In this document: positions 1-64,000 of the stretch, one piece after another
How positions within the stretch are numbered: position 1 is the first letter of the stretch
Layout: each line of letters opens with the position of its first letter
From: Ferrimicrobium sp.
Lineage (GTDB): Bacteria; Actinomycetota; Acidimicrobiia; Acidimicrobiales; Acidimicrobiaceae
DNA length: 64,000 bases
NCBI RefSeq assembly: GCF_027319265.1
Contig: NZ_DAHVNP010000031.1
Location: 1 to 64,000, forward strand
Direction: 5' to 3'
The notes under the pieces: generated by a model
The model's database searches: none
Told to the model about the DNA's origin: nothing
What the model saw: the letters and a program-made list of their open reading frames with translations, nothing else
Translations under genes and position numbers: made by a program

Positions 1-1
1 A

Positions 2-904
2 CTGATCGACTCTGGCCAACAGCTTGTGGTGGCGCGGTCCGCTCTTGAACTGGCACTCAGAAGTCTGAACGCATCCCTCGGCGACATCAGTACGTTTTTC
101 GTCACCCATATCCATCGTGATCATTACACGCAGGCAGTCGCTGTTCGGCGCGAGTTTGGGAATCGGATCTATCTTGGCGCCGGAGAACGCGAGTCGATGA
201 ACCATGCCTCCCATCCCACCGGCAATCCCCTGCACGATCAGCTGGTCGAACTGGAGCGCTGTGGGGCGAACGCACTGGTGGCAAACATCAAGCCCTCGTC
301 TGACACCGAAGATATTGCTGGCTCACTCTATGAAGAGCCCGATGATTGGCTCCAGGAGGAGACGATCGAGCTTGCGAATCGGCAGTTGCGGGTCATCGCA
401 ACCCCTGGACATACACGAGGACATGTCATCTTTTATGACGACAGCAATCGATTGTTGTTCGCTGGAGATCATGTGCTTCCACACATCACCCCATCCATCG
501 GATTCGAACCACTGGTATATCCGGATCCGCTCGGCAACTACCTACGTTCGCTGCGACGCGTACGACATCTTCCCGAGGGCCATCTGCTTCCAGCCCACGG
601 GATGCCTGCACCCGGATTCTATCGTAGGGTCGATGAGTTGCTTGCTCATCACGATGAGCGGCTGGGGGCCACCGAGGCTGCGGTGATCGCGGGGGCATCA
701 AGTCCTTACGAAGTCGCGAGCGTTCTCCGTTGGACGCGACGGCGACGCCACTTGGTAGAACTTGACCCGTTCAATCAGATGTTAGCGGTGATGGAGACCA
801 AATATCATCTCGAACTCCTCGCGATCCAGGGTCGGCTACAGCAGTCTCTTGTCGCGGGTACCTATCAATTCAAGGTCGCGGGCCAAGAACTCCAGCATTC
901 GTAA
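2..904 (+). CDS. MBL-fold metallohydrolase, 5' truncated by window edge
   Basis: This is a metallo-beta-lactamase-fold hydrolase, probably a cytosolic metal-dependent hydrolase of the glyoxalase II-like group; the substrate is unknown. The frame is open from base 2, and the residues before the first possible start (GTG at 26) read LIDSG, the family's conserved first-strand motif. The true start therefore lies outside the window. The metal site is complete: HIHRDH, then PGHTRGH, FAGDH and a late AHG histidine. A helical C-terminal region of about 100 residues follows the catalytic fold, as in SdsA/LACTB2-like members. The next gene converges on it from the opposite strand. The fold is certain; the reaction is not. 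Confidence 0.85.
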   Translation: MIDSGQQLVVARSALELALRSLNASLGDISTFFVTHIHRDHYTQAVAVRREFGNRIYLGAGERESMNHASHPTGNPLHDQLVELERCGANALVANIKPSSDTEDIAGSLYEEPDDWLQEETIELANRQLRVIATPGHTRGHVIFYDDSNRLLFAGDHVLPHITPSIGFEPLVYPDPLGNYLRSLRRVRHLPEGHLLPAHGMPAPGFYRRVDELLAHHDERLGATEAAVIAGASSPYEVASVLRWTRRRRHLVELDPFNQMLAVMETKYHLELLAIQGRLQQSLVAGTYQFKVAGQELQHS

Positions 905-942
905 CTTCCGTTTCACCAGAGATGAGCGTCCCCTCAAGGTGA

Positions 943-1737
943 TTAGATAGTAAAGGCGAGGTTGGTGACGATCTGGTTTGCAATCGCCTGATCCCCCTCG
1001 ATCATGATGGAGTCGTCGGTCTGATGCGGGTCGACTCTCCCACAAGCAAGTGCCATAAAGAGGGTGGAGTCTATCTGTAACCGACAGGAGGGTGTCTCGA
1101 TTGAGGGCACAAGCCGTGCTCGTTCTCCCACCTCGATGTTCCAGGTTCTTGGCGCTCCGCCGGTGAGGGATACGACCACGGTACTCCCTTTGGGAAGGTG
1201 GGCCTGCTTGCCGATGATATAACCGATGGCGCGCTCCACCTCGTCGATACTCGCCTCCACGACTGCTCCAGATTCATGACCAGGTAGATCAAGAGAACGA
1301 CGTAGATCCTGCTCATGGACCCAGCAGTCGAAGATGCGAATCTGAAGAAACCGCCGGAACGGTGCTTGTCCAATGGGTGTCCAACCCGTGACATCGAGTT
1401 CTGCGTCGGTGAGGGTCGACAGCACATGGGTGCGTTGGGTAATGGTGTTGTGGTAGCTGACCAGGAGTTCGTTGACCGATAGTTGACGTAATGTGACTAG
1501 CCAACGGTCGTTGAGCTCGGCGATTTCGTTGGCGTAGTGGCGATCTGTGGGAAGCGGCCCGTCGAAGGGCGATGCACCACTCAAGAAGAGCTCCGTGCCG
1601 ACGATGTGAGCAAGAATGTCGAAGCTTGTCCAGTGTGGAAGGATCGATGGTTGTAACCATTGATCCTCGGTGATCTGAGCGATGAACAGACTGAGGGCGT
1701 CCCACTCTGCTATGAGCGTTGTGACGACGGGATCCAC
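943..1737 (-). CDS. Maleylpyruvate isomerase-family mycothiol-dependent protein
   Basis: A 264-residue protein of the DinB/mycothiol-dependent maleylpyruvate isomerase superfamily. The N-terminal four-helix domain shows the typical LPHWTSFDILAHIVGTE-like stretch (around residues 34-50), whose His normally contributes to a metal site, and WVHEQDLRRSLDLPG near residue 140. The C-terminal 80 residues resemble the SCP2-like domain of this family. Proteins of this type use mycothiol or bind metals; the substrate here cannot be read from sequence. It starts with GTG 3 bases after the stop of the DsbA-like gene, so the two are probably co-transcribed. That partner family is also linked to mycothiol. 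Confidence 0.75.
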   Translation of the reverse strand: MDPVVTTLIAEWDALSLFIAQITEDQWLQPSILPHWTSFDILAHIVGTELFLSGASPFDGPLPTDRHYANEIAELNDRWLVTLRQLSVNELLVSYHNTITQRTHVLSTLTDAELDVTGWTPIGQAPFRRFLQIRIFDCWVHEQDLRRSLDLPGHESGAVVEASIDEVERAIGYIIGKQAHLPKGSTVVVSLTGGAPRTWNIEVGERARLVPSIETPSCRLQIDSTLFMALACGRVDPHQTDDSIMIEGDQAIANQIVTNLAFTI

Positions 1738-1740
1738 GAG

Positions 1741-2496
1741 CTATTCGCCTGAATTCGTTGCTGGCGCAGCCGGCAGGCCTGCGCTGGTTGTGTCGATGGC
1801 TTCGCCGAAGGTCACCTCTTTACCTCGATTGATACTTTTCCAGTCACGCCCTTGGAGGTAGGGCTCCAGTGCACTGGCGATGGCATTGCGTTGCGTTGGT
1901 CCCTTGGGCTGTTGGAGTTCGAAGAAGTTTGCATGTCGCGATGCAGTAAGGACCATCGTCCATAGCTCAAGCGCCTGTTCTCCAGACGGTGGATCGATGA
2001 GGACCGGGCCAAAGAGGGTCTGGTCGTTGTCAAAGATCAGCGTCGGTACCCCAAAACCTCCCGCGGCCAGTACTCTTTCATGGTCGTACCGGATCTCGTC
2101 ATCGAGGGTCGGATCATCCATCGACGCTTCGACCAAGCTCGGGTCCAGATCCAACTCCGTCAAGAGCTTGCGCGCCACTGACGGATCGTGGGGTTTTTGA
2201 CCGGCTTCGTGAAGGGCAAAGCCGGCAATGGCATACCATCGGTCGACGAGTATGGGATCCTGGCGTCGAAGGAGCGCGGCTATGCGAAGCATGGACCAAC
2301 CATAGGACCATGAACGTTCCCAGGGATGGCGCTTTCTGTCCTCCCGATTGACCTCCTCAAGACTGAAGAACCTCCAGTTGATCGTCAATGGAACTTGCTC
2401 GCGAACCTGGCGGATCCACTTGGAGGTCATATAGGCAAATGGGCAGAGAATGTCAAAATGGTAGTCGACGGTCACTGGTTCGTTGAGATCAATCAC
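1741..2496 (-). CDS. DsbA-family oxidoreductase, Rv2466c-like, single cysteine
   Basis: A thioredoxin-fold DsbA-type protein resembling the mycothiol-dependent reductase Rv2466c of mycobacteria. After a short first strand comes FDILCPFAY, followed by a helical insertion and the late VPTLIF cis-proline motif. The active site reads CPFA rather than the CPWC of Rv2466c, so only one redox cysteine remains. I chose GTG at 2496 over an upstream ATG at 2577. It gives the family's usual N-terminal length (about 18 residues before the Cys), and a TAGCCT hexamer lies exactly 7 nt upstream, fitting a leaderless mRNA. The upstream start would add 27 residues unlike the family. The 251-residue protein is probably cytosolic, as no signal peptide is visible. 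Confidence 0.72.
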   Translation of the reverse strand: MIDLNEPVTVDYHFDILCPFAYMTSKWIRQVREQVPLTINWRFFSLEEVNREDRKRHPWERSWSYGWSMLRIAALLRRQDPILVDRWYAIAGFALHEAGQKPHDPSVARKLLTELDLDPSLVEASMDDPTLDDEIRYDHERVLAAGGFGVPTLIFDNDQTLFGPVLIDPPSGEQALELWTMVLTASRHANFFELQQPKGPTQRNAIASALEPYLQGRDWKSINRGKEVTFGEAIDTTSAGLPAAPATNSGE

Positions 2497-2503
2497 CCTT
2501 GAC

Positions 2504-2509
2504 AGGCTA
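2504..2509 (-). promoter_or_regulatory. -10 hexamer of leaderless DsbA-like gene
   Basis: On the minus strand TAGCCT is followed by 7 nt and GTG at 2496, the spacing expected if transcription starts at the first codon. No convincing -35 element is seen. Confidence 0.35.
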
Positions 2510-2643
2510 GTGAGCGTGGTGAAAACAGGGGGCGTACCATCGAAGAATCGGGTGCTTATCGGGTGCCGTCGTACCATCGAGGCCAGGGATCCACGCCGCA
2601 GCTCGTCGAGTCTATGCTACTGTAGCTCTGAGGGGAGGTTCTG

Positions 2644-5607
2644 TTGGGCGAAGCAATTGAGATTACGGTTAGTGGGACCACATATTCGGCGAGCTTAGGG
2701 GAGTTGCTCATAGAGGTGCTCAATCGGGCTGAGATCGGCGTTCCACAGGTCTGCTACCACCCGGCACTTGGAACCATCGGAACCTGTGATCTGTGCCTGG
2801 TCACGGTTGATGGGCGCACCCGGCGAGCCTGTGAGTACACTGTCGCTGGTGGCGAGGTGGTGCGGTTGCAGAGCGTCGCCCGTGAGCGTGTTGCTGGTGC
2901 ACAACGCTTACTTGTTAACCATGACCTCTACTGCACTATTTGCGATAACAACAACTCGGACTGCGTCCTGCATAACAGCATTCGCGACATGGGCATCAAC
3001 GATCAGCCCGAGCCGTTTCGACCAAAACCTTATGCTGTTGACGATAGCCACCCTTTCTATCGCTATGATCCGTCGCAATGCATCCTGTGTGGGCGGTGTG
3101 TGCAAGCTTGTCAAGAGGTCCAGGTCAACGAGACGTTGTCGATCGACTGGTCCTTGCCGATTCCCCGTGTTGTCTTTGATGGCGGTGTCCCGGCAGGCGA
3201 GTCCAGTTGTGTGAGCTGTGGACACTGTGTGACGGTCTGTCCCTGCAATGCGTTGATGGAGAAGTCGATGATTGGTAGGGCAGGCATCGCCACCAACATC
3301 AAGCCAAAGGTGCGCGAGCCGATGATCAACCTCACCAAAGCGCTCGAACCGGCGATTGGACTCAAACCCATCTTTATGCTCTCCGAGATGGAGGAGCGAC
3401 TCCGGCGACAGCTCGTCAAGAAGACGAAGACGGTCTGCACCTACTGTGGCGTCGGGTGCTCCTTCGACCTCTGGACCAAGGGGCGCACCATACTCAAGGT
3501 TCATCCGGAACATGGCCCGATGAACGGCATCTCGACCTGTGTGAAGGGTAAGTTCGGCTGGGACTATGTCAACAGTGCTGATCGTCTAGAACATCCGCTA
3601 ATTCGCGATGGTGACCACTTTCGTCAGGCGACGTGGGATGAGGCGTTTGTCTTTATCGCTGATTCAATCAAAGCCATCGTTGAGCGTGATGGTCCTGACG
3701 CCGTCGGGGTCATCGCCTCTTCGAAGTGCACCAATGAGGAGGCGTTCCTCGCTCAAAAACTAGCACGGGCCGTCATTGGAACTCACAATGTGGACAACTG
3801 CTCACGCTATTGCCAGTCACCAGCAACGATGGGACTGTGGCGAACGGTTGGCTATGGTGGTGACTCGGGTTCGGCGACCGATATCGAAGCGAGCGATCTT
3901 GTCTTGATCGTGGGTTCGAATACCGCCGAGAGCCATCCAGTCATCGCGACCAGAGTGAAACGGGCCCACAAGTCGCGAGGTCAAAAGCTCATCGTTGCCG
4001 ATCTGCGCAAGCATGAGATGGCGGAGCGTGCCGATATCTGGTTTGCACCCCGTCCAGGCACCGACCTGGTTTGGTTGTCGGCCGCGAGTCGGTACCTGAT
4101 CGACCATGGATATCATGACGAGAAGTTCATCGCTGACAAGGTTGAGAACCTCGCCGACTTCGTAACCTCGCTAGAACCATTCACGGTCGCCTATGCTGCC
4201 GGAGTCACGGGCGTCGCCGAGGAGACGCTGATCACCGTCTTTGAGACGCTTGCCCACGCGGACTCTATTGCCGTGCTCTGGGCGATGGGAGTGACCCAAC
4301 ATAGCGCAGGCTCTGATACCTCGACGGCCATCGCAAACTTGCTGTTAGTCTCTGGTAACTTCGGGAAGCCGGGATGCGGAGCGTACCCGTTGCGCGGTCA
4401 CAACAACGTGCAAGGGGCGAGTGACTTTGGTGCGATGCCGACCTATTTTCCTGGGTATGAGTTGGTTGATGATCCCAAAGTGGTGGCCAAGTACGAGGCA
4501 GCGTGGGGAAAGACGATGCCAACGACCCGGGGGCTGGACAATCACGAGATGGTGGATGCAATTCACTCCGGAACGTTGAAGGCTCTTCTCCTGACCGGCG
4601 AGGAGATGGGTCTGGTAGACGCAAACTCCACCGTCGTACAGGATGCCTTTCGCAAACTTGAGTTCTTTGTCGTCCAGGATATCTTTTTCTCGCACACGGC
4701 TCGGTTTGCCAATGTCGTGTTGCCTGCGGCACCGTCATTGGAGAAGGAAGGCACCTTTACCAGTACGGAGAGGCGCCTTCAGCGTCTGTACCGGGTGCTT
4801 GATCCGCTTGGTGAGGCACGGCCCGACTGGCAGATCACCCAAGGTATTGCACGAGCGATGGGTGCCCCATGGTCCTATGAGCACCCCTCCGATATTATGG
4901 CAGAGGCGGCGAGTCTCGCAGAGATTTTCGCTGGCGTCAGCTACGAGCGACTAGAGGGCTATCGATCGCTGCAGTGGCCGGTCGCCGAGGACGGAACCGA
5001 CACGCCAACGCTGTATCTCGATCGTTTTCACTTTCCCTCCGGGAAGGCGCGCTTCTACCCTGTTGGGTACTCGACTCCTACCGACGAGGTTGATGAGGAG
5101 TTCGATATTCACGTCAACAATGGTCGGCTTTTGGAACACTTTCATGAGGGCAATATGACATATCGAGTGCCAGGGATCTCACAGATGACACCGGAACCCT
5201 TTGTTGAAGTCTCGCCAGAGTTGGCTGAACAACGAGGGGTGGTTGATGGTTCGTTCCTTCGGCTGACCTCTCGCCGGGGATCGGTCAAGGTGCGTGCGGT
5301 GATTACGGACCGGGTCCAAGGCAATCAGGTCTACCTGCCGATGAATGCCCAGCACAACGAGATGGCGGTGAATTTCCTCACCTCTTCAGAGGTCGATGGG
5401 GCTACCCATACACCGGCCTACAAGGAGTTGGCAGCCAAGCTGGAGGTGCTCGACGACAAACCACGCCGGGCGCTCCCAAAGCATAATTTTCGCTATGGAC
5501 ATCGCACCCCACAGCGCGGTGTCAACATCGGGGCCAAGCGTTCCAGGGGTGATTACCATAACCCGGTAGACGACGAGGCCTCGCAAATGCATACGGAACG
5601 AAAGTGA
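2644..5607 (+). CDS. fdhA: Formate dehydrogenase alpha subunit (molybdopterin oxidoreductase)
   Basis: A 987-residue Mo/W-bis-PGD enzyme of the NAD-linked cytosolic formate dehydrogenase type. The N-terminus has a [2Fe-2S] ferredoxin domain (Cys37, 48, 51, 63), then a His-Cys3 [4Fe-4S] site (His93, Cys97, 100, 107). Two ferredoxin-type clusters follow (Cys146-156 and Cys189-199), and the catalytic-domain cluster (Cys265, 268, 272, 299). The metal-ligand cysteine is Cys390 in SRYCQSP, encoded by TGC, so it is not a selenocysteine. Gln391 takes the place of the His found in biochemically defined formate dehydrogenases. The start is TTG with AGGGGAGG just upstream. A DUF1641 gene follows after 7 bases, as in the YrhE-YrhD pair of Bacillus. 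No FdhB/NuoF-like diaphorase gene is adjacent, so the electron acceptor is unknown. Confidence 0.88.
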   Translation: MGEAIEITVSGTTYSASLGELLIEVLNRAEIGVPQVCYHPALGTIGTCDLCLVTVDGRTRRACEYTVAGGEVVRLQSVARERVAGAQRLLVNHDLYCTICDNNNSDCVLHNSIRDMGINDQPEPFRPKPYAVDDSHPFYRYDPSQCILCGRCVQACQEVQVNETLSIDWSLPIPRVVFDGGVPAGESSCVSCGHCVTVCPCNALMEKSMIGRAGIATNIKPKVREPMINLTKALEPAIGLKPIFMLSEMEERLRRQLVKKTKTVCTYCGVGCSFDLWTKGRTILKVHPEHGPMNGISTCVKGKFGWDYVNSADRLEHPLIRDGDHFRQATWDEAFVFIADSIKAIVERDGPDAVGVIASSKCTNEEAFLAQKLARAVIGTHNVDNCSRYCQSPATMGLWRTVGYGGDSGSATDIEASDLVLIVGSNTAESHPVIATRVKRAHKSRGQKLIVADLRKHEMAERADIWFAPRPGTDLVWLSAASRYLIDHGYHDEKFIADKVENLADFVTSLEPFTVAYAAGVTGVAEETLITVFETLAHADSIAVLWAMGVTQHSAGSDTSTAIANLLLVSGNFGKPGCGAYPLRGHNNVQGASDFGAMPTYFPGYELVDDPKVVAKYEAAWGKTMPTTRGLDNHEMVDAIHSGTLKALLLTGEEMGLVDANSTVVQDAFRKLEFFVVQDIFFSHTARFANVVLPAAPSLEKEGTFTSTERRLQRLYRVLDPLGEARPDWQITQGIARAMGAPWSYEHPSDIMAEAASLAEIFAGVSYERLEGYRSLQWPVAEDGTDTPTLYLDRFHFPSGKARFYPVGYSTPTDEVDEEFDIHVNNGRLLEHFHEGNMTYRVPGISQMTPEPFVEVSPELAEQRGVVDGSFLRLTSRRGSVKVRAVITDRVQGNQVYLPMNAQHNEMAVNFLTSSEVDGATHTPAYKELAAKLEVLDDKPRRALPKHNFRYGHRTPQRGVNIGAKRSRGDYHNPVDDEASQMHTERK

Positions 5608-5614
5608 GGTAGTG

Positions 5615-6001
5615 ATGGCGGAACCGATCGATTACCAGTCCCCCTTGACCCCAACAGTGACGAGTGCGGTTGGGTTTGAGTCGTCGAAGCTCCAAGAGAC
5701 GGTGTATGCCCTGCGTCATGGAGGGGCAGATGCCTTGGCCGTGATGCTGGAGCGGTTGGACTCCAACAGCGGACGCGCTGCGATCACTCGCATTGCCAAG
5801 CTTTCACTGTTGACGGGCTCCTATACGCCGCTGCTTGTTGAACGACTCGCTAACGGAATTCAGGCGACTTCGACAAAGGTCGCCACCAGCGAGGTCCCCT
5901 CGTGGAGGGAGCTGGCGAGGCAGATGAAACTCCCCTCGACGCGGCGTGGGATCGGTGTGTTGCTTGCGTTGTTGCGTGCACTCGGTGGCGAGGAGTTCTA
6001 A
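5615..6001 (+). CDS. DUF1641 protein, formate dehydrogenase partner (YrhD-like)
   Basis: A small protein of 128 residues. Its C-terminus, STRRGIGVLLALLRALGGEEF, matches the end of DUF1641 proteins, where a helix of pattern RGLxxLLxxLRxLG is conserved. DUF1641 genes typically follow formate dehydrogenase alpha genes and are assumed to encode an accessory or structural subunit; the exact role is unknown. ATG at 5615 is preferred to GTG at 5612 because GAGGT ends at 5610. The gene begins 7 bases after fdhA and is surely in its operon. No membrane segment or metal motif is visible. Confidence 0.75.
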   Translation: MAEPIDYQSPLTPTVTSAVGFESSKLQETVYALRHGGADALAVMLERLDSNSGRAAITRIAKLSLLTGSYTPLLVERLANGIQATSTKVATSEVPSWRELARQMKLPSTRRGIGVLLALLRALGGEEF

Positions 6002-6033
6002 AAGTTGTAACCAGTCGGTAACGTTTGAACTCT

Positions 6034-6051
6034 AACCTTTAACGAAAGGTT
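6034..6051. terminator. Perfect 7-bp hairpin after the formate dehydrogenase operon
   Basis: AACCTTT and AAAGGTT form a perfect inverted repeat around a 4-base loop, 32 bases after the DUF1641 stop. A moderately T-rich stretch follows. It may be a weak terminator or a protein-binding palindrome. Confidence 0.35.
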
Positions 6052-6055
6052 GGTC

Positions 6056-6085
6056 TTGGTTCGTTCATCGCTGATGCACTATATT
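6056..6085 (+). promoter_or_regulatory. Putative promoter of the pyruvate dehydrogenase operon
   Basis: TTGGTT (6056-6061) and TATATT (6080-6085) are separated by 18 bp. Transcription from about 6092 would give a leader of roughly 110 nt before the GTG start of the E1 alpha gene. This is a consensus-like match found by eye. Confidence 0.4.
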
Positions 6086-6200
6086 GGAGATTGGCATTAG
6101 TTGACTTGGCGATCCCAAGGCTATCGACCTGGCTAAAGCATGTCGCCTCAGCACATAGGCGGATATGCATGAGGGCAACCCAGAAAGGGGGTGGTCTGAC

Positions 6201-7271
6201 GTGACCGATGGTAATGAGATGTTTCCGCTGATACAGCGGCTCGATCAGGATGGAAAGCTCGTCGGCGAACTCGGAGTCCTGACCGCGGAGAATCTCAAGG
6301 AGACCTACACCACGATGCGTTTTCTACGCACCTTTGATGAGCGAGCATGGAATCTCCAACGCCAAGGTGTGATCGGGACGTACGCCCCCTTCAAGGGGCA
6401 GGAAGCCGCTCAGATGGGAGCGGTAGCCGCACTCGACGATCGTGACTGGTTAGTCCCAACGTATCGTGATTGGGCAGCAAGTTATCTACGTGGTGTCCCC
6501 ATGGAGCATGCATTGTTCTTCTCGAAGGGTCACCCAAGCTTGGGTGATATCCCAGTGGGGAAGCAAGTGTTGCCAGCGCAGGTGGTGATCGCTGCCCAAA
6601 CCCTCCACGGTGTCGGTGTTGCATGGGCAACCAAACTCCGTCACGAAGGGGTAGCAACTGTGGTGACTTTTGGCGATGGTGCCACCTCACAAGGTGACTT
6701 CCATGAAGCGATGAACTTTGCCTCTGTGCTCGAGGTGCCACTGATCTTTTTCTGTGAGAACAACCAGTGGGCTATCTCGGTCCCTCTGTCCCGCCAGATG
6801 CATGCCGAGACGATCGCCCAGCGCTCGGTAGCCTATGGCATCGAGGGTTTCCGCGTCGATGGCAATGACTATGTTGCCGTCGCCAATCTGATGCACGAGC
6901 TATCGGCCCGCGTTCGTAACGGCGAAGGACCCTTCCTTGTCGAGGCGGTCACCTACCGCTTGGGGGCGCATACCACCGCCGATGATCCCGGCAAATATCG
7001 CGCGGTCGAGGAGGAGGATCTGTGGATACGGCGCGATCCCCTGATTCGGCTTGAGAAGTGGCTTCGAGGTGAGGGGCTACTCAGTGATGAGGAGCTGGTC
7101 GCGATGGATGGTGACTCTGAGGCCAAGGTGGAGGAGATTCTCGCTACCTTCCGTGAGGCGCTCGAGATATCGCCACTTGTCCTTTTCGATAACGTTTATG
7201 CTGACGTTCCGGCTGGTCTGGCGTCGCAGCGTGCACAGTTTGAGGCCCGAGTCAAAGAGGTAGGAGCTTGA
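6201..7271 (+). CDS. pdhA: Pyruvate dehydrogenase E1 component alpha subunit
   Basis: This is the ThDP-binding alpha chain of a heterotetrameric (alpha2beta2) 2-oxo acid dehydrogenase E1, which decarboxylates pyruvate and passes the acyl group to the lipoyl E2. The ThDP-Mg motif GDGATSQGD (about residues 158-166) followed by ENNQWAIS is intact. GTG at 6201 is preferred to ATG at 6165 because AAAGGGGGTGG lies 7 bases upstream; the 356-residue product is normal for the family. It heads a four-gene operon with E1 beta, E2 and E3. A branched-chain 2-oxo acid dehydrogenase is possible from sequence alone, but the complete set next to a single E3 favours pyruvate. Confidence 0.9.
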   Translation: MTDGNEMFPLIQRLDQDGKLVGELGVLTAENLKETYTTMRFLRTFDERAWNLQRQGVIGTYAPFKGQEAAQMGAVAALDDRDWLVPTYRDWAASYLRGVPMEHALFFSKGHPSLGDIPVGKQVLPAQVVIAAQTLHGVGVAWATKLRHEGVATVVTFGDGATSQGDFHEAMNFASVLEVPLIFFCENNQWAISVPLSRQMHAETIAQRSVAYGIEGFRVDGNDYVAVANLMHELSARVRNGEGPFLVEAVTYRLGAHTTADDPGKYRAVEEEDLWIRRDPLIRLEKWLRGEGLLSDEELVAMDGDSEAKVEEILATFREALEISPLVLFDNVYADVPAGLASQRAQFEARVKEVGA

Positions 7272-7272
7272 T

Positions 7273-8253
7273 ATGGCAAAGTTGACGATTGCACAGGCAT
7301 TGAATCAAGCTTTGGAGGCTGCCTTACTTGAGGACGATGCAGTCATCATTCTCGGTGAAGACGTGGGCAAAGACGGTGGAGTCTTTCGCATTACCGATGG
7401 TCTCTTTGAGAAGTTCGGTGCTGAGCGAGTGATCGACACCCCGTTAGCGGAGTCAGGGATCGTGGGGACCTCTGTCGGACTCGCAATGGCCGGCATGAAG
7501 CCAGTAGCGGAGATCCAATTCTTTGGCTTTATCTATGAGACGATGGATCAGATCGCCTCCCAGGCGGCGCGCGTGCGTTTTCGTTCGCTTGGGCGTTACG
7601 GCGCGCCGATGGTGATCCGCGCACCATTCGGTGGCGGAGTCAAGGCCCCGGAGATCCACTCCGATTCACTTGAGGCACTGTTTACCCATACGCCGGGCAT
7701 CAAGGTGGTTACGCCCTCCAACCCCTATGATGCGAAGGGTCTTTTGCTCAGTGCGATCGATGACCCTGATCCAGTGCTGTTCCTTGAACCTATGCGACTC
7801 TATCGTGCCTTCCGAGACGAGGTGCCTGAGGAGGCCTATCGAGTCCCGCTTGGCAAGGCCAATGTGGTGCGTCAAGGCACCGATGTCACGCTGATTGGCT
7901 GGGGACCATCGATGGCACTGATACTCGCAGCCGCTGACGAATTGGTCGCCCAGTACGACATCTCCCCCGAGGTGATTGACCTGCGGACGTTGACCCCACT
8001 CGACGAGGAGACGATCGTGGCTTCGGTCCAAAAGACCCAACGCGCGGTCGTGGTGCACGAAGCGGTGCGGACCTCCGGGTTCGGTGGTGAGCTGGCAGCG
8101 GTCATCCAGGAGAAGGCATTCCTCTATCTTGAGGCTCCAGTGCTGCGAGTGACAGGTTATGACACCCCGTACCCAATGACAATGTTTGAAGATCTCTGGT
8201 TGCCTGACACCTCGCAGGTGATCACCGCCGCCTTGGCATCAGTGCGATTTTAA
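7273..8253 (+). CDS. pdhB: Pyruvate dehydrogenase E1 component beta subunit
   Basis: The 326-residue beta chain of the two-subunit E1. It has the transketolase-like pyrimidine-binding domain, with ILGEDVG placing the conserved ThDP-contacting Glu at residue 29, followed by the C-terminal transketolase domain (LIGWGPS, VIDLRTLTPLDEE). The start codon lies one base after the alpha-subunit stop, so the two are translationally coupled, as expected for subunits made in equal amounts. Length and motifs are complete. Confidence 0.92.
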   Translation: MAKLTIAQALNQALEAALLEDDAVIILGEDVGKDGGVFRITDGLFEKFGAERVIDTPLAESGIVGTSVGLAMAGMKPVAEIQFFGFIYETMDQIASQAARVRFRSLGRYGAPMVIRAPFGGGVKAPEIHSDSLEALFTHTPGIKVVTPSNPYDAKGLLLSAIDDPDPVLFLEPMRLYRAFRDEVPEEAYRVPLGKANVVRQGTDVTLIGWGPSMALILAAADELVAQYDISPEVIDLRTLTPLDEETIVASVQKTQRAVVVHEAVRTSGFGGELAAVIQEKAFLYLEAPVLRVTGYDTPYPMTMFEDLWLPDTSQVITAALASVRF

Positions 8254-8266
8254 GGAGTAAGCGATA

Positions 8267-9538
8267 GTGGAGTGGAAGTTTCCTGATGTTGGTGAGGGGC
8301 TGCACGAGGCGCAGATCGTCAAGTGGTACCACCAAGAAGGCGATGATGTCAAGCGTGATGAGCCCTTGCTCGATGTTGAGACCGATAAGGCAGTGGTGAC
8401 GATCGGTGCCCCGGTGACGGGATCGATCGATAAGGTCCTCTTTCATGAGGGCGATACCGTGAACGTTGGTGAGGTCGTCGTCGCTTTCTCGACCGATCAA
8501 CCGAGTGGTGGTGGGCCTGATGCGTCGCCGTCGCGGAATGAAGCAAGCCCTGCGCCGGTTGTTCCAGCTGCCAAGGGGGCTGAGGCCTCAGCGCGGCCAC
8601 CCATCGTTCCCTCGCGGGAAGTAGTTGGAGCGACCGGCGAGCGAGCGATGGCGACGCCGGCGGTGCGTAGGTTGGCTCGCGAACTCGGTCTCGATATCAA
8701 CCTGGTGCGAGGTACCGGTCCTGACGGTCGCGTCGTGGCGGAGGACCTACAGGCTGCTGTCGCGACGGAGACCACTGGTGCAAGTGAACAAGTGCTAGCC
8801 CCGCCCTCCGCTCCCGCTTCTGTGCCCGCCGCGCTGACCAATGAGCAACGACGGCCGCTGGTGGGGATCCGAAAGCGGATCGCGGAGAACATGGCTCGCT
8901 CGTGGTCCCATGCTGTCCAAGTATCGGTCTTTGAAGAGGCGAATGTGGCGGCGTTGGTGGCCTTGCGCCGTGATATGAATGCACGTTTAGCGCCTGAGCG
9001 TATCAGCTATCTCCCGTTGATCGCGAAGGCGGTGGCTGGAGTCCTCGCCCAGTTCCCCGATCTCAATGGTCGACTCGACGAGGAGGCTGGCGAGATCGTG
9101 ACGTACTCGGATGTGCACCTGGGTTTCGCGGTCGATGACCCGCAGGGACTCATGGTTCCAGTCCTGCGCGCTGTCGGAGAAAAATCACTTGTTGAGGTCT
9201 CGGCTGAGCTCAATCGTCTGATTGAGGGCGCTAGGAGCCACACGCTTACCTCGGGAGAACTCACAGGCTCGACCTTTACGATTACCAACTATGGCACCAT
9301 CGGTGGAGTCTATGCCACGCCAATCATCAACTACCCCGAAGTGGGAATCCTCGGGGTGGGTCCGATCCGCAAACGCCCAGTTGTCCTTGAGGACAACACC
9401 GTGGGCGTCGGAGACGTGATGACGCTTTCTCTCACCTTCGATCATCGCATTATTGATGGTGGCTATGCATCGAGATTTCTGATGCGGGTGATCGGCTTAC
9501 TCAGTGATCCCGTGCAGTTGATGATGGAGATGAAGTAG
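8267..9538 (+). CDS. pdhC: Dihydrolipoamide acetyltransferase E2
   Basis: A 423-residue E2 core protein of the pyruvate dehydrogenase complex. A single N-terminal lipoyl domain carries the lipoyl lysine in ETDKA (Lys41). An Ala/Pro-rich linker leads to the E1/E3-binding domain (about residues 129-162, ATPAVRRLARELG). The C-terminal acyltransferase domain ends with the catalytic HRIIDGG motif (His393, Asp397). Translation starts at GTG 8267, where the protein reads MEWKFPDVGEG, after GGAGTAAGCG. One lipoyl domain is the usual number for Gram-positive-type complexes with heteromeric E1. Confidence 0.92.
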   Translation: MEWKFPDVGEGLHEAQIVKWYHQEGDDVKRDEPLLDVETDKAVVTIGAPVTGSIDKVLFHEGDTVNVGEVVVAFSTDQPSGGGPDASPSRNEASPAPVVPAAKGAEASARPPIVPSREVVGATGERAMATPAVRRLARELGLDINLVRGTGPDGRVVAEDLQAAVATETTGASEQVLAPPSAPASVPAALTNEQRRPLVGIRKRIAENMARSWSHAVQVSVFEEANVAALVALRRDMNARLAPERISYLPLIAKAVAGVLAQFPDLNGRLDEEAGEIVTYSDVHLGFAVDDPQGLMVPVLRAVGEKSLVEVSAELNRLIEGARSHTLTSGELTGSTFTITNYGTIGGVYATPIINYPEVGILGVGPIRKRPVVLEDNTVGVGDVMTLSLTFDHRIIDGGYASRFLMRVIGLLSDPVQLMMEMK

Positions 9539-10969
9539 TTGGTCGTCGGCGAATTCACAGAACAGGCGGATCTCCTCGTCATCGGTGGAGGTCCGGGTGG
9601 CTATAGTGCGGCGATCCGTGCGTCACAACTTGGACGATCGGTTACCGTAGTCGAGCGTGGAGCGATTGGTGGGGTCTGCCTCAACATCGGGTGTATCCCC
9701 TCGAAGGCGTTGATCGAGCTTTCTAGCCGTTTTCATGAGCTTGATAGTCTCGCCAAAAAAGGGGTGGTGACCGAGGACGCCCACGTCGACCCCATTGCCC
9801 TTTCACAGACGGTGATGGCAAGCGTTGAGCGGCTGACCTCAGGGGTTCGTCAACTGCTTAAGGCGGCGGACGTCGAGATCGTTGAAGGCGAGGCGAGTTT
9901 CGTCGGTCGTAATGAGGTTCGAATCCGTGCGAGCCACGACACCAGCAGAATCAAGTTCAAGGACTGCATCTTGGCAACGGGATCGTCACCTCGCGAGCTT
10001 GAAGGTTTTGTCGTTGATCATCAACGGGTATTGGACTCTACCGACCTCCTCTTCACACCGGTGATTCGCCGAGACTTGATCATCGTCGGGGGTGGCTATA
10101 TCGGTATCGAGCTCGGAAGCGCCCATGCGCGGCTTGGGACCAAGGTAACGATCCTCGAGACAGCCCCAGAGATCTTGATGGGTGTCGAACCGGAGATCCA
10201 GCGGACCCTTAGGACGGTCCTAAAGCAGATGGGTGTCGAGGTCTATACGGGCGTTGGGGTGAAGAGCATGAAGACCGCAGGCGATGCGGTTGTCGTGGAG
10301 ATGCTTCGGGGAGATGCAGTCGAAGAGATTCGCGGGAGTGCGGTGGCTGTCATGGTCGGTCGGGTTCCTAACTTGGGCGAGGATCTCGGGCTCGGACTAG
10401 CAGGCATTGCTCTTGGCTCCGACGGACGCGTTGTCGTCGATGACCAGATGCGCACGTCGAATACCCATGTATTTGCCATTGGGGATATCGTTCCTGGGCC
10501 GATGCTTGCTCATAAGGCCTATTACGAGGCCAAGGTGGCTGCAGAGGTCGCCGCTGGCCATGCGGCCGGAAATGATGCGACCGTCATACCAGCGGTGATC
10601 TTTGCGGAGCCGGAGGTGGCCTCCGTCGGGATGGGTGAGCAGGATGCGCATACGGCGCATGGAGACGACGTACTCGTGGCTCGGTTTCCCTATCGGGCGA
10701 ACGGTCGTGCGATTGTCTTAGGCGCGTCGGTCGGTGAAGTCAAACTTATTGCCGTTGCGAGCACCAAGCGACTCCTTGGTGTGCATATCGTAGGAGTTGA
10801 TGCGTCAAATCTCATCAGTGAGGCGGCGCTCGCGATTGAGTTGGGTGCCACCATCGACGATCTCGCGCTCACGATTCATCCGCACCCGACGCTTTCTGAG
10901 ATGTATCCTGAGGCAGCCGAGGTGGCCCAGGGCCTTCCAACGCACATCATCGTACAACAGCACCGATGA
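9539..10969 (+). CDS. lpdA: Dihydrolipoamide dehydrogenase E3
   Basis: An FAD-dependent class I pyridine nucleotide-disulfide oxidoreductase of 476 residues that reoxidises the E2 lipoamide with NAD+. The FAD site GGGPGG, the redox pair in GGVCLNIGC (Cys47 and Cys52), the NAD-binding GGGYIGIELG and the C-terminal HPHPTLSE active-site motif are all present. The start is TTG directly behind the E2 stop; GTG at 9542 is an alternative two-residue-shorter start. It closes the operon, and no clear terminator follows in the 160 bases before the convergent gene. Confidence 0.92.
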   Translation: MVVGEFTEQADLLVIGGGPGGYSAAIRASQLGRSVTVVERGAIGGVCLNIGCIPSKALIELSSRFHELDSLAKKGVVTEDAHVDPIALSQTVMASVERLTSGVRQLLKAADVEIVEGEASFVGRNEVRIRASHDTSRIKFKDCILATGSSPRELEGFVVDHQRVLDSTDLLFTPVIRRDLIIVGGGYIGIELGSAHARLGTKVTILETAPEILMGVEPEIQRTLRTVLKQMGVEVYTGVGVKSMKTAGDAVVVEMLRGDAVEEIRGSAVAVMVGRVPNLGEDLGLGLAGIALGSDGRVVVDDQMRTSNTHVFAIGDIVPGPMLAHKAYYEAKVAAEVAAGHAAGNDATVIPAVIFAEPEVASVGMGEQDAHTAHGDDVLVARFPYRANGRAIVLGASVGEVKLIAVASTKRLLGVHIVGVDASNLISEAALAIELGATIDDLALTIHPHPTLSEMYPEAAEVAQGLPTHIIVQQHR

Positions 10970-11131
10970 AGGAACGGCCGATCACCTCGCCATAGCGCGC
11001 AAGGTGCGTTCACGATTCGTACTCCACCCAATCTTGGGTTCGCGTTGGAGCGGGTCTACCTGGCAGGCATCGATTGATCGATGATCGCAAGATTGGCCGT
11101 TGCCTCGCGCTGTATTTGGGTTGTTCGCTGC

Positions 11132-12295
11132 TCATCGCTTAGGCTTGTCCTCGTCGTCGGGAGGAGGGTCGATCCTGTCGAGCTCCATAGTAATCTCCTC
11201 TCCCCGGCTGAGTTTGAGCGAGACGTAGGTGCCGACACCGATCGGAATGGGAATCCAGAAGTTGAAGAGGCGATACGAGAGCACCCCGAGGATCGCGATG
11301 CCCTTCGCGGTGCCAAAGCCGGTGATGAGTGGTATCATAATGCCTTCGACAACACCGAGTCCGCCAGGGGTAATGGGGATCGCGGCGGCGACGTTGGCAA
11401 TACCGTAACTGACGAGGAGGGCGTCAGGGTTGACCAGTGAGCCAAAGGCCAGCAACATGATCCACAGGCTCAACGCATCAAAGAGCCAGTTGCAGGCAGC
11501 CCAAGTGATGGCTCGCTTGAGGAGCTGTGGATCACTTGCGAGTGCACGGACTCGCTGGCCTGCACGGATAATTCCTGCGTGTATCGGCGCTTGAAAACGT
11601 CGGAGGAAGGGAAGCTTCTTCACCAGCCTATCCACGAGCAAGACCATACGGTCATTGCCTCGGGTGAGGGTGAGTACGAGCGCGATCACCGCCGCCATTA
11701 GGACAATCCCTAACCCGGCCACGATGAGGTAGAGGACGTTGAACCCAAACAAGGGTAGCGAGACGATCAGGGCAAGCCAGAGCATGAGGTTCAGCACCAC
11801 GGCCGAGCCAATGCCTTGGGTGGCCAAGGCGACACCCGCGTCGGTTCCCCGTACACCGAGACCGTTCAGCAGTCGTACAGTGAGTCCGGCACCACTCGCA
11901 GTCCCACCCGGCAACACGTGGGAGACGGCGAGTCCGGAGAGATCGACCTTTGCCAGCGATTTCAGGGACGGTTGTGGATGGGGTAATACGACTGAGGTGA
12001 GTTTGGCGTAGGCGAAGAGGGAAAATCCTTCGGCAAGAATCGCTAGCGGAATAAGCCAGTAATTCGCATGACTGAGGAGGTGCAGGGTTTTGCGAGCCCC
12101 AGCGATTTGGGGAATCACCAGGTACTCAATGACGAGGAGGATGGCGAACCCCCAGATTCCGCGGATCGCGAAATGGCGGATCAGTTTGCCCAGACTTCGT
12201 CGGGTTCCAGTGATGACCTCGCGCGACTGTTCTGTAGGGAGGTGACGAGAGGTCCGACGGCGACTCCCACCATTCTTGGACCGCCAAGTGCTCAC
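11132..12295 (-). CDS. Flippase-like integral membrane protein (LPG synthase TM family, UPF0104)
   Basis: A 387-residue polytopic protein with seven or eight hydrophobic helices. It matches the lysylphosphatidylglycerol synthetase transmembrane-region family (AglD2/UPF0104), including the hallmark PGGxxxGAG-like motif (LPGGTASGAG) and TPGGLGVVEG near the C-terminus. Members are thought to move lipids or lipid-linked sugars across the membrane; no enzyme domain is attached here. It starts with GTG after AGGGTGG. Its divergent neighbour is an AI-2E-family transporter, and envelope sugar genes follow, so a role in the envelope is plausible but not shown. Confidence 0.8.
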   Translation of the reverse strand: MSTWRSKNGGSRRRTSRHLPTEQSREVITGTRRSLGKLIRHFAIRGIWGFAILLVIEYLVIPQIAGARKTLHLLSHANYWLIPLAILAEGFSLFAYAKLTSVVLPHPQPSLKSLAKVDLSGLAVSHVLPGGTASGAGLTVRLLNGLGVRGTDAGVALATQGIGSAVVLNLMLWLALIVSLPLFGFNVLYLIVAGLGIVLMAAVIALVLTLTRGNDRMVLLVDRLVKKLPFLRRFQAPIHAGIIRAGQRVRALASDPQLLKRAITWAACNWLFDALSLWIMLLAFGSLVNPDALLVSYGIANVAAAIPITPGGLGVVEGIMIPLITGFGTAKGIAILGVLSYRLFNFWIPIPIGVGTYVSLKLSRGEEITMELDRIDPPPDDEDKPKR

Positions 12296-12552
12296 AGTAC
12301 CACCCTAGCTGACTTTGTGTAGGTTGAGGTTCTGTGGATGGACAAGAAGCATGATCAGGTGGACTAGGGTGAGTTTTCCTACTGATTGCGTAGATGGGTG
12401 TTGCCGATACGTGCGTCGGGCTATGCGATGGTGAACGGGGCACAGGCAAGGAGCTTTCGGATGGAGTCGTACGGCGTACGAAGGGTGCCGCCAGCGCTTG
12501 GTGGGAGTGGAGGTCTGTCGGTAATGTACGATGTGATCGCGAGGAGGCGTCC

Positions 12553-13653
12553 ATGACGACCCAGGGATCTCCCCATCGCTACCAGGGTCTGGGCAAGCAG
12601 ATTTTCCTAGCAGAGATCGGCATCGTCGGGGTCATACTGGCACTGGTCTTTGTGCTGTACGTCAAAGTCCTTGCGATTGAGGTTCTGGTCGCGATCGTCG
12701 GTGCAATCATTGTCGAACCGTTGGTGAATCTGTTGCGAAGGCTGCACTTTCCGCGAGGGGCTGCCGTCGCGCTGACCGTCTTTGTGGCTGCTGCAGTACT
12801 TGTCGGTCTTCTGCTGATCTTCAGTGTCCCGCTCTACTCGGCCGGCGTGCGACTCGCCAATGATCTTCCCGGGCTCATCCAAACGGTGACCCATCGGAAA
12901 ACGCGCATTGTGTCGTTGTTGCATAAATTTCATCTTGAACACTATCTCAATCTCTCCGCCCAGGGGCTAGCGAAGTTCGCCAGCACTGCGCTAGAGCCGG
13001 CCCTCCTCGCCGCGAAGGGAGTCCTCTCGTTTTTAACCGATGCGGTGATCACGGCGATGTTGACGGTATTTTTCTCACTGGAAGGCCCAAAGGGGATTGA
13101 CGTGGTGGTTGGAATGTTGCCAGCCGAACGACAACAGCATCTGCGGAGCGCTCTGCACGAGACGGGGGTGGCGGTGAGCGGCTACGTGCTCGGTAATCTC
13201 GCCACTTCGATCGTTGCGGGTATCGTTGTCTATGTCACCTTTCGCTCCCTTGGGCTTCCCTTCGCACTGCTGGTCTCTGTCTGGGTCGGGTTGGTCGATC
13301 TTATTCCTCTGGTGGGTGGTCTGTTGGCAGGTATTCCTGCTGTTGGGCTCGCCTTATTGCATGGGCTGCTACCGGCGATCATCCTCTTGGTGGTTTTTCT
13401 CGTCTATCAGCAGATAGAAAATCATCTTCTCAATCCCGTGATCCTTTCGCACACGGTGCAGCTCAATCCCCTCTGGATCTTGTTAGCCGTTTTGATCGGA
13501 GCACAGCTAGCAGGGGTTCCCGGAGCGCTGGTGGGCATCCCCATTGCCAGTGGTTTTCAAGTGCTGGCACGACGTCTGGTCGCGCCATGGCTACGTCGGC
13601 GGCTGAGGCCTGAGGATTCAGATGCCGTGGTTGGAGAGGGTGGCGAAGGTTAA
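12553..13653 (+). CDS. AI-2E family transporter
   Basis: A 366-residue membrane protein of the AI-2E transporter (TqsA/YdiK/PerM) family. Helices cluster at the N-terminus and in the C-terminal half, separated by an amphipathic middle region. The conserved LVDLIPLVGGLLAGIPA and LNPVILSHTVQLNPLWILLA stretches are characteristic. ATG at 12553 is chosen because GAGGAGG lies 5 bases upstream; the frame stays open 53 codons further but without family similarity. Substrates vary in this family (autoinducer-2, ions, unknown). The 3' end overlaps the convergent deacetylase gene by 36 bp. Confidence 0.85.
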   Translation: MTTQGSPHRYQGLGKQIFLAEIGIVGVILALVFVLYVKVLAIEVLVAIVGAIIVEPLVNLLRRLHFPRGAAVALTVFVAAAVLVGLLLIFSVPLYSAGVRLANDLPGLIQTVTHRKTRIVSLLHKFHLEHYLNLSAQGLAKFASTALEPALLAAKGVLSFLTDAVITAMLTVFFSLEGPKGIDVVVGMLPAERQQHLRSALHETGVAVSGYVLGNLATSIVAGIVVYVTFRSLGLPFALLVSVWVGLVDLIPLVGGLLAGIPAVGLALLHGLLPAIILLVVFLVYQQIENHLLNPVILSHTVQLNPLWILLAVLIGAQLAGVPGALVGIPIASGFQVLARRLVAPWLRRRLRPEDSDAVVGEGGEG

Positions 13654-14331
13654 ACGCTGGGAGCGGGCGAGGTCGATGAGCTGGGGAAGAGCCTGCAGCG
13701 TCGCCTGAAACGACCCCGGATAGGAGGTGCAATCGGAGTCATGGAGGAGTATGGTGACACCAGGGTGGAACCGTGACCGTAGATCTGCCATCACCGATAC
13801 TGGTGATGCTTGGCGTCGCCAGTCCCTACCCCAAGTTCCCCAAAGTACCAGGCGCAGGCCCTCCGCATGGGCGGCGGTGAGATCAGCTCGTGTGACGACA
13901 CCATAGGGCGGCCGGTACCAGGTGGGACGGGTCCCCGTGGCGGTTTCGATGGTGGCGAGTGCGCGAGCGAGATCGTAACGGATGCTGCGGGCACTGCGGA
14001 TCAGGTGATTCTTGTGCCAGTAGCCATGCGTGCCGAGTTCGTGGCCTCGCGCGAGGATGTCGCGGGCGAGTCCCGGTTGGCGATCCACCATCTCGCCGAG
14101 GACAAAAAACGTCGCTTTAATATCGTTCGCGTCCAAAAGGTCCAATAGCAGCGGTGTGGAGATTGGGTCTGGGCCGTCATCGAAGGTTAAGGCAATGGAC
14201 TGGGGGTGACCATCCCCAAGAAGCCAGGGGGCGGTGTAGGGGGCGAGGATCCAGTTGTGGGCTAGAAAGGATGCAGCATGGAGAGCAACCCTGGTGCTCG
14301 CAAGGGTGAGGACGGCGGTGGAGGTCTTCAT
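13618..14331 (-). CDS. Polysaccharide deacetylase (NodB domain)
   Basis: A 237-residue carbohydrate esterase family 4 enzyme with an N-terminal signal anchor (residues 1-25). The catalytic motifs are complete: TFDDGPDP supplies the base and metal Asp, and HELGTHGYWHKNHL contains the metal-binding histidines, followed by RPPYG and the late LLHDSD motif. It should remove N-acetyl (or O-acetyl) groups from an extracellular polysaccharide or peptidoglycan. Its start overlaps the stop of the upstream glycosyltransferase by 4 bases (ATGA), so the two are co-translated. That partner carries a degenerate copy of the same domain. Confidence 0.88.
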   Translation of the reverse strand: MKTSTAVLTLASTRVALHAASFLAHNWILAPYTAPWLLGDGHPQSIALTFDDGPDPISTPLLLDLLDANDIKATFFVLGEMVDRQPGLARDILARGHELGTHGYWHKNHLIRSARSIRYDLARALATIETATGTRPTWYRPPYGVVTRADLTAAHAEGLRLVLWGTWGRDWRRQASPVSVMADLRSRFHPGVTILLHDSDCTSYPGSFQATLQALPQLIDLARSQRLTFATLSNHGI

Positions 14332-16100
14332 GCGTGCACGCCTTGGGACCCATGCAAGGTTGCAAAGGGGGCGAGAGTGAGATGGTCGCTGTTGAGATGT
14401 TTGATCTCCATCTGGAGTTCAGCCTCCGCTTTGGCGGCTGACAGCTGGCTCAGATTGAGTTCGAGAATGGCGCCAGGGTGCGGTGTCAGATCGAAGTGGT
14501 GGGCGAGGATGCGAGCAGGGATGATGGTCTGGTGATGGAGTGACGCCCAGGCGAGATCCACGGCATTCATGGTGTTCTGTGGGAGGTAGGCGTTGATCTG
14601 GACCCCGAGTACCCGAGCCAGGTCGGCGCGTCCTGTGGAGAGGTCGTTTTCGGGAAGGATGAAATTGAAGTCCGAGGAGTTGCCACTACCACCGTTGATG
14701 AGCTGAACCCCCTGGTGAAAGGCGTACCGCACAGCGCCGGGATGAGCTATGGCCTGTCGACCGGTGACGACAACTCCGATGCCCTCGTTGATGATCAAGC
14801 TGTCGATCGCCGGGTTCACAAGCGCCGATGCGGGGAGGCGGGTGGAAAGATACACGTAGTCGGATTTGTTGGCAGTTCTCGTTAGGTTGAGGCCGTGATA
14901 GCCGATGACGCCCGAGAGGAGGTTGGCGACCACAAAGAGCACGATCAGCATGGCGGCGGTCCTTGTCAGACGTAACGCCCAAACGCCATGGCGGGTTGTC
15001 GGGGTCAACCGAGCTTCATGAAGTAGCTCCAGGATCGGCTGATGAGGCGCGGTCTGAAACTGATCGAGTTGTTTGGTGACCTGTTCGGCTGGATGGAGGC
15101 GCAAGTTGCGTACCTGCTGGACGAGTTGCTCCTCGTTATGACACCAGACCGTTGCACCGACGGACTCCATAGCTGCTACATTTTCGCGCCCATGTCCTGC
15201 GATTGGTCGGTACGATATCACTGGTCGCTGTGCCGCCATCGCCTCAAGTGCGGTCAATCCTCCCGCGTTTTGAATGACGACGTCGGCAGCTGCCATGTAG
15301 AGGCGCACCTCCTCGGTCCAGCCGACGGACAGCCCGCCACCGTGGCGTTCGAGTTGGGCCTGAAGATCGTGGTTACGTCCACAGAGAGCAACGGGGAAGA
15401 TGTCCTCTTCAGTGGCGAGCAGCTCGAAGGTCTGGGCGATGTCCCCCACCCCCCAGGAACCTGAGACGATGAGCACGATCGAGCGGTCGTTGGGGATGCC
15501 GAGAGCCTCCCTTGCTGCACGCTGATCAACAGGATGGAAGAAGCGAGCCTCAACAAAGGGTCCGGTGACCACAATCTCTCCGTTGGCACCCGCTCGGTTC
15601 CGTGCCTGCATGGCTGCCGTCTCAGAGACGCATAGGTGTAAGTCGACGGCGGGATGCACCCAGAGTGGGTGAACGGAATAGTCGGTGAGGAAGGTGGCAA
15701 TCGGCCGATGCGAGATGACCGGATTCTTTTGGTGTCTCATCTGACCGAGCAGCTGTGCACTAAAGGGGTGCAGAGCGATGATGATGTCGGGTTCAGTCTC
15801 CTCAATCCACCGAACTACACCACGCTGGAAGAAGGCCTGCAGCGCGCGCCGGGTGATGGTGGCCATCGGGGAGAAGGTATTCCAAAGCCAGAATTCGAGT
15901 TGATACGCCCATGGGGCTCGTTCGACCTCAAGTTTGAAACCTCGTTCTAAAAGCCGCCCCATACGAGGAGATGCATCCAGGAAATCACGAGTTTCGCACG
16001 TAATCCCGTAGCTATTGAGTTCCTCCGAGATCACCCGGGCTACTCCGTTGTGGCCACCTCCCATTCTCGCCGAGAGCAAGAGTGCCTTAGTGCTTGACAT
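14328..16100 (-). CDS. MGDG synthase-like glycosyltransferase fused to TM helix and degenerate NodB domain
   Basis: A 590-residue protein in three parts. Residues 1-365 form a GT28 glycosyltransferase of the monogalactosyldiacylglycerol synthase type: RMGGGHNGVA at the N-terminus and a nucleotide-sugar site, QNAGGLTALEAMAAQRPVI. A hydrophobic helix follows near residues 380-400. The remaining 190 residues look like an extracytoplasmic NodB-like domain: VVTGRQAIAHPGAVRY followed by FHQGVQLINGG aligns with the deacetylase pattern VTGxxAxxHPxxVRxxxxxGHEIGNH. However, TFDDG and the metal histidines are absent, so it should not be a metal-dependent deacetylase. A TAGAAT hexamer 8 nt before the ATG suggests a near-leaderless mRNA. 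Its likely product is a glycolipid. Confidence 0.78.
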   Translation of the reverse strand: MSSTKALLLSARMGGGHNGVARVISEELNSYGITCETRDFLDASPRMGRLLERGFKLEVERAPWAYQLEFWLWNTFSPMATITRRALQAFFQRGVVRWIEETEPDIIIALHPFSAQLLGQMRHQKNPVISHRPIATFLTDYSVHPLWVHPAVDLHLCVSETAAMQARNRAGANGEIVVTGPFVEARFFHPVDQRAAREALGIPNDRSIVLIVSGSWGVGDIAQTFELLATEEDIFPVALCGRNHDLQAQLERHGGGLSVGWTEEVRLYMAAADVVIQNAGGLTALEAMAAQRPVISYRPIAGHGRENVAAMESVGATVWCHNEEQLVQQVRNLRLHPAEQVTKQLDQFQTAPHQPILELLHEARLTPTTRHGVWALRLTRTAAMLIVLFVVANLLSGVIGYHGLNLTRTANKSDYVYLSTRLPASALVNPAIDSLIINEGIGVVVTGRQAIAHPGAVRYAFHQGVQLINGGSGNSSDFNFILPENDLSTGRADLARVLGVQINAYLPQNTMNAVDLAWASLHHQTIIPARILAHHFDLTPHPGAILELNLSQLSAAKAEAELQMEIKHLNSDHLTLAPFATLHGSQGVHA

Positions 16101-16105
16101 TGCAG

Positions 16106-17002
16106 ATGATTCTACCAGTTCGCCATAGACTTAGAGACCTCGTGGTAGTGCTTCTATCTTTACTGGCGGCGATTTGTTTTGGGATGGCCGCAGTGTTGCA
16201 ATTTCAAGCGAGCACCGCGTCGGCCAGTGAGCTTAATCTGCGCTTTAGCCTGTTATGGCGGCTACTGGCTAATCCGCGGTTTGGATTGGGGGCCATCTTC
16301 GATGTCGTAGGTGGGGTGGCCCAGTTCTTCGCCCTCAAGTATGGTTCCGTTCCCCAGGTGCTGCCGATCTTGGCGAGTGGCTTTGTGCTCGCCATTCTTC
16401 TCGAGCATTTTCTCGCTCGGCGTCCTGTGGGCGTTGGCGACGTGATCGCGCTGCTGGTCAGCTGTGGGGCGTTGATCACCTTCTTGGTGCTCAGCCCACA
16501 AGCGAGTGGAGAGACGATCTACGTCGGTGCGTCCATCCTGATCGGAGGGCTGGGAGTCGTGATTGGTGTCTTGACCGTCACCCTTTTGCGCCCGCTGCTG
16601 GCAGGTCATGGACGGATACAGGCGATGATAGGGGCAGCACTTCTCGGTGTCGTCTCGATCTTCGAACGTGAGGTGGGGATTCTGTGGACCCAAGAGGGCG
16701 CCGTGCGTACCTTAGAACACTGGGAACTCTGGGTGCTCGTGGTGGTGGGGGGACTTGCGTTGTTGGTGGTGCAGAGTGCCTTTCAGCGACAGAGCCTCGC
16801 GCGGGTCTTGCCGTTGGTTACCGTGGGTGAGCCGATTGCTGCCATTGCGATCAGTGCGCTCGCGTTGCAGACGCCGCTCTTTCGGGCTGGAGCGAGTACC
16901 TTTGCGAGTCTTGGAGCCCTCGTTGTCGAGATACTGGCGTTGATCTATCTTGCCCGTTCTGAGGTTCGTGTTGATGCCGAACTCCACCATGACGGCAACT
17001 GA
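16106..17002 (+). CDS. DMT/EamA-like transporter, 9-10 transmembrane helices
   Basis: A polytopic membrane protein of about 298 residues built almost entirely of hydrophobic helices. The SVPQVLPILASGFVLAILLEH stretch and the internal two-half organisation resemble drug/metabolite (EamA) transporters and NIPA-type magnesium transporters. The substrate is unknown. Its start region overlaps the divergent glycosyltransferase start; ATG at 16106 is the first start not inside that gene, and no Shine-Dalgarno sequence is visible, so the start is uncertain. The downstream hydrolase gene overlaps its 3' end. Confidence 0.7.
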   Translation: MILPVRHRLRDLVVVLLSLLAAICFGMAAVLQFQASTASASELNLRFSLLWRLLANPRFGLGAIFDVVGGVAQFFALKYGSVPQVLPILASGFVLAILLEHFLARRPVGVGDVIALLVSCGALITFLVLSPQASGETIYVGASILIGGLGVVIGVLTVTLLRPLLAGHGRIQAMIGAALLGVVSIFEREVGILWTQEGAVRTLEHWELWVLVVVGGLALLVVQSAFQRQSLARVLPLVTVGEPIAAIAISALALQTPLFRAGASTFASLGALVVEILALIYLARSEVRVDAELHHDGN

Positions 17003-17723
17003 AGTGGAGGTGATCTTTCTCCATGGACAGCCGGGTCAAAAAGAGGACTTTGCCCCGGTCTATCGATGGATGGACCATCGCTGGCCAGTGGTGAGTCTTG
17101 ATCGCCCCGGTTGGGGCGCTAATCCACTGGGCGTGATCGGGATTGAGGCGAACGCCTCGTGGGTCTTGGACCAACTAAAGACGTCCAGGGTCGTTCTGAT
17201 CGGGCACTCGTTGGGGGCCACCATCGCGGTGCGTGCGGCACAGCTAGATCCCGAGCGAGTGAAGGGGCTCGTGCTCGTGGCCCCACCGATCACACAAAGC
17301 TCACTGGTCGCCGTCGATCGTCTTCTAGCGGCACGCTTTCTTGGAGCGATGACATCTGCCCTCGTTGCCGGGGTCAGCCTTGGCCCCGCGCGCCGCTCCC
17401 AGTTTGGGCGTACGCGACGGAGTTTCCTAGCGGAACAGCGCCATCTCCTTGACGAGCTACGTCTAGTGGAGAGTGAGCTACGCAATGTTCGCTGTCCGTC
17501 GGTGGTGGTGGCTGGCCTGCGTGATCGCGTTGTGCCGTTGGCCGCAATGGTGCACGCCGTCGATCGTCTTCCGGAGGCCACCTTGACGGTGTCTCCAATA
17601 GCTGACCATGATGTGCTCCACTCAGCGCCTATTCTGCTGGCCCAAGTTGTGCGAAGCATGCTTTGGAGACTGTACACCGATGAGGAAGCAAGCGGAGCTG
17701 AACGCGGCTTGTGGCGTGAATGA
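16974..17723 (+). CDS. Alpha/beta-fold hydrolase
   Basis: An alpha/beta hydrolase of about 249 residues. The oxyanion region (FLHGQPGQ), the nucleophile elbow GHSLGA (Ser) and the C-terminal histidine in ADHDVLHS are visible; the acid is probably the Asp in GLRDRVVP. The short cap between the elbow and the acid fits small-molecule esterases or haloalkane-type hydrolases. The ATG at 16974, preceded by GAGG, overlaps the transporter gene by 29 bases; ATG at 16989 is an alternative. The substrate cannot be deduced. Confidence 0.8.
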   Translation: MPNSTMTATEVEVIFLHGQPGQKEDFAPVYRWMDHRWPVVSLDRPGWGANPLGVIGIEANASWVLDQLKTSRVVLIGHSLGATIAVRAAQLDPERVKGLVLVAPPITQSSLVAVDRLLAARFLGAMTSALVAGVSLGPARRSQFGRTRRSFLAEQRHLLDELRLVESELRNVRCPSVVVAGLRDRVVPLAAMVHAVDRLPEATLTVSPIADHDVLHSAPILLAQVVRSMLWRLYTDEEASGAERGLWRE

Positions 17724-17941
17724 ATAATAATTGGCTCACGGTGGTTGAAGGAAGTGACGTCTTTGTGTATACCGAAGCGTCTAAGCTTGTATTATACTTA
17801 TTATGTCGTCCGGTCAAGTGGGCGACGAGCTGAGGGACAAAGAGGTCCGTTGTGTGACTCGCTGCTCGTTGGTTTGACGGCTCGGTTGGTGGCTCGAACT
17901 CGGGGGATCGAGGTTGCGGAGAACGAATTCGGAGGTACTCG

Positions 17942-18232
17942 ATGGAGTCAGCGAAGTTAGCGACCTGGGATTATGAGGCGTGGCGCAGTAATGCAAAGTG
18001 TCGAGACACTGACCCTGGGTGGTTCTTTCCGGTGGGGGTCACTGGTGACGCGGAGATCCAAATTCGCCGTGTCAAGGAGTTCTGTGCGCTCTGTCCAGTT
18101 TCACTGGAGTGTCTAGAGTTTGCCCTCCGTACGAATCAAGAGTATGGCATCTGGGGTGGTAAGGACGAGGAGGAGCGACGGATGATTCGCCGCATTCGCC
18201 GCGTTCAGCGCAGGACGCGCGTGGCGTCGTAG
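17942..18232 (+). CDS. whiB: WhiB-family iron-sulfur transcription regulator
   Basis: A 96-residue Wbl protein, an actinobacteria-specific regulator that binds a [4Fe-4S] cluster and usually works with the primary sigma factor. Four cluster cysteines are present: Cys20, then FCALCPVSLEC with spacing C-x2-C-x5-C. The G(I/V)WGG turn is GIWGG, followed by a basic C-terminal tail (RRIRRVQRRTR) for DNA contact. GGAGGT precedes the ATG. The first 40 residues are short, as in WhiB1/WhmD-type proteins, but I cannot assign the subgroup. Its 3' end overlaps convergent fdhD by 28 bp. Confidence 0.93.
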   Translation: MESAKLATWDYEAWRSNAKCRDTDPGWFFPVGVTGDAEIQIRRVKEFCALCPVSLECLEFALRTNQEYGIWGGKDEEERRMIRRIRRVQRRTRVAS

Positions 18233-19041
18233 GTTTCGGTGATACCTTCGGCATGGCTGTAGAGGTTGAAGCGACCCGGTCGGACAAACCCTAAGAGTGT
18301 GATGCCTGCCTGGTTTGCGATTTTGACCGCTAGAGCGGTTGGAGCCGATACCGAGGCGATGTGGGTGAGACCGACTCTTGCGGCCTTCAAAACGAGGTCC
18401 GATCCAGCTCTCCCTGACAGAAGTGCAATGCCACCATCGAGTGGCACCCCGTCGAGGACGGAATGGCCGATCGCCTTGTCCAGTGCGTTGTGGCGTCCCA
18501 CATCCTCCCCGAGGATCGCCTCGCCGCTACGAGGCTGCAACAGTGCGGCGTGCGAGGCGCCAGTGGAGTGGAAGTTCCGTTGCCGTTGGTCGAACTCGAT
18601 GAAGAGGCGGGCGATCTGGTCAAAACTGTAGGAGGGTTGAGCGACAAGGGAGCTACGTGGTTCAAGACGGGCCACGAGATCCTCAGCGCCACACCAGCCA
18701 CACGAGACCGGCCGTATAGGCGAGGTGGTTAGCTCCACCGCGTTGCGTAGCGTAACGGTGACTTTGTTATAGTCTTGCGTATTCCCGGGACCGACACAGT
18801 AGCGAGTTTGGCGGACATCTTGGCTGGTGACCGCTGCCTCGGTGGCGAGAAGGCCAACGGCAAGCGCAAAATCATCGCCGGGTGTCCGCATTGTGGTCGT
18901 GAAGTGCGTGGCGGCACTTCCGGGCCATTCAACGTCGATCACCAGCGGTTCCTCTTGAATCAACGAATCTACCGAGACGCTGATCGTGCCGTCTTGATAC
19001 TTGATGACGCGGCGCGTCTCTATCGCATGAGCTAAGGGCAC
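18205..19041 (-). CDS. fdhD: Formate dehydrogenase accessory sulfurtransferase FdhD
   Basis: A 278-residue FdhD protein, which transfers sulfur from a cysteine desulfurase to the molybdenum cofactor before it enters formate dehydrogenase. The sulfur-carrying pair is in SCGWCGAEDL (CxxC), and the central GEDVGRHNALDKAIG motif is intact. It almost certainly serves the fdhA product about 12.6 kb away. The start is GTG at 19041 with no Shine-Dalgarno; a promoter with its -10 end 6 nt upstream indicates a leaderless mRNA. The 3' end overlaps whiB by 28 bp in convergent orientation. Confidence 0.93.
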   Translation of the reverse strand: MPLAHAIETRRVIKYQDGTISVSVDSLIQEEPLVIDVEWPGSAATHFTTTMRTPGDDFALAVGLLATEAAVTSQDVRQTRYCVGPGNTQDYNKVTVTLRNAVELTTSPIRPVSCGWCGAEDLVARLEPRSSLVAQPSYSFDQIARLFIEFDQRQRNFHSTGASHAALLQPRSGEAILGEDVGRHNALDKAIGHSVLDGVPLDGGIALLSGRAGSDLVLKAARVGLTHIASVSAPTALAVKIANQAGITLLGFVRPGRFNLYSHAEGITETYDATRVLR

Positions 19042-19047
19042 GACTGA

Positions 19048-19076
19048 AGTCTAGTTGACCGGTGGATTCGTGTCAG
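19048..19076 (-). promoter_or_regulatory. Leaderless promoter of fdhD
   Basis: On the minus strand CTGACA and TAGACT are separated by exactly 17 bp. Six bases separate TAGACT from the GTG start codon, so the predicted transcription start coincides with the first codon. This is the clearest leaderless promoter in the window. Confidence 0.6.
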
Positions 19077-19157
19077 AGCCGAAACGTGTGGGTGGATGTA
19101 CCAAGACGGTCAACAGGAGTTCGGCCACGGCACGAGAAGCTGGGTCCATCTGCGGAT

Positions 19158-19961
19158 TCAGTGGATGGTAGTTCCAAGAATGTGGCCGACGCCATAGGTC
19201 ACCAAGGCGGCAACCGCGCTCAGAAGGAACTGACGGAGAGCGCCCTTGGTGACACTTCTTCCTGTCATGGCCGCGAGTCCACCACCAACGATCAGCGTGG
19301 CAATGCCTGCTAAGACGGCTGAACCGATCACCGCAGCCGTTCCGATGGTGATAAACCAGGGGATGAGCGGGATGACCGCACCGATTGCGAAGGAGATAAA
19401 GGACGCTAGCGCAGCCTGGATGGGTGAGCCGACGGATCCCGGTGCAATCCCGAGTTCTTCTTGCGCGTGCACCTCAAGCGCGGTGTCCGGGTCGCGCATC
19501 AGATAGCGTGAGACCTGGGATGCCAGCTCCTTGGGAACTCCTCGGGAGACGTAGAGTTCCTCGAGTTCGCGTGTCTCGGCATCAGGACGGTCGCGAATCT
19601 CAGTCGCCTCTACGTTGAGTTCATGCTGAAACAGTTCGCGCTGAGCGCCCATCGAGATGTACTCACCAACCCCCATGGAGAAGGCGCCGGCCACCAATCC
19701 TGCAAGTCCCGCGATTACCACGGCCTTCGGGGCGGGATGAGCACCTGCTACTCCTAAGATGAGGGCAACGTTCGAGAGAAGTCCATCAGAGACACCAAAA
19801 ACGGCTGCCCGAGCTCCGCCTCCAGTGATGTCGCGATGGCCACTATGATGCGCTTCCACCCTTCTCAAGATAGTGGCCCCCGTAGTGCTCTCGACCGGCG
19901 TAGGGCAACTTCCTGAGAGCTGTGTTGGGTTTTCGCGTGCGACCTGGGATAGACTGCGCAT
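19158..19961 (-). CDS. VIT1/CCC1-family iron or manganese transporter
   Basis: A membrane protein of up to 267 residues of the VIT/CCC1 family, which moves Fe2+ or Mn2+ out of the cytosol. The first helix motif VFGVSDGLLSNVALILG and the GAFSMGVGEYISMGAQRE segment, with conserved metal-site Met, Gly and Glu, are typical. An acidic cytoplasmic loop (residues 115-175) and three more helices follow. The first 37 residues are not family-like, so the true start may be a GTG just before EAHHSGHRD. The annotated ATG abuts the divergent gene's ATG (CATATG). Iron export or storage would suit an iron-rich acidic habitat, but that is inference. Confidence 0.85.
   Translation of the reverse strand: MRSLSQVARENPTQLSGSCPTPVESTTGATILRRVEAHHSGHRDITGGGARAAVFGVSDGLLSNVALILGVAGAHPAPKAVVIAGLAGLVAGAFSMGVGEYISMGAQRELFQHELNVEATEIRDRPDAETRELEELYVSRGVPKELASQVSRYLMRDPDTALEVHAQEELGIAPGSVGSPIQAALASFISFAIGAVIPLIPWFITIGTAAVIGSAVLAGIATLIVGGGLAAMTGRSVTKGALRQFLLSAVAALVTYGVGHILGTTIH
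19950..19955 (+). promoter_or_regulatory. -10 hexamer of leaderless small membrane protein gene
   Basis: TAGACT is followed by 6 bases and the ATG at 19962, the same arrangement as at fdhD. A TTGGGT 19 bases upstream could act as a weak -35 element. Confidence 0.4.
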
Positions 19962-20336
19962 ATGAGAGAGCTCAAGTTGTTCGATCGGACTCAGCCACAG
20001 ACGCTGCAGATTGGTGTGTTGTTGTTGTACCTCAACGCTGCGCTGGCGCTTTTGACGGTGCTGTTTGGTGGTGGCCTGTCGCTTCTGTTTCTGGTCCTTG
20101 ATATCTTGCTTCCCATCGGCGGCGCCTATGGTGTTGCGAACTCCAGAAAGCTCGGGTATTATGCCGCGTTACTCGCTACAGGCATACCGCTAGCTCTCTT
20201 GATCTATTACGTGTTCACGGTCGGCCTGAGTGCGATATTCGGTGCTGAGCTGCTCAACGTCATCATTACGGTTGTTCTTTTTGCCTTGTTTATTCATCCA
20301 CAGTCACGGATGTATGCAAAGACGTGGTTCCACTAG
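19962..20336 (+). CDS. Small integral membrane protein, four helices
   Basis: A 124-residue hydrophobic protein with a short polar N-terminus (MRELKLFDRTQPQTLQIG) and about four transmembrane helices. It ends with HPQSRMYAKTWFH. I recognise no named family or catalytic residues. It starts immediately next to the divergent VIT transporter start and has its own TAGACT -10 element, so it is expressed separately. The coding bias, clean start and strong hydrophobic pattern support a real gene of unknown function. Confidence 0.65.
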   Translation: MRELKLFDRTQPQTLQIGVLLLYLNAALALLTVLFGGGLSLLFLVLDILLPIGGAYGVANSRKLGYYAALLATGIPLALLIYYVFTVGLSAIFGAELLNVIITVVLFALFIHPQSRMYAKTWFH

Positions 20337-20738
20337 AACTTTCGCACTCACCTACGACTTGCTCGCTCGCATAGGAGTAGCGAGGGTTGTTGGCAATCGC
20401 CGGTATGTGTTGCTCATCGGTGAGTTCGGTCTGCGCTACCGCTGAAGCAGTCAAAAGCTGTGGAGTGGCTTCGTGGGTCGATTTGGATAACTCTTTGCGT
20501 GTGATCCGCTAACTGTGTACTCAGTGATCACAGGGCGGACGAGATATCGGTACCAGGCGGCTCCTTACTGGAAGGAGTACGCCATCGTCACGGTACTCGC
20601 GATGCGTGCTGGCAACAGCACTGCATGGCGGAATGGGTTAGGTGCTCCTCCGTACTCAGATCGCCGCTGGCTGCGGCGCGAGAGCCCTTTGCTGAGCGGA
20701 TGAGCGAGGGTGGCAGGGTCACCGGGTCGCTGCTGCGA
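20337..20738. other. Intergenic, nothing recognised
   Basis: Between the small membrane protein and the convergent PPK2 gene I see no gene, RNA or clear terminator. Short open frames on both strands have no family features. Confidence 0.4.
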
Positions 20739-21593
20739 TCACGTCGGTCCGGAGAGTTCCTTCTTGAGCTCTGCCCGAATTTTCTCGATGTGGGTGATGT
20801 CGACCTTCGGTGCCTTTGGCGCGAGTTGGGTGAGGGTTTCGGTGACAATGGCGGTAGCAATCGCGTTTCGGTACCACTTTCGGTCCGCCGGAATGACGTG
20901 CCACGGGGCTTCGTCGAATGAGGTAGCGGGAATGACCCGTCCGTACGCGTGTGCGAAGTTGTTGAAGTGTTCGCGGGTAACGAGGTCACCAGAGGAGAAT
21001 TTCCAGTGTTTCTCCGGACGGTCAAGACGTCGCAAGAGCCGCTGTCCCTGCACTTCATACGAGACGTGTAGGTAGAGCTTTACGATGACAATGCTCTGGT
21101 CGCTCAGGTACTCCTCGAAGCGGTGGATTTCATCAACGCGTCGGGTGAATGCCTGATCGCTCATGGTTGTTGCGGCGAGTGGAACGATCAAGTCTTCGTA
21201 GTGTGAGCGATTGAAGACGCCAATTTCACCACGTCCGGGAACCGCCTGGTGAATGCGGAAGAGGTAGTCATGGGCTGCCTCAAATGGCGTTGGGACCTTG
21301 AAGCCGTGGACGTTGACGCCTTGTGGATTGACGCCATCAAAGATGGCTCGGATGGTGCCATCTTTGCCTGCCGTGTCCAAACCTTGGAGCACCACGAGCA
21401 CCCCGTGCGACGCTTGTGCATAGAGGGCTTCCTGGAGTTCTGTGAGCACCTTGACGCTCCGGTGGCGGAGCTGCTTGCCCTCCTCCTTGGTAAGATCTGG
21501 CCCCCCGGGTACGGCGGAGGTGTTGGCGTTGATCTCATGATGGTGGACGAGGCGGGTGAGTTTTGACCAGTTGATGCTAGGAGTGGTAGTCAT
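20739..21593 (-). CDS. ppk2: Polyphosphate kinase 2 family protein
   Basis: A 284-residue PPK2 enzyme that transfers phosphate between polyphosphate and a nucleotide. Walker A is LQGLDTAGKDGTI, Walker B is IGVFNRSHYEDL, and the lid arginines lie in QGQRLLRRLDRPEKHWKFS. The single-domain length fits class I or III PPK2, which prefer nucleoside diphosphates, but class cannot be settled by eye. GGAG and TAAGGT both lie just upstream of the ATG at 21593: either a Shine-Dalgarno or a leaderless start (TAAGGT, 7 nt, ATG) is possible. Confidence 0.9.
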   Translation of the reverse strand: MTTTPSINWSKLTRLVHHHEINANTSAVPGGPDLTKEEGKQLRHRSVKVLTELQEALYAQASHGVLVVLQGLDTAGKDGTIRAIFDGVNPQGVNVHGFKVPTPFEAAHDYLFRIHQAVPGRGEIGVFNRSHYEDLIVPLAATTMSDQAFTRRVDEIHRFEEYLSDQSIVIVKLYLHVSYEVQGQRLLRRLDRPEKHWKFSSGDLVTREHFNNFAHAYGRVIPATSFDEAPWHVIPADRKWYRNAIATAIVTETLTQLAPKAPKVDITHIEKIRAELKKELSGPT

Positions 21594-21712
21594 AGTGGTG
21601 ACCTTACTCCAATTTGTGTCGATGCACGGTAGGCTTATGGGCCGTCTACGAGTGGTCCTGGCGTGGCGAAGGCGGCAGATAGCCCGTCGGTAGGAGAGGG
21701 AGCGAAAGCAAC

Positions 21713-21880
21713 ATGCAGCTTACCCATAGTGGTGTCAGTAGTTGGCCAGAGTTCTTAATCGTCATCGTGGTCGTCCTGATCGGAGTGCGATTGATCTTTA
21801 AACTCGCAGCGACGGCACTCTTGCTGATCTTCGTCGTTGCCGCTGGATTGTGGGCGATCGGTGTCGTGACCATCCATTGA
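21713..21880 (+). CDS. Small single-pass membrane protein, 55 residues
   Basis: A short gene encoding a 55-residue protein. GGAGAGGGAG is placed 9-10 bases before the ATG. After a polar 11-residue N-terminus (MQLTHSGVSSW) comes an almost continuous hydrophobic stretch, broken by a single Arg and Lys pair, which could form two short helices or one kinked one. It ends with VVTIH. It resembles no family I know. The Shine-Dalgarno sequence and the uninterrupted hydrophobic code support a real gene. It lies between the divergent PPK2 gene and the convergent maoC. Confidence 0.5.
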   Translation: MQLTHSGVSSWPEFLIVIVVVLIGVRLIFKLAATALLLIFVVAAGLWAIGVVTIH

Positions 21881-22184
21881 CCAGCCAGCAAGTGGGGAGA
21901 GGGCGGCGGTTTGAGGTAAGCGTCTACCAAGCTGGATGACACCTACGGCGTGCACCCGATACCGTCGGGTACAGGAGTTCTTGAGCCCTGCAGGTGACTT
22001 GGGTGAGGGGGACTTGTTGTCCCTCCCTACCAACGCGAGCTAGTCAATGTGAGTAGTTCAGCAGCGAGAAAAACCCGCTACTGCTGCAGGAGTGAGGTGC
22101 GTTGGCGACTGGCTAGCGCAAAGCCAGGCTGTCTCGACCGGAGTGCACGGAAGTGCCAAGATACTCGTGGCGATCGGCCGAGTA
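21881..22184. other. Intergenic, possible weak hairpins
   Basis: A GC-rich inverted repeat near 22008-22026 (GGGAC, 6-base loop, GTCCC) may act as a weak terminator. Nothing else is recognised. Confidence 0.3.
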
Positions 22185-22637
22185 TCAATAATAGCGAAAG
22201 AGAATCTCGCCGACCATGGAAGGCTTCGTTGCACCCTCGACCTCGATGGTGACGTTGATCTGCACCTGGACGCCGCCAGCCACCTCAGCCACCTCAGCGA
22301 CTTTCGCTCCGAGACGGATCCGGGCGTTGACAGGCACTGGCGCTGGAAAGCGCACACGGTTGGTACCGTAGTTGACGCCCATGGAGACTCCATCGACTTG
22401 GAGCACCTCGGGGAGCATCGCCGACACGAGTGAGAGCGTCAGGAATCCGTGAGCGATAGTCGTCCCAAAGGGACCATTCTTCGCGGCGTCGGGATCGACG
22501 TGGATCCACTGATGGTCATCGGTTGCATCGGCGAACATTGTGATCTGCTGCTGGGTAATGGTTCGGTAGGGCGTAAACCCCAGATCGACCCCGACGAGTT
22601 GTTTGAGCCCATTGACTCCATGAACTGGTGTTGGCAT
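22185..22637 (-). CDS. MaoC-like (R)-specific enoyl-CoA hydratase
   Basis: A 150-residue single hot-dog-fold MaoC protein. The hydratase-2 motif is clear: FADATDDHQWIHVDPDAA provides the catalytic Asp and His, followed by GTTIAHGFLTLSLVSAML. Such proteins hydrate 2-enoyl-CoA in fatty-acid degradation or supply PHA precursors. It is monocistronic. TACGCT lies 6 nt before the ATG at 22637, with no strong Shine-Dalgarno, which fits a leaderless transcript. A close subfamily acts on other CoA thioesters, so the substrate is open. Confidence 0.85.
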   Translation of the reverse strand: MPTPVHGVNGLKQLVGVDLGFTPYRTITQQQITMFADATDDHQWIHVDPDAAKNGPFGTTIAHGFLTLSLVSAMLPEVLQVDGVSMGVNYGTNRVRFPAPVPVNARIRLGAKVAEVAEVAGGVQVQINVTIEVEGATKPSMVGEILFRYY

Positions 22638-22727
22638 GCCTTCAGCGTAGCATCATCTCAGCACCAGTTTTATGCAGCCCCTACACTGTTAGGCGAGTAG
22701 TGCCAAAATGAGGAGGGCTCGAAGAGG

Positions 22728-24008
22728 TTGAATAGCTTGTTTCATGAGTATCTAAAGGCATTTCCGGCGCTAGTAGTGGCGCTCGTGCTCGGGGTTGCTG
22801 TTGCCTTTTTGATTATCCGTTTTACCCGTTGGGTCAATGCGCGCCATCCGAACTCCGTGCGCACGGCTGCCTTACGGAGGCTACGCGGCCCGACAAGGTC
22901 GTTGGTTCCGCTGTTACTGATGCTCGCGTCGCTACATTATGTGAAGGTTTCAGTCGCTGCCGAGGTGGACATTCGTCATGCGATCTCCATTCTGCTGGTT
23001 GGGGTGGTCGCATGGGGGCTTGCGCGTCTGGTCGAGGCGGTGGAGGATGCGATCCTCTACTACTACCACATCGATGCAGCCGACAACTTGAAGGCGAGGA
23101 GGCTGCAGACCCAGGTGCGTGTCTTTCGGCGCATTATTGTCGTGGTGATCGCATTGATCGCTATCGCAGTCGCTCTGTTCTCCTTCCCATCGGTCCGACT
23201 CGCTGGCGCTGGCGTGTTGGCTTCGGCCGGTATCATCTCGATTATCGCCGGTATCGCCTCAAAGCCCGTGGCGTCAAATGTGATCGCGGGGATCCAGATC
23301 GCCATTTCCCAGCCGATCCGTCTTGACGATGTCGTCGTGATCCAAGGGCACTGGGGACGCGTCGAAGAGATATCGCTCACCTATGTCGTGGTCCGCGTCT
23401 GGGATCTGCGACGACTGGTGTTGCCTATCTCCTATTTCATCTCGAACCCCTTCGAGAACTGGACGAAGACGACCGCCGACATCCTTGGCATTGTCCATAT
23501 CGAACTGGACTATACCGCCCCGGTTCCGGCTATCCGTGAGCAGTTTCTCTCGATCCTTGCCTCCTCTCCTGACTGGGATGGCAGTGTGGCTCGGATGCAG
23601 GTCACCCAGCTTGGTGTATCCACGATGCAACTCCGGTTCGTGATGAGTTCCCCCGATAGTTCAAGGTCATGGAACCTCGAGTGCGAGTTACGCGAGAAGA
23701 TGATTCTCTTCCTGCAGCAACAGTACCCAGAGGTACTGCCGAGAGTACGAGCTGAGATGGTTCCAAGTTCCTTGGGGACATCCTTGACTGCGACCGATGC
23801 CCAGGCCAGCGAGGGTGGGGAGGATCGAAGTGATCCAAGCATGTCCCAGCTCTTCAATACGTCATTGATGCCAACGCCTGTCGCGAATTCGCAGAGTAGC
23901 CAGGCCGCTGCGGCACTCGATCCAACTATGTCCCAGCTCTTCAATGCGTCAACAATGGGAAGCTCCCCTGCACAGTCAGCGGAGCCGAGCGGTAGCGGTT
24001 CGGCCTAA
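22728..24008 (+). CDS. Mechanosensitive channel MscS family protein with repeated C-terminal peptide
   Basis: A 426-residue MscS-type channel. Four hydrophobic helices precede the pore helix (VRLAGAGVLASAGIISIIAGIAS), and the beta domain follows (PIRLDDVVVIQGHWGRVEEISLTYVVVRVWDLRRLVLP). From residue 345 the tail is low-complexity and carries the near-identical peptide DPxMSQLFNxS twice (residues 369-379 and 398-408). TTG at 22728 is preceded by AGGAGGG at 10 bases. MscS channels release solutes during hypo-osmotic shock; the function of the tail is unknown. Confidence 0.87.
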   Translation: MNSLFHEYLKAFPALVVALVLGVAVAFLIIRFTRWVNARHPNSVRTAALRRLRGPTRSLVPLLLMLASLHYVKVSVAAEVDIRHAISILLVGVVAWGLARLVEAVEDAILYYYHIDAADNLKARRLQTQVRVFRRIIVVVIALIAIAVALFSFPSVRLAGAGVLASAGIISIIAGIASKPVASNVIAGIQIAISQPIRLDDVVVIQGHWGRVEEISLTYVVVRVWDLRRLVLPISYFISNPFENWTKTTADILGIVHIELDYTAPVPAIREQFLSILASSPDWDGSVARMQVTQLGVSTMQLRFVMSSPDSSRSWNLECELREKMILFLQQQYPEVLPRVRAEMVPSSLGTSLTATDAQASEGGEDRSDPSMSQLFNTSLMPTPVANSQSSQAAAALDPTMSQLFNASTMGSSPAQSAEPSGSGSA

Positions 24009-24098
24009 CTTCTCCTCGTCCCTAGCACGGGTTGAGGAGGTGGCGGGAGACTAGAATGAGGTGGTGTGCGGAGTAGTTGCGCATAGAAAGTTGCGGAG

Positions 24099-24332
24099 AT
24101 GATAGAGGCGTTCGTTCTAGCCCATATACCTCGAGATGTACTTGAGGGTCTCTTCGTGATAGCTATCGGGGGGATGCTAGTCTCGGTGATACGCAAGGTC
24201 GCCTCTGGTGAGATGAGGGCGAACTCCTGCCCACAGTGCCAGCGTCCTACGTCCTCGGCCTATCCTCGTTGTCGGCACTGCGGAGCTTCGTTGGTTTCCA
24301 GCGGAGCGTCGGGGAATCGTTCAATTCGGTGA
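24099..24332 (+). CDS. Small membrane-anchored zinc-ribbon protein
   Basis: A 77-residue protein with one predicted transmembrane helix (about residues 14-32) and then a four-cysteine zinc ribbon: CPQC and CRHC separated by 13 residues. The tail is Ser/Gly-rich. Such short ribbon proteins are usually of unknown function. It lies 17 bases before menG and may share its transcript. A TAGAAT hexamer near 24050 could be its promoter's -10 element. Confidence 0.65.
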   Translation: MIEAFVLAHIPRDVLEGLFVIAIGGMLVSVIRKVASGEMRANSCPQCQRPTSSAYPRCRHCGASLVSSGASGNRSIR

Positions 24333-24349
24333 AGGGTTGATCCGCTACG

Positions 24350-25054
24350 ATGAAGCAAAACGATAGCGTGCTCCCTGATGAGGGGGCGAAGCAGCCGTAC
24401 GTTCGTGACATGTTCGATCGAATCGCGGGAACCTATGATGTGGTGAACCGTCTGATGACGTTTGGTCTCGATCAAGGGTGGCGTGCTCACTTAGTGCGCG
24501 AGATGTACCTCGATCCCAAGGCGCGTGTCCTCGATCTGGCCTGTGGCACCGGAGATTTTCTCAAAGCCTGGTCGGCAAAGGGAATGCAGGTGTATGGGCT
24601 CGATCTGTCTTATCGCATGTTGGAGAAGGCCAAGAGGTATGGACCGTTGGTCCAAGGTGTGGGAGAGGCGCTGCCCTTTGGGGACGCGAGCTTTGACGCG
24701 GTGAGTTCGGGATTCGCGGTCCGCAATTTCGCGGACTTCGCTGCCGTTCTGACCGAGGTGCACCGGGTGTTGCGACCAGGAGGCGTGCTTGGCATCTTGG
24801 AGGTCGCAACGCCGAAGAGTCGCCTGGTGCGGGAGCTCCACGGTGTCTATTTTGGCTCGATGGTGCCTCTGGTTGGAGGCCTGATCTCCGCTGACAGGAG
24901 TGCCTACCGGTATCTTCCTGAATCGGTGGCGTACCTGCCGACGGATGAGCGTTTTCGTCAACTCCTGCAGCAGTCGGGTTTCACCCAGGTGCGACGCATC
25001 AGCGTCGGATTGGGGGCGGCTCAGCTTCTCATTGCGAGGCGGGGAGTGGAGTGA
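24350..25054 (+). CDS. menG: Demethylmenaquinone methyltransferase
   Basis: A 234-residue SAM-dependent C-methyltransferase of the UbiE/MenG family that performs the last step of menaquinone synthesis. The N-terminal family motif (MFDRIAGTYDVVNRLMTFGLDQGWR) opens the protein, followed by the SAM loop DLACGTGDF, then GEALPFGDASFDAV and the late RYLPESV motif. The 3' end overlaps the next gene, menF, by 4 bases (GTGA), giving a two-gene menaquinone unit. Menaquinone is expected in actinobacteria. Confidence 0.93.
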   Translation: MKQNDSVLPDEGAKQPYVRDMFDRIAGTYDVVNRLMTFGLDQGWRAHLVREMYLDPKARVLDLACGTGDFLKAWSAKGMQVYGLDLSYRMLEKAKRYGPLVQGVGEALPFGDASFDAVSSGFAVRNFADFAAVLTEVHRVLRPGGVLGILEVATPKSRLVRELHGVYFGSMVPLVGGLISADRSAYRYLPESVAYLPTDERFRQLLQQSGFTQVRRISVGLGAAQLLIARRGVE

Positions 25055-26202
25055 GGTTCCTCTCTGGATTATCGATGGTTGGGTCCTTTGGGTCTGGCCG
25101 CCTCTTTGGGTTTATCTCGACGCTGGAGGCGAGGCATATTCCCTTCCAGATGGTTGAGGCTGCCGGCAGTCTCTACCTGGGCGTCGGCCAGCCTGAGGCG
25201 TGCGCGCCCGAAGCCGGACTCGATCGGCCTGGCCCGTGTTTTCTCTCTAGTGGGTTCTCGGTAACCGAGTCCTTCGCGTCGCGTTCGTATCCGGTTGTGT
25301 TAGTAGCTGGCAAGGATCGCCTGGAGGTCGATGTCTATGAGTCGTCGCCAAGAAGCGCCATGCGTCTCGGTATACTCGAACTCGCGTCTCAGGTGCGGAT
25401 GGCGCCCGCGGGACCGCTGCTGCAAGGAGAACGGTCCCACGATGTTGGGGCCACTGCCGATCGCGTACGACTCGCAAAGCTGGCTATTGAACAGGGTCAA
25501 CTGACAAAGCTCGTCGTCACCGGTCGCGCGACCCAGTCCCTGACCGAGAGTTTTTCGGTTGGGGCAGCACTCTCTCGGTTAAAAAAGGCGCACCCGGCGA
25601 GCCATCTCTACTACGTCGACGGCTTCTTTGGGGCCTCGCCTGAGCTTGTCGCCGCCAAGTCCGGTCACTTCCTCTCGCTTCGCCCACTCGCAGGTACTGC
25701 CTTGCGAGGTGGTCAGGTTGCGCTCCTCAACTCTGCGAAGGACCTTTTTGAGCATCGACTCATGATCGAGCAGCTCCAGGATGATCTCAGCGGTCACGTG
25801 AAGGAACTTGACATGCCGCGGGCGCCGATTCTCTTCGATGCTGGACGACTGATCCATTTGGCTACCCCGATGCGGGGCCAGCTACTACCCGGCGCGAATC
25901 TCGTGTCCGTGGTGCTCGCTATCGCGCCGACTGCCGCCGTATCGGGTGTGCCGAGGACGACTGCTCTTGAAATGTTAGCGCAGATCGAGCCTTCTCGTGG
26001 GATGTACGCGGGCATTATCGGGATCACCGACCCTTTCGGTGACGGGGAGGTGTATCTGGCTATACGGGGTGCATCCGCTTGCCAGGGAACGCTTGGGCTG
26101 GTCGCCGGCGCTGGCATCGTCGCTGATTCGCAAGCCGACGCTGAGGTGGCCGAGATCGAGGCCAAGTTTGATGTGGTCACCCGTGCCTTGAATCCACGTT
26201 AG
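25051..26202 (+). CDS. menF: Isochorismate synthase
   Basis: A 383-residue chorismate-binding enzyme. The C-terminal domain shows [37 protein letters not shown] and MYAGIIGI, matching isochorismate synthases; the late [24 protein letters not shown] is the standard end of the fold. Converting chorismate to isochorismate is the first committed step of menaquinone synthesis, which fits its overlap with menG. The N-terminal 100 residues are poorly conserved, as is normal. A salicylate synthase or anthranilate synthase role is less likely because of this context. Confidence 0.88.
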
Positions 26203-26213
26203 GGTGGAGATGT

Positions 26214-29054
26214 ATGCCTGACATTCTACGGGTGCGGGGTGCACGAGAGCATAACCTCAAAAATATTTCTGTGGACATTCCGAGGGATCGTCTTGTGGTC
26301 TTTACAGGCCTCTCCGGCTCTGGGAAGAGTTCGCTGGCCTTTGACACGATTTTTGCCGAGGGACAGCGGCGCTACGTAGAGTCGCTTTCTTCCTATGCTC
26401 GTCAGTTTTTGGGATTGATGGAGAAGCCGGATGTGGACTTCATCGAAGGTCTCTCTCCGGCCATATCTATTGACCAAAAAACCGCCTCGCATAACCCGCG
26501 CTCAACCGTCGCCACAGTGACCGAGATCTATGACTACCTGCGACTGCTGTTCGCTCGCATTGGGCATCCACATTGTCCACAGTGTGGGTTGGAGGTATCC
26601 CAGCAGACCCCTCAGGAGATCGTCGACCTGATCTCGTCGACTTTTGATGACCGTCGCATCATGATCGCAGCACCGGTCGTACAGGCACGCAAGGGTGAGT
26701 ATCAATCGCTCCTTGATGACCTGACCAAACAGGGTTTCGCCCGGGTGATGATCGACGACGAGCTTGTGGAACTGGCCGATCGCAGACAGGTCACACTTGA
26801 GCGCTACGAAGCGCATTCGATCTCGGTGATTGTCGATCGACTTCGGGTCACGCCAACAGATCTACGAAGGCTGATCGAGTCGACCGAGACCGCGCTTGGT
26901 GTTGCACACGGCCGCGTTGACGTCCTCGAAGTCGGCGAAGATCGTCAAGTCGTGCGCGTAGAACGGTACTCTGAGGAGCTGGCCTGTGTCGCCTGCGGCA
27001 TCTCTCTGGGACACCTGGAACCGAGGAACTTCTCCTTTAACTCTCCCTTCGGCGCCTGTCCCGTCTGTTCGGGGTTGGGCATGCGATTCGAGGTCGATGA
27101 AGAACTTGTGTTGCCCGATGCTTCGCGTTCCCTGGTGCAAGGCGCGGTTGCCCCCTTCGGCGCGCTCCGTGCCGACTACCTCGAGCACATGCTAGAGCGA
27201 GTGGCCAAGGACTACAAGATTCCGCTCACCAAGCCGGTGGGTTCACTCAATGAGGAGCAGCGAAGGATCATCCTCTACGGAGTCGACGAGAAGGTGCTTC
27301 ATGAGTACGTCGATCGGCGTGGTCGTGAACGTTCCTATAGTTTTACCTATGAAGGCGTCGTCAACTTTTTGAAACGTCGTCATGGCGAGGTGGAGACGGA
27401 CACCGCGCGGGCCATTATCGAATCCTACATGCGACAGGTGCCGTGTGAGGGCTGTGATGGGACGAGATTGAAGGCCGAGGCGCGTGCGGTTACCGTTGGT
27501 GGTATCGCAATCGATCAGTTGGTCGCTCTGCCGATCGGCGATGCACTGGCTCGGGTGATCGGTTTCGATCTCGACGATCGCGAACGTCAGATCGCCGTCC
27601 AGATCTTGAAGGAGATCATTGCGCGGCTTCGCTTCTTAGTCGATGTTGGCCTCGATTACCTGACCCTGGCGCGTAGCGCGGTGACGTTATCGGGTGGCGA
27701 GGCGCAGCGGATTCGACTCGCTTCCCAGATTGGCTCCGGACTCGCTGGCGTGCTCTACGTCCTTGACGAGCCCTCGATCGGTCTGCATCAACGCGATAAC
27801 CATCGACTCATTGATACGCTCTTGAAACTTCGGGATCAAGGGAACACGGTGATTGTCGTTGAACATGATGAAGATACGATTCGAGCTGCGGATCATATCG
27901 TCGATATTGGCCCGGGTGCTGGCGAACACGGAGGTGAGGTCGTCTTCGAGGGTGGAGTGAAGGAGTTGCTGCGTTCCAAGACCTCGCTGACCGGTGCCTA
28001 TCTTTCCGGCAAAAAGAGTGTTCCACTCCCTCCAACCCGACGGGAGGCGGCCCGCGGTTTCATTACCGTTCTCGGTGCGAGCGAACATAACTTGAAGGAG
28101 CTCGACGTTGCCTTTCCTGTCGGTCTCTTTACCTGCGTGACGGGGGTGGCTGGGTCTGGAAAGTCGACACTGGTGAACGAGATCCTCTTTAAAGCTGCGC
28201 GCGCCCAGGTCAACCGTTCTCGTGATGTCCCTGGTAGGCATAAGGGTCTGACCGGTCTTGAGCTGATCGACAAGGTGATCGACATCGACCAGTCGCCGAT
28301 CGGTCGCACACCACGATCAAATCCTGCCACTTATACAGGGATGTTCGACCATGTCCGTAAGCTCTTTGCCGAGATGCCAGAGTCGCGGGCGCGTGGGTAC
28401 AAACCGGGTCGCTTCTCCTTCAATGTCAAGGGTGGAAGATGTGAAGCCTGTAGCGGGGAAGGCACCATTCGCATTGAGATGAACTTTTTGCCCGACGTCT
28501 TTGTCACCTGCGAGGCGTGTCATGGTGCTCGTTTTAACCGAGAGACGCTCGAGGTGACCTATCGCGAGCACTCCATTGCAGATGTGCTGGCAATGCCGAT
28601 CGAGGAGGCGCGTGAGTTCTTCGCTCGACAGCCGCCGATTGTGCGGCATCTGATCACCTTGGATGAGGTTGGACTGGGCTATGTTCGGCTTGGACAGCCA
28701 GCGACGACGCTCTCCGGAGGTGAGGCCCAGAGAGTGAAGCTAGCGAGCGAGCTAGCGAGACGATCGACGGGTAAAACCCTCTATATTCTTGACGAGCCGA
28801 CAACCGGACTGCACTTTGAGGATGTCCGTAAGCTCCTGGTCGTGCTCCACTCCTTGGTCGATCAGGGTAACACGGTTGTCGTGATCGAACATAATCTTGA
28901 CGTCATCAAGACGGCTGATTACCTTATCGATCTGGGGCCAGATGGAGGGGATCGTGGAGGGCAAGTGCTCGCGACGGGGACACCGGAGGAGGTGGCACGT
29001 TCTTCCATTAGCTACACAGGGCAATTTTTAGCACCGCTGTTACATCGTGATTGA
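26214..29054 (+). CDS. uvrA: Excinuclease ABC subunit A
   Basis: UvrA of 946 residues recognises helix-distorting lesions and loads UvrB in nucleotide excision repair. Both ABC modules are complete: the first Walker [10 protein letters not shown], the second GVAGSGKST, two [10 protein letters not shown] signatures and two LDEP Walker B motifs. Zinc sites include HCPQCG, CVACG/CPVC and [14 protein letters not shown] pairs. GGTGGAGATGT precedes the ATG at 26214. Its last 8 bases overlap uvrC, so both are made together; uvrB is not in this window. Confidence 0.96.
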
Positions 29055-30927
29055 GCGCCTCGAAAAGTCCTCCATCCCTGACCAGCCGGGTTCGTATCAG
29101 TTCCGGGATGCGGAAGGAAGGGTGATCTATGTCGGCAAGGCAAAGTCCCTCCGATCCCGTGTATCCAGTTACTTTGTTAACCCACAGAGCCTGACGGGCA
29201 AGACGCGAGCGATGTTGGCGGTGGCGGAGTCGGTCACCTGGATCACGGTGGCGACTGACGCAGAGGCGTTTATGCTCGAGTACTCGCTCATCAAGGAGCA
29301 CCGGCCGCGCTATAACATCAGATTGCGCGATGACAAGAGTTATCCGATGATTGCGGTTACCACAAATGAGGAGTGGCCGCGGGCAATGCTCGTGCGTGGA
29401 GCCCGTCGTCCAAAGGTGCGCTACTTTGGTCCCTACGTGAGTTCGGGTGCCGCCCGGGAGACCCTTGAACTGCTACTACGAGCGTTGCCATTGCGAAGCT
29501 GTTCACCCGCTAAGTTAGCTCGCCATACGCGCGACGGGCGTCCTTGTCTGTATTATCACATCGGTCGTTGCGCTGGCCCGTGTATCGGTGCGGTGACGCA
29601 CGCGGAGTATGGCGATATGGTAGAGAGGGTCTCCCAGTTTCTTGGGGGGCAAGGGGCACAGCTTGCTGAGGGGATTACGGCCAAGATGCGTCAGGCGGCT
29701 GCCGACCTTGAGTTTGAACAGGCGGCACGATTCCGCGACCAACTGCAGGCGATCACGAGTGTCCTCGAGCGACAGGAGATGGTGATCAGCCGCGATGGTG
29801 ACCTCGATGTCTTTGGATTCAACGCCGATGAACTCGAGGTCAGTCTCCAGGCGCTACGGGTTCGTGCTGGTCGCGTCGTCGGCACCAACGGTATCGTCGT
29901 CGATCTGGTAGAGGACTTTACTGAAGCGGAGATGCTCACGCGAGTGATCGAGCTTTACTACGCGGAGAAGGCCTTCGATTATCCGTCGCGGGTGATCCTC
30001 CCGGCTCCCATCGCCGATCAAGAGCGACTTGAGCGTCTCTTGAGTGAGCTTGCCGGTAGGAGAGTGGTGTGTAGCACCGGTAAGCGAGGTCGACCCCGTG
30101 CCCTTGTGGCGACGGCGACGGAGAATGCACGTCAGGAGTTTCGACGACACCGCCTGCATCGCGCGACTGACCATAACGCCCGTGCCGAGGCGCTCGTCGA
30201 TCTACGGGAGCGACTCGGCCTTCGTGAAGCTCCGCTACGTATCGAGTGTTATGACATGAGTCATCTTCAGGGCACCAACTATGTCGGCTCCATGGTGGTG
30301 ATGGAGGATGGCCTGATGAAGAATCGGGATTACCGTCATTTTAGCGTCTCCATTCCAAAGAACGATGACTTCGCCGCCATGGAGGAGGTCTTGCGTCGAC
30401 GCCTTGCAAGACTGGTCGCAGAGGAGCCCGAGACGCTCGATCGGAGTAGGCGTTTCGCCTATCGACCGAACCTGATCTTGCTCGATGGTGGTGCTGGACA
30501 GCTCTCCGTTGGTAGCAAAGTCTTCGCAGAGCTCGGCTTGAGTGAGACGATCGAGCTTGCCTCGCTGGCCAAGAGCTTTGAGGAGGTCTACCGTCCCGAG
30601 TTGAGCGAGCCCCTGCGTCTGCCACGCGGTAGTCAGGCACTGTACCTGTTGCAGACCCTTCGGGACGAGTCACACCGCTTTGCGATCACCTATCATCGGC
30701 GTCGACGCACGATCACCGCGGAACGGTCGATTCTTGACCAAATACCTGGTCTTGGGCCAAAACGTAGAGCGAGGCTCTTGGAGCACTACGGCTCGGTTTT
30801 TGAGATCGCGCAGGCCTCGCAGGCGGAGCTTGTCGCGACCAAGATCGTCCCTGCGGCGGTGGCCACGCAACTTCTTGAGCAACTGACTAAAGTCTACGGT
30901 ACGAAGAGCAGCTCAAGCGAGGAGTAA
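29047..30927 (+). CDS. uvrC: Excinuclease ABC subunit C
   Basis: UvrC, 626 residues, makes both incisions during nucleotide excision repair. The N-terminal GIY-YIG domain begins with [20 protein letters not shown], the central UvrB-binding segment shows [14 protein letters not shown], and the C-terminal RNase H-like and helix-hairpin-helix region ends in [17 protein letters not shown]. The start is GTG at 29047, inside the end of uvrA. The operon continues with a methyltransferase and rapZ. Confidence 0.95.
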
Positions 30928-30929
30928 AG

Positions 30930-31685
30930 GTGGATCTTGAAGCGTTTCGTTCGCTGCCGGAGTGGCCAATGATTCTGCGTGACTCATGGGAGACCAATGC
31001 GGGTTGGTGGCAGGCAGGCTTTACCGAGGGAAGTGACGCCGAATACGAGGAACAGATCAAGCCGATCGTTCGTGTCGGCCTCGGCGGTGCTCGTCGCATC
31101 CTCGATCTCGGTGGAGGTGACGGGCAGTTGGCTCGGGTGCTCGCCGCGGATGGCGCAAGCACCGTGGTGCTCGATAGTTCTGTAGCCCAACTACAGACGG
31201 CACATCATCGGGGCTCCTCGGTGGTGCTCGCGACCGGCGCAGCGTTGCCATTTCGGGATGGCAGTTTCGATGGTGTCCTCATCTGCTTGGTACTCGAGCA
31301 TGTGGTGGAACTCGATGAAGTTCTCGCCGAGGTAGCTCGCGTACTCGAACCAGGTGGCCGGTTCCTGCTGATGCTCAATCATCCGATTTTGCAGACACCT
31401 GGGTCGGGATTTATCGATGACGTGGATCTGGGAGAGCAGTATTGGCGTCTTGGCCCCTATCTGCGAGAAGACATCCAGATGGAGGAGGTCGATGCCCAGA
31501 TCTTTGTACCCTTTGTGCATCGGCCACTCTCTCGCTACCTCAATGGAGCCAGTGCGCGGGGTTTGATGCTGGTGAGGATGGAGGAGCCGCCACCGCCCCC
31601 CGGCTTCGTTGCGAGGGCCGAAGAGTACCGCCAAGTCCAGGAGTATCCGCGGCTCCTGGTGCTCCACTTTGAGCGACGCGCATGA
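30930..31685 (+). CDS. Class I SAM-dependent methyltransferase
   Basis: A 251-residue methyltransferase with the SAM-binding motif RILDLGGGDGQLARVLA, the acidic loop after it (VVLDSS) and a UbiE-like GAALPFRDGSFDGVLICLVLEHV. The substrate is not evident. It starts 2 bases after uvrC and overlaps rapZ by 4 bases, so it is part of the uvrC-rapZ-yvcK operon, where a methyltransferase is not a usual member in other actinobacteria. No signal peptide or membrane helix is present. Confidence 0.83.
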   Translation: MDLEAFRSLPEWPMILRDSWETNAGWWQAGFTEGSDAEYEEQIKPIVRVGLGGARRILDLGGGDGQLARVLAADGASTVVLDSSVAQLQTAHHRGSSVVLATGAALPFRDGSFDGVLICLVLEHVVELDEVLAEVARVLEPGGRFLLMLNHPILQTPGSGFIDDVDLGEQYWRLGPYLREDIQMEEVDAQIFVPFVHRPLSRYLNGASARGLMLVRMEEPPPPPGFVARAEEYRQVQEYPRLLVLHFERRA

Positions 31686-32536
31686 GTCAGCTTGTCGTCG
31701 TCGCTGGGATGTCGGGTGCCGGGCGCTCCACCGCTGGTGCCGCACTTGAGGATGCAGGATGGTTCGTCATCGATAATCTTCCCCTGTCGCTGATCTCAAA
31801 GGTCGTTGAACTTGGGACACAAGGGAGTATCGAGAAACTAGCGCTGGTGCTCGGGTACCCCTCGAACAACAACTTTGACCAGCTGGTTGAGCTTATCGAC
31901 GAGCTCAAGGCCGCCCCGATAGCTGTCCATGTGATTTTCCTTGAGGCACGAGATGATGTGCTGATCTCGCGATTTGAGGGGACAAAACGACGACACCCGA
32001 TGGCCGCGGAAGGACTCGCACCGGCGATCGCGCTTGAGCGAGTAGCGCTCGCAAAGGTGCGGAATCTCGCTGATGTCATCGTCGAAACCTCCAACCTGAG
32101 TGTGCACGATCTCCGTGCGCAGACGTTGGAGCTCGCTGACCCGACGGCCCTTCGTCAGCGGCTGCAGGTCCAAGTGACCTCCTTTGGCTACAAGTATGGA
32201 ATCCCCCTGGACGCCGATTTGGTGTTTGACGCTCGCTTTCTCCCTAACCCCTACTGGTATTCGCAGCTGCGAGCGAAGTCCGGCCTGGATGAGGAGGTGC
32301 GTACGTTTGTGCTGGCGCAGCCGGATACGGAACCCTTTCTTGAGCACCTCTGGCCGCTTATCGAGTTCTTACTCCCGCGTTTCGTGACGGAGGGAAAGGC
32401 CTACCTCAACGTGGCTATTGGTTGCACCGGAGGTCGCCATCGCTCGGTTGTCGTAGCTGATGTAGTGGCTCGGCGTATTGGGCAAGCCGGCTTTGCCGTG
32501 TTGCTCTCGCATCGGGATTTGGATCGCAGCGAGTAA
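31682..32536 (+). CDS. rapZ: RapZ-family nucleotide-binding protein
   Basis: A 284-residue RapZ (YvcJ) protein with N-terminal P-loop GMSGAGRS and C-terminal domain containing GCTGGRHRSVVVAD and HRDLDR. In enterobacteria RapZ controls glucosamine-6-phosphate synthase RNAs; in Gram-positive bacteria it binds nucleotides and its role is less defined. It is chained by overlaps to the methyltransferase before and yvcK after. The gene order uvrC, rapZ, yvcK is typical of Gram-positive bacteria. Confidence 0.93.
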   Translation: MSQLVVVAGMSGAGRSTAGAALEDAGWFVIDNLPLSLISKVVELGTQGSIEKLALVLGYPSNNNFDQLVELIDELKAAPIAVHVIFLEARDDVLISRFEGTKRRHPMAAEGLAPAIALERVALAKVRNLADVIVETSNLSVHDLRAQTLELADPTALRQRLQVQVTSFGYKYGIPLDADLVFDARFLPNPYWYSQLRAKSGLDEEVRTFVLAQPDTEPFLEHLWPLIEFLLPRFVTEGKAYLNVAIGCTGGRHRSVVVADVVARRIGQAGFAVLLSHRDLDRSE

Positions 32537-33420
32537 TGCGTGCCGTGGCGCTGGGAGGAGGGCATGGTCTCGGGGTCTCGCTGGAGGCCCTGCGTATGAT
32601 CGCCGACGAGGTTACGGCGATCGTTGGGGTCGCTGACAACGGTGGCTCAAGCGGCCGACTGCGCCAGCTTTGGCGCGACTGTCCTGCGCTTGGTGATGCG
32701 CGCCTAACTGTCTCCAACCTCGTAGGGGTCGATTCAGGACTCGGTGAGCTCCTCGAGTATCGGTTTCAAACGGGGGAATTGGCTGGCCACGCGCTCGGCA
32801 ACTTGGTCCTCTTTGGTCTTCTCGAGAAAACCGGAAGTCTCGATGCGGCGCTCCAATACCTTGGATCACTTGGTAATCTTCATGAGCGCGTACTACCTGC
32901 AAGCAATGCAGCGCTCGAGCTTCGTGGTGTAGACCGATCTGGTCAGCCGTTACTGGGACAACTCGCCGTCCATTGGTCTCCGTCGGTTGCGCGGGTCTGG
33001 GTGGTCCCAGAGGTTCCTCCGCTCGCGGAGGCGACTAAGGAGCTGATGATGGCCGATCTGGTCGTGCTCGGCCCGGGGTCACTCTACACCAGTGTGTTGG
33101 CGACTGCACTGGCTCCAGGCCTTCTGGCTGCCCTCGAAGAGACGCGAGGGGTTGTGGTCTTTGTCGCGAACCTCGCTCCTCAAGAGGCCGAGACGCGTGA
33201 CTACGATGAGGAGATGACCGTCCACGCCCTTATGGATCACGGCATCTGTCCAGATGTGGTCCTTGTCCACCGTGCTCGGCCTTCGGAGGCCTCTTCGGTG
33301 GACCTCGCTCGGTACGGTGTGATGCGTGTATGGGAGGGGCCGCTCAGCGATGATGGGGTGGCGCATGCCCCGCCTTTGCTTGCACAAGCCCTCGATTGGG
33401 CCGCCCACGCCCAACGCTGA
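32536..33420 (+). CDS. yvcK: Gluconeogenesis factor YvcK/CuvA family protein
   Basis: A 294-residue protein of the CofD-like YvcK family, which binds UDP-sugars and affects peptidoglycan synthesis and cell shape. The start motif ALGGGHGLG, the ADNGGSSGRLR loop, GDARLTVSNL and LGPGSLYTSVL are all present. It overlaps the rapZ stop (TAATG). In most actinobacteria whiA follows directly; here the next gene is gap, 162 bases on. Confidence 0.93.
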   Translation: MRAVALGGGHGLGVSLEALRMIADEVTAIVGVADNGGSSGRLRQLWRDCPALGDARLTVSNLVGVDSGLGELLEYRFQTGELAGHALGNLVLFGLLEKTGSLDAALQYLGSLGNLHERVLPASNAALELRGVDRSGQPLLGQLAVHWSPSVARVWVVPEVPPLAEATKELMMADLVVLGPGSLYTSVLATALAPGLLAALEETRGVVVFVANLAPQEAETRDYDEEMTVHALMDHGICPDVVLVHRARPSEASSVDLARYGVMRVWEGPLSDDGVAHAPPLLAQALDWAAHAQR

Positions 33421-33582
33421 ACGGCGACGCAGCTTCTGTGGAATGCCGACGCGGGGTGGAGCGCCGCTAGAGTTGACCCGTACCGAGATGGTTGAGGGGT
33501 GATCGAGGAACAGGACCGTCGCCTGAGGTGGGTGCAGCGGAATTTTGGTAACGACTGATCGATGAGACGACAAGGGGGCCTG

Positions 33583-34614
33583 ATGGCATATCGTGTAGCA
33601 ATTAATGGTTTTGGACGGATCGGGCGTAGTTTTGTGAGGGCGGTGGTGGCAGGCCACCACCCGGTGGAGATTGTGGCGATCAATGACCTCACCTCGCCGA
33701 GTGTGAATGCGCACCTGTTGGCTCACGACTCGACGCAAGGGCGTTTCCCTGGGGAGGTACGCCTCGACGGTGGCGATCTGGTCGCTGGCGATCAGCGGAT
33801 GCGGGTGCTCAGCGAGCGGGACCCTGCCGCGCTTCCGTGGGAAGATCTTGGCGTCGATTGCGTGATTGAGTCGACGGGCATCTTCACCGATGGCGAGCGT
33901 GCCGCCGCTCACCTTCGTGCGGGCGCCAAGCGGGTGGTGATCTCTGCACCAGCCACCAACGTTGACGGAACCTTTGTGATGGGTGTGAATGACGCTCAAT
34001 ATGATCCAGAGCGGCACAAGATCATCTCGAACGCCTCGTGCACGACGAACTGCTTTGTGCCGATGATCAAGGTGCTCGAGGACTCCTTTGGCGTGAATCA
34101 AGGCCTGATGACGACGGTCCACGCCTATACCAACGATCAGAACCTGTTGGACCTACCGCATGCGGATCTTCGGAGGGCGAGGGCCGCCGCGGTGAACATC
34201 GTCCCAACGTCAACTGGCGCGGCCCGAGCGACATCCCTGGTGATACCGGCGATGCAAGGACGGCTCGATGGGGTAGCGATTCGTGTCCCTGTGGCTGACG
34301 GTTCGCTCACCGACGTGACAGCGGTGGTGCGTGGCTCCCACACGGTGGAGGAGGTGAACCGTGCCTTTGGGGAGGCGGCACGCCATGGGGATCTCGCCAA
34401 CGTGCTGGTCTACTCAGAGGAGCCGCTCGTGTCTACCGATATCGTCGGTTCACCCGCTTCATGTACCTTCGATTCGTTGCTCACCAAGGTGCTTGACCTC
34501 GGGAATGATACGACTTTGGTAAAGATTTTTGGCTGGTATGACAACGAGTGGGGTTACTCGTCACGCTTGGTCGATCTCGCCATGTTGGTAGGGAAAGGGA
34601 TTGGTAGCCTGTGA
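33583..34614 (+). CDS. gap: Glyceraldehyde-3-phosphate dehydrogenase
   Basis: Type I GAPDH of 343 residues, oxidising glyceraldehyde 3-phosphate with NAD. NAD-binding INGFGRIGR, the catalytic cysteine in SNASCTTNC (Cys153), and the late WYDNEWGYS motif are intact. ATG at 33583 is preferred over ATG at 33562 because AAGGGGG lies 4 bases before it and because the protein then begins MAYRVAINGFG. It starts a gap-pgk-tpiA operon with overlapping junctions, the standard lower-glycolysis arrangement. Confidence 0.95.
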   Translation: MAYRVAINGFGRIGRSFVRAVVAGHHPVEIVAINDLTSPSVNAHLLAHDSTQGRFPGEVRLDGGDLVAGDQRMRVLSERDPAALPWEDLGVDCVIESTGIFTDGERAAAHLRAGAKRVVISAPATNVDGTFVMGVNDAQYDPERHKIISNASCTTNCFVPMIKVLEDSFGVNQGLMTTVHAYTNDQNLLDLPHADLRRARAAAVNIVPTSTGAARATSLVIPAMQGRLDGVAIRVPVADGSLTDVTAVVRGSHTVEEVNRAFGEAARHGDLANVLVYSEEPLVSTDIVGSPASCTFDSLLTKVLDLGNDTTLVKIFGWYDNEWGYSSRLVDLAMLVGKGIGSL

Positions 34615-35753
34615 CGCCATCGGCGATTCCAAGTATCGATGATCTGACGCTGAGCCCTGGGCAGCGGGTACTGTTGCGGGCGGACTTGAATGTCCCGCTT
34701 CGTAGTGGACCTGACGGCACCCAGGTGGTCACCGATCAGTTTCGGATCGAGGCCGCACTCCCGACGATCGAACGGTTGCGGGCCTCCGGTGCGGAGGTGG
34801 TGGTGTGCTCCCATCTCGGCAGACCCAAGGGTTATGACCCGACGCTCACGATGGAGCCCGTGCGCGCGATTATCGCAGCACATTTTCCAGAGGTTGAGGT
34901 ATTGGAGAACTTGCGCTTTGACCCAAGAGAGGAGGCGAATGATCCCGCGTTCGCGGCTCAGCTCGCCAACGGGTTCGACGCCTATGTCAACGATGCGTTC
35001 GGGGTCTCTCACCGACGTCATGCCTCGATCGTCGGGGTCCCACCATTGCTGGAGTCAGCCGGAGGTATCACCCTGCTGGAGGAGGTCAAACATCTGACAC
35101 TGTTGCTAGAGATGCCGGCACGTCCCTATGTGGCCGTGTTGGGTGGAGCAAAGGTCTCCGACAAGCTTGGTCTGCTCAATGCGCTGGTGCAACAGGTGGA
35201 CACCCTGCTCGTTGGTGGCGGCATGTGTTTTACCTTTCTCGCTGCCGAGGGTCTTGAGGTCGGCGATTCCTTGGTCGAGGAGCAGATGATTGATCAATGT
35301 CAGCATCTCCTGGCCACTGGGAAGGTGGTACTCCCCGTCGACGTCATGGGACTCGCGACGAGTGACAGTTTTGGACCGAATGGTGGAGCGAGCGAGGCAC
35401 AGCGCTTTGGACTCGGTGTGCCCGCTGGGTATCGAGGACTTGACATCGGCGCGGCGACGGTTGAGCGCTTTAGTGAATTCCTGGTCGGGGCTCGTTCAAT
35501 CCTCTGGAATGGGCCGATGGGGGTCTTTGAAGATCCCCGATTCCGATCGGGAACCGATGGAGTTGCCGAGGCGATCGGACGCTCCGATGCCTACAGTGTC
35601 GTCGGTGGTGGCGACTCAGTTGCCGCGCTGCATCAGGCAGGGTTGGCAGACAGCGTATCACATCTGTCTACCGGCGGTGGGGCGACGCTCGAGTATCTTG
35701 AACACGGAGACCTGGTGGGACTGGCCGCCTTGCGCCATTCAAGGGAGCCATGA
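34611..35753 (+). CDS. pgk: Phosphoglycerate kinase
   Basis: A 380-residue phosphoglycerate kinase that makes ATP from 1,3-bisphosphoglycerate. RADLNVPL, the substrate loop CSHLGRPKG, ENLRFDPREEANDP, and the ATP-binding GGAKVSDK and VVGGGDSVAA segments are complete. The start is GTG overlapping the gap stop by 4 bases. The 3' end overlaps tpiA by 4 bases. It is about 15 residues shorter than the average, with no missing motif. Confidence 0.95.
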   Translation: MTPSAIPSIDDLTLSPGQRVLLRADLNVPLRSGPDGTQVVTDQFRIEAALPTIERLRASGAEVVVCSHLGRPKGYDPTLTMEPVRAIIAAHFPEVEVLENLRFDPREEANDPAFAAQLANGFDAYVNDAFGVSHRRHASIVGVPPLLESAGGITLLEEVKHLTLLLEMPARPYVAVLGGAKVSDKLGLLNALVQQVDTLLVGGGMCFTFLAAEGLEVGDSLVEEQMIDQCQHLLATGKVVLPVDVMGLATSDSFGPNGGASEAQRFGLGVPAGYRGLDIGAATVERFSEFLVGARSILWNGPMGVFEDPRFRSGTDGVAEAIGRSDAYSVVGGGDSVAALHQAGLADSVSHLSTGGGATLEYLEHGDLVGLAALRHSREP

Positions 35754-36565
35754 TGAGCCGCAAGTATGACGATCTCGTACCCAGCCCTGACCCAGTAAGT
35801 CATCGAGTACGGCTCATCTCGGCGAATTGGAAGATGAATCTCAATCATCTTGAGGCGATCGCACTGGTGCAGAAGCTATACCATCTGTTGCGACCCGAAG
35901 ATTTTCGGTATGCCGAGATCAGCATTCATCCCCCCTTTACCTCGTTGCGCTCGCTACAGCTCAGCTTTGAAGCCGATCGAATGCCGTTTACGCTTGGTGC
36001 CCAGAACGCCGCTGACGAACCCTCTGGTGCGTTCACCGGAGAGGTATCCGCACCGATGCTTGCCAAGCTCGGTGTGGGTTATGTCATTGTCGGGCACTCT
36101 GAACGTCGTCGTCTTTTTGGTGAGACCTCTGAGGAGGTGGCTCGTAAGGCGATTGCGGTCCAAGCAATGGGGATGCGTCCCATCATCTGCATCGGTGAAA
36201 CGAGTGAGCAACGTCGGACAGACCAGACAGTGCAGGTGCTCACCGAGCAACTCGATCCGGTCCTTAGCACCTATCCAGTCAAGGCTCTCGAGGGGATTGT
36301 GATCGCGTACGAGCCGATCTGGGCGATAGGGTCTGGTGAGTCGGCCTCTCCGGAGTTGGTCGAGGAGGTCGGTGGATCGCTTCGCCAACTGCTGACGGAG
36401 CGAGTCGGATCAGCGACGGCTGCGCAGATCCGTCTCCAGTATGGGGGGTCGGTGCATCCTGGGAATGCCCACGAGTTCATGAGCCTTGAGGCGATCGATG
36501 GTCTTTTGGTTGGAGGCGCTAGCCTGGACGCAGATACTTTTGCCCTGTTGGTCAAGAGTTGCTAA
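35750..36565 (+). CDS. tpiA: Triosephosphate isomerase
   Basis: A TIM-barrel isomerase of 271 residues. The catalytic residues are present: Lys in ANWKMN, His in IVGHSERR and Glu in AYEPIWAIG, plus the phosphate loop YGGSV. The annotated ATG gives an N-terminal extension of about 20 residues before RLISANWKMN; AAGGGAGCC precedes it, and no internal start with a better ribosome site is visible, so I keep it. It is coupled to pgk by overlap. Confidence 0.95.
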   Translation: MMSRKYDDLVPSPDPVSHRVRLISANWKMNLNHLEAIALVQKLYHLLRPEDFRYAEISIHPPFTSLRSLQLSFEADRMPFTLGAQNAADEPSGAFTGEVSAPMLAKLGVGYVIVGHSERRRLFGETSEEVARKAIAVQAMGMRPIICIGETSEQRRTDQTVQVLTEQLDPVLSTYPVKALEGIVIAYEPIWAIGSGESASPELVEEVGGSLRQLLTERVGSATAAQIRLQYGGSVHPGNAHEFMSLEAIDGLLVGGASLDADTFALLVKSC

Positions 36566-36708
36566 CTCAAGAGGTAGCGAGCGAGCTGGACTAGACTGCT
36601 AGGTGGCAAGCTAACTGAGAGCGAGTTCGCCTAGGGCTGGCTAGCTCAAAGTAGTCGCTGGTTGTGCATCCGCTTGACGGATAGTGTGGAGATTTGATTG
36701 GAGATTCG

Positions 36709-36936
36709 GTGTTAACAGCGGTTCTGGTGGTTCTTGAGGTGGCGTCCTCGCTGGGGATGCTCGTCTTTGTTCTACTCCACTCTGGTAAGGGCGGTGGGCT
36801 GTCGGATCTCATGGGGGGCAGTGTCGGCTCGGCTGCTGCGGGATCTACGGTGGCGGAGCAGAACCTCGATCGGATCACGATTGTGTTGGCCTGTATCTTT
36901 GCATTTTCGGCCATAGCGTTGGGGCTGAGGCTCTAA
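36709..36936 (+). CDS. secG: Preprotein translocase subunit SecG
   Basis: A 75-residue SecG, the small third component of the SecYEG channel. Two transmembrane helices flank the conserved loop HSGKGGGLSDLMGGS, ending in a second helix. I prefer GTG at 36709, which has GGAG 5 bases upstream, to TTG at 36694, whose GGAG lies only 2 bases away. It follows tpiA, as in many Gram-positive genomes, with 143 bases between. Confidence 0.88.
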   Translation: MLTAVLVVLEVASSLGMLVFVLLHSGKGGGLSDLMGGSVGSAAAGSTVAEQNLDRITIVLACIFAFSAIALGLRL

Positions 36937-36962
36937 CGCGCTCCGGTCGCCTGCGCACGGGA

Positions 36963-36993
36963 ACTCGCGAGCCTTTGTGAATGCCTTGCGAGT
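36963..36993 (+). terminator. Possible terminator after secG
   Basis: ACTCGC and GCGAGT pair around a 19-base loop whose ends add two mismatched pairings, followed by GGGCTTTCTC. The stem is short and the T-run weak. Confidence 0.28.
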
Positions 36994-37022
36994 GGGCTTT
37001 CTCAATTAATGATCAGGCTTTT

Positions 37023-37037
37023 CTGCCGATAAGGCAG
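37023..37037 (+). promoter_or_regulatory. Hairpin covering the ribosome site of the GGDEF gene
   Basis: CTGCC and GGCAG form a 5-bp stem around GATAA, ending one base before the ATG at 37039. The only Shine-Dalgarno candidate, AAGG, overlaps the right arm. Folding could limit translation. Confidence 0.35.
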
Positions 37038-37038
37038 T

Positions 37039-38187
37039 ATGGATGAGTCATTGGTTCGGTACTTGGAGGTACTGCAAAGGCCGCTGGCACTGGTGGAGGC
37101 CGACCGAGTTCGATGGGCGAACAGTGCGCTAGCGGATCTGCTTGCCGTGGCCCGCGAAGATCTGATCGACAGCACGCTTCCTATTGTGGGTGGACTCAAC
37201 CTCGATCGCATCCGTCGTAGCTCAACTGAGGTCGCACTCCGGCATACGACTGGTTACCTTCTCGATGTGGTGGTCACCACGACTCTCGTTTCAACGACGA
37301 CTTGGATGCTGGAGTTTGCCATGGCCGACTACGAGGATCATAAGAGCGCGGATTATTTCCGTAAACTCCAAGCGCTCGCCGACAACCTGCCCATCGGAAT
37401 CCTTATCTCAGAGACGGGTCTGCGGATCGGTTACGTGAACAACTCCTTGGCGACTATCTTCGGCTTGATACCCTCGGATATGTTAGGCATGGGCTGGTTG
37501 GATGCATTTGCTGAGCAGGATCGAGGGATGCTCCGGGGACTCGCGCTCACGGCGTTGACGGGGGTCCCGGTCCGTACTACCATGGTGGTCTCGACTGCAC
37601 ACATCGATCTACGCACACTTGATATCGCGTTGATTCCTGTCACCTCACGTGACGCCAGTGTCTCCTTCATCGGCACGATACAAGACGTGACCGAACAGGT
37701 CGCCAACGAAGCTCGTCTGAGTTTTGAGGTTGACCACGATGCATTGACGGGATTGGCTAACCGACGACGGCTTGAGAGCGATATCACCGACCGCTTGGCC
37801 CGCTTGTCGAGCGGGGAGCTCCAAGGAGCCATGATTGGATTCTGTGATATCGATAACTTCAAGCTGATCAACGACACCTTAGGCCATCTCGCAGGAGATC
37901 GTGTCCTGATCGAGGTGGCGCATCGGCTCCAAGAGGCCGGCCTAGCTGCCTATCGATTTGCTGGCGACGAGTTCGTTGTCTTGATCGATGAGGATCCTCG
38001 ATCGGTTCGCGAGATCGAGATGGTGTTGGCGGACACGATCTCGAACGCTATTGCCATCGGCACCGCCTTGCTTAGCGTGAACACCTCCGTTGGTGTCACA
38101 CCGATCGAAGCGGGGGATACGGCAAGCGAGGTGATTCGCAAAGCGGATCGTGCGATGTATGCCCGCAAGCAGATGAGGGCTTCGTAG
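37039..38187 (+). CDS. PAS-GGDEF diguanylate cyclase
   Basis: A 382-residue signalling protein with no membrane helix. A PAS-like sensor occupies about residues 108-222 (ending in IGTIQDVTEQ), then a GGDEF domain begins at DHDALTGLANRRRLE. The signature is AGDEF (308-312) rather than GGDEF; the Gly-to-Ala change at the first position occurs in active cyclases, and Asp269/Asp271 in FCDIDNFK are kept. The RxxD inhibitory site five residues upstream is absent. It shares its last base with the HDOD gene downstream, suggesting one signalling unit. Confidence 0.87.
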   Translation: MDESLVRYLEVLQRPLALVEADRVRWANSALADLLAVAREDLIDSTLPIVGGLNLDRIRRSSTEVALRHTTGYLLDVVVTTTLVSTTTWMLEFAMADYEDHKSADYFRKLQALADNLPIGILISETGLRIGYVNNSLATIFGLIPSDMLGMGWLDAFAEQDRGMLRGLALTALTGVPVRTTMVVSTAHIDLRTLDIALIPVTSRDASVSFIGTIQDVTEQVANEARLSFEVDHDALTGLANRRRLESDITDRLARLSSGELQGAMIGFCDIDNFKLINDTLGHLAGDRVLIEVAHRLQEAGLAAYRFAGDEFVVLIDEDPRSVREIEMVLADTISNAIAIGTALLSVNTSVGVTPIEAGDTASEVIRKADRAMYARKQMRAS

Positions 38188-38843
38188 TGCGCAGTATTGA
38201 GGTGGCACTGACGGGAGTCGCCAACGGTGAGTTGCTCGCTGAAATCATGGCGGCAGTCGGGGACGAGTCGGTTGGTTTTCATGAGATCGCTGACCTGGTG
38301 ACGCGTGACAGTGTGTTGGCGACAGAGGTGATGCGGGTGGCGAACTCTCGCTACTACGGGTTGGCTGGCATCGTACAATCCTTGCAGTTCGCCTGTTCGG
38401 TAGTTGGTGTCCTCGGGCTACGAAGCATCACTCTCAGTGAATTAGGTCGGCGTGGGGGACACTGTCCCAATGAGCTCAATCTTATGAGCCAAGCGATCGC
38501 AACCAAGGCGGGAGTTCTGGCCGAGGCCGAGGGGTTCGACGCCCAGGTAGCGATCGCCGCTGGACTGGTGGTCAACTTAGGGCTGGTGTTGATAGCCCAA
38601 CAGGACCCAGTTGGATTCGTCGAGCTGCGTCAGCTGCCCCCTTTGCAACGTGAGGCCTTTGAACGTGAGCACTATGGGGAGACGAGCACCGAGATCACGA
38701 TGCGAGCCCTACAACACTGGTGCTTTCCCGATGCCTTTATTGCCTCTGTCGGGCAGCAAGGCGATGATCGTCTCGGTTCCATTCTTCACGAGGTGATCGA
38801 AGAGGTCCAGGCACACGCCGATGAGGATATTGTCTCATCCTGA
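38187..38843 (+). CDS. HDOD-domain signalling protein
   Basis: A 218-residue HDOD protein, a degenerate HD-phosphohydrolase-like fold used as a protein-interaction or regulatory domain. Residues 1-95 show the usual opening (LLAEIMAAVGD, RDSVLATEVMRVANSRYYGLAGIVQSLQFACSVVGVLGLRSI-like pattern). Metal-binding HD residues are not conserved, as is typical. The start GTG uses the last base of the diguanylate cyclase stop, so the two are translationally coupled. Confidence 0.82.
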   Translation: MRSIEVALTGVANGELLAEIMAAVGDESVGFHEIADLVTRDSVLATEVMRVANSRYYGLAGIVQSLQFACSVVGVLGLRSITLSELGRRGGHCPNELNLMSQAIATKAGVLAEAEGFDAQVAIAAGLVVNLGLVLIAQQDPVGFVELRQLPPLQREAFEREHYGETSTEITMRALQHWCFPDAFIASVGQQGDDRLGSILHEVIEEVQAHADEDIVSS

Positions 38844-38881
38844 TCCCTCGAAGAACGATGGCGTGGGCTACGATTGGGGTT

Positions 38882-40552
38882 ATGGGTTTGTATCGTTTGG
38901 ACTTCGCCGATTCGTTGTTGCAGCGTCCGTCCTCCCCATTTGAACTCGAGGTTCTCCCCAACGGGAAGCGACGCTATCGACACGCACCGCGGTCGATGGC
39001 GGCGACCATGGAGTACTTCGATCGCTTTGGAGAGCGAGAATACCTCGTTTTTGAGGATCAACGTATCACCTACGCTGAGGCCAAGGAACGCATCATTGGC
39101 ATCATCAGGGCCTTCGAGGCGGTGGGTCTCGAGCCCGGAGACCGCGTCGCCATTGCGATGCGCAATTTTCCGGAGTGGGTGTTTAGCTTCTTTGCCATTA
39201 CGGCCGCTGGGTTGATTGCAGTTCCGCTGAACGCCTGGTGGTCGGTGGACGAACTGGTCTATGGCCTCACCGATTCGGGAGCCAAGCTCGCTATCGTTGA
39301 TGAGGAGCGTGCGACGATGCTCCAGGACCGGGTCGCGATGAATCTATGGTTACGCGGTGTTACTGAGCTGCCACTGAGCCCGTCGTTGGCGCTGCTCGAT
39401 GATCGAGTGCGGGATGGGGCATCACGAGAGGGGAAGATCCGCGAGGTCGGAGGTACTGGGCCAGCTGCTATCTTCTACACATCAGGGACCACTGGTCGAC
39501 CAAAAGGGGTGGTTCTGGGGCACGAGAACCTCTTCCAGGCGCTTTTCAACGCCCTCTACTTGGGTGCTCGCACCGTGCTGCGAGCGGGAGGTGATCTATC
39601 GGAGAACCAAGAACAAGCGGTGAATTTGGTGAGTATCCCTCTTTTCCATGTGACCGGATGTGTGGCCATTCTTTTGCCTGGAACCGCGACGGGGGCGAAG
39701 TTGGTGTTGAGTCGCCGATTCGACGCGCTCGAAGCGCTGGCGCTGATCGAGCGTGAGCGGGTGACATCTTTTGGTGGAGTTCCCACGGTTGCCCAGCAGA
39801 TTCTGCGCCATCCAGACCGTGACCGGTTCGATCTGTCGTCGGTCAAGGTGGTGAGCTATGGTGGTGCGCCATCAGCTCCCGAACTGGTTCGAATGATCGA
39901 ACGGACTTCTGTTGAGATGATGCCTGGTAATGGCTATGGCCTCACGGAGACTGCAGGTCTGGTGACATTTAACAATGGCACATCCTATCAAGAGCGACCG
40001 AGCTCGGCAGGTCCGCCGGTACCGGTTACCGACATAAAAGTAGTCGACTCGCTGGGGGACGAGTTGGATGACGGTCAGGCTGGTGAGCTCTTAGTGCGCG
40101 GCCCGACCGTTTTTGGTGAGTACTGGGGCAAGGTAGCTGAGACGCAGGCGGTCTTCGAGGGGGACTGGTTCCGCACAGGAGATATTGCGACGATCGATAG
40201 TGATGGTTACCTGACGATTGTGGATCGCCTGAAGGATCTCATCATCCGAGGGGGCGAGAATGTGGCAACCGTCGAGGTGGAGAATGCAATTTTTGAGTAT
40301 CCTGAGGTGGAGGATGTCGCGGTCTTTGGTTATCCCGATGAGATCCTCGGTGAACGCGTAGCGGCGGTGGTGGTGGCGCGGGCGTCGTCCTTCGATCCTG
40401 ATGCGCTCCGTGCCTTCCTCTCGGCGAGGCTGGCGGCCTTTCAAGTTCCGGACATCATCGAGGTTCGACGGAGGGCCCTACCGCGCAACGCGGCCGGGAA
40501 ACTTCTCAAACGCAGCCTCCGTGAGGAGTACTTTCGCGAAGAGTTGGGGTGA
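38882..40552 (+). CDS. AMP-dependent acyl-CoA synthetase (fatty-acid-CoA ligase)
   Basis: A 556-residue ANL-superfamily ligase activating a carboxylic acid as acyl-AMP and then CoA ester. The P-loop FYTSGTTGRPKG (around residue 198), the GYGLTET motif, WFRTGDIATID and the C-terminal GGENV and PRNAAGKLLKR (catalytic Lys) are complete. ATG at 38882 is preferred; TACGAT lies exactly 7 nt upstream, fitting a leaderless start, while ATG at 38858 has no ribosome site. Medium- or long-chain fatty acids are likely substrates, but aryl acids are possible. Confidence 0.87.
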   Translation: MGLYRLDFADSLLQRPSSPFELEVLPNGKRRYRHAPRSMAATMEYFDRFGEREYLVFEDQRITYAEAKERIIGIIRAFEAVGLEPGDRVAIAMRNFPEWVFSFFAITAAGLIAVPLNAWWSVDELVYGLTDSGAKLAIVDEERATMLQDRVAMNLWLRGVTELPLSPSLALLDDRVRDGASREGKIREVGGTGPAAIFYTSGTTGRPKGVVLGHENLFQALFNALYLGARTVLRAGGDLSENQEQAVNLVSIPLFHVTGCVAILLPGTATGAKLVLSRRFDALEALALIERERVTSFGGVPTVAQQILRHPDRDRFDLSSVKVVSYGGAPSAPELVRMIERTSVEMMPGNGYGLTETAGLVTFNNGTSYQERPSSAGPPVPVTDIKVVDSLGDELDDGQAGELLVRGPTVFGEYWGKVAETQAVFEGDWFRTGDIATIDSDGYLTIVDRLKDLIIRGGENVATVEVENAIFEYPEVEDVAVFGYPDEILGERVAAVVVARASSFDPDALRAFLSARLAAFQVPDIIEVRRRALPRNAAGKLLKRSLREEYFREELG

Positions 40553-40648
40553 GGTAGTCCTGTCGGAGGAGATCATCATGCTCGTTGGATCCTTGACGGA
40601 AGCGATGCCTTGATGAGTCGGTGATCGCAGGGTTGTGGCGTCGCGCCA

Positions 40649-42217
40649 TCAAGTAGCAAAGATTGCAGCGATGAGAGAGGGACCCCGTGATTGGAGTGCT
40701 CGCCGCAAGGAATCGTGGAACTCCATAGCACTCTCCACGGTGGTTGCTGGTACCCCGAAGGCCTCGGCGAGTCGTGCGTGATCGAGAGGAGGGTGATGCA
40801 GCGAGAGAAGTTTTTCGGTCTCCTCATTCGCGGCGTGGGGGCCAAGGCGGTCGAGCTCGAAGTGGAGAATGCCGTAGCTTCTGTTGATCAGTATGATGGT
40901 GACGATGTTGAGTCCCTGGGCGATATGGGTCCAGATCGCTTGGGGCGCATAGAGCGAGGATCCATCGGCGATGAGGGCCAGCACCTGCCGGTCGGGGGCC
41001 GCGAGTGCTGCCCCAATCGCGAGCCCGAGGCCGTGACCGATCGCGCCGCCGGTGAGTGCAGAGAGCCACACATGCTCTGGCGCCGCGGCAGTAGCCTCTT
41101 CGAGGTTGATGCCGAGGGTATTGCTTTCGTCGACGACGATCGCCCTTACCGGAAGGAGATGCGCGACAATCGAGGCAAAGTTGCTGGCGTTGAGTGGACC
41201 GGCGAGGTCGGGTGCGGAGGGCTCTGGGCTAGGGCTCGAAGTTACGGTACTCGTATGCGATGTGGCCGTGTTCGATGCCAGCAACTGATCAGCTCCGCTT
41301 CGGGCTCCCCTTGGATTTGTGGTGACCGTGATGATCTCGCAACCGTCGGGCACCAAACGGTCTGGAAGATGTTGATAGGCGAAGAAGGGGACAGGGGGTG
41401 ATCCCCCGATGACAATGATGTGTCGAGTATCTGCGAGCTCCGCTATCGCCATCTCTGGCAGGTAGGGTAGGCGCCGGATTGGTGGTGTTCCCGCGCCACG
41501 ATCGATCCGGGTGGGGAACGTGTTGGTCCATAGGTGGAGGTTTGCTCGGCTGGTCAGTTGGTGGAGGCTTTCGTGACCGTCACGAGTCAATAGGTCACCG
41601 CCGACGATGAGGGTTGTCCCAGTGGGGTCATCGAGCGCTGCCCGTGCCCGAGCGATGGTCGCTGTGTCAAGCCCGACCACGGGCGATGGCCGGGCCGTCA
41701 AGGGAGCCACCTGTGCAAAGTCACTCCAGGAGAGGTCACTTGGCACGATGACGGTGACGATCCCTGGCATGCCTTCGAGGGTGAGGTAACTTGCCAACGC
41801 TCCGATGTGACGCGGATGTTGGTCGGAGGTCGCGCGGAGGACCGTCTTCGAGAAGGTCCGAGCAAGGCCTTCGATGTCGGAGGCAAGTGGCGGATCCTGG
41901 ACCCCGACCGCCGGACTATGGTCGCCGACGATGACGACGACTGGAGAGTGCGCGCGCTTGGCGTTATGCAGCGAGGCGATGGCGTTGGCGAGGCCGGGTC
42001 CGAGATGGAGGAGAAGGGCGCAAGGACGTCCGGTCATCCGCGCTACGCCATCAGCAGCTCCCGCCGCCACACCTTCGGAGAGGGTGAGTATGGGACGCGG
42101 GGTGGGTGAGAGTCCAAGCGCGGCGACGAAGTAGATCTCCGTGGTGCCCGGATTGGTGAAGAGATACTCGACACCAGCATCACGCAGACCGGTGAGAAGG
42201 TGTTGTGCTCCGGTCAT
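40649..42217 (-). CDS. ThDP-dependent enzyme, acetolactate synthase large-subunit-like
   Basis: A 522-residue ThDP enzyme with the three-domain layout of acetolactate synthase and benzoylformate decarboxylase. FTNPGTTEIYF opens the pyrimidine domain, the catalytic Glu is in TLSEGVAAGAADG, and the cofactor site is LIADGSSLYAPQAIW followed by NRSYGILHFEL. Because the Glu is kept, it is not a classic glyoxylate carboligase, which has Val there. The typical ThDP GDG is ADG. It overlaps glcD by 4 bases, so it may act on glyoxylate or another 2-oxo acid made by that flavoprotein. This is not a biosynthetic IlvB by context: no ilvN is next to it. Confidence 0.8.
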   Translation of the reverse strand: MTGAQHLLTGLRDAGVEYLFTNPGTTEIYFVAALGLSPTPRPILTLSEGVAAGAADGVARMTGRPCALLLHLGPGLANAIASLHNAKRAHSPVVVIVGDHSPAVGVQDPPLASDIEGLARTFSKTVLRATSDQHPRHIGALASYLTLEGMPGIVTVIVPSDLSWSDFAQVAPLTARPSPVVGLDTATIARARAALDDPTGTTLIVGGDLLTRDGHESLHQLTSRANLHLWTNTFPTRIDRGAGTPPIRRLPYLPEMAIAELADTRHIIVIGGSPPVPFFAYQHLPDRLVPDGCEIITVTTNPRGARSGADQLLASNTATSHTSTVTSSPSPEPSAPDLAGPLNASNFASIVAHLLPVRAIVVDESNTLGINLEEATAAAPEHVWLSALTGGAIGHGLGLAIGAALAAPDRQVLALIADGSSLYAPQAIWTHIAQGLNIVTIILINRSYGILHFELDRLGPHAANEETEKLLSLHHPPLDHARLAEAFGVPATTVESAMEFHDSLRRALQSRGPSLIAAIFAT

Positions 42218-43596
42218 AGTAGCTTCCCAGGGTTGAGTAGGTTATCGGGATCAAAGACGGACTTGATGGAGCGGAGGAGCCCGAGGCGAGGAGGAGGTTC
42301 TTGTTCAAGGAAGAGCTGTCGCTTGGCCACCCCGATACCATGCTCGCCGGAGACGGCACCACCGATGCTGATCGCGAGTTCTACGATGGCGGTTGCTGCG
42401 CCATGGCACTCGACGGGATCGGGCGCAAAGAGTGAGAGGTGGACATTGCCGTCACCGACGTGTCCGGTGCCAACGAGGAGTGTGTCGTGTTCGCGAGCGC
42501 AGCGGGCGGCGCCCGCGAAGAGTGTTGCGAGTTGTGAACGGGGCACCACCGTATCGAGTATGATCGTTGCCCCGAGCGCCTTGACGGTCCAGAACGCCGC
42601 TTCGCGGGCGTTGATCAGACCCTGGCGTTGTCCCTCATCGAGCAGGTACTGTTCAGTGGAATGATGAACGTCGAGCAGTTCCATCACTTCATTGAGTTGC
42701 CATGAGAGATCGTCATCGCTCATGGCCTCGAGCTCTATCATGAGGTAGGCACTCGTAGTTGCGGCGACGTTGGCGCTCACGCCGAGGCTCACACCTGCGT
42801 GCTCGGCCATCGCGGCGAGACCGGTTGCTTCGACGTACTCCAAGATGCTAGGGAGTAGACCACGTTCGGGAATGCTCACGACCGCGTTGGCGAGATCTTC
42901 GAAGTTGCGAAAGCTTGCCAGGATGAGCGTTCGGGTGTGTGCACGGAGGCTGAGGCGTACGAGGACTTCGGTGACCAATGCGAGCGTTCCCTCTGAGCCG
43001 ATGAGGAGCTGGGTGAGGTCATAGCCCGAACTTGTCTTCACATACGCGCCGCCCGACCGAGCTCTGACTCCGCTCCCAGTGACGAATGCGAGTCCAAGCA
43101 CATTGTGACGCGTCACCCCATACTTCATAGCTCGCATCCCACCAGCGTTGGTGGCGACGTTGCCGCCGAGGGTGGCTGACATCTCCCCTGGATAGACGGG
43201 GTAAAAGTAGGGTGTTCCTGCCAGCGCCTCCTCGAGTTGGGCGAGGGTGACCCCCGGTTCGACGCTCGCGGTTTGGTCGATGGTGTCGATGGAGAGGATG
43301 CGGTTCATGCGTTCAAAGCCCACGACGAGTCCGTCAGTAACTGGTCGTGCCCCTCCGGAGAGGCCAGTACCGGAGCCTCGGGCGACGAGTGCGATGTTGG
43401 AGTGGGATGCGTAGTTGACGAGGTCGGCCACCTGCTCAGCGGAGGTTGGGAAGACCACGCCGAGGGGATCGATAGGGTCGAGCTCCAGGGCCTCGTCATG
43501 GGTGTAGGCCTCGGGAATGTCTCCGTTCAGTATTGCCTCCTTGCCCATCACCGCACTGAGATCTGCTTTGATTTCGCTTATCGCATACTTCGCCAT
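42214..43596 (-). CDS. glcD: FAD-binding glycolate/D-lactate oxidase-type dehydrogenase
   Basis: A 460-residue FAD/FMN-linked dehydrogenase of the GlcD/D-lactate dehydrogenase group. The PCMH FAD domain shows VARGSGTGLSGGA and GGNVATNAGGMRAMKYG; the C-terminal cap has GTGHVGDGNVHLS and ends in HGIGVAKRQLF. Soluble; no iron-sulfur domain. I chose ATG at 43596 (MAKYAISEIK) because the longer frame to 43755 has no similarity. TACCGT 7 nt upstream suggests a leaderless mRNA. Substrate (glycolate, D-lactate or 2-hydroxyglutarate) is uncertain. GlcE and GlcF partners are absent. Confidence 0.87.
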   Translation of the reverse strand: MAKYAISEIKADLSAVMGKEAILNGDIPEAYTHDEALELDPIDPLGVVFPTSAEQVADLVNYASHSNIALVARGSGTGLSGGARPVTDGLVVGFERMNRILSIDTIDQTASVEPGVTLAQLEEALAGTPYFYPVYPGEMSATLGGNVATNAGGMRAMKYGVTRHNVLGLAFVTGSGVRARSGGAYVKTSSGYDLTQLLIGSEGTLALVTEVLVRLSLRAHTRTLILASFRNFEDLANAVVSIPERGLLPSILEYVEATGLAAMAEHAGVSLGVSANVAATTSAYLMIELEAMSDDDLSWQLNEVMELLDVHHSTEQYLLDEGQRQGLINAREAAFWTVKALGATIILDTVVPRSQLATLFAGAARCAREHDTLLVGTGHVGDGNVHLSLFAPDPVECHGAATAIVELAISIGGAVSGEHGIGVAKRQLFLEQEPPPRLGLLRSIKSVFDPDNLLNPGKLL

Positions 43597-44149
43597 GTGT
43601 ACTACGGTAGTCGAGCTATGATCTTCGCGTTGGACGGGGCCGGGATAGTATAGGCATTGAGGAGTCGTCCTGCTGCGAGGAGACCCGGGAGCGTAGCGCC
43701 TGCGGAGAGATACGGCCCACGCTATTGGTATCGATACCGGCGATCGGAGTGCCATGGAGCGAGGCAGAATGAGGAGTAACAGGCTGGTTCGGGTTGTTGT
43801 AGTGAACGTTGCAGTCGGTGGTGGCCCGATGCTACGTCTAGGGCCGCCTTATTGAGGGTATCCGTGATCGGGGCGAAGACGTCGGAACCCACGGGTGATG
43901 ATTGCCCCTCGGCGAAGTTCTTGGGGTGCTAGTGTGACCTGCTGGCAACGGACTTGATCTCTGGTGTCGTGGCTTTGTTCGTCGTTGTCTCGTCTAACGC
44001 CGTGGAGAGCGAGTCGGAAGCGGTAGTGTGCAGTGTTGACGGATGGCGAACTCGAGCTGGACCGATTCCAAAAGGGTCGACGCGGTATCAGGTTCCCGCC
44101 TTGGGCACCTGGCTCGCTACAGTGTTTGTTGTCTGAGTGAGCATTGCAA
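43597..44149. other. Non-coding stretch before the DruA remnant
   Basis: No gene recognised. The stretch may include decayed sequence belonging to the DUF4338 remnant, but no N-terminal helix-turn-helix portion of that family could be read in any frame. Confidence 0.35.
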
Positions 44150-44784
44150 TCGCAACGGCCACATCACCCGCGACGTAAAGCCTCTCGCTGAGCTACCGTT
44201 GGCCTATTCTGAATTGCTTGGCGGTCTCGCTCCAATCAGGTTCGTCATCGCTAACACCAAAGCCAAAACGCGGCGCTGGTGCAACCTCATCGCTAGCTAC
44301 TGCTATCTCGGCTACACCACCGTGGCAGGCGCACAGCTGCGCTATCTCACCGAATGTTCTTCTGGTGGGACTATCGGCGCGATCGGCTTCGCTGCCTCAG
44401 CATGGAGCTGCATACCGCGCGATACCCATATCGGCTGGGACAAAGCAACCCGCGAAGCACGGCTGCTACTGCTTGTGGTTGGGGACGCCCGCTTTCTCAT
44501 TCTTCCTCAGGTAGGTGTTGTGAACCTCGCCTCGCATGTCCTGTTGCCGTCTCCGGAGCGACTGGCAGCTCGCCAACGGGTACCAGCCTGCACTCTTAGC
44601 GGCCTTCGTCGAATCCGCCCGCTTTACCGGAGCGAGCTACCGAGCGGTGCACTGGCTGCAGGTCGGGAAGACCAAAGGTCGGGGCAAGCCCGACTGCTAC
44701 AACGAATACGCTCTCCCAATGAAGGATGTCTATCGCTGCCCTCTTCACCGTGCCTACGGGAGCATCCTCGCCTCACCAGAGTGA
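44150..44784 (+). pseudogene. Frameshifted, N-terminally truncated DUF4338 (DruA-like) gene
   Basis: Two reading frames together spell most of a DUF4338 protein, the family of Druantia DruA and of transposon-linked relatives. The first part, up to about 44540, has ELLGGLAPIRFVIAN, YCYLGYTTVAGAQLRYL, RDTHIGWDKATREA and RFLILPQVGVVNLASHVL. The second part continues one frame over (from about 44540) with RLRSDWQLANGYQPALLAAF, ESARFTGASYRAVHWLQVG and a tail ending ILASPE. An indel near 44538-44548 separates them. The N-terminal DNA-binding region and a start codon are missing. It is a decayed remnant, not a working gene. Confidence 0.72.
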
Positions 44785-44845
44785 AGGTACCCGAGGATAT
44801 CAGATTGGCCTGGGAGGATCACGCTCGGCCGGGTTGGCCGAATGT

Positions 44846-46507
44846 TTACGACGGCATTACCGTGACGAGCGTTCCAATGTGAACTTGAGGGAAGACGACG
44901 GCTGCCGTGGGTACAGGGAGCTCGACGCAGCCGAGACTCTGCGGGAAGCCGTATTGTGCTCGCACGAACCCGTGGACCGCCTCTGATCCAAGGAAGTAAT
45001 TGATCCAATGGACGAGATCGTGATAGGTGGTGCCGTTTGGATTGGTGCCACTCATGTAATTTTCTTTGAAGCGCAGGTAGATCGGGAAGGTGCCATTCGT
45101 AGTCTTGAGTCCTGCAATACCGGTGTTTGTCGGACTCGTCAGGACGACACGGCCATTCTCCCAGAGATAAAGAGTCTCAGGTAGCGGTGCCTTTTGCACT
45201 TGAATCCACGCGTAGGGGTGCGGGTCAACGTTGTTGGAGATGACATCCTTGATCAGAGTTGGCCAGAGCAACGGGTTACTGGCCCAACCGCTGCCGTTGG
45301 TGTAGTTGAGGCTGTTGAAGTCCTCGAATGCCATGACTGCACCCTTGGTGATAACATTGGCGTTCCCTGGGCTCCAAAGGGAGGTGAGCTGCGTGGGCAT
45401 CGTCCAGCGCCAGTTAAAGGTGCCTTGTGGTGGCGACTGGAGGGCACTGAGCTGAGCTGCTTCGGTAGAGGCAACGGTGGTCGGCGAGGAGAAGGAGACG
45501 GGGAGATAGTTGAGCTGGGCTAGTACCTGTTGCAAACGGAGCATGGACATCGGTGCGCCGCTCAGCGCGAGTGTGGCTCCTGTGGCTCCACGGGCTCCGG
45601 TTGGACTTACAACAGCGACCGAGGTAGGGGTCGTCATGGTGAAGGTCTCTGAGGGCCAGAAGTCACCCGTTGTTGGTGTAAAAGTGAGTGTGTAGGGGGT
45701 CGGTTCACTCCAGTTCCCCTTGACAGGGTCGGCACCCTGGACGGTGGGACTGATGGTAGGCAGCTTGTTGCCAAAAACCTTTGTCACCGGTTGGGAAAGC
45801 GTGATGGTGATCGTTGCCTCGGGGGAGAGGTTGGTGAGATCCGGACTGATGATCGCCTCAGGTGTCGACCCGGATTGGCGGAAGAAGACCATGTTGGACG
45901 CTGCTGGGAGCGTCTCCCAGGGGTCAGGGACAGCCGCCACCTGCAGTGAACCGGCGGCGCTGTGGGAAGAACCAGGTATGGCAACGTGGCTCGTCGCCTT
46001 GTTGAGCTTCACATACTTTGTGGTGGAGTGGAAGGAGTAGGCAACGACGCTGACGGGATTCGAGAATTCAGACTGAACAGATTGACCTGAAGATGCAATC
46101 GCTACAGGATCGAGGAGGCGCGCACGGGGGGTATGGCCGGTAAGTGTCAGTCGTTGGGTTTTGCCAGCGATCCAAGCGATCCAAGAAGGACGCTGCAGAG
46201 TGACCGTGATCGTTGTCGTTACGCCAGTGGAGATGTGCTTGGTTGGCAGGACCTCTCCATCCTGGATCTCCACCGGAATAGGTTGTTGACCAACGGATCC
46301 AGCGACGCTGAGAACGCTTTGGTGTGCTCCCGAAGTGGTCAATTTGCCGAGCGAGGTGTAGGAGGAAGAGAGGGATGCTTTCGGCCAGTTGATTGCCATC
46401 ACGATGCCACCGGCGATCAACAGCCCCCCAACGACGCCACCGCCGATCGCTAGAGCATTGCGGCCGCGGTGTGACCCTTTCGACCTTGTATGCCTGGCAC
46501 TCGCCAA
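44846..46507 (-). CDS. Membrane-anchored L,D-transpeptidase with Ig-like region
   Basis: A 553-residue cell-wall enzyme. A basic N-terminus and one transmembrane helix (about residues 18-38) anchor it outside the membrane. A long beta-rich, Ser/Thr-rich middle part (residues 60-400) resembles Ig-like and peptidoglycan-binding segments (MSMLRLQQVLAQLNYLPV). The YkuD catalytic domain at the C-terminus holds EAVHGFVRAQYGFPQSLGCVE with catalytic Cys in SLGC. It should form 3-3 crosslinks in peptidoglycan. The start is TTG at 46507 with AGGAGGTG upstream; a TATACT -10 element lies further up, with a hairpin in the leader. Confidence 0.85.
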   Translation of the reverse strand: MASARHTRSKGSHRGRNALAIGGGVVGGLLIAGGIVMAINWPKASLSSSYTSLGKLTTSGAHQSVLSVAGSVGQQPIPVEIQDGEVLPTKHISTGVTTTITVTLQRPSWIAWIAGKTQRLTLTGHTPRARLLDPVAIASSGQSVQSEFSNPVSVVAYSFHSTTKYVKLNKATSHVAIPGSSHSAAGSLQVAAVPDPWETLPAASNMVFFRQSGSTPEAIISPDLTNLSPEATITITLSQPVTKVFGNKLPTISPTVQGADPVKGNWSEPTPYTLTFTPTTGDFWPSETFTMTTPTSVAVVSPTGARGATGATLALSGAPMSMLRLQQVLAQLNYLPVSFSSPTTVASTEAAQLSALQSPPQGTFNWRWTMPTQLTSLWSPGNANVITKGAVMAFEDFNSLNYTNGSGWASNPLLWPTLIKDVISNNVDPHPYAWIQVQKAPLPETLYLWENGRVVLTSPTNTGIAGLKTTNGTFPIYLRFKENYMSGTNPNGTTYHDLVHWINYFLGSEAVHGFVRAQYGFPQSLGCVELPVPTAAVVFPQVHIGTLVTVMPS

Positions 46508-46538
46508 TCGACACCTCCTCGTGAGAATTGCAGCTATG

Positions 46539-46568
46539 CTGGCCTGGCCGTAGCTTTTATCAGGCCAG
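46539..46568 (-). promoter_or_regulatory. Hairpin in the leader of the L,D-transpeptidase gene
   Basis: CTGGCCTG and CAGGCCAG form a perfect 8-bp stem around a 14-base loop, about 30 bases before the TTG start. It lies between a TATACT-type -10 element (about 46602-46607) and the ribosome site. No T-run follows, so it may be a structured leader, not a terminator. Confidence 0.4.
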
Positions 46569-46719
46569 TCTCGCCACGATTTCCCTAGCGAGTAGTCAAG
46601 AGTATAGTTCGTACGCGGGTGACGGGTAGTCGGTTTGTATCAGCAGGGTTGAGAGTTTCTTCAGACTTTGGTTCGGCGAGTGGTAGCGTCGGAAAAGCGC
46701 TCAAAAAGGCAGTTTAACG

Positions 46720-47322
46720 GTGGATACGAAGTTCCTGGTGGAGAGTTTTGTCACGCTTGTCGTGATTACTGATCCGATTGGCAATGTGCCAACATTCCTT
46801 GTGGTGACCCAAGGTAAAGGCACTAAGGCGCGTCAACGACTCGCGCTCGAGGCGGTGTTGGTGGCGACCGCCGTGTTAGCCGTCTTCGCCGGTTTCGGCA
46901 GAGAGATCCTGAGCTATCTTGGCATCTCGTTGCCCGCCCTCCAGGTCTCTGGTGGCCTGCTGTTGTTGATTGTAGCGTTACAGCTTTTGACGGGGAAGCA
47001 AGCGGAGCTCACGGCACAGTCCAAGGTCAATGTGGCGCTGGTTCCCCTCGCAACGCCCTTGATCGCTGGCCCCGGTGCGATCGCGACGGTCTTGGTATTT
47101 GCCGGTGAAGTACATTCGGTGGGAAATGCGCTTGGACTCGGGGTTGTGATCGTTGTGGTGATGGTGGTGCTGCTTGTTGTGCTTCGATTCTCCGTGCATC
47201 TCAGCCGCCTGTTACGCGAGGGGGGTATTGAATTGCTCTCTCGGGTCTTCGGCCTCCTCCTGGCCGCCATTGCAGTCCAACTGGCCGCCTCTGGAGTCTT
47301 AGCGTTTGCTCATGGACACTGA
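46720..47322 (+). CDS. MarC-family integral membrane protein
   Basis: A 200-residue protein with six transmembrane helices of the MarC/UPF0056 family. The opening FVTLVVITDPIGNVPTFLVVT, PLATPLIAGPGAIATVLV and the final RVFGLLLAAIAVQ are typical. The family's function is not settled, despite the name (multiple antibiotic resistance locus), and no transport substrate is proven. GTG at 46720 has AAAGG about 10 bases upstream. It is divergent from the L,D-transpeptidase gene. Confidence 0.87.
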   Translation: MDTKFLVESFVTLVVITDPIGNVPTFLVVTQGKGTKARQRLALEAVLVATAVLAVFAGFGREILSYLGISLPALQVSGGLLLLIVALQLLTGKQAELTAQSKVNVALVPLATPLIAGPGAIATVLVFAGEVHSVGNALGLGVVIVVVMVVLLVVLRFSVHLSRLLREGGIELLSRVFGLLLAAIAVQLAASGVLAFAHGH

Positions 47323-47661
47323 GCCCTGCAACTCACCAACGCCAGCGTCTCCATGATGTAGACCGCATGATGTGGACCGATAAGTGCTGCCCTCGCTAAG
47401 TGCTGCTCTCGCTGGAACAACTAGACTGGCGAGCAGGAGTGTGCGGTCTGATACGAGAGGGTCAAGTCCGGGTTGCTCGTGGTAGACGACGGCCGTGATG
47501 TGCATGGTAGTCGTTGGAATGGCGGTTGGTCGGTTGACACGGAGCTCATCGGTGGTAACGACATAGCAGTCGCACGGGTCGCACGTTTGTCGTCACCCGA
47601 GCGTAGATGGCGGTTAGGGGAGGGCGCTGAATGGGTTCTCTCAACAGAAGAAAGTGAGGCT
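47323..47661. other. Intergenic with back-to-back tandem duplications
   Basis: This stretch holds the tandem repeats at 47353-47412, a TAGACT -10-like hexamer at 47421-47426 and an open frame fused in phase to the peroxiredoxin. The fused part (47473-47661) has no similarity to that family. Confidence 0.4.
47353..47412. repeat. Two adjacent tandem duplications, 14 bp x2 and 16 bp x2
   Basis: ATGATGTAGACCGC (47353-47366) is followed directly by ATGATGTGGACCGA (47367-47380), then TAAGTGCTGCCCTCGC (47381-47396) and TAAGTGCTGCTCTCGC (47397-47412). The copies differ by two bases in the first pair and one base in the second. Confidence 0.8.
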
Positions 47662-48294
47662 ATGGTGGTCCAGTTAGGTGATATTGTTCCAGATTTTGAG
47701 GCGGATACGACAGTAGGGAAGATCCGGTTTCATGAGTGGCTTGGAGACTCCTGGGGTGTTCTATTTTCCCACCCCAAGGACTATACGCCGGTGTGCACGA
47801 CAGAGCTGGGTGAGGTAGCACGTCTACAACCAGAGTTTGACCGTCGATCCACCAAAGTGATAGGTCTCTCGGTCGATGACGTTGCGAGTCATCTGAAGTG
47901 GGAGTCGGATATCGAAGAGGTGCGAGGGCATGCGGTTGGATTCCCGATGATCGGGGATGCTGATCGGAAGGTATCGACTCTCTTTGGTATGATCCACCCG
48001 AATGCATCTGATACGCTCACGGTCCGCTCCGTCTTCATTATCGATCCTGCCAAGAAATTACGCCTCGAGATGACGTACCCAGCCTCGGTGGGCAGAAACT
48101 TTGCGGAGATTCTGCGGGTCTTGGACGCGTTGCAGCTCTCCGATGCTTTTCCTGTAGTGACCCCGGTGAATTGGAAGCCAGGTGACGAGGTGATCGTCGC
48201 TAACTCTGTCAGTGCTGAAGCGGCACGCAAGCAGTTCGAAGGCTTTCGCGAGGTGAAGTCGTACCTGCGCTTTGCCAAAGATCCCAAGGCTTAG
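47662..48294 (+). CDS. 1-Cys peroxiredoxin (Prx6 type)
   Basis: A 210-residue peroxiredoxin that reduces hydrogen and organic peroxides. The catalytic motif is PVCTTELG and the upstream HPKDYTPV is conserved; no resolving cysteine follows, and the long C-terminal extension (ending KSYLRFAKDPKA) marks the Prx6/1-Cys subfamily. ATG at 47662 begins the family-like sequence MVVQLGDIVPDF; GTGAGG lies immediately upstream. The frame is open further up but without similarity. A strong terminator follows. Confidence 0.92.
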   Translation: MVVQLGDIVPDFEADTTVGKIRFHEWLGDSWGVLFSHPKDYTPVCTTELGEVARLQPEFDRRSTKVIGLSVDDVASHLKWESDIEEVRGHAVGFPMIGDADRKVSTLFGMIHPNASDTLTVRSVFIIDPAKKLRLEMTYPASVGRNFAEILRVLDALQLSDAFPVVTPVNWKPGDEVIVANSVSAEAARKQFEGFREVKSYLRFAKDPKA

Positions 48295-48332
48295 ATCTCG
48301 AGTTGTAGCGCACCACGCCATAATGTCATAAT

Positions 48333-48373
48333 GAGGTGTCCTACCGGGGCCGATGGGACCGGTAGGACACCTC
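48333..48373 (+). terminator. Strong hairpin terminator after peroxiredoxin gene
   Basis: GAGGTGTCCTACCGG and CCGGTAGGACACCTC form a perfect 15-bp stem around an 11-base loop, 38 bases after the stop codon. A TATTTTC stretch follows within 7 bases. It could serve as a terminator in both directions, also for the minus-strand gene ending at 48570. Confidence 0.7.
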
Positions 48374-48569
48374 GTCGATATTTTCTAGGGCCGTCGTCCA
48401 GTAGGTGCTTGGACTAGCGAGAGACAAGATCTGGTCCGGGGTCGGGTAGAGTGCCGCTCTGGGTCCTATCGTTGGCGAGTGGGGCGATAACCTCGGTGGT
48501 ATCGCTGCGCGAGAGTGACTGTCTCCTGGTGGGAGATCTCCTGCTGTGTGCCGTTGGGGCTTACGAGGA

Positions 48570-49427
48570 TCATGACCAAGACAGGTAAGGCGGCGAGGGA
48601 GGCCCCATATGGCGGCCATCACGACGGCGATGACGTCGAACGAACCATGAGGCCACCGATACCAAGATCATCAATAACGCAATGACGACGATCGTGTATG
48701 CGAGTTGACTAGTATTGCCGAGTGCAAAGAGCGCAGGGGCCCCGGCGAACTCTAGCGTGTACGAGTCGGCGTACTTGAGGGCTTGTGACGGTGCGAGCTG
48801 CGTCGTGAAGGCGGCTCCATAACGGGTATTGGTGGAGGAGTCCTCCAGAATGACGGCGCGATGGCCCCAACATCCACTTGCCTTTGGGGATTGACAGTCG
48901 AGGTTAGATCCACCTCCGCCATTGGTGTAGCGATATCCGTCTTCGTACATCCACATAAAAACCACGACGATGGCGTTCGGGAAGTTGCCTGCCCAGTCAG
49001 ATCCTCCGTTCATCGATGCCGGGATGAATGGGTCTCGTGCTTGGGTGGCAGCCTGGCGGGCCAGGTGGTCAAGTTTTGGTGATGACTTTACTACGGTGGG
49101 GAGTTTCCTGATCGAGCGCTCATTATTGGCCAGGTAGACGAGTTGACGAGCCTGATTGAATGTGGCGAAATCTTGCGGAAGCGTCAGTTGTGGCAGGCCC
49201 TCGGTCCGTCGCGCTAGGTTGAGGTCGAAGAGCGCGGCTTGCATGCAGGCCGGTGTTGTGTCGGGAATCAGCGCCGAATGACAGGCTGTTTCCCAGTTTG
49301 GATCACCAGCTGGAATGGTCAAATCGTGCACGGGTGGTGACGTTGGCGACTGTGTGGGGGCAAAGAGGAAGAGTGAGGAGCCCGCGATGAGGAGAAGCAC
49401 CATCGCCACTATTACCACTCGCTTCAT
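48570..49427 (-). CDS. Secreted CAP/SCP-like protein with C-terminal membrane anchor
   Basis: A 285-residue protein with a signal peptide (residues 1-22) and a second hydrophobic helix near residues 245-262, so the middle portion is outside and the basic Arg-rich tail inside. The region from ACMQAALFDLNLARRTEGLP through FMWMYEDG and CWGHRAVIL resembles CAP (cysteine-rich secretory/antigen 5) domains, including the helix with LAxxNxxR-like pattern (YLANNERSIRKLP) and a late GHR motif; the match is tentative. Two paired cysteines frame the C-terminal part. AGGACAG lies just before the ATG. Function is unknown. Confidence 0.62.
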   Translation of the reverse strand: MKRVVIVAMVLLLIAGSSLFLFAPTQSPTSPPVHDLTIPAGDPNWETACHSALIPDTTPACMQAALFDLNLARRTEGLPQLTLPQDFATFNQARQLVYLANNERSIRKLPTVVKSSPKLDHLARQAATQARDPFIPASMNGGSDWAGNFPNAIVVVFMWMYEDGYRYTNGGGGSNLDCQSPKASGCWGHRAVILEDSSTNTRYGAAFTTQLAPSQALKYADSYTLEFAGAPALFALGNTSQLAYTIVVIALLMILVSVASWFVRRHRRRDGRHMGPPSPPYLSWS

Positions 49428-49559
49428 ATCGCTGTCCTGTCTGTCGCCTGGTCGTGCTGTATGGCCCTTCGATGGTGGAGTGCCGTTGGAGATATTGCCT
49501 GCGATACAAGCCTAGTGACGCGTTCATCGCTATGACCAAAGTCGTGGCCTTTGGTAACG

Positions 49560-49565
49560 TAGACT
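49560..49565 (+). promoter_or_regulatory. -10 hexamer before a 17-codon leader frame and the LLM gene
   Basis: TAGACT is followed by 6 bases and ATG at 49572, the same signature as at fdhD. The short frame opened there ends at 49625, 47 bases before the LLM oxidoreductase start. Confidence 0.3.
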
Positions 49566-49571
49566 GGGGCG

Positions 49572-49625
49572 ATGAGAGCAGAGGTTCGCAGCGGTAGGGA
49601 CATGATGGTGATAGGGACAATGTAG
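49572..49625 (+). CDS. Possible 17-residue leader peptide
   Basis: ATG at 49572 encodes MRAEVRSGRDMMVIGTM and a TAG stop. The only support is its placement exactly after a TAGACT -10 element. It has no similarity to known leader peptides and no regulatory residue run. It may be incidental. Confidence 0.2.
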   Translation: MRAEVRSGRDMMVIGTM

Positions 49626-49672
49626 CGATAATGGCATGGCGGAGATAGGAACATGGTGGAGACGGAGGCACG

Positions 49673-50701
49673 ATGAAGTTAGCGATGCAGATTAACTATG
49701 CGGGGAATATTCTTGATACGGTTGAGGAGGTCGTTCGCTACGAGAGTGCCGGACTCGATATCGTCTTTGTCGCCGAGGCCTACGGATTCGACGCCGTGTC
49801 TATCCTCGGCTATTTGGCGGCAAGAACGACACGTGTCGAGCTCGGGCCTGGCATTCTTCCTATCTACTCTCGTACGCCGGCGTTGATTGCGCAGACCGCG
49901 GCTGGACTTGATTACGTTTCAGGTGGGCGTGCTGTTCTTGGTCTTGGAGCCTCCGGTCCTCAGGTAATCGAGGGTTGGCATGGGGTTGCCTATGACCGAC
50001 CGATCGCTCGGACACGGGAGCTCATCGGGCTCTGTCGGAAGGTGTGGCGCCGTGAGCGACTGGAGTCTGATGGCATCTACCAGATTCCGCTTCGGGGCGG
50101 TACTGGGTTGGGTAAAGCGCTCAAACTGATTACCGAGCCAGTTCGGCCACGAGTACCGATCTACCTCGCGGCGATCGGACCAGCGAATGTGGCATTAGCC
50201 TCTGAACTCGCGGAGGGTTGGTTGCCTATCTTCTACCTTCCCGAACAGGCGGAATCGGTGTGGGGTGAATCGGTGCGCAAGGGACTGAGTCTTCGCGACT
50301 CTGATCTCGGTGATTTTGAGATCGTTGCGGGAGGTTTGCTCGCTATTGAGAACAACAGTCAGGATCTGCTTGATCTCGCGCGGCCATATGTGGCACTCTA
50401 CGTTGGGGGTATGGGTGCAAAGACGAAGAACTTCTATAACGACCTGTTCCGACGCTATGGATATGGCGACCTAGCGGAGCAAATTCAAGATCTCTATCTT
50501 GGCGGAGAACGGGAAAGGGCCGCCCAACTCGTGCCGAATGAGCTGCTGGAGCGCATGAACCTTGTCGGTAGTGCGGGTTTTGTTCAGGAGCGTGTCGAGG
50601 CTTTTGCCCATGCCGGCGTCACTACGTTGATGGTGACCCCGATTGGTAAAGATCCAATTGGTTCGTTCCGACAGCTGCGTTCCATGGTTGATCGGCTTTG
50701 A
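49673..50701 (+). CDS. LLM-class F420-dependent oxidoreductase
   Basis: A 342-residue TIM-barrel luciferase-like monooxygenase of the F420-dependent group. The FVAEAYGFDAVSILGYLAARTTRVELGPGI stretch, the long GLDYVSGGRAVLGLGASGPQVIEGWHGVAYD motif and RVPIYLAAIGP are characteristic. GGAGG is 6 bases before the ATG. F420 use is inferred from the family; FMN members exist. It heads an operon with a carotenoid-type glycosyltransferase and acyltransferase, so it may modify an isoprenoid or fatty substrate. Confidence 0.88.
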   Translation: MKLAMQINYAGNILDTVEEVVRYESAGLDIVFVAEAYGFDAVSILGYLAARTTRVELGPGILPIYSRTPALIAQTAAGLDYVSGGRAVLGLGASGPQVIEGWHGVAYDRPIARTRELIGLCRKVWRRERLESDGIYQIPLRGGTGLGKALKLITEPVRPRVPIYLAAIGPANVALASELAEGWLPIFYLPEQAESVWGESVRKGLSLRDSDLGDFEIVAGGLLAIENNSQDLLDLARPYVALYVGGMGAKTKNFYNDLFRRYGYGDLAEQIQDLYLGGERERAAQLVPNELLERMNLVGSAGFVQERVEAFAHAGVTTLMVTPIGKDPIGSFRQLRSMVDRL

Positions 50702-50702
50702 T

Positions 50703-51809
50703 TTGGTGCTTTCCATTGCGGTTCTGTGGCCGTTGTTGGTGGTCGTGGGGGAGGTATATTTTGCATGGAAGTTGTTGATTCCTCCTCGGTTTGATCGATC
50801 CCTGCTTGAGAGCGCTTCCGTCGTTAGGGTGGAGGTTGTGATTCCTGCACACAACGAGGCGACATCACTGTCAAAGCTGCTTGCCAGCCTGAGTGCCCAA
50901 AGGGGGGTCATCTTCTCCGTGACTGTGATCGACGATCGTTCAATCGATGGGACTGGTGCCATTGCACGATCACTGGGAGCCGAGGTCGTTCGCCTCGACC
51001 AGCGTCGGGGCAATAATCCGAAGGCAGGCGCTCTAAGCGCTTGGTCCCCTAAGGAGTCGACCGAGACGGTGGTCTTTTTGGACGCTGATGTTGTTCTTGT
51101 GGGTGCTGATGCGTTGGCTAGGTTGGTCGCCGCTGCCCGGAATCGACCGAATGATCTCATCAGTGTGCAGCCTTATCATCGGATGGAGCGCTGGTACGAG
51201 CAATTCGCATTTTTCCCCAACCTCGTCGCTCTGATCGCCTCAGGGGCGTTCGGGGCGCTAGGTCATCCCTACTCATCGGCTACCTTTGGTCCAGTATTGT
51301 GTTGCCAAGTAGCCCGATACCAAAGTGTCGGTGGACACGGAGCTGTACTGGACTCGGTGCTCGATGATCAAGCCCTGGGGGAAAAGTTTCGGCACACTAG
51401 CGGGCACACCATCCTCTATGGGGGTCGGAGTTGGATTGAGTTTCGGATGTACCCGGATGGGTTCTGGCAGTTACTTGAGGGGTTCCGCAAGAACGTCGCT
51501 ATCGGCGCCATCAGTGTTCGCGGCATCGGTGCATTGGTGGCGACCTTGATGATCGTTGCACAACTCTCGGCGATCGCAAATCTGGTTACCGATGCGCCAC
51601 ATGAGCTGGTCGGAGCCCTCGCCGTTGTGGGGTTGATGTTCTTCATCAATGTGCTGGTAGCGCGGCGTATCGGTTCTTTCACCTGGAGCAGTATGGTACT
51701 CCAGGTGCTCTACTTAGCAGCGTTCCTTGTGATCGTAGTGATGTCTGGTGTTGATCTGCTGCGTGGTACAACTACCTGGAAAGGGCAGCCAATGAGAACG
51801 AGGCGATGA
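50703..51809 (+). CDS. CrtQ-like family 2 glycosyltransferase, membrane-bound
   Basis: A GT2 enzyme of about 368 residues. It opens with a membrane helix, then EVVIPAHNEATSLSKLLASLSAQRGV (nucleotide site), VIDDRSIDGT and FLDADVVL (DxD), an RRGNNPKAGAL loop, and three or four C-terminal helices. It resembles CrtQ of the staphyloxanthin pathway, which glucosylates the carboxylate of a C30 carotenoid; the following gene is CrtO-like. The start is unclear: TTG at 50703 is chosen because the frame opens earlier (50643) only inside the LLM gene, and no ribosome site is seen. Confidence 0.72.
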   Translation: MVLSIAVLWPLLVVVGEVYFAWKLLIPPRFDRSLLESASVVRVEVVIPAHNEATSLSKLLASLSAQRGVIFSVTVIDDRSIDGTGAIARSLGAEVVRLDQRRGNNPKAGALSAWSPKESTETVVFLDADVVLVGADALARLVAAARNRPNDLISVQPYHRMERWYEQFAFFPNLVALIASGAFGALGHPYSSATFGPVLCCQVARYQSVGGHGAVLDSVLDDQALGEKFRHTSGHTILYGGRSWIEFRMYPDGFWQLLEGFRKNVAIGAISVRGIGALVATLMIVAQLSAIANLVTDAPHELVGALAVVGLMFFINVLVARRIGSFTWSSMVLQVLYLAAFLVIVVMSGVDLLRGTTTWKGQPMRTRR

Positions 51810-51812
51810 GTA

Positions 51813-52292
51813 GTGTCCAATGTGGTCGGCATGGCGCTTGCCGTAGCATTCTGGATCGCGACGAGCGTGGTGGTGGGGTTCCTCGGCGCACGGCTTCCGC
51901 TAACAGTGTTGCTCTCGATCGCTCGTCATCCCTGGTGGTTGGGTGGGCCAAAGGCACGCTGGTACCGACAAAGGCTATGCATTGACACCTGGAAGCATCG
52001 GTTGCCTGAGGCGGGAAGCTTTGGGGGTGGTGTCTCGAAACGGCGAATTGTCAATCGTCAGCACAGCACACTGGTAAGACTGTATTTGGAGACCGTGCGA
52101 GCAGAGTTGGTGCACACTGGGTTGTTGGTAATTCAGTGGTTGCCAGCGCTGTGGCTTAGCCCAGGTTTTGTCGTCGTGCCTGTGCTCTATGCCGTGCTTG
52201 CGAACGTTCCGTTTGTAGCGGTTCAACGCTACAACCGGGTGCGCCTGTCACGAATTGTCGACATCCATGATCCGTGGTGTCTTGACGAATAG
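51813..52292 (+). CDS. CrtO-like glycosyl-carotenoid acyltransferase
   Basis: A 159-residue membrane protein with helices at its N- and C-termini. It matches the glycosyl-4,4'-diaponeurosporenoate acyltransferase (CrtO) family: DTWKHRLPEAGSF, LETVRAELVHTGL and NVPFVAVQRYNRVRL correspond to its conserved KxWxxxLP, ExxRAExxH and NxPFxxxQRYNRxRL patterns. CrtO esterifies a glycosylated carotenoid with a fatty acid. GAGG lies 9 bases before the GTG start. It pairs with the CrtQ-like gene. The 3' end overlaps convergent orn by 45 bases. Confidence 0.75.
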   Translation: MSNVVGMALAVAFWIATSVVVGFLGARLPLTVLLSIARHPWWLGGPKARWYRQRLCIDTWKHRLPEAGSFGGGVSKRRIVNRQHSTLVRLYLETVRAELVHTGLLVIQWLPALWLSPGFVVVPVLYAVLANVPFVAVQRYNRVRLSRIVDIHDPWCLDE

Positions 52293-52811
52293 ATGCTCGC
52301 GGTAGTACTCGAGTTCAGCGATGCTATCCCGAATGTCGTCTAGAGCGCGATGGGAGCTGTCCTTTTTGGGCAAGTGTTCTGCCAAGCCAGGATACCAACG
52401 CTTTGCAAGCTCCTTGATGCTTGAGACATCGACGGAGCGATAGTGCAACCAGTTTTCAAGATCCGGCATATATTTGGCGAGAAAGCGACGATCAGTTCCA
52501 ATAGAGTTCCCGCACAGCGGCACCTGGCGAGCGTTCGGACAGTGTCGTTTAAGAAAGGCGAGGGCGGCAGAGTGGGCTTCTTCGAGAGTGGTCGTGGAGG
52601 CGCGAACGTCGGCGAGGAGCCCGTTGGTTTCGTGCATTTTCGTGACGACCTTCTCCATACCCCCTAACGCGTCCTCGTCGGCATGAATCACGAGCGGTCC
52701 GAACTCCTCGACGGTATTGAGGTCGTCGTCGGTAACAATCATTGCGATTTCTAGGATGACATGGCGCTCGGGGAGCAGCCCTGTCATTTCAAGATCCATC
52801 CATGCCAACAT
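52248..52811 (-). CDS. orn: Oligoribonuclease
   Basis: A 187-residue DEDDh exonuclease that degrades 2-5-nt RNAs and pGpG. AWMDLEMTGL supplies the first acidic pair, and the final motif is SSHRALDDIRDSI, with Asp and His intact. ATG at 52811 (MLAWMDLEMTG) is the canonical start; the frame is open another 700 bases upstream only as an antisense shadow of the divergent gene. TAACCT precedes the start by 7 nt, fitting a leaderless mRNA. Confidence 0.93.
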   Translation of the reverse strand: MLAWMDLEMTGLLPERHVILEIAMIVTDDDLNTVEEFGPLVIHADEDALGGMEKVVTKMHETNGLLADVRASTTTLEEAHSAALAFLKRHCPNARQVPLCGNSIGTDRRFLAKYMPDLENWLHYRSVDVSSIKELAKRWYPGLAEHLPKKDSSHRALDDIRDSIAELEYYREHLFVKTPRIMDVDNS

Positions 52812-52880
52812 GACAGCCAGGTTACTCGCTGTGTATGCTAAGTGGGGTACCATGAAGGTAAGACGAGCAAGAAGGGGCTT

Positions 52881-53678
52881 ATGGGTCGTACGGCATCGCA
52901 GTATCCCTGGGTGATCGTTCCAACATATAACGAAGCCAGTAATATCCTCGACATCGTTGAGGCGATACGCAAGGCGGTTCCCGCGGCGACGGTACTTGTG
53001 GTTGATGATAGCTCGCCTGATGGCACCGCGGATCTGGTCGAGAGCCTCAGCAAGGGTGATCAGTTCGTTCGCGTGCTGCGTCGTCCTGGTAAGGCCGGGT
53101 TGGGTGCGGCCTACCGGGCAGGTTTCCGGGAGGCGCTGAGCGCGGGAGCAACAGCGCTGGTTGAAATCGACGCGGATTTCTCGCACGACCCAGCGGTCAT
53201 GCCGAGGTTGCTTGACGGTCTCGATGATGGTGCTGGTCTTGCCATCGGCTCCCGTTACATCTCCGGCGGTTCGTCTGAGGGTTTGTCGGCTCTGCGCCTC
53301 TTGATCTCTCGTCTTGGGAACCGCTATGCATCGATCATGCTCGGTATCGATGTTCGCGATGCCACTGCTGGCTTTCGGGCTTATGAGGCCGATGCATTGA
53401 AGATGATTGACCTGGATCAGGTGCGTGCTGATGGCTATGGATTTCAGGTGGAGATGGCCTATCTTGTCTCCCAGCTGGGTTTCCGGATCATCGAGGTTCC
53501 AATCACCTTTCATGATCGGCGTGCAGGCAGCTCGAAGATGTCAAGCGATATCGTGATTGAGGCGATGATGCTCTGTACGATTTGGGGGATCAGTCGAAGA
53601 GTTCCATGGCTGCGCCAAGGTTCACGACAGGATCGATTGATCGATCATCTCGAGAAGCTGATCCGGCGCTCATCGTGA
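52881..53678 (+). CDS. ppm1: Polyprenol monophosphomannose synthase (GT2)
   Basis: A 265-residue dolichol-phosphate-mannose-synthase-type GT2: VIVPTYNEASNI, VDDSSPDGTADLV and IDADFSHDP with DxD, then GSRYISGGSSEG. It should transfer mannose from GDP-mannose to polyprenol phosphate for envelope lipoglycans or protein mannosylation; glucose as donor cannot be excluded. No C-terminal acyltransferase (Lnt) domain is fused, unlike mycobacterial Ppm1. ATG at 52881 follows AAGAAGGGG; the earlier ATG at 52842 has no ribosome site. GTGA overlap couples it to dut. Confidence 0.87.
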   Translation: MGRTASQYPWVIVPTYNEASNILDIVEAIRKAVPAATVLVVDDSSPDGTADLVESLSKGDQFVRVLRRPGKAGLGAAYRAGFREALSAGATALVEIDADFSHDPAVMPRLLDGLDDGAGLAIGSRYISGGSSEGLSALRLLISRLGNRYASIMLGIDVRDATAGFRAYEADALKMIDLDQVRADGYGFQVEMAYLVSQLGFRIIEVPITFHDRRAGSSKMSSDIVIEAMMLCTIWGISRRVPWLRQGSRQDRLIDHLEKLIRRSS

Positions 53679-54109
53679 GAGAGATTGCAGTACGGTTGCT
53701 CCATCCTGGAGCGCAACTGCCGGTGCGCCAGTTAGCCGGTGATGCGGGGGCTGATCTTGTCCTCATCGAGCACCTGACGCTATGCCCCGGTTCTCGAGGC
53801 ATCGGTCACACGGGACTCGCCGTGGAACTAGCGCCTGGAACGATGGGGTTGGTGGTGCCCCGTAGCGGCCTTGCCCTGCGCTCTGGCGTGACGGTATTGA
53901 ACGCCCCTGGTCTCATCGATGAGGGTTATCGCGGCGAGGTCGGCGTGTTGCTGGTCAACTTTGGCGAGAACACGGTGGAACTCGTTCCAGGAGACCGTGT
54001 CGCGCAGCTGGTTGTGGTTCCCTACGTGGATGTTGAGTATGTGGCGCGAACCGAACTGACGGAGACGGAACGTGGAGCTGGAGGGTTCGGCCACACTGGT
54101 CATCGCTGA
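53675..54109 (+). CDS. dut: dUTP diphosphatase
   Basis: A 144-residue trimeric dUTPase cleaving dUTP to dUMP. Motifs in order: AGDAGADLVL (1), VPRSGLALRSG (2), NAPGLIDEGYRGEV (3), GDRVAQLVVVP (4) and the C-terminal RGAGGFGHTG (5). GTG at 53675 overlaps the mannosyltransferase stop; the frame is open further up but only in the other gene. All catalytic motifs are intact. Confidence 0.94.
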   Translation: MREIAVRLLHPGAQLPVRQLAGDAGADLVLIEHLTLCPGSRGIGHTGLAVELAPGTMGLVVPRSGLALRSGVTVLNAPGLIDEGYRGEVGVLLVNFGENTVELVPGDRVAQLVVVPYVDVEYVARTELTETERGAGGFGHTGHR

Positions 54110-54343
54110 CGAGTCTCCCGGTGGGGTGGGGTGAACCTCGCCGGTTGTTGGAGCGATAGATTGGACTCGCCGACCCTGCATCTCGGATTGTGGGCGCGAA
54201 CTCGGACATCTGGCCGCAAGTCGTCTGTCAGTGGTGGCAAGCTGGCAACAATCCCGTCACAGGTTACATGGTCAGATCTTGCCCGAGATGGGATGCGGGC
54301 ACGCTCACATGGATACAACGGCAAGTGAACTTGGGGCATCTGT

Positions 54344-54349
54344 TATACT
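54344..54349 (+). promoter_or_regulatory. -10 hexamer of tRNA-Gly
   Basis: TATACT lies 12 bases before the mature 5' end of tRNA-Gly. No good -35 element is seen at 16-18 bp. Confidence 0.45.
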
Positions 54350-54361
54350 GTTGATCGTAAC

Positions 54362-54434
54362 GCGGACGTGGCTCAGTTGGTAGAGCATCACCTTGCCAAG
54401 GTGAGGGTCGCGGGTTCGAATCCCGTCGTCCGCT
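54362..54434 (+). tRNA. tRNA-Gly (anticodon GCC)
   Basis: A 73-nt cloverleaf: the acceptor GCGGACG pairs with CGTCCGC, the D arm GCTC/GAGC flanks AGTTGGTA, the anticodon loop TTGCCAA gives GCC, and the T arm GCGGG/CCCGT carries TTCGAAT. Discriminator U. The CCA end is not encoded. Confidence 0.95.
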
Positions 54435-56083
54435 CGATGAACAGCACCCCAATGCGTGGCGCTGGTGAGTTTTCGCGTGGGTGAGCTGAGTCTGGTGGTG
54501 TACCGAAGCGTCGTTCGGCTGGCAGCCCGCTTTGGTCATCTGTGTACGCTCGGCAATCAACACGTCATTCCTTATCCACGATAGGACGGGTTCGACTGGT
54601 TGCGAAACGCCCCAATCCTAGGCGTGGGTACCATAAGCCCAAGACCCGGTTGTCCTTGGCTGAAGCATTGGATGGTGAGGTCCTTTGCGTTGTCCTGGCT
54701 TGAGACAGACTTCTCCTTTCCCGGCCGCGAAGGTCCGTTATCGGGGCAGGAGAGCAAACGCCCTTTCGGTTGAGAGGAGCGGTGTAGAGCGGTTGACAGA
54801 GGGTCATGGAGGTGATTGCCTGCGGCCCCAGCACGGCAAGGCGACCTCATCGCTGTGATTGACGTGACACAGCGGGCGCAGTGCTGAAGCTGAGGCCCTC
54901 CAGGAAGCACTGGATGTCTTTGGACGTTGGCGACCGCCACGTTCAACGTGGTAGATAATAACTGGTTGGTAAGCCCACATGCCCGCATCACCGAGAGCCC
55001 CATGACCGGAGTCCTTGACGTACCTGGTCAAACCCCCGAGGTGGTGACGAGCATTGGCTGAAAACTTGTGCCACGCAAGGCTTCCATAGTGGGAAGGCCC
55101 CGGCATGCTTGATCCGTGGACTTGAGGGTGGCCAGGGTTGCAGTGGTGCGGTTGGCGGCTGGGTGTTCGGGTGGTGGTGCGATAGGCGCGATCCCGGCAG
55201 TATGAGAACGTCCGGACCGATCGCCGTAGCAGTGGGATCAGACACTGCGCACCTCATCAGAACATGTCCATCGGTGTCCGGTTTGCCCTTTGGGCTCAAA
55301 AGGGGACTCCGTGCACTTCAAAAGCTGTGCAGGTCACCGGATCGACAAGGTGGGTCCGACAGTTGCCTGTCTATCCGCAACGATAGTGGCAAGTCGGGAT
55401 GAGAGAAGGGGATCTCTTGACTTTAGGAAATAATCACTAATGTCGTGTAAGTGTCGGCATGATGTGTTAGGTTTGTAGGAGCAACTGACAAGCATGGTGG
55501 TGGCGATGATTGCCATAGTGGCGTATAGGGGTGTCGAACTCAGTTCGGGAAGTACGGTCATGGTCTGCAGTCTTGACCAGGATTAGACAGATGGTGAACA
55601 CCCATACGGTGGCCAAGGATGCCGGAGCGAAGGGCTCCTCTCCGCACATCGAGCAAAGGATTTCACAACATCTGACCGTTGCATGTTCTCGATCAAACCC
55701 AACCGGGGTTCGTTGGGTTGTTGGCCAGTGGGTTCAAAAGTTCTCACATGCGAAGACCCCGACTTCATCAGGAGTGTTGCTACGCTTTCCACCATTATCA
55801 GGCACACAGCGACCCTTCTCGCCAACTCGATTGACGGGATGCTGAGAGTGAGCAGTAGGTGGACCCATGCGCATGTGGGGGCTGCGGGCACTGCAACCGC
55901 CATTGTTCTGAGGACAGGTGATCCCTGGCATGGGGAGTCGTGCGCTATCCGGTCTTCTTATCGCCGGTGGCCGATGCCGTGGTTAGCGGGACGCTCGTTC
56001 GCCTTCGAGGATCGAGGCGGACGAGGTGCAGCAAAACGGTGCCTCGGCACCGATGTACTGCGAGCAAGAAGGGAGTAAGCAAG
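54435..56083. other. Gene-poor region downstream of tRNA-Gly
   Basis: I see no supportable gene in about 1.65 kb. All six frames are broken into pieces under about 145 codons without family features. No recombinase, transposase or inverted terminal repeat is recognised, and no tRNA 3'-end duplicate was found by eye. A short frame at 55494-55586 has a GGAG-like site but nothing else. It may be a decayed insertion or a structured non-coding region. Confidence 0.4.
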
Positions 56084-56617
56084 ATGACACTTAGGCTTGG
56101 TGCTGTCCCTGTTGGGATGAAGGGGCGGCGAGTGCATTTCTTGCGCAAGCACTGGTGGATCGGTCTGGCGGTGCTGTTAGCCCTTGGCACTGTCGCAGTC
56201 ATTGATGTCTCCGGTAATCCTTCGCTCGGACACTTCTACCCAGCGGTTGGGGCGACCGTATTGGTTGAAGCGCACGGACAAGGCTCAGAGATCGTTCCTG
56301 TGAGCTCACAGATGGTACCTGGGCCCGCAACAAGCTCTCAATCTCCAGGGTTCGAGCGTTATCTTCCGGACTCCAAGGTGACACTCTCAGCGAACTGTAC
56401 AGGTAAGACGCAGCACCTCAAGATCAGGTTAGAGCCCGGAAATGAGTCGCTTCAACCTATGTGTTATCCGTCAGGAGGTGGTGCCATCGTTGTCGACGGC
56501 CCGTACAAGTTTCCCTATCCAAAGAGAGTCATTGTCGTGGCACCAATGGACGTGCGCTGGGACTTGATTGTGGTAGAACCGGGAACGATGGACTCGGGAG
56601 TCGCAGTCACGGGGTGA
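56084..56617 (+). CDS. Hypothetical membrane-anchored extracytoplasmic protein
   Basis: A 177-residue protein with a basic N-terminus (MKGRRVHFLRKHWW) and one transmembrane helix near residues 26-43, so most of the protein lies outside the membrane. The exported part is beta-rich, has two cysteines (CTGKTQHLKI and PMCYPSGGG) that may pair, and two pairs of VVVAP/VVEPG strands near the end. ATG at 56084 follows GAAGGGAG. No family is recognised. It is the only convincing gene in the gene-poor region between the two tRNAs. Confidence 0.6.
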   Translation: MTLRLGAVPVGMKGRRVHFLRKHWWIGLAVLLALGTVAVIDVSGNPSLGHFYPAVGATVLVEAHGQGSEIVPVSSQMVPGPATSSQSPGFERYLPDSKVTLSANCTGKTQHLKIRLEPGNESLQPMCYPSGGGAIVVDGPYKFPYPKRVIVVAPMDVRWDLIVVEPGTMDSGVAVTG

Positions 56618-57492
56618 GTCAGCCGATGGTCGCCAGGTTAAAAACGCGCGCCGGAGACGTGGCGCCCCTGGAACATTCACCGCCCTTGAGTCACCGTTTC
56701 CGCGGGTGTGCGAGGGTCCCCGGTCAGGATTGAAGGGTAGAGCGATTGCCAGGGTCCTTGGTGCACGGCAACGACCTTGCCGTTGGTTGCGGTGCAACAG
56801 GGTCAACATCATCGGGGTGACACGTCTGCAACTGCACCGTGCTAAGGGCGACCTCTGGATGCCGTTGTGCGTGGAAGCCCAAGGACGGCGAGCCTTCCAG
56901 TGCCAGTTGTTCAGTCGGTATCGGGGATCGTGGTACCATTCTGGTGGACAACGGGCTGGCGCGTGTAGCTGGAATTGGGCATGGGCGTCGGCTCGCGCTC
57001 TGGAGCGAGAACGACATCGTCCACCACCATCTCGTGGAGCAGGTGAACGAACTAACGCTCATCGTTGTTACGGGTTGCATGACAAGATGACGACTACCAG
57101 GAGCGCCGATCGATCCAGTGCTCACGAAGAGGATGTCTGTCAGCCATTCCAATCCCTACTGCCTTACTGTCTTCGATGAGCTCGAGGCGCGGGTTCTTCT
57201 CACCTTGTCCAAACCTGCTGGTATCTCTCCAGTGATTGTGTTTGCGTAGCTGAGAGTCCTCCCGGGCGCGCCGATGGCAGACCCCAGGGTGATCGCTGTT
57301 CGGCTCGACATATTGCGGGTGTCAGAGGTCGGAATGATCCTGCTGTTACGCTCCCAGAGCACGCCGCCTTGCCCACGTGCGTCGCGAGACGATGTTGATA
57401 GGCGTTAGCCTCGGTGATCATGGGTGCCAACGGCGTGGGGTCGGGATCCGATGGCACGAATGTGGGGCCATACGCTATAGAGTGTAGCCCAC
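56618..57492. other. Intergenic, no gene recognised
   Basis: Open frames on both strands overlap each other and have no family features or good ribosome sites. A TATAGA at 57476-57481 may be the -10 element of the following tRNA-Val. Confidence 0.4.
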
Positions 57493-57565
57493 GGGCCGTT
57501 GGCGCAGTTGGTAGCGCACTTGCATGACGCGCAAGGGGTCAGAGGTTCGAGTCCTCTACGGCCCA
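57493..57565 (+). tRNA. tRNA-Val (anticodon GAC)
   Basis: A 73-nt cloverleaf: GGGCCGT pairs with ACGGCCC, D arm GCGC/GCGC flanks AGTTGGTA, anticodon stem CTTGC/GCAAG with loop ATGACGC gives GAC, and T arm AGAGG/CCTCT carries TTCGAGT. Discriminator A. The CCA end is not encoded. Confidence 0.95.
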
Positions 57566-57949
57566 CGATAGAGGGAACAAATCCCGTGCTGTTTGCGGTG
57601 CGGGGAGCAATTTGGTATTCCTCCTGCGATTCCTCTCTGTTGTGTTGGAGTTCGCTCACTCGTTGCGGGGTGACCAGTCAGCATTCCGTGTGCCTGCGAT
57701 GGCGTCCTGGAACAGTGTCAAATCTTTGCGCCCGAAGCGATCGTTGGTACGGTTGGCGTTGCTGATGTTCATTGGTATAGCCAAGGGCACAGCGCGTTCC
57801 CGTGAGTTCTTCGATCGTCCGCGTCATCTACCGGATCGAGGAATGCTCGCTCGGTCCGTTCATGTGTCAATAAAGGGAATCGCGCCGGATGCGAAGGTAT
57901 CGAGTGGCACTACTGGTATCGCACCGGGACGTCATGTGGCCGACCAACG
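57566..57949. other. Intergenic after tRNA-Val
   Basis: An open frame of 125 codons (57612-57989) runs into the 3' end of the next gene but has an unconvincing start and no family features. Nothing else is seen. Confidence 0.35.
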
Positions 57950-58378
57950 TCAAGGCTCGCTGTTCGTGGCGGATGAACGGCTGAGATGATAGAGCAGAAA
58001 TGCGTAGGCAAAAAGTGCAAGCGTGAACCCGAGTGCCATGATTAGCGAGAGCAGGTTCGAGCGGCCACCACCATTGACAAACCCAAGTCCTGCGGCGATC
58101 GCAATGACAATACCAAGGACGCCGACGATCGTGTAACCCAAGGCACCGGCTGCAGGTTGTTCAAGGGAGGCGTTGATCATCATAACACCATTGATGAGAA
58201 GAGCGAGGCCAATGATGACATGAAGATAAAGGATCACGATGGGGTGCGAGGCACCCCATGGGTTATGAGGGGTGATTGTTACATACAATACATTGGCGGT
58301 GCCAAAAATGAACTCAATGAGCAGCGCAACGATCGAGGTGAAGGACAAAAGCTTGAGGTCGAGCTGGCGTTTACTCAT
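57950..58378 (-). CDS. Small integral membrane protein, four helices
   Basis: A 142-residue hydrophobic protein with four helices and a polar linker near residues 37-46 (PHNPWGASHP). The second helix contains His and Tyr (LYLHVIIGLALL), seen in small membrane proteins related to cytochrome-b-type or copper-tolerance-linked proteins, but I cannot assign a family. A clean TAGACT promoter lies just upstream. It is followed on the same strand (lower coordinates) by nothing, and copA lies 117 bases upstream on the same strand. Confidence 0.6.
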   Translation of the reverse strand: MSKRQLDLKLLSFTSIVALLIEFIFGTANVLYVTITPHNPWGASHPIVILYLHVIIGLALLINGVMMINASLEQPAAGALGYTIVGVLGIVIAIAAGLGFVNGGGRSNLLSLIMALGFTLALFAYAFLLYHLSRSSATNSEP

Positions 58379-58386
58379 GCGACTTT

Positions 58387-58415
58387 AGTCTAGTGGTCTC
58401 GATCGTAAGGAACAA
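58387..58415 (-). promoter_or_regulatory. Near-leaderless promoter of the small membrane protein gene
   Basis: On the minus strand TTGTTC and TAGACT are separated by 17 bp. Eight bases separate TAGACT from the ATG at 58378, so the mRNA would have almost no leader. Confidence 0.5.
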
Positions 58416-58495
58416 GTCGGTCTCGACGAAACTCCCGTAACACGAGTGGAGGCTCAGCGGCGGTTCTTCGGCAGACACGACGACCTATGTGCCAA

Positions 58496-60661
58496 TCAAA
58501 AACCGTTCTGTAATGGCACGTGGGCCGACGGTGGCGAGAGTGAATGTTTTGGCGAAGCACCAGCGGGTTGCGCGACTATTTGTTGGAGGTGCCACTTGCG
58601 TAGGCGCAGCGCGTTCATGACAACGATGAGCGAGGAACTTGCCATGAGTGCCGCTGCCAACATCGGGTTAAGGATCCCAAGGGCAGCGAGGGTGATCGCA
58701 ATAGCGTTGTAACCAAAAGCCCAGGCAAAATTCTGATGAATGTTGCGCAGTGTGGCGCGAGCTAGCGCGATTGCTCCAGGCACCTTAGTGATGTCATCAC
58801 CGAGAATGGTGATGTCTGCGCTCGCTTTGGCGATGTCGGTGCCGCTCGCTAGGGCGATGCCGAGATCGGCCTGCGCGAGCGCTTCGGCATCATTGATGCC
58901 ATCGCCAACCATCGCAACCCTCTTCCCGAGGGCCTGTTCATCTCTGATCGCAGCAGCCTTATCCGCAGGTCGTACGTCAGCTCGGATTGCGGTGATGCCA
59001 AGGGTAGCAGCGAGGACTTGTGCGTTGCTCAGCCGATCACCGGTCAGCATAATGATCTCGATGCCGCTGTTGTGAAGGCTCTCGACTAACCCTTTTGCTC
59101 CCTCTCGAAGGGTCTCGTGTAGCGAAAAGAGGAGTGGTGGCCGGTCATCAATTTGGCATGCGATCATTCTTGATGCTTCGGTGGTCTCCAAATGAAAGAA
59201 TTGTGGCGCCGCTATCGTCACGGTGTGTCCGTCTACTGTCCCAACTAGACCCGAACCTGGCAACTCCCGTACGGCCTCAACGGGTACGTTGATCGTAGAT
59301 AGGGCGCTGAGTGCACGGGCAACGGGATGCGTTGAGGATTGGGCGACCGTCGCGATGCAAACCCTGTCCTCTTCGGTCAGCCCTGATGGGAGATCATCGA
59401 GTGAGAGAGTGGCATCGGTGAGTGTGCCAGTCTTGTCGAGAAATATAGTGTCGATCTTCGGTACTTGTTCCAGGACGGTTGGACTCTGGATGAGTATACC
59501 GCTGCGCGCGGCTCGGGAGGTGGCTACCAGAAAGGCGATCGGTGTGGCAAGACCCAGTGAACATGGACATGCGACTACCAGTACGGCGATCCCCGCAACC
59601 AGCGCCGTGACGGCGGAACCTTGGGTGAGCCAAGCGAAGAAGGTGCCTATTGCAATGAGGATAACGACTGGCACGAAGACGCGAGAGACACGGTCGCTGA
59701 TGCGTTCAAGATTTGCCTTCTTCGCCTGGGCCTGTGCTACCTGTTGGGTGAGTTGCGACAGGAAGCTACGTTGAGCACTGGTGGTCGCGATACCCTCTAG
59801 CAATTGATCACGGTTGATGGATCCGGCCAGGAGGTTCGATCCCGGGGCGACGAGTGTCAGGTCCGACTCTCCGGTGATGATGGCGGTATCGACTGCGGAC
59901 TCGCCGGCGGTAACGGTCATGTCCGTTGGCACCACTTGACCCGGCCGTATGGTGAGCAGATCATCGCGAAGAATCTCTTTGGCTGGTATCGTCAGCGCAA
60001 CTCCCTGACGGGTCACGGTGACATCACCGAGGATTTTCGCCTGAAGATCATTGAGGTCACTCCGTGCGACCACCTTGGCACGTTCCTCGATCCATCTGCC
60101 GAGGTAGATGACGGTTGGCACAATCGCTGCAGCATCGAAAAATACCGGCTCACCTGTTTTATGCGCGATCGTCACCACTGCTGACCAGGTAAAGGCGGTG
60201 ACAAAGCCAAGGGAGACGAGGGAGTCCATCCCCCCGGTTAAGTGTCGAAGATCGCGTACTGCGGTGATAAGGAAACCACGACCAACGAGCACGATTACCA
60301 AAAGGGCTAGCACCAGAGCAACTGGTCGAGACACCGACCATAGCGATAGATCGGCACCGAGGAGCACGGCGCTTAGTACGGCGCTGATGGCGAGCGGCCA
60401 GCGTTGGTGTTGGAGCTTTGGCGAGGCTGTCGACTGATCTTTTGCGATCGCTTCATAGCCGGCTTGGCGAACCGCGGCCAAGATGCGGTCGGTGTCAAGA
60501 GCGGTGGGGTCGAAGGTGATGGTTGCCTCTTCCAAGGCGTAGTTGACGGTGGCGGTGGCTCCGGGGAGATGATTGAGCTTTCGTTCGATACGGGAGGCAC
60601 AGCTTGTGCAGGTCATGCCGAAGAGCTCGAGATCAAGTTGTTTACTGGATGAGTTCGGCAT
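58496..60661 (-). CDS. copA: Copper-translocating P1B-type ATPase
   Basis: A 721-residue Cu(I) exporter. The N-terminal heavy-metal domain carries GMTCTSCASRIERK; then come transmembrane helices, the phosphatase TGES loop, VVACPCSLGLATP (CPC), DKTGTLT with the phosphorylated Asp, STHPVARAL (HP) and MVGDGINDAEAL. The last helices contain ALGILNPMLAAALMASSS, typical of CopA. ATG at 60661 is preferred to the ATG 9 codons earlier because the family sequence starts there. It overlaps the copZ stop by 20 bases, so the two form one copper unit. Confidence 0.93.
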   Translation of the reverse strand: MPNSSSKQLDLELFGMTCTSCASRIERKLNHLPGATATVNYALEEATITFDPTALDTDRILAAVRQAGYEAIAKDQSTASPKLQHQRWPLAISAVLSAVLLGADLSLWSVSRPVALVLALLVIVLVGRGFLITAVRDLRHLTGGMDSLVSLGFVTAFTWSAVVTIAHKTGEPVFFDAAAIVPTVIYLGRWIEERAKVVARSDLNDLQAKILGDVTVTRQGVALTIPAKEILRDDLLTIRPGQVVPTDMTVTAGESAVDTAIITGESDLTLVAPGSNLLAGSINRDQLLEGIATTSAQRSFLSQLTQQVAQAQAKKANLERISDRVSRVFVPVVILIAIGTFFAWLTQGSAVTALVAGIAVLVVACPCSLGLATPIAFLVATSRAARSGILIQSPTVLEQVPKIDTIFLDKTGTLTDATLSLDDLPSGLTEEDRVCIATVAQSSTHPVARALSALSTINVPVEAVRELPGSGLVGTVDGHTVTIAAPQFFHLETTEASRMIACQIDDRPPLLFSLHETLREGAKGLVESLHNSGIEIIMLTGDRLSNAQVLAATLGITAIRADVRPADKAAAIRDEQALGKRVAMVGDGINDAEALAQADLGIALASGTDIAKASADITILGDDITKVPGAIALARATLRNIHQNFAWAFGYNAIAITLAALGILNPMLAAALMASSSLIVVMNALRLRKWHLQQIVAQPAGASPKHSLSPPSAHVPLQNGF

Positions 60662-60845
60662 CGTAGCCGGCCTCATCGATCGCGGCAATCAACGCATCGA
60701 CTTGCAGCTCATCACCCTCGATGGTCACCGTCTTGGTGTCAAGATCAACGGTGACCGACTGTACTCCTGGGATCTTGCCCACCTCGCCTTGGATCGCCAC
60801 TTGGCAGTGATGACAGCTGACAGTTGGAACACTGAATTGTAACAT
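60642..60845 (-). CDS. copZ: CopZ-like copper chaperone
   Basis: A 67-residue heavy-metal-associated domain protein. The metal site is VSCHHCQVAI (CxxC), and the fold pattern runs to DEAGYDAELIQ. It would hand Cu(I) to the downstream CopA. ATG at 60845 has GAGGG 5-6 bases upstream. A frame is open further up but has no similarity. No copper-responsive repressor gene lies next to it. Confidence 0.88.
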   Translation of the reverse strand: MLQFSVPTVSCHHCQVAIQGEVGKIPGVQSVTVDLDTKTVTIEGDELQVDALIAAIDEAGYDAELIQ

Positions 60846-60910
60846 CGTGACCCTCATCTTTCTTGTCTCCAGTCTATCCTTGCCTACGTCAACCGATGTA
60901 AGGAGTGGTG

Positions 60911-62107
60911 GTGGATGGCGCGGTCGTAGGATCTGGGCGTATCGATGCAAAAGTTATGCTCGTGGCACTGGGGCTATCGTTGGCGGCAGCGACCTCGCTG
61001 GGTTTTGCGCGTTTTGCCTATTCGTTGCTCTTGCCGACAATGCGCACCGCGTTGCATTGGAGTTATTTCGCGGCTGGTGCCATGAATACGGTCAATGCGG
61101 TTGGTTACCTTGGAGGCGCGCTCCTTGTGACGCGTATCTCGGATCGCTTTGGCAATCGGCGATCCTTTATCGTTAGCGGCATTGGCATGGTGGTCGCACT
61201 TGCATTGACACCAGTGAGTGCTCACCTTGTACCGCTCTTGACACTGCGACTCATCTCTGGTCTCTGCGGAGCGGTTATCTTTGTCATTGGCTCTTCGCTC
61301 GCCCAGCAAGCTGCACGAGGTCTGTCGAGGTCGGGCGCGGCGGTGGTCCTCGGGGTTTACTTTGGAGGCGCGGGTCTCGGTACCGCTTTGAGCGGCGCGA
61401 TCATCCCCGCCATTCATCTGCGTGCGGCGACCCTCTGGCGGGTCGACTGGTCGATTTTGGCGGTCATCACCTTGCTCGCTATGGTTGGCGCTACGTTCGC
61501 ATCGTTACAGGTAGGTGATCCGCCGGTGCGTTCTGTAGGTGAACGCCATCTAGGTCATTACCGGCCGTTGCTACCGGCTCTCATCGCCTATGGGGTGTTT
61601 GGGTTCGGGTACCTCGCTTTCTTGACGTTTCAGGTCGCCTTTATGAGTCATCAGGGACTCCCTTCGTCCAGGGTGGTGCTTTCCTATGTGCTTTTTGGTA
61701 TGGTCGCCGCCGTCAGCGGATTCATCTGGTTCCGGCCACTCGCCGGTCACCGACCTGGCCTTGTGGCAGCGTCGATCTACCTGTCGGGAGCGCTCGGGGC
61801 GGTGCTCTATTTGGTCTCTACGGCACTGTGGGTCGAGATAATTGCCGGCATTCTTTTTGGGCTTGCCCTCATGAGTTGTTCTACCGCTTTTGGGGTCGTG
61901 ACGCGGGTTGTTCTACCGCCATCGTTACAGACGGGCGCGATGGGCGTGGCAACGGTCGCGATTGCGGTCGGACAGAGCCTCGGTCCCCTCGTTACCGGTC
62001 AAATCGCCGATTCTCATTTTGGACTTGCTGGGGCGATCGGCGTTGGTGGGGCCTTCATCGGGTTGGCAGCGTTGGTCTCGCTCTTCCAACGCACAGGTGC
62101 TGCGTGA
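60911..62107 (+). CDS. YbfB/YjiJ-family MFS transporter
   Basis: A 398-residue transporter with 12 predicted helices. The N-terminus GFARFAYSLLLPTMR, and AAGAMNTVNAVGYLGGALL, are characteristic of the YbfB/YjiJ (UPF0226) subgroup of the major facilitator superfamily. GTG at 60911 is chosen from three consecutive GTG codons because AAGGAG then lies 5 bases upstream. The substrate is unknown. It is divergent from copZ, 65 bases apart, so the regulation of the two may be linked. Confidence 0.85.
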   Translation: MDGAVVGSGRIDAKVMLVALGLSLAAATSLGFARFAYSLLLPTMRTALHWSYFAAGAMNTVNAVGYLGGALLVTRISDRFGNRRSFIVSGIGMVVALALTPVSAHLVPLLTLRLISGLCGAVIFVIGSSLAQQAARGLSRSGAAVVLGVYFGGAGLGTALSGAIIPAIHLRAATLWRVDWSILAVITLLAMVGATFASLQVGDPPVRSVGERHLGHYRPLLPALIAYGVFGFGYLAFLTFQVAFMSHQGLPSSRVVLSYVLFGMVAAVSGFIWFRPLAGHRPGLVAASIYLSGALGAVLYLVSTALWVEIIAGILFGLALMSCSTAFGVVTRVVLPPSLQTGAMGVATVAIAVGQSLGPLVTGQIADSHFGLAGAIGVGGAFIGLAALVSLFQRTGAA

Positions 62108-62199
62108 AACGCGATGACGGCAACGACCGGTGACTGAAGGCTCTGTGGACGACCGGATGGGCGGTGAGCCGCTCGGTCAGCGGACTCACCAAATGTTGG

Positions 62200-62270
62200 A
62201 GGCGGCGAGCGGATTCGAACCGCTGTGCAAGGCTTTGCAGGCCTCTGCCTAACCACTCGGCCACACCGCC
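62200..62270 (-). tRNA. tRNA-Cys (anticodon GCA)
   Basis: On the minus strand a 71-nt cloverleaf: GGCGGTG pairs with CGCCGCC (one G-U), D arm around AGTGGTTA, anticodon loop CTGCAAA gives GCA, and T arm GCGG/CCGC carries TTCGAAT. Discriminator U, as expected for Cys. The CCA end is not encoded. Confidence 0.94.
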
Positions 62271-62352
62271 AGTAACCTATAGGAGACTAATCGGGACAGC
62301 AATCTGAACCGATCGAGTTGGCTGAGTCCGTGAGAATGGAACAAGATAGATC

Positions 62353-62862
62353 GTGAACAGACGTAAGGTGATAGGTTGGAGCGCCGGAGTGGGGGTTATC
62401 GCCGTGGTCAGCATTGGAACGTTGGCGGCGATTCCAAGTGGTGGTCAGAAGCCAACGCAAATTCCAATACCGGGCTCTGCGACGACAGCGCTGCCACAGC
62501 TGCAGCGGCTAGGTCCTGACGGTGAGATTCCCAAGAACATCGCTGAGACAGTATTGGTGCCGGTTGGGATGGTGCCAAGGACCTATAAGAATCTTAACCC
62601 TCAGGGCACGAATTTTGATGGGTACGTTTTGTACCGGTCTCCTATGAGTCCGAGTCAGATTCTCGCTTTCTTCAAGGCTGCACTTCCGGACGCCGGTTGG
62701 CATCTCTACAACGCGAGCGTTACCAAGGGCCAGGATGTCATCTTGGCGTCCAAGGCGGGAAACGACGGCTTCTACTGGGAGGTGGGTATCAAGGACCCCT
62801 TTCCTAGTCGGGGCGTAGGCAGCGACCTTCAACTGCGCGTCATTCAGATCAGCTTCTCATGA
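62353..62862 (+). CDS. Hypothetical exported protein
   Basis: A 169-residue protein with an N-terminal signal anchor (about residues 7-27), then a Pro/Thr-rich linker (QKPTQIPIPGSATTALPQ) and a compact domain of about 100 residues. That domain has the pattern YRSPMSPSQILAFFKAALPDAGW, seen in small exported proteins of unknown function that have an alpha-beta core. No cysteine follows the signal, so it is not a lipoprotein. The GTG start lacks a clear ribosome site. It overlaps the next gene by 4 bases. Confidence 0.6.
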   Translation: MNRRKVIGWSAGVGVIAVVSIGTLAAIPSGGQKPTQIPIPGSATTALPQLQRLGPDGEIPKNIAETVLVPVGMVPRTYKNLNPQGTNFDGYVLYRSPMSPSQILAFFKAALPDAGWHLYNASVTKGQDVILASKAGNDGFYWEVGIKDPFPSRGVGSDLQLRVIQISFS

Positions 62863-64000
62863 GGGTGCTGGTTGTTGGTGCAGGCCCTGCGGGATCGCTC
62901 ACAGCTACCCTGCTGGCCAGGGGTGGCCATACGGTCGTTCTGATCGATCGGTCGACCTTTCCGAGGGACAAGGCGTGCGGGGATGTGATTGGTCCGTTGG
63001 CTCTCTCCGTGCTGGAGCAGGTAGGGGTGCGCCTCCCTGGGGACGCGCATCGGATCGGGTCGATGTGGCTTGGGTTCGAAGGCGACGAGATGCTGATGCC
63101 AGCCCGGCCCGGGTTGGGTCATCGGGGTTACGGCTTGACGATCCGACGCAAGGACTTTGACGATATTCTTTACCGCATGGCGATCTCGGAAGGGGCTGAG
63201 AGCCGCGTGGGGGTAGTCGGTGCTGTTGAGCGGCGGGGTAGCCGCTTGCGAGCTCACCTTGATGGGGTTGACGAGGAGTTCGACGTGGTAGTGGGTGCTG
63301 ACGGGGCAAACTCTGCTGTTGCGCGAGCAATGGGGATGGTTGATCTCGATCGTGTCCTCCTCGGATTTGCCTTACGGCGACATGTATCGGGTTCCACACT
63401 CACGGATCGCGTTGATCTTTTGCTCGAGGGTCGAGAGATGGTGACTCCGGGGTACGGGTGGGTCTTTGATCAGGGTAGCGATCAGCTGAACCTTGGCATT
63501 GGGGTCGGCGTTGGTGCACAACGGGCTCGTGCAAAAGGGGCACGTGAGCTCTTAGACCGCTATGAGCAGGATCTGGTTGATCGCAACATCATCACCACGG
63601 TTGGGACACATCAGGAGATGGGTGGCTGGTTGAAGATGGGGCTCGTTGGCACACGAGTCGCTGCGGAGGGGGTCTATCTCGTGGGAGATGCAGCAGGCCT
63701 TGTGAACCCACTCCAGGGCGAAGGGATCGCCGCGGCACTTACCAGTGCGTCGCTGTGCGCGACAGTGATCGACCGATGGGGTGCCAACGGCGATGTGGCC
63801 TATCGTCGCGCCATCGATCAGCATTTTCGCAAGTTTTTGACCACCGGTTACACGATCCAACGTGTGGCACTCGAGCACCCCAAGGCCACGCGTGTCGCGA
63901 TGCAGTCGCTGGTTCGCCTCGGCCGTCGCTCTGAGCGTCTCGCCAGCGGTTGGGGCATCTTCTGGAATGATTTGACCGCGTATTCGGGTCGTCAGCCAGG
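62859..64000 (+). CDS. Geranylgeranyl reductase-family FAD-dependent oxidoreductase, 3' end beyond window
   Basis: The frame is open from ATG 62859 to the window end, at least 380 residues. It begins MRVLVVGAGPAGSLTATLLA (FAD Rossmann motif), then FPRDKACGD, a GG reductase hallmark, and later VVVGADGANSAVARAMG and VGDAAGLVNPLQGEGI. Such enzymes reduce the prenyl double bonds of menaquinone, lipids or carotenoids. It overlaps the preceding gene by 4 bases. With menG/menF and a CrtQ/CrtO pair in the window, a prenyl-quinone or isoprenoid role is plausible but unproved. Confidence 0.85.
   Translation, partial: MRVLVVGAGPAGSLTATLLARGGHTVVLIDRSTFPRDKACGDVIGPLALSVLEQVGVRLPGDAHRIGSMWLGFEGDEMLMPARPGLGHRGYGLTIRRKDFDDILYRMAISEGAESRVGVVGAVERRGSRLRAHLDGVDEEFDVVVGADGANSAVARAMGMVDLDRVLLGFALRRHVSGSTLTDRVDLLLEGREMVTPGYGWVFDQGSDQLNLGIGVGVGAQRARAKGARELLDRYEQDLVDRNIITTVGTHQEMGGWLKMGLVGTRVAAEGVYLVGDAAGLVNPLQGEGIAAALTSASLCATVIDRWGANGDVAYRRAIDQHFRKFLTTGYTIQRVALEHPKATRVAMQSLVRLGRRSERLASGWGIFWNDLTAYSGRQP

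Follow-up and report, generated by a model that had tools for sequence, protein, structure and literature searches.

An apparently dead CE4-fold domain on a glycosyltransferase of Ferrimicrobium sp., encoded beside an intact NodB deacetylase in a putative aminoglycolipid cassette

A glycosyltransferase (GT) gene of Ferrimicrobium sp. continues, behind a single membrane helix, into a region that resembles a NodB deacetylase deprived of its catalytic residues, and an intact NodB gene lies directly downstream. This raises the question of what an apparently inactive copy contributes to the enzyme that carries it, and of what the locus as a whole might produce. The analysis concerned a window of 64,000 nucleotides, i.e. 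the whole stretch of DNA examined (NCBI RefSeq assembly GCF_027319265.1, contig NZ_DAHVNP010000031.1), the relevant features of which are listed in Table 1. A first-pass annotation, made from the sequence alone, had described the fusion as an MGDG-synthase-type GT, one helix and a NodB-like C-terminal part, and this architecture was confirmed by Pfam, hydropathy and fold comparison. In this genome, the queries used retrieved a single MGDG_synth-family gene (the fusion) and a single intact NodB gene of its kind.

Table 1. Location of the fusion gene, its parts and the neighbouring genes in the window
Feature	Coordinates	Strand	Size or extent	Basis
Fusion gene (glycosyltransferase, transmembrane helix, apparently dead CE4 domain)	14328..16100	-	590 aa	
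MGDG/DGDG-synthase-type GT-B glycosyltransferase	15006..16100	-	residues 1-365	Pfam, NCBIfam, PDB matches, invariant columns
Single membrane helix	14901..14957	-	hydrophobic core ~382-400	hydropathy, charge bias, predicted helix
Apparently dead CE4/NodB-fold domain, predicted extracytoplasmic	14331..14882	-	residues 407-590	structure prediction, Foldseek, VIA, hhalign, conservation
Intact CE4/NodB deacetylase	13618..14331	-	237 aa	Polysacc_deac_1, motifs, overlap
DMT-family (EamA-like) multi-spanning transporter	16094..17002	+	302 aa	NCBIfam NF038012, synteny
LPG_synthase_TM (PF03706) MprF/HexF-like flippase-domain protein, candidate flippase	11132..12295	-	387 aa	Pfam, NCBIfam, synteny
AI-2E family permease	12394..13653	+		Pfam (171.9 bits), synteny

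The N-terminal half of the fusion protein belongs to the MGDG/DGDG-synthase-type glycosyltransferases, both Pfam domains scoring above their cut-offs: MGDG_synth over residues 17-181 (57.6 bits; cut-off 25) and Glyco_tran_28_C over residues 209-346 (29.4 bits; cut-off 22). Columns G14, G16, H17, H144 and E286 were invariant in the alignment of relatives. The protein resembles the UgtP/YpfP-type processive diacylglycerol glucosyltransferases and plant MGD1, which were matched among PDB sequences (9wde and 4wyi); the nearest NCBIfam model was that of diglucosyl-DAG synthase (NF010135), although the score of 128.6 bits lies far below its equivalog cut-off of 500, and the NCBIfam match to MurG was weak. 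To our knowledge, neither a C-terminal membrane helix nor a CE4 domain occurs on UgtP/YpfP-type enzymes or MGD1. Judging from these similarities, the fusion enzyme probably makes a glycosylated membrane lipid.

Only one strongly hydrophobic segment was detected in the fusion protein (peak at residues 382-400, with a helix predicted at 372-402). A positive N side of such a helix is the usual sign of an N-in, C-out orientation. The N side was the more positive one in 53 of the 54 fusions, with mean net charges (20 residues on each side) of +4.2 versus +0.5 on the C side. Because of this bias, the GT is predicted to be cytoplasmic and the C-terminal domain to lie outside, which supports, as a prediction, its earlier placement on the outer face of the membrane.

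No Pfam family was assigned above cut-off over the C-terminal 197 residues, and no NCBIfam match fell within the C-terminal region. The NodB-pattern motifs previously pointed out there, VVTGRQAIAHPGAVRY and GVQLINGG, are both present. When a profile of 29 diverse copies of the domain was compared with the family of the neighbouring NodB using hhalign, 159 columns were aligned in order (E 1.2e-5; 4.9e-5 with a narrower domain profile), and a search of PDB sequences with the domain profile identified the CE4 enzyme 2c71 (E 3.5e-4). The structure predicted for residues 407-590 (pLDDT 80.4, pTM 0.79) placed CE4 proteins at the top of the Foldseek matches (E 2.3e-7), and VIA gave Z scores of up to 16.1 (rmsd 3.1, 170 residues aligned). 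Chance likeness to NodB was ruled out by the three methods (VIA structure match, PDB-sequence profile search and hhalign), and, on the predicted model and the profiles, the domain is of the NodB/CE4 homology-domain fold and not of an unrelated one. The best VIA matches mix active deacetylases with three entries of BA3943 of Bacillus (PDB 7bkf, 6hpa, 6hm9), a CE4 fold titled a pseudoenzyme (Z 15.7-16.1), but its identity to the fused domain is ~13% and active CE4s score equally well. We know of no fusion of BA3943 to a glycosyltransferase.

In the hhalign register, the position of the CE4 catalytic base (Asp) is occupied by R421 (Arg in 17/29 domain copies, never Asp), that of the metal Asp by L422 and that of the motif-3 Arg by L506. 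The first metal His corresponds to G470 (Gly in 29/29), the second falls at a variable position (His in 3/29), and there is no conserved His at the motif-5 position, where the exact register is uncertain. The aligned base, metal ligands, arginine and acid of active CE4 deacetylases were kept in no relative compared. TFDDG and H-x3-H are both absent from the fused domain, as the first-pass annotation had stated, and the homologs with full metal ligands that it had named as a counter-case were not encountered, an intact TFDDG being absent from every extended C-terminal region of the relatives examined. The possibility that some relatives carry a fused, intact deacetylase was rejected, as FDDG occurred within none of these regions. 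By its aligned residues, then, the fused domain is classed as catalytically dead as a CE4 deacetylase.

The domain has invariant residues of its own (N469, G470, G471, P507 and D515, in all 29 diverse sequences), with N469-G471 at CE4 motif 2 and P507 at motif 3, in or close to the motifs of the former active site. Y417, P483, Y505, A517, W518 and H523 are additionally invariant in the family to which the window belongs; H523 is kept in 20 of the 29 copies and is not kept in other orders. Between close relatives, dN/dS was ~0.10-0.21 for the domain versus ~0.04-0.06 for the GT part (synonymous change was near saturation in more distant pairs). The low dN/dS and the invariant residues thus argue that the domain is conserved and not decaying.

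The intact deacetylase was confirmed by Polysacc_deac_1 (113 bits), and its start and the stop of the upstream fusion gene share four bases (ATGA; junction GCATGAAG), as first proposed. The motifs TFDDG, H-x3-H, RPPYG and LLHD, which were conserved in one alignment (one sequence of which is cut by a contig end) and invariant in another, place it by sequence among the active CE4 deacetylases, and D51, D52, H102, H106, R140 and H197 are conserved in its relatives. Its N-terminus contains a hydrophobic segment of moderate strength, which is compatible with outward anchoring, but is not proof of it.

The full fusion was found throughout the Acidimicrobiaceae, the family of the window, including Ferrithrix thermotolerans and Acidithrix ferrooxidans, and in other orders of the class Acidimicrobiia, 24 of 296 genomes in total; the relatives of the window are mainly metagenome assemblies, so a few of the absences may stem from assembly. 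Fusions were also identified in Frankia, a Frankiaceae MAG, Kutzneria and Streptacidiphilus, where the domain profile scored 42-89 bits. Since all matches of the class search sit in long open frames and none stands alone, the domain occurs fused and not by itself. When the whole phylum was searched with this profile, the matches beyond the known group were mostly weak and partial, and they were not counted as evidence.

NodB follows the fusion gene immediately in 51 of the 54 fusion loci, which are related by descent and thus do not represent independent observations. The proposed check of whether an active deacetylase always follows the fusion therefore gave a positive answer for all but three loci, and in these a NodB relative is located elsewhere. 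Acidithrix has a NodB match 1.7 kb downstream of the fusion, the second locus has a relative ~5 kb downstream on its contig, and in the third genome the relative adjoins another copy of the fusion at a different site. An apparent lack of NodB in Kutzneria, given by a literal FDDG search, was an artefact, as the NodB profile finds one directly downstream. Related GTs without the dead domain (in Streptomyces, Kitasatospora and others) are also followed by NodB in 17 of 25 cases; NodB is therefore the partner of the GT, and the dead domain is optional. The earlier suggestion that the side-by-side occurrence of an inactive and an active copy points to their coupling was not supported by this result. 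In the GT tree, both main actinobacterial branches include proteins with the domain, and six changes are needed to account for its distribution, at least four of them forced by the starred branches; most simply, this would reflect one early gain followed by several losses, the direction not being fixed by the tree. As the domain has apparently disappeared several times from synthases that kept their NodB partner, it is optional to the core pathway. Since domain-less GTs share the adjacency of NodB, this adjacency was rejected as an indication that NodB and the dead domain are coupled. Four Streptomyces-type relatives (L130 among them) retain the C-terminal helix and lack the CE4 domain, as if the domain alone had been lost.

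Several transporter genes accompany the pair. The DMT gene is divergent from the fusion gene, the start region of which it overlaps with its own start, and its product scored 50.1 bits against NF038012, just at the cut-off of 50 (three DMT-family proteins of the surveyed loci reached 144-191 bits). A DMT-family transporter is adjacent in 44/54 fusions, in two arrangements: divergent upstream (39 loci) or on the same strand directly after NodB (7 loci, one without the dead domain). An operon-like GT-NodB-DMT order was observed in Frankia-type and some Acidimicrobiia loci, with 4-base overlaps at both the GT/NodB and NodB/DMT junctions of one Frankiaceae locus. DMT transporters are widespread and serve varied functions; this one may be the actual flippase of the cassette. 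The second candidate, matched by PF03706 (95.6 bits) and TIGR00374 (71 bits), lies ~2 kb downstream on the strand of the fusion in 26 of the loci surveyed, a synteny confined to the family of the window and a few order-level relatives. Because the AI-2E gene, conserved at this site through most of the family, intervenes on the opposite strand, this flippase gene and the GT-NodB pair of the window do not form one operon. A role of the AI-2E permease in the cassette is doubtful.

The closest parallel in organization is HexSDF of Clostridioides difficile, which comprises an MGDG-synthase-type enzyme, a polysaccharide deacetylase and an MprF-like flippase; its product is aminohexosyl-hexosyldiradylglycerol, and hexSDF with ugtA suffice for the aminoglycolipid in Bacillus subtilis (PMC10128005, PMC11898633). 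The window contains the same three kinds of genes, including an MGDG-type GT side by side with a CE4 deacetylase and an MprF-like flippase gene on the same strand, a likeness at the level of gene families. The locus differs by the DMT transporter, by the AI-2E gene between deacetylase and flippase, and by the dead CE4 domain on the synthase, which is not reported in the accessible parts of those sources. GpgSDF of Pseudomonas aeruginosa, responsible for glucosaminyl phosphatidylglycerol (PMC12713373), follows the same logic of synthase, deacetylase and UPF0104/PF03706-type flippase, but its enzymes belong to families unlike those of the window (GpgS to the family-4 type GTs, GpgD to the COG3233 deacetylases), and the NCBIfam models of this system matched the window proteins weakly. 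As regards non-enzymatic CE4 proteins, BA0330 and BA0331 of Bacillus are of CE4 type and have structural roles without deacetylase activity (PMC4505593). Searches of the literature, largely outside subscription journals, for inactive NodB/CE4 domains and for fusions of a GT with a deacetylase did not turn up this architecture. Titles and abstracts yielded no usable polar-lipid data for Acidimicrobiaceae, and none were found for the organism itself.

These parallels lead us to consider, with slightly better than even confidence, that the locus is a HexSDF/GpgSDF-like cassette for a cationic, de-N-acetylated aminosugar membrane lipid, whose synthase carries an outward dead CE4 domain that likely binds the headgroup. 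The cytoplasmic GT would add an N-acetylhexosamine to a diacylglycerol-type lipid (the enzyme family suggests the reaction; donor and acceptor are our proposal), the neighbouring DMT protein, the PF03706 protein or both would move the product to the outer leaflet, and the separate, translationally coupled NodB, with its complete set of catalytic residues, would strip the acetyl group outside. The one helix would tether the synthase to the outward CE4 domain, in which the standard catalytic and metal residues are lost and other invariants are kept near the same motifs. Within the lipid pathway, the domain probably has an accessory function in binding or control. Sugar-headgroup binding is its most likely role, as its invariant residues coincide with, or lie close to, what were the motifs of the active site. 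Having bound the headgroup, it might present it to NodB or signal the lipid level to the synthase; a purely structural role is a further candidate.

The signalling variant can be stated more specifically: the domain would bind the outer-leaflet (amino)glycolipid in a remodelled pocket and, via the helix, tune the cytoplasmic GT, i.e. sense the product across the membrane, which we regard as rather unlikely in this precise form. Slightly less doubtful, yet still a minority reading, is that the domain serves as a protein-protein scaffold which, as other pseudoenzymes do, pairs with the active NodB (or with a transporter) in order to position it or stimulate it allosterically, itself binding no sugar. 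The shared fold of the two domains, the nearly constant adjacency and translational coupling of NodB, and the lack of stand-alone copies in the class search would all fit such a scaffold; however, NodB does not need the domain where it is paired with domain-less GTs, and the position of N469-G471 and P507 suggests a pocket over an interface. A pocket could also mean new chemistry on the sugar or lipid headgroup, at a site formed by N469, G470, G471, P507 and D515 (with H523 in the family of the window). We consider this very unlikely: a non-CE4 residue set strictly conserved in 29/29 sequences and purifying selection on the domain are in its favour, but few invariant polar residues remain outside the family (N469 and D515, with H523 in only 20/29), and we know of no precedent for new chemistry on such a remodelled CE4 site.

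Peptidoglycan, chitin and exopolysaccharide are the most frequent substrates of CE4 enzymes. From this general knowledge, and from the weak match of the GT to MurG, one might suppose that the GT and NodB build a cell-wall or exopolysaccharide precursor (e.g. on undecaprenyl phosphate) and not a membrane glycolipid. This seems distinctly improbable, as the best GT matches are diacylglycerol glycosyltransferases, the neighbours are transporters from families that include lipid flippases, and no polymerase or Wzx/Wzy-type genes were present among the neighbours examined. It is least credible, and in our opinion extremely unlikely, that the domain is the drifting leftover of a once-active fused deacetylase. 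Its apparent repeated loss in Streptomyces and Kitasatospora, the relatives that keep the helix alone and its faster evolution compared with the GT part are what one would expect of a relic, but purifying selection speaks against this, as do the invariant residues and the preservation of the domain at full length throughout Acidimicrobiia and in several actinomycete lineages.

The cassette proposed above would connect a widespread actinobacterial GT-NodB pair, of which we found no description, with the synthase-deacetylase-flippase systems that have recently been defined for cationic glycolipids. It would also add an example of a pseudoenzyme whose dead copy is built into the enzyme acting one pathway step earlier, across the membrane according to the predicted topology. 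Since synthases with the domain and synthases lacking it occur in nature, each kind paired with NodB, its role lends itself to direct testing.

Further genes were noted around some relatives. In five Kitasatospora-type loci a response-regulator gene is situated ~1.6-2.9 kb before the end of the GT gene, an arrangement that recalls HexRK next to hexSDF in C. difficile. Inspection by eye revealed a UbiA-prenyltransferase-like multi-spanning protein upstream of the fusion in several (five) class-level relatives, as well as DedA-like membrane proteins, a lipid-transport-type neighbour, near the domain-less loci L130 (2.4-1.7 kb before the end of the GT gene) and L143.
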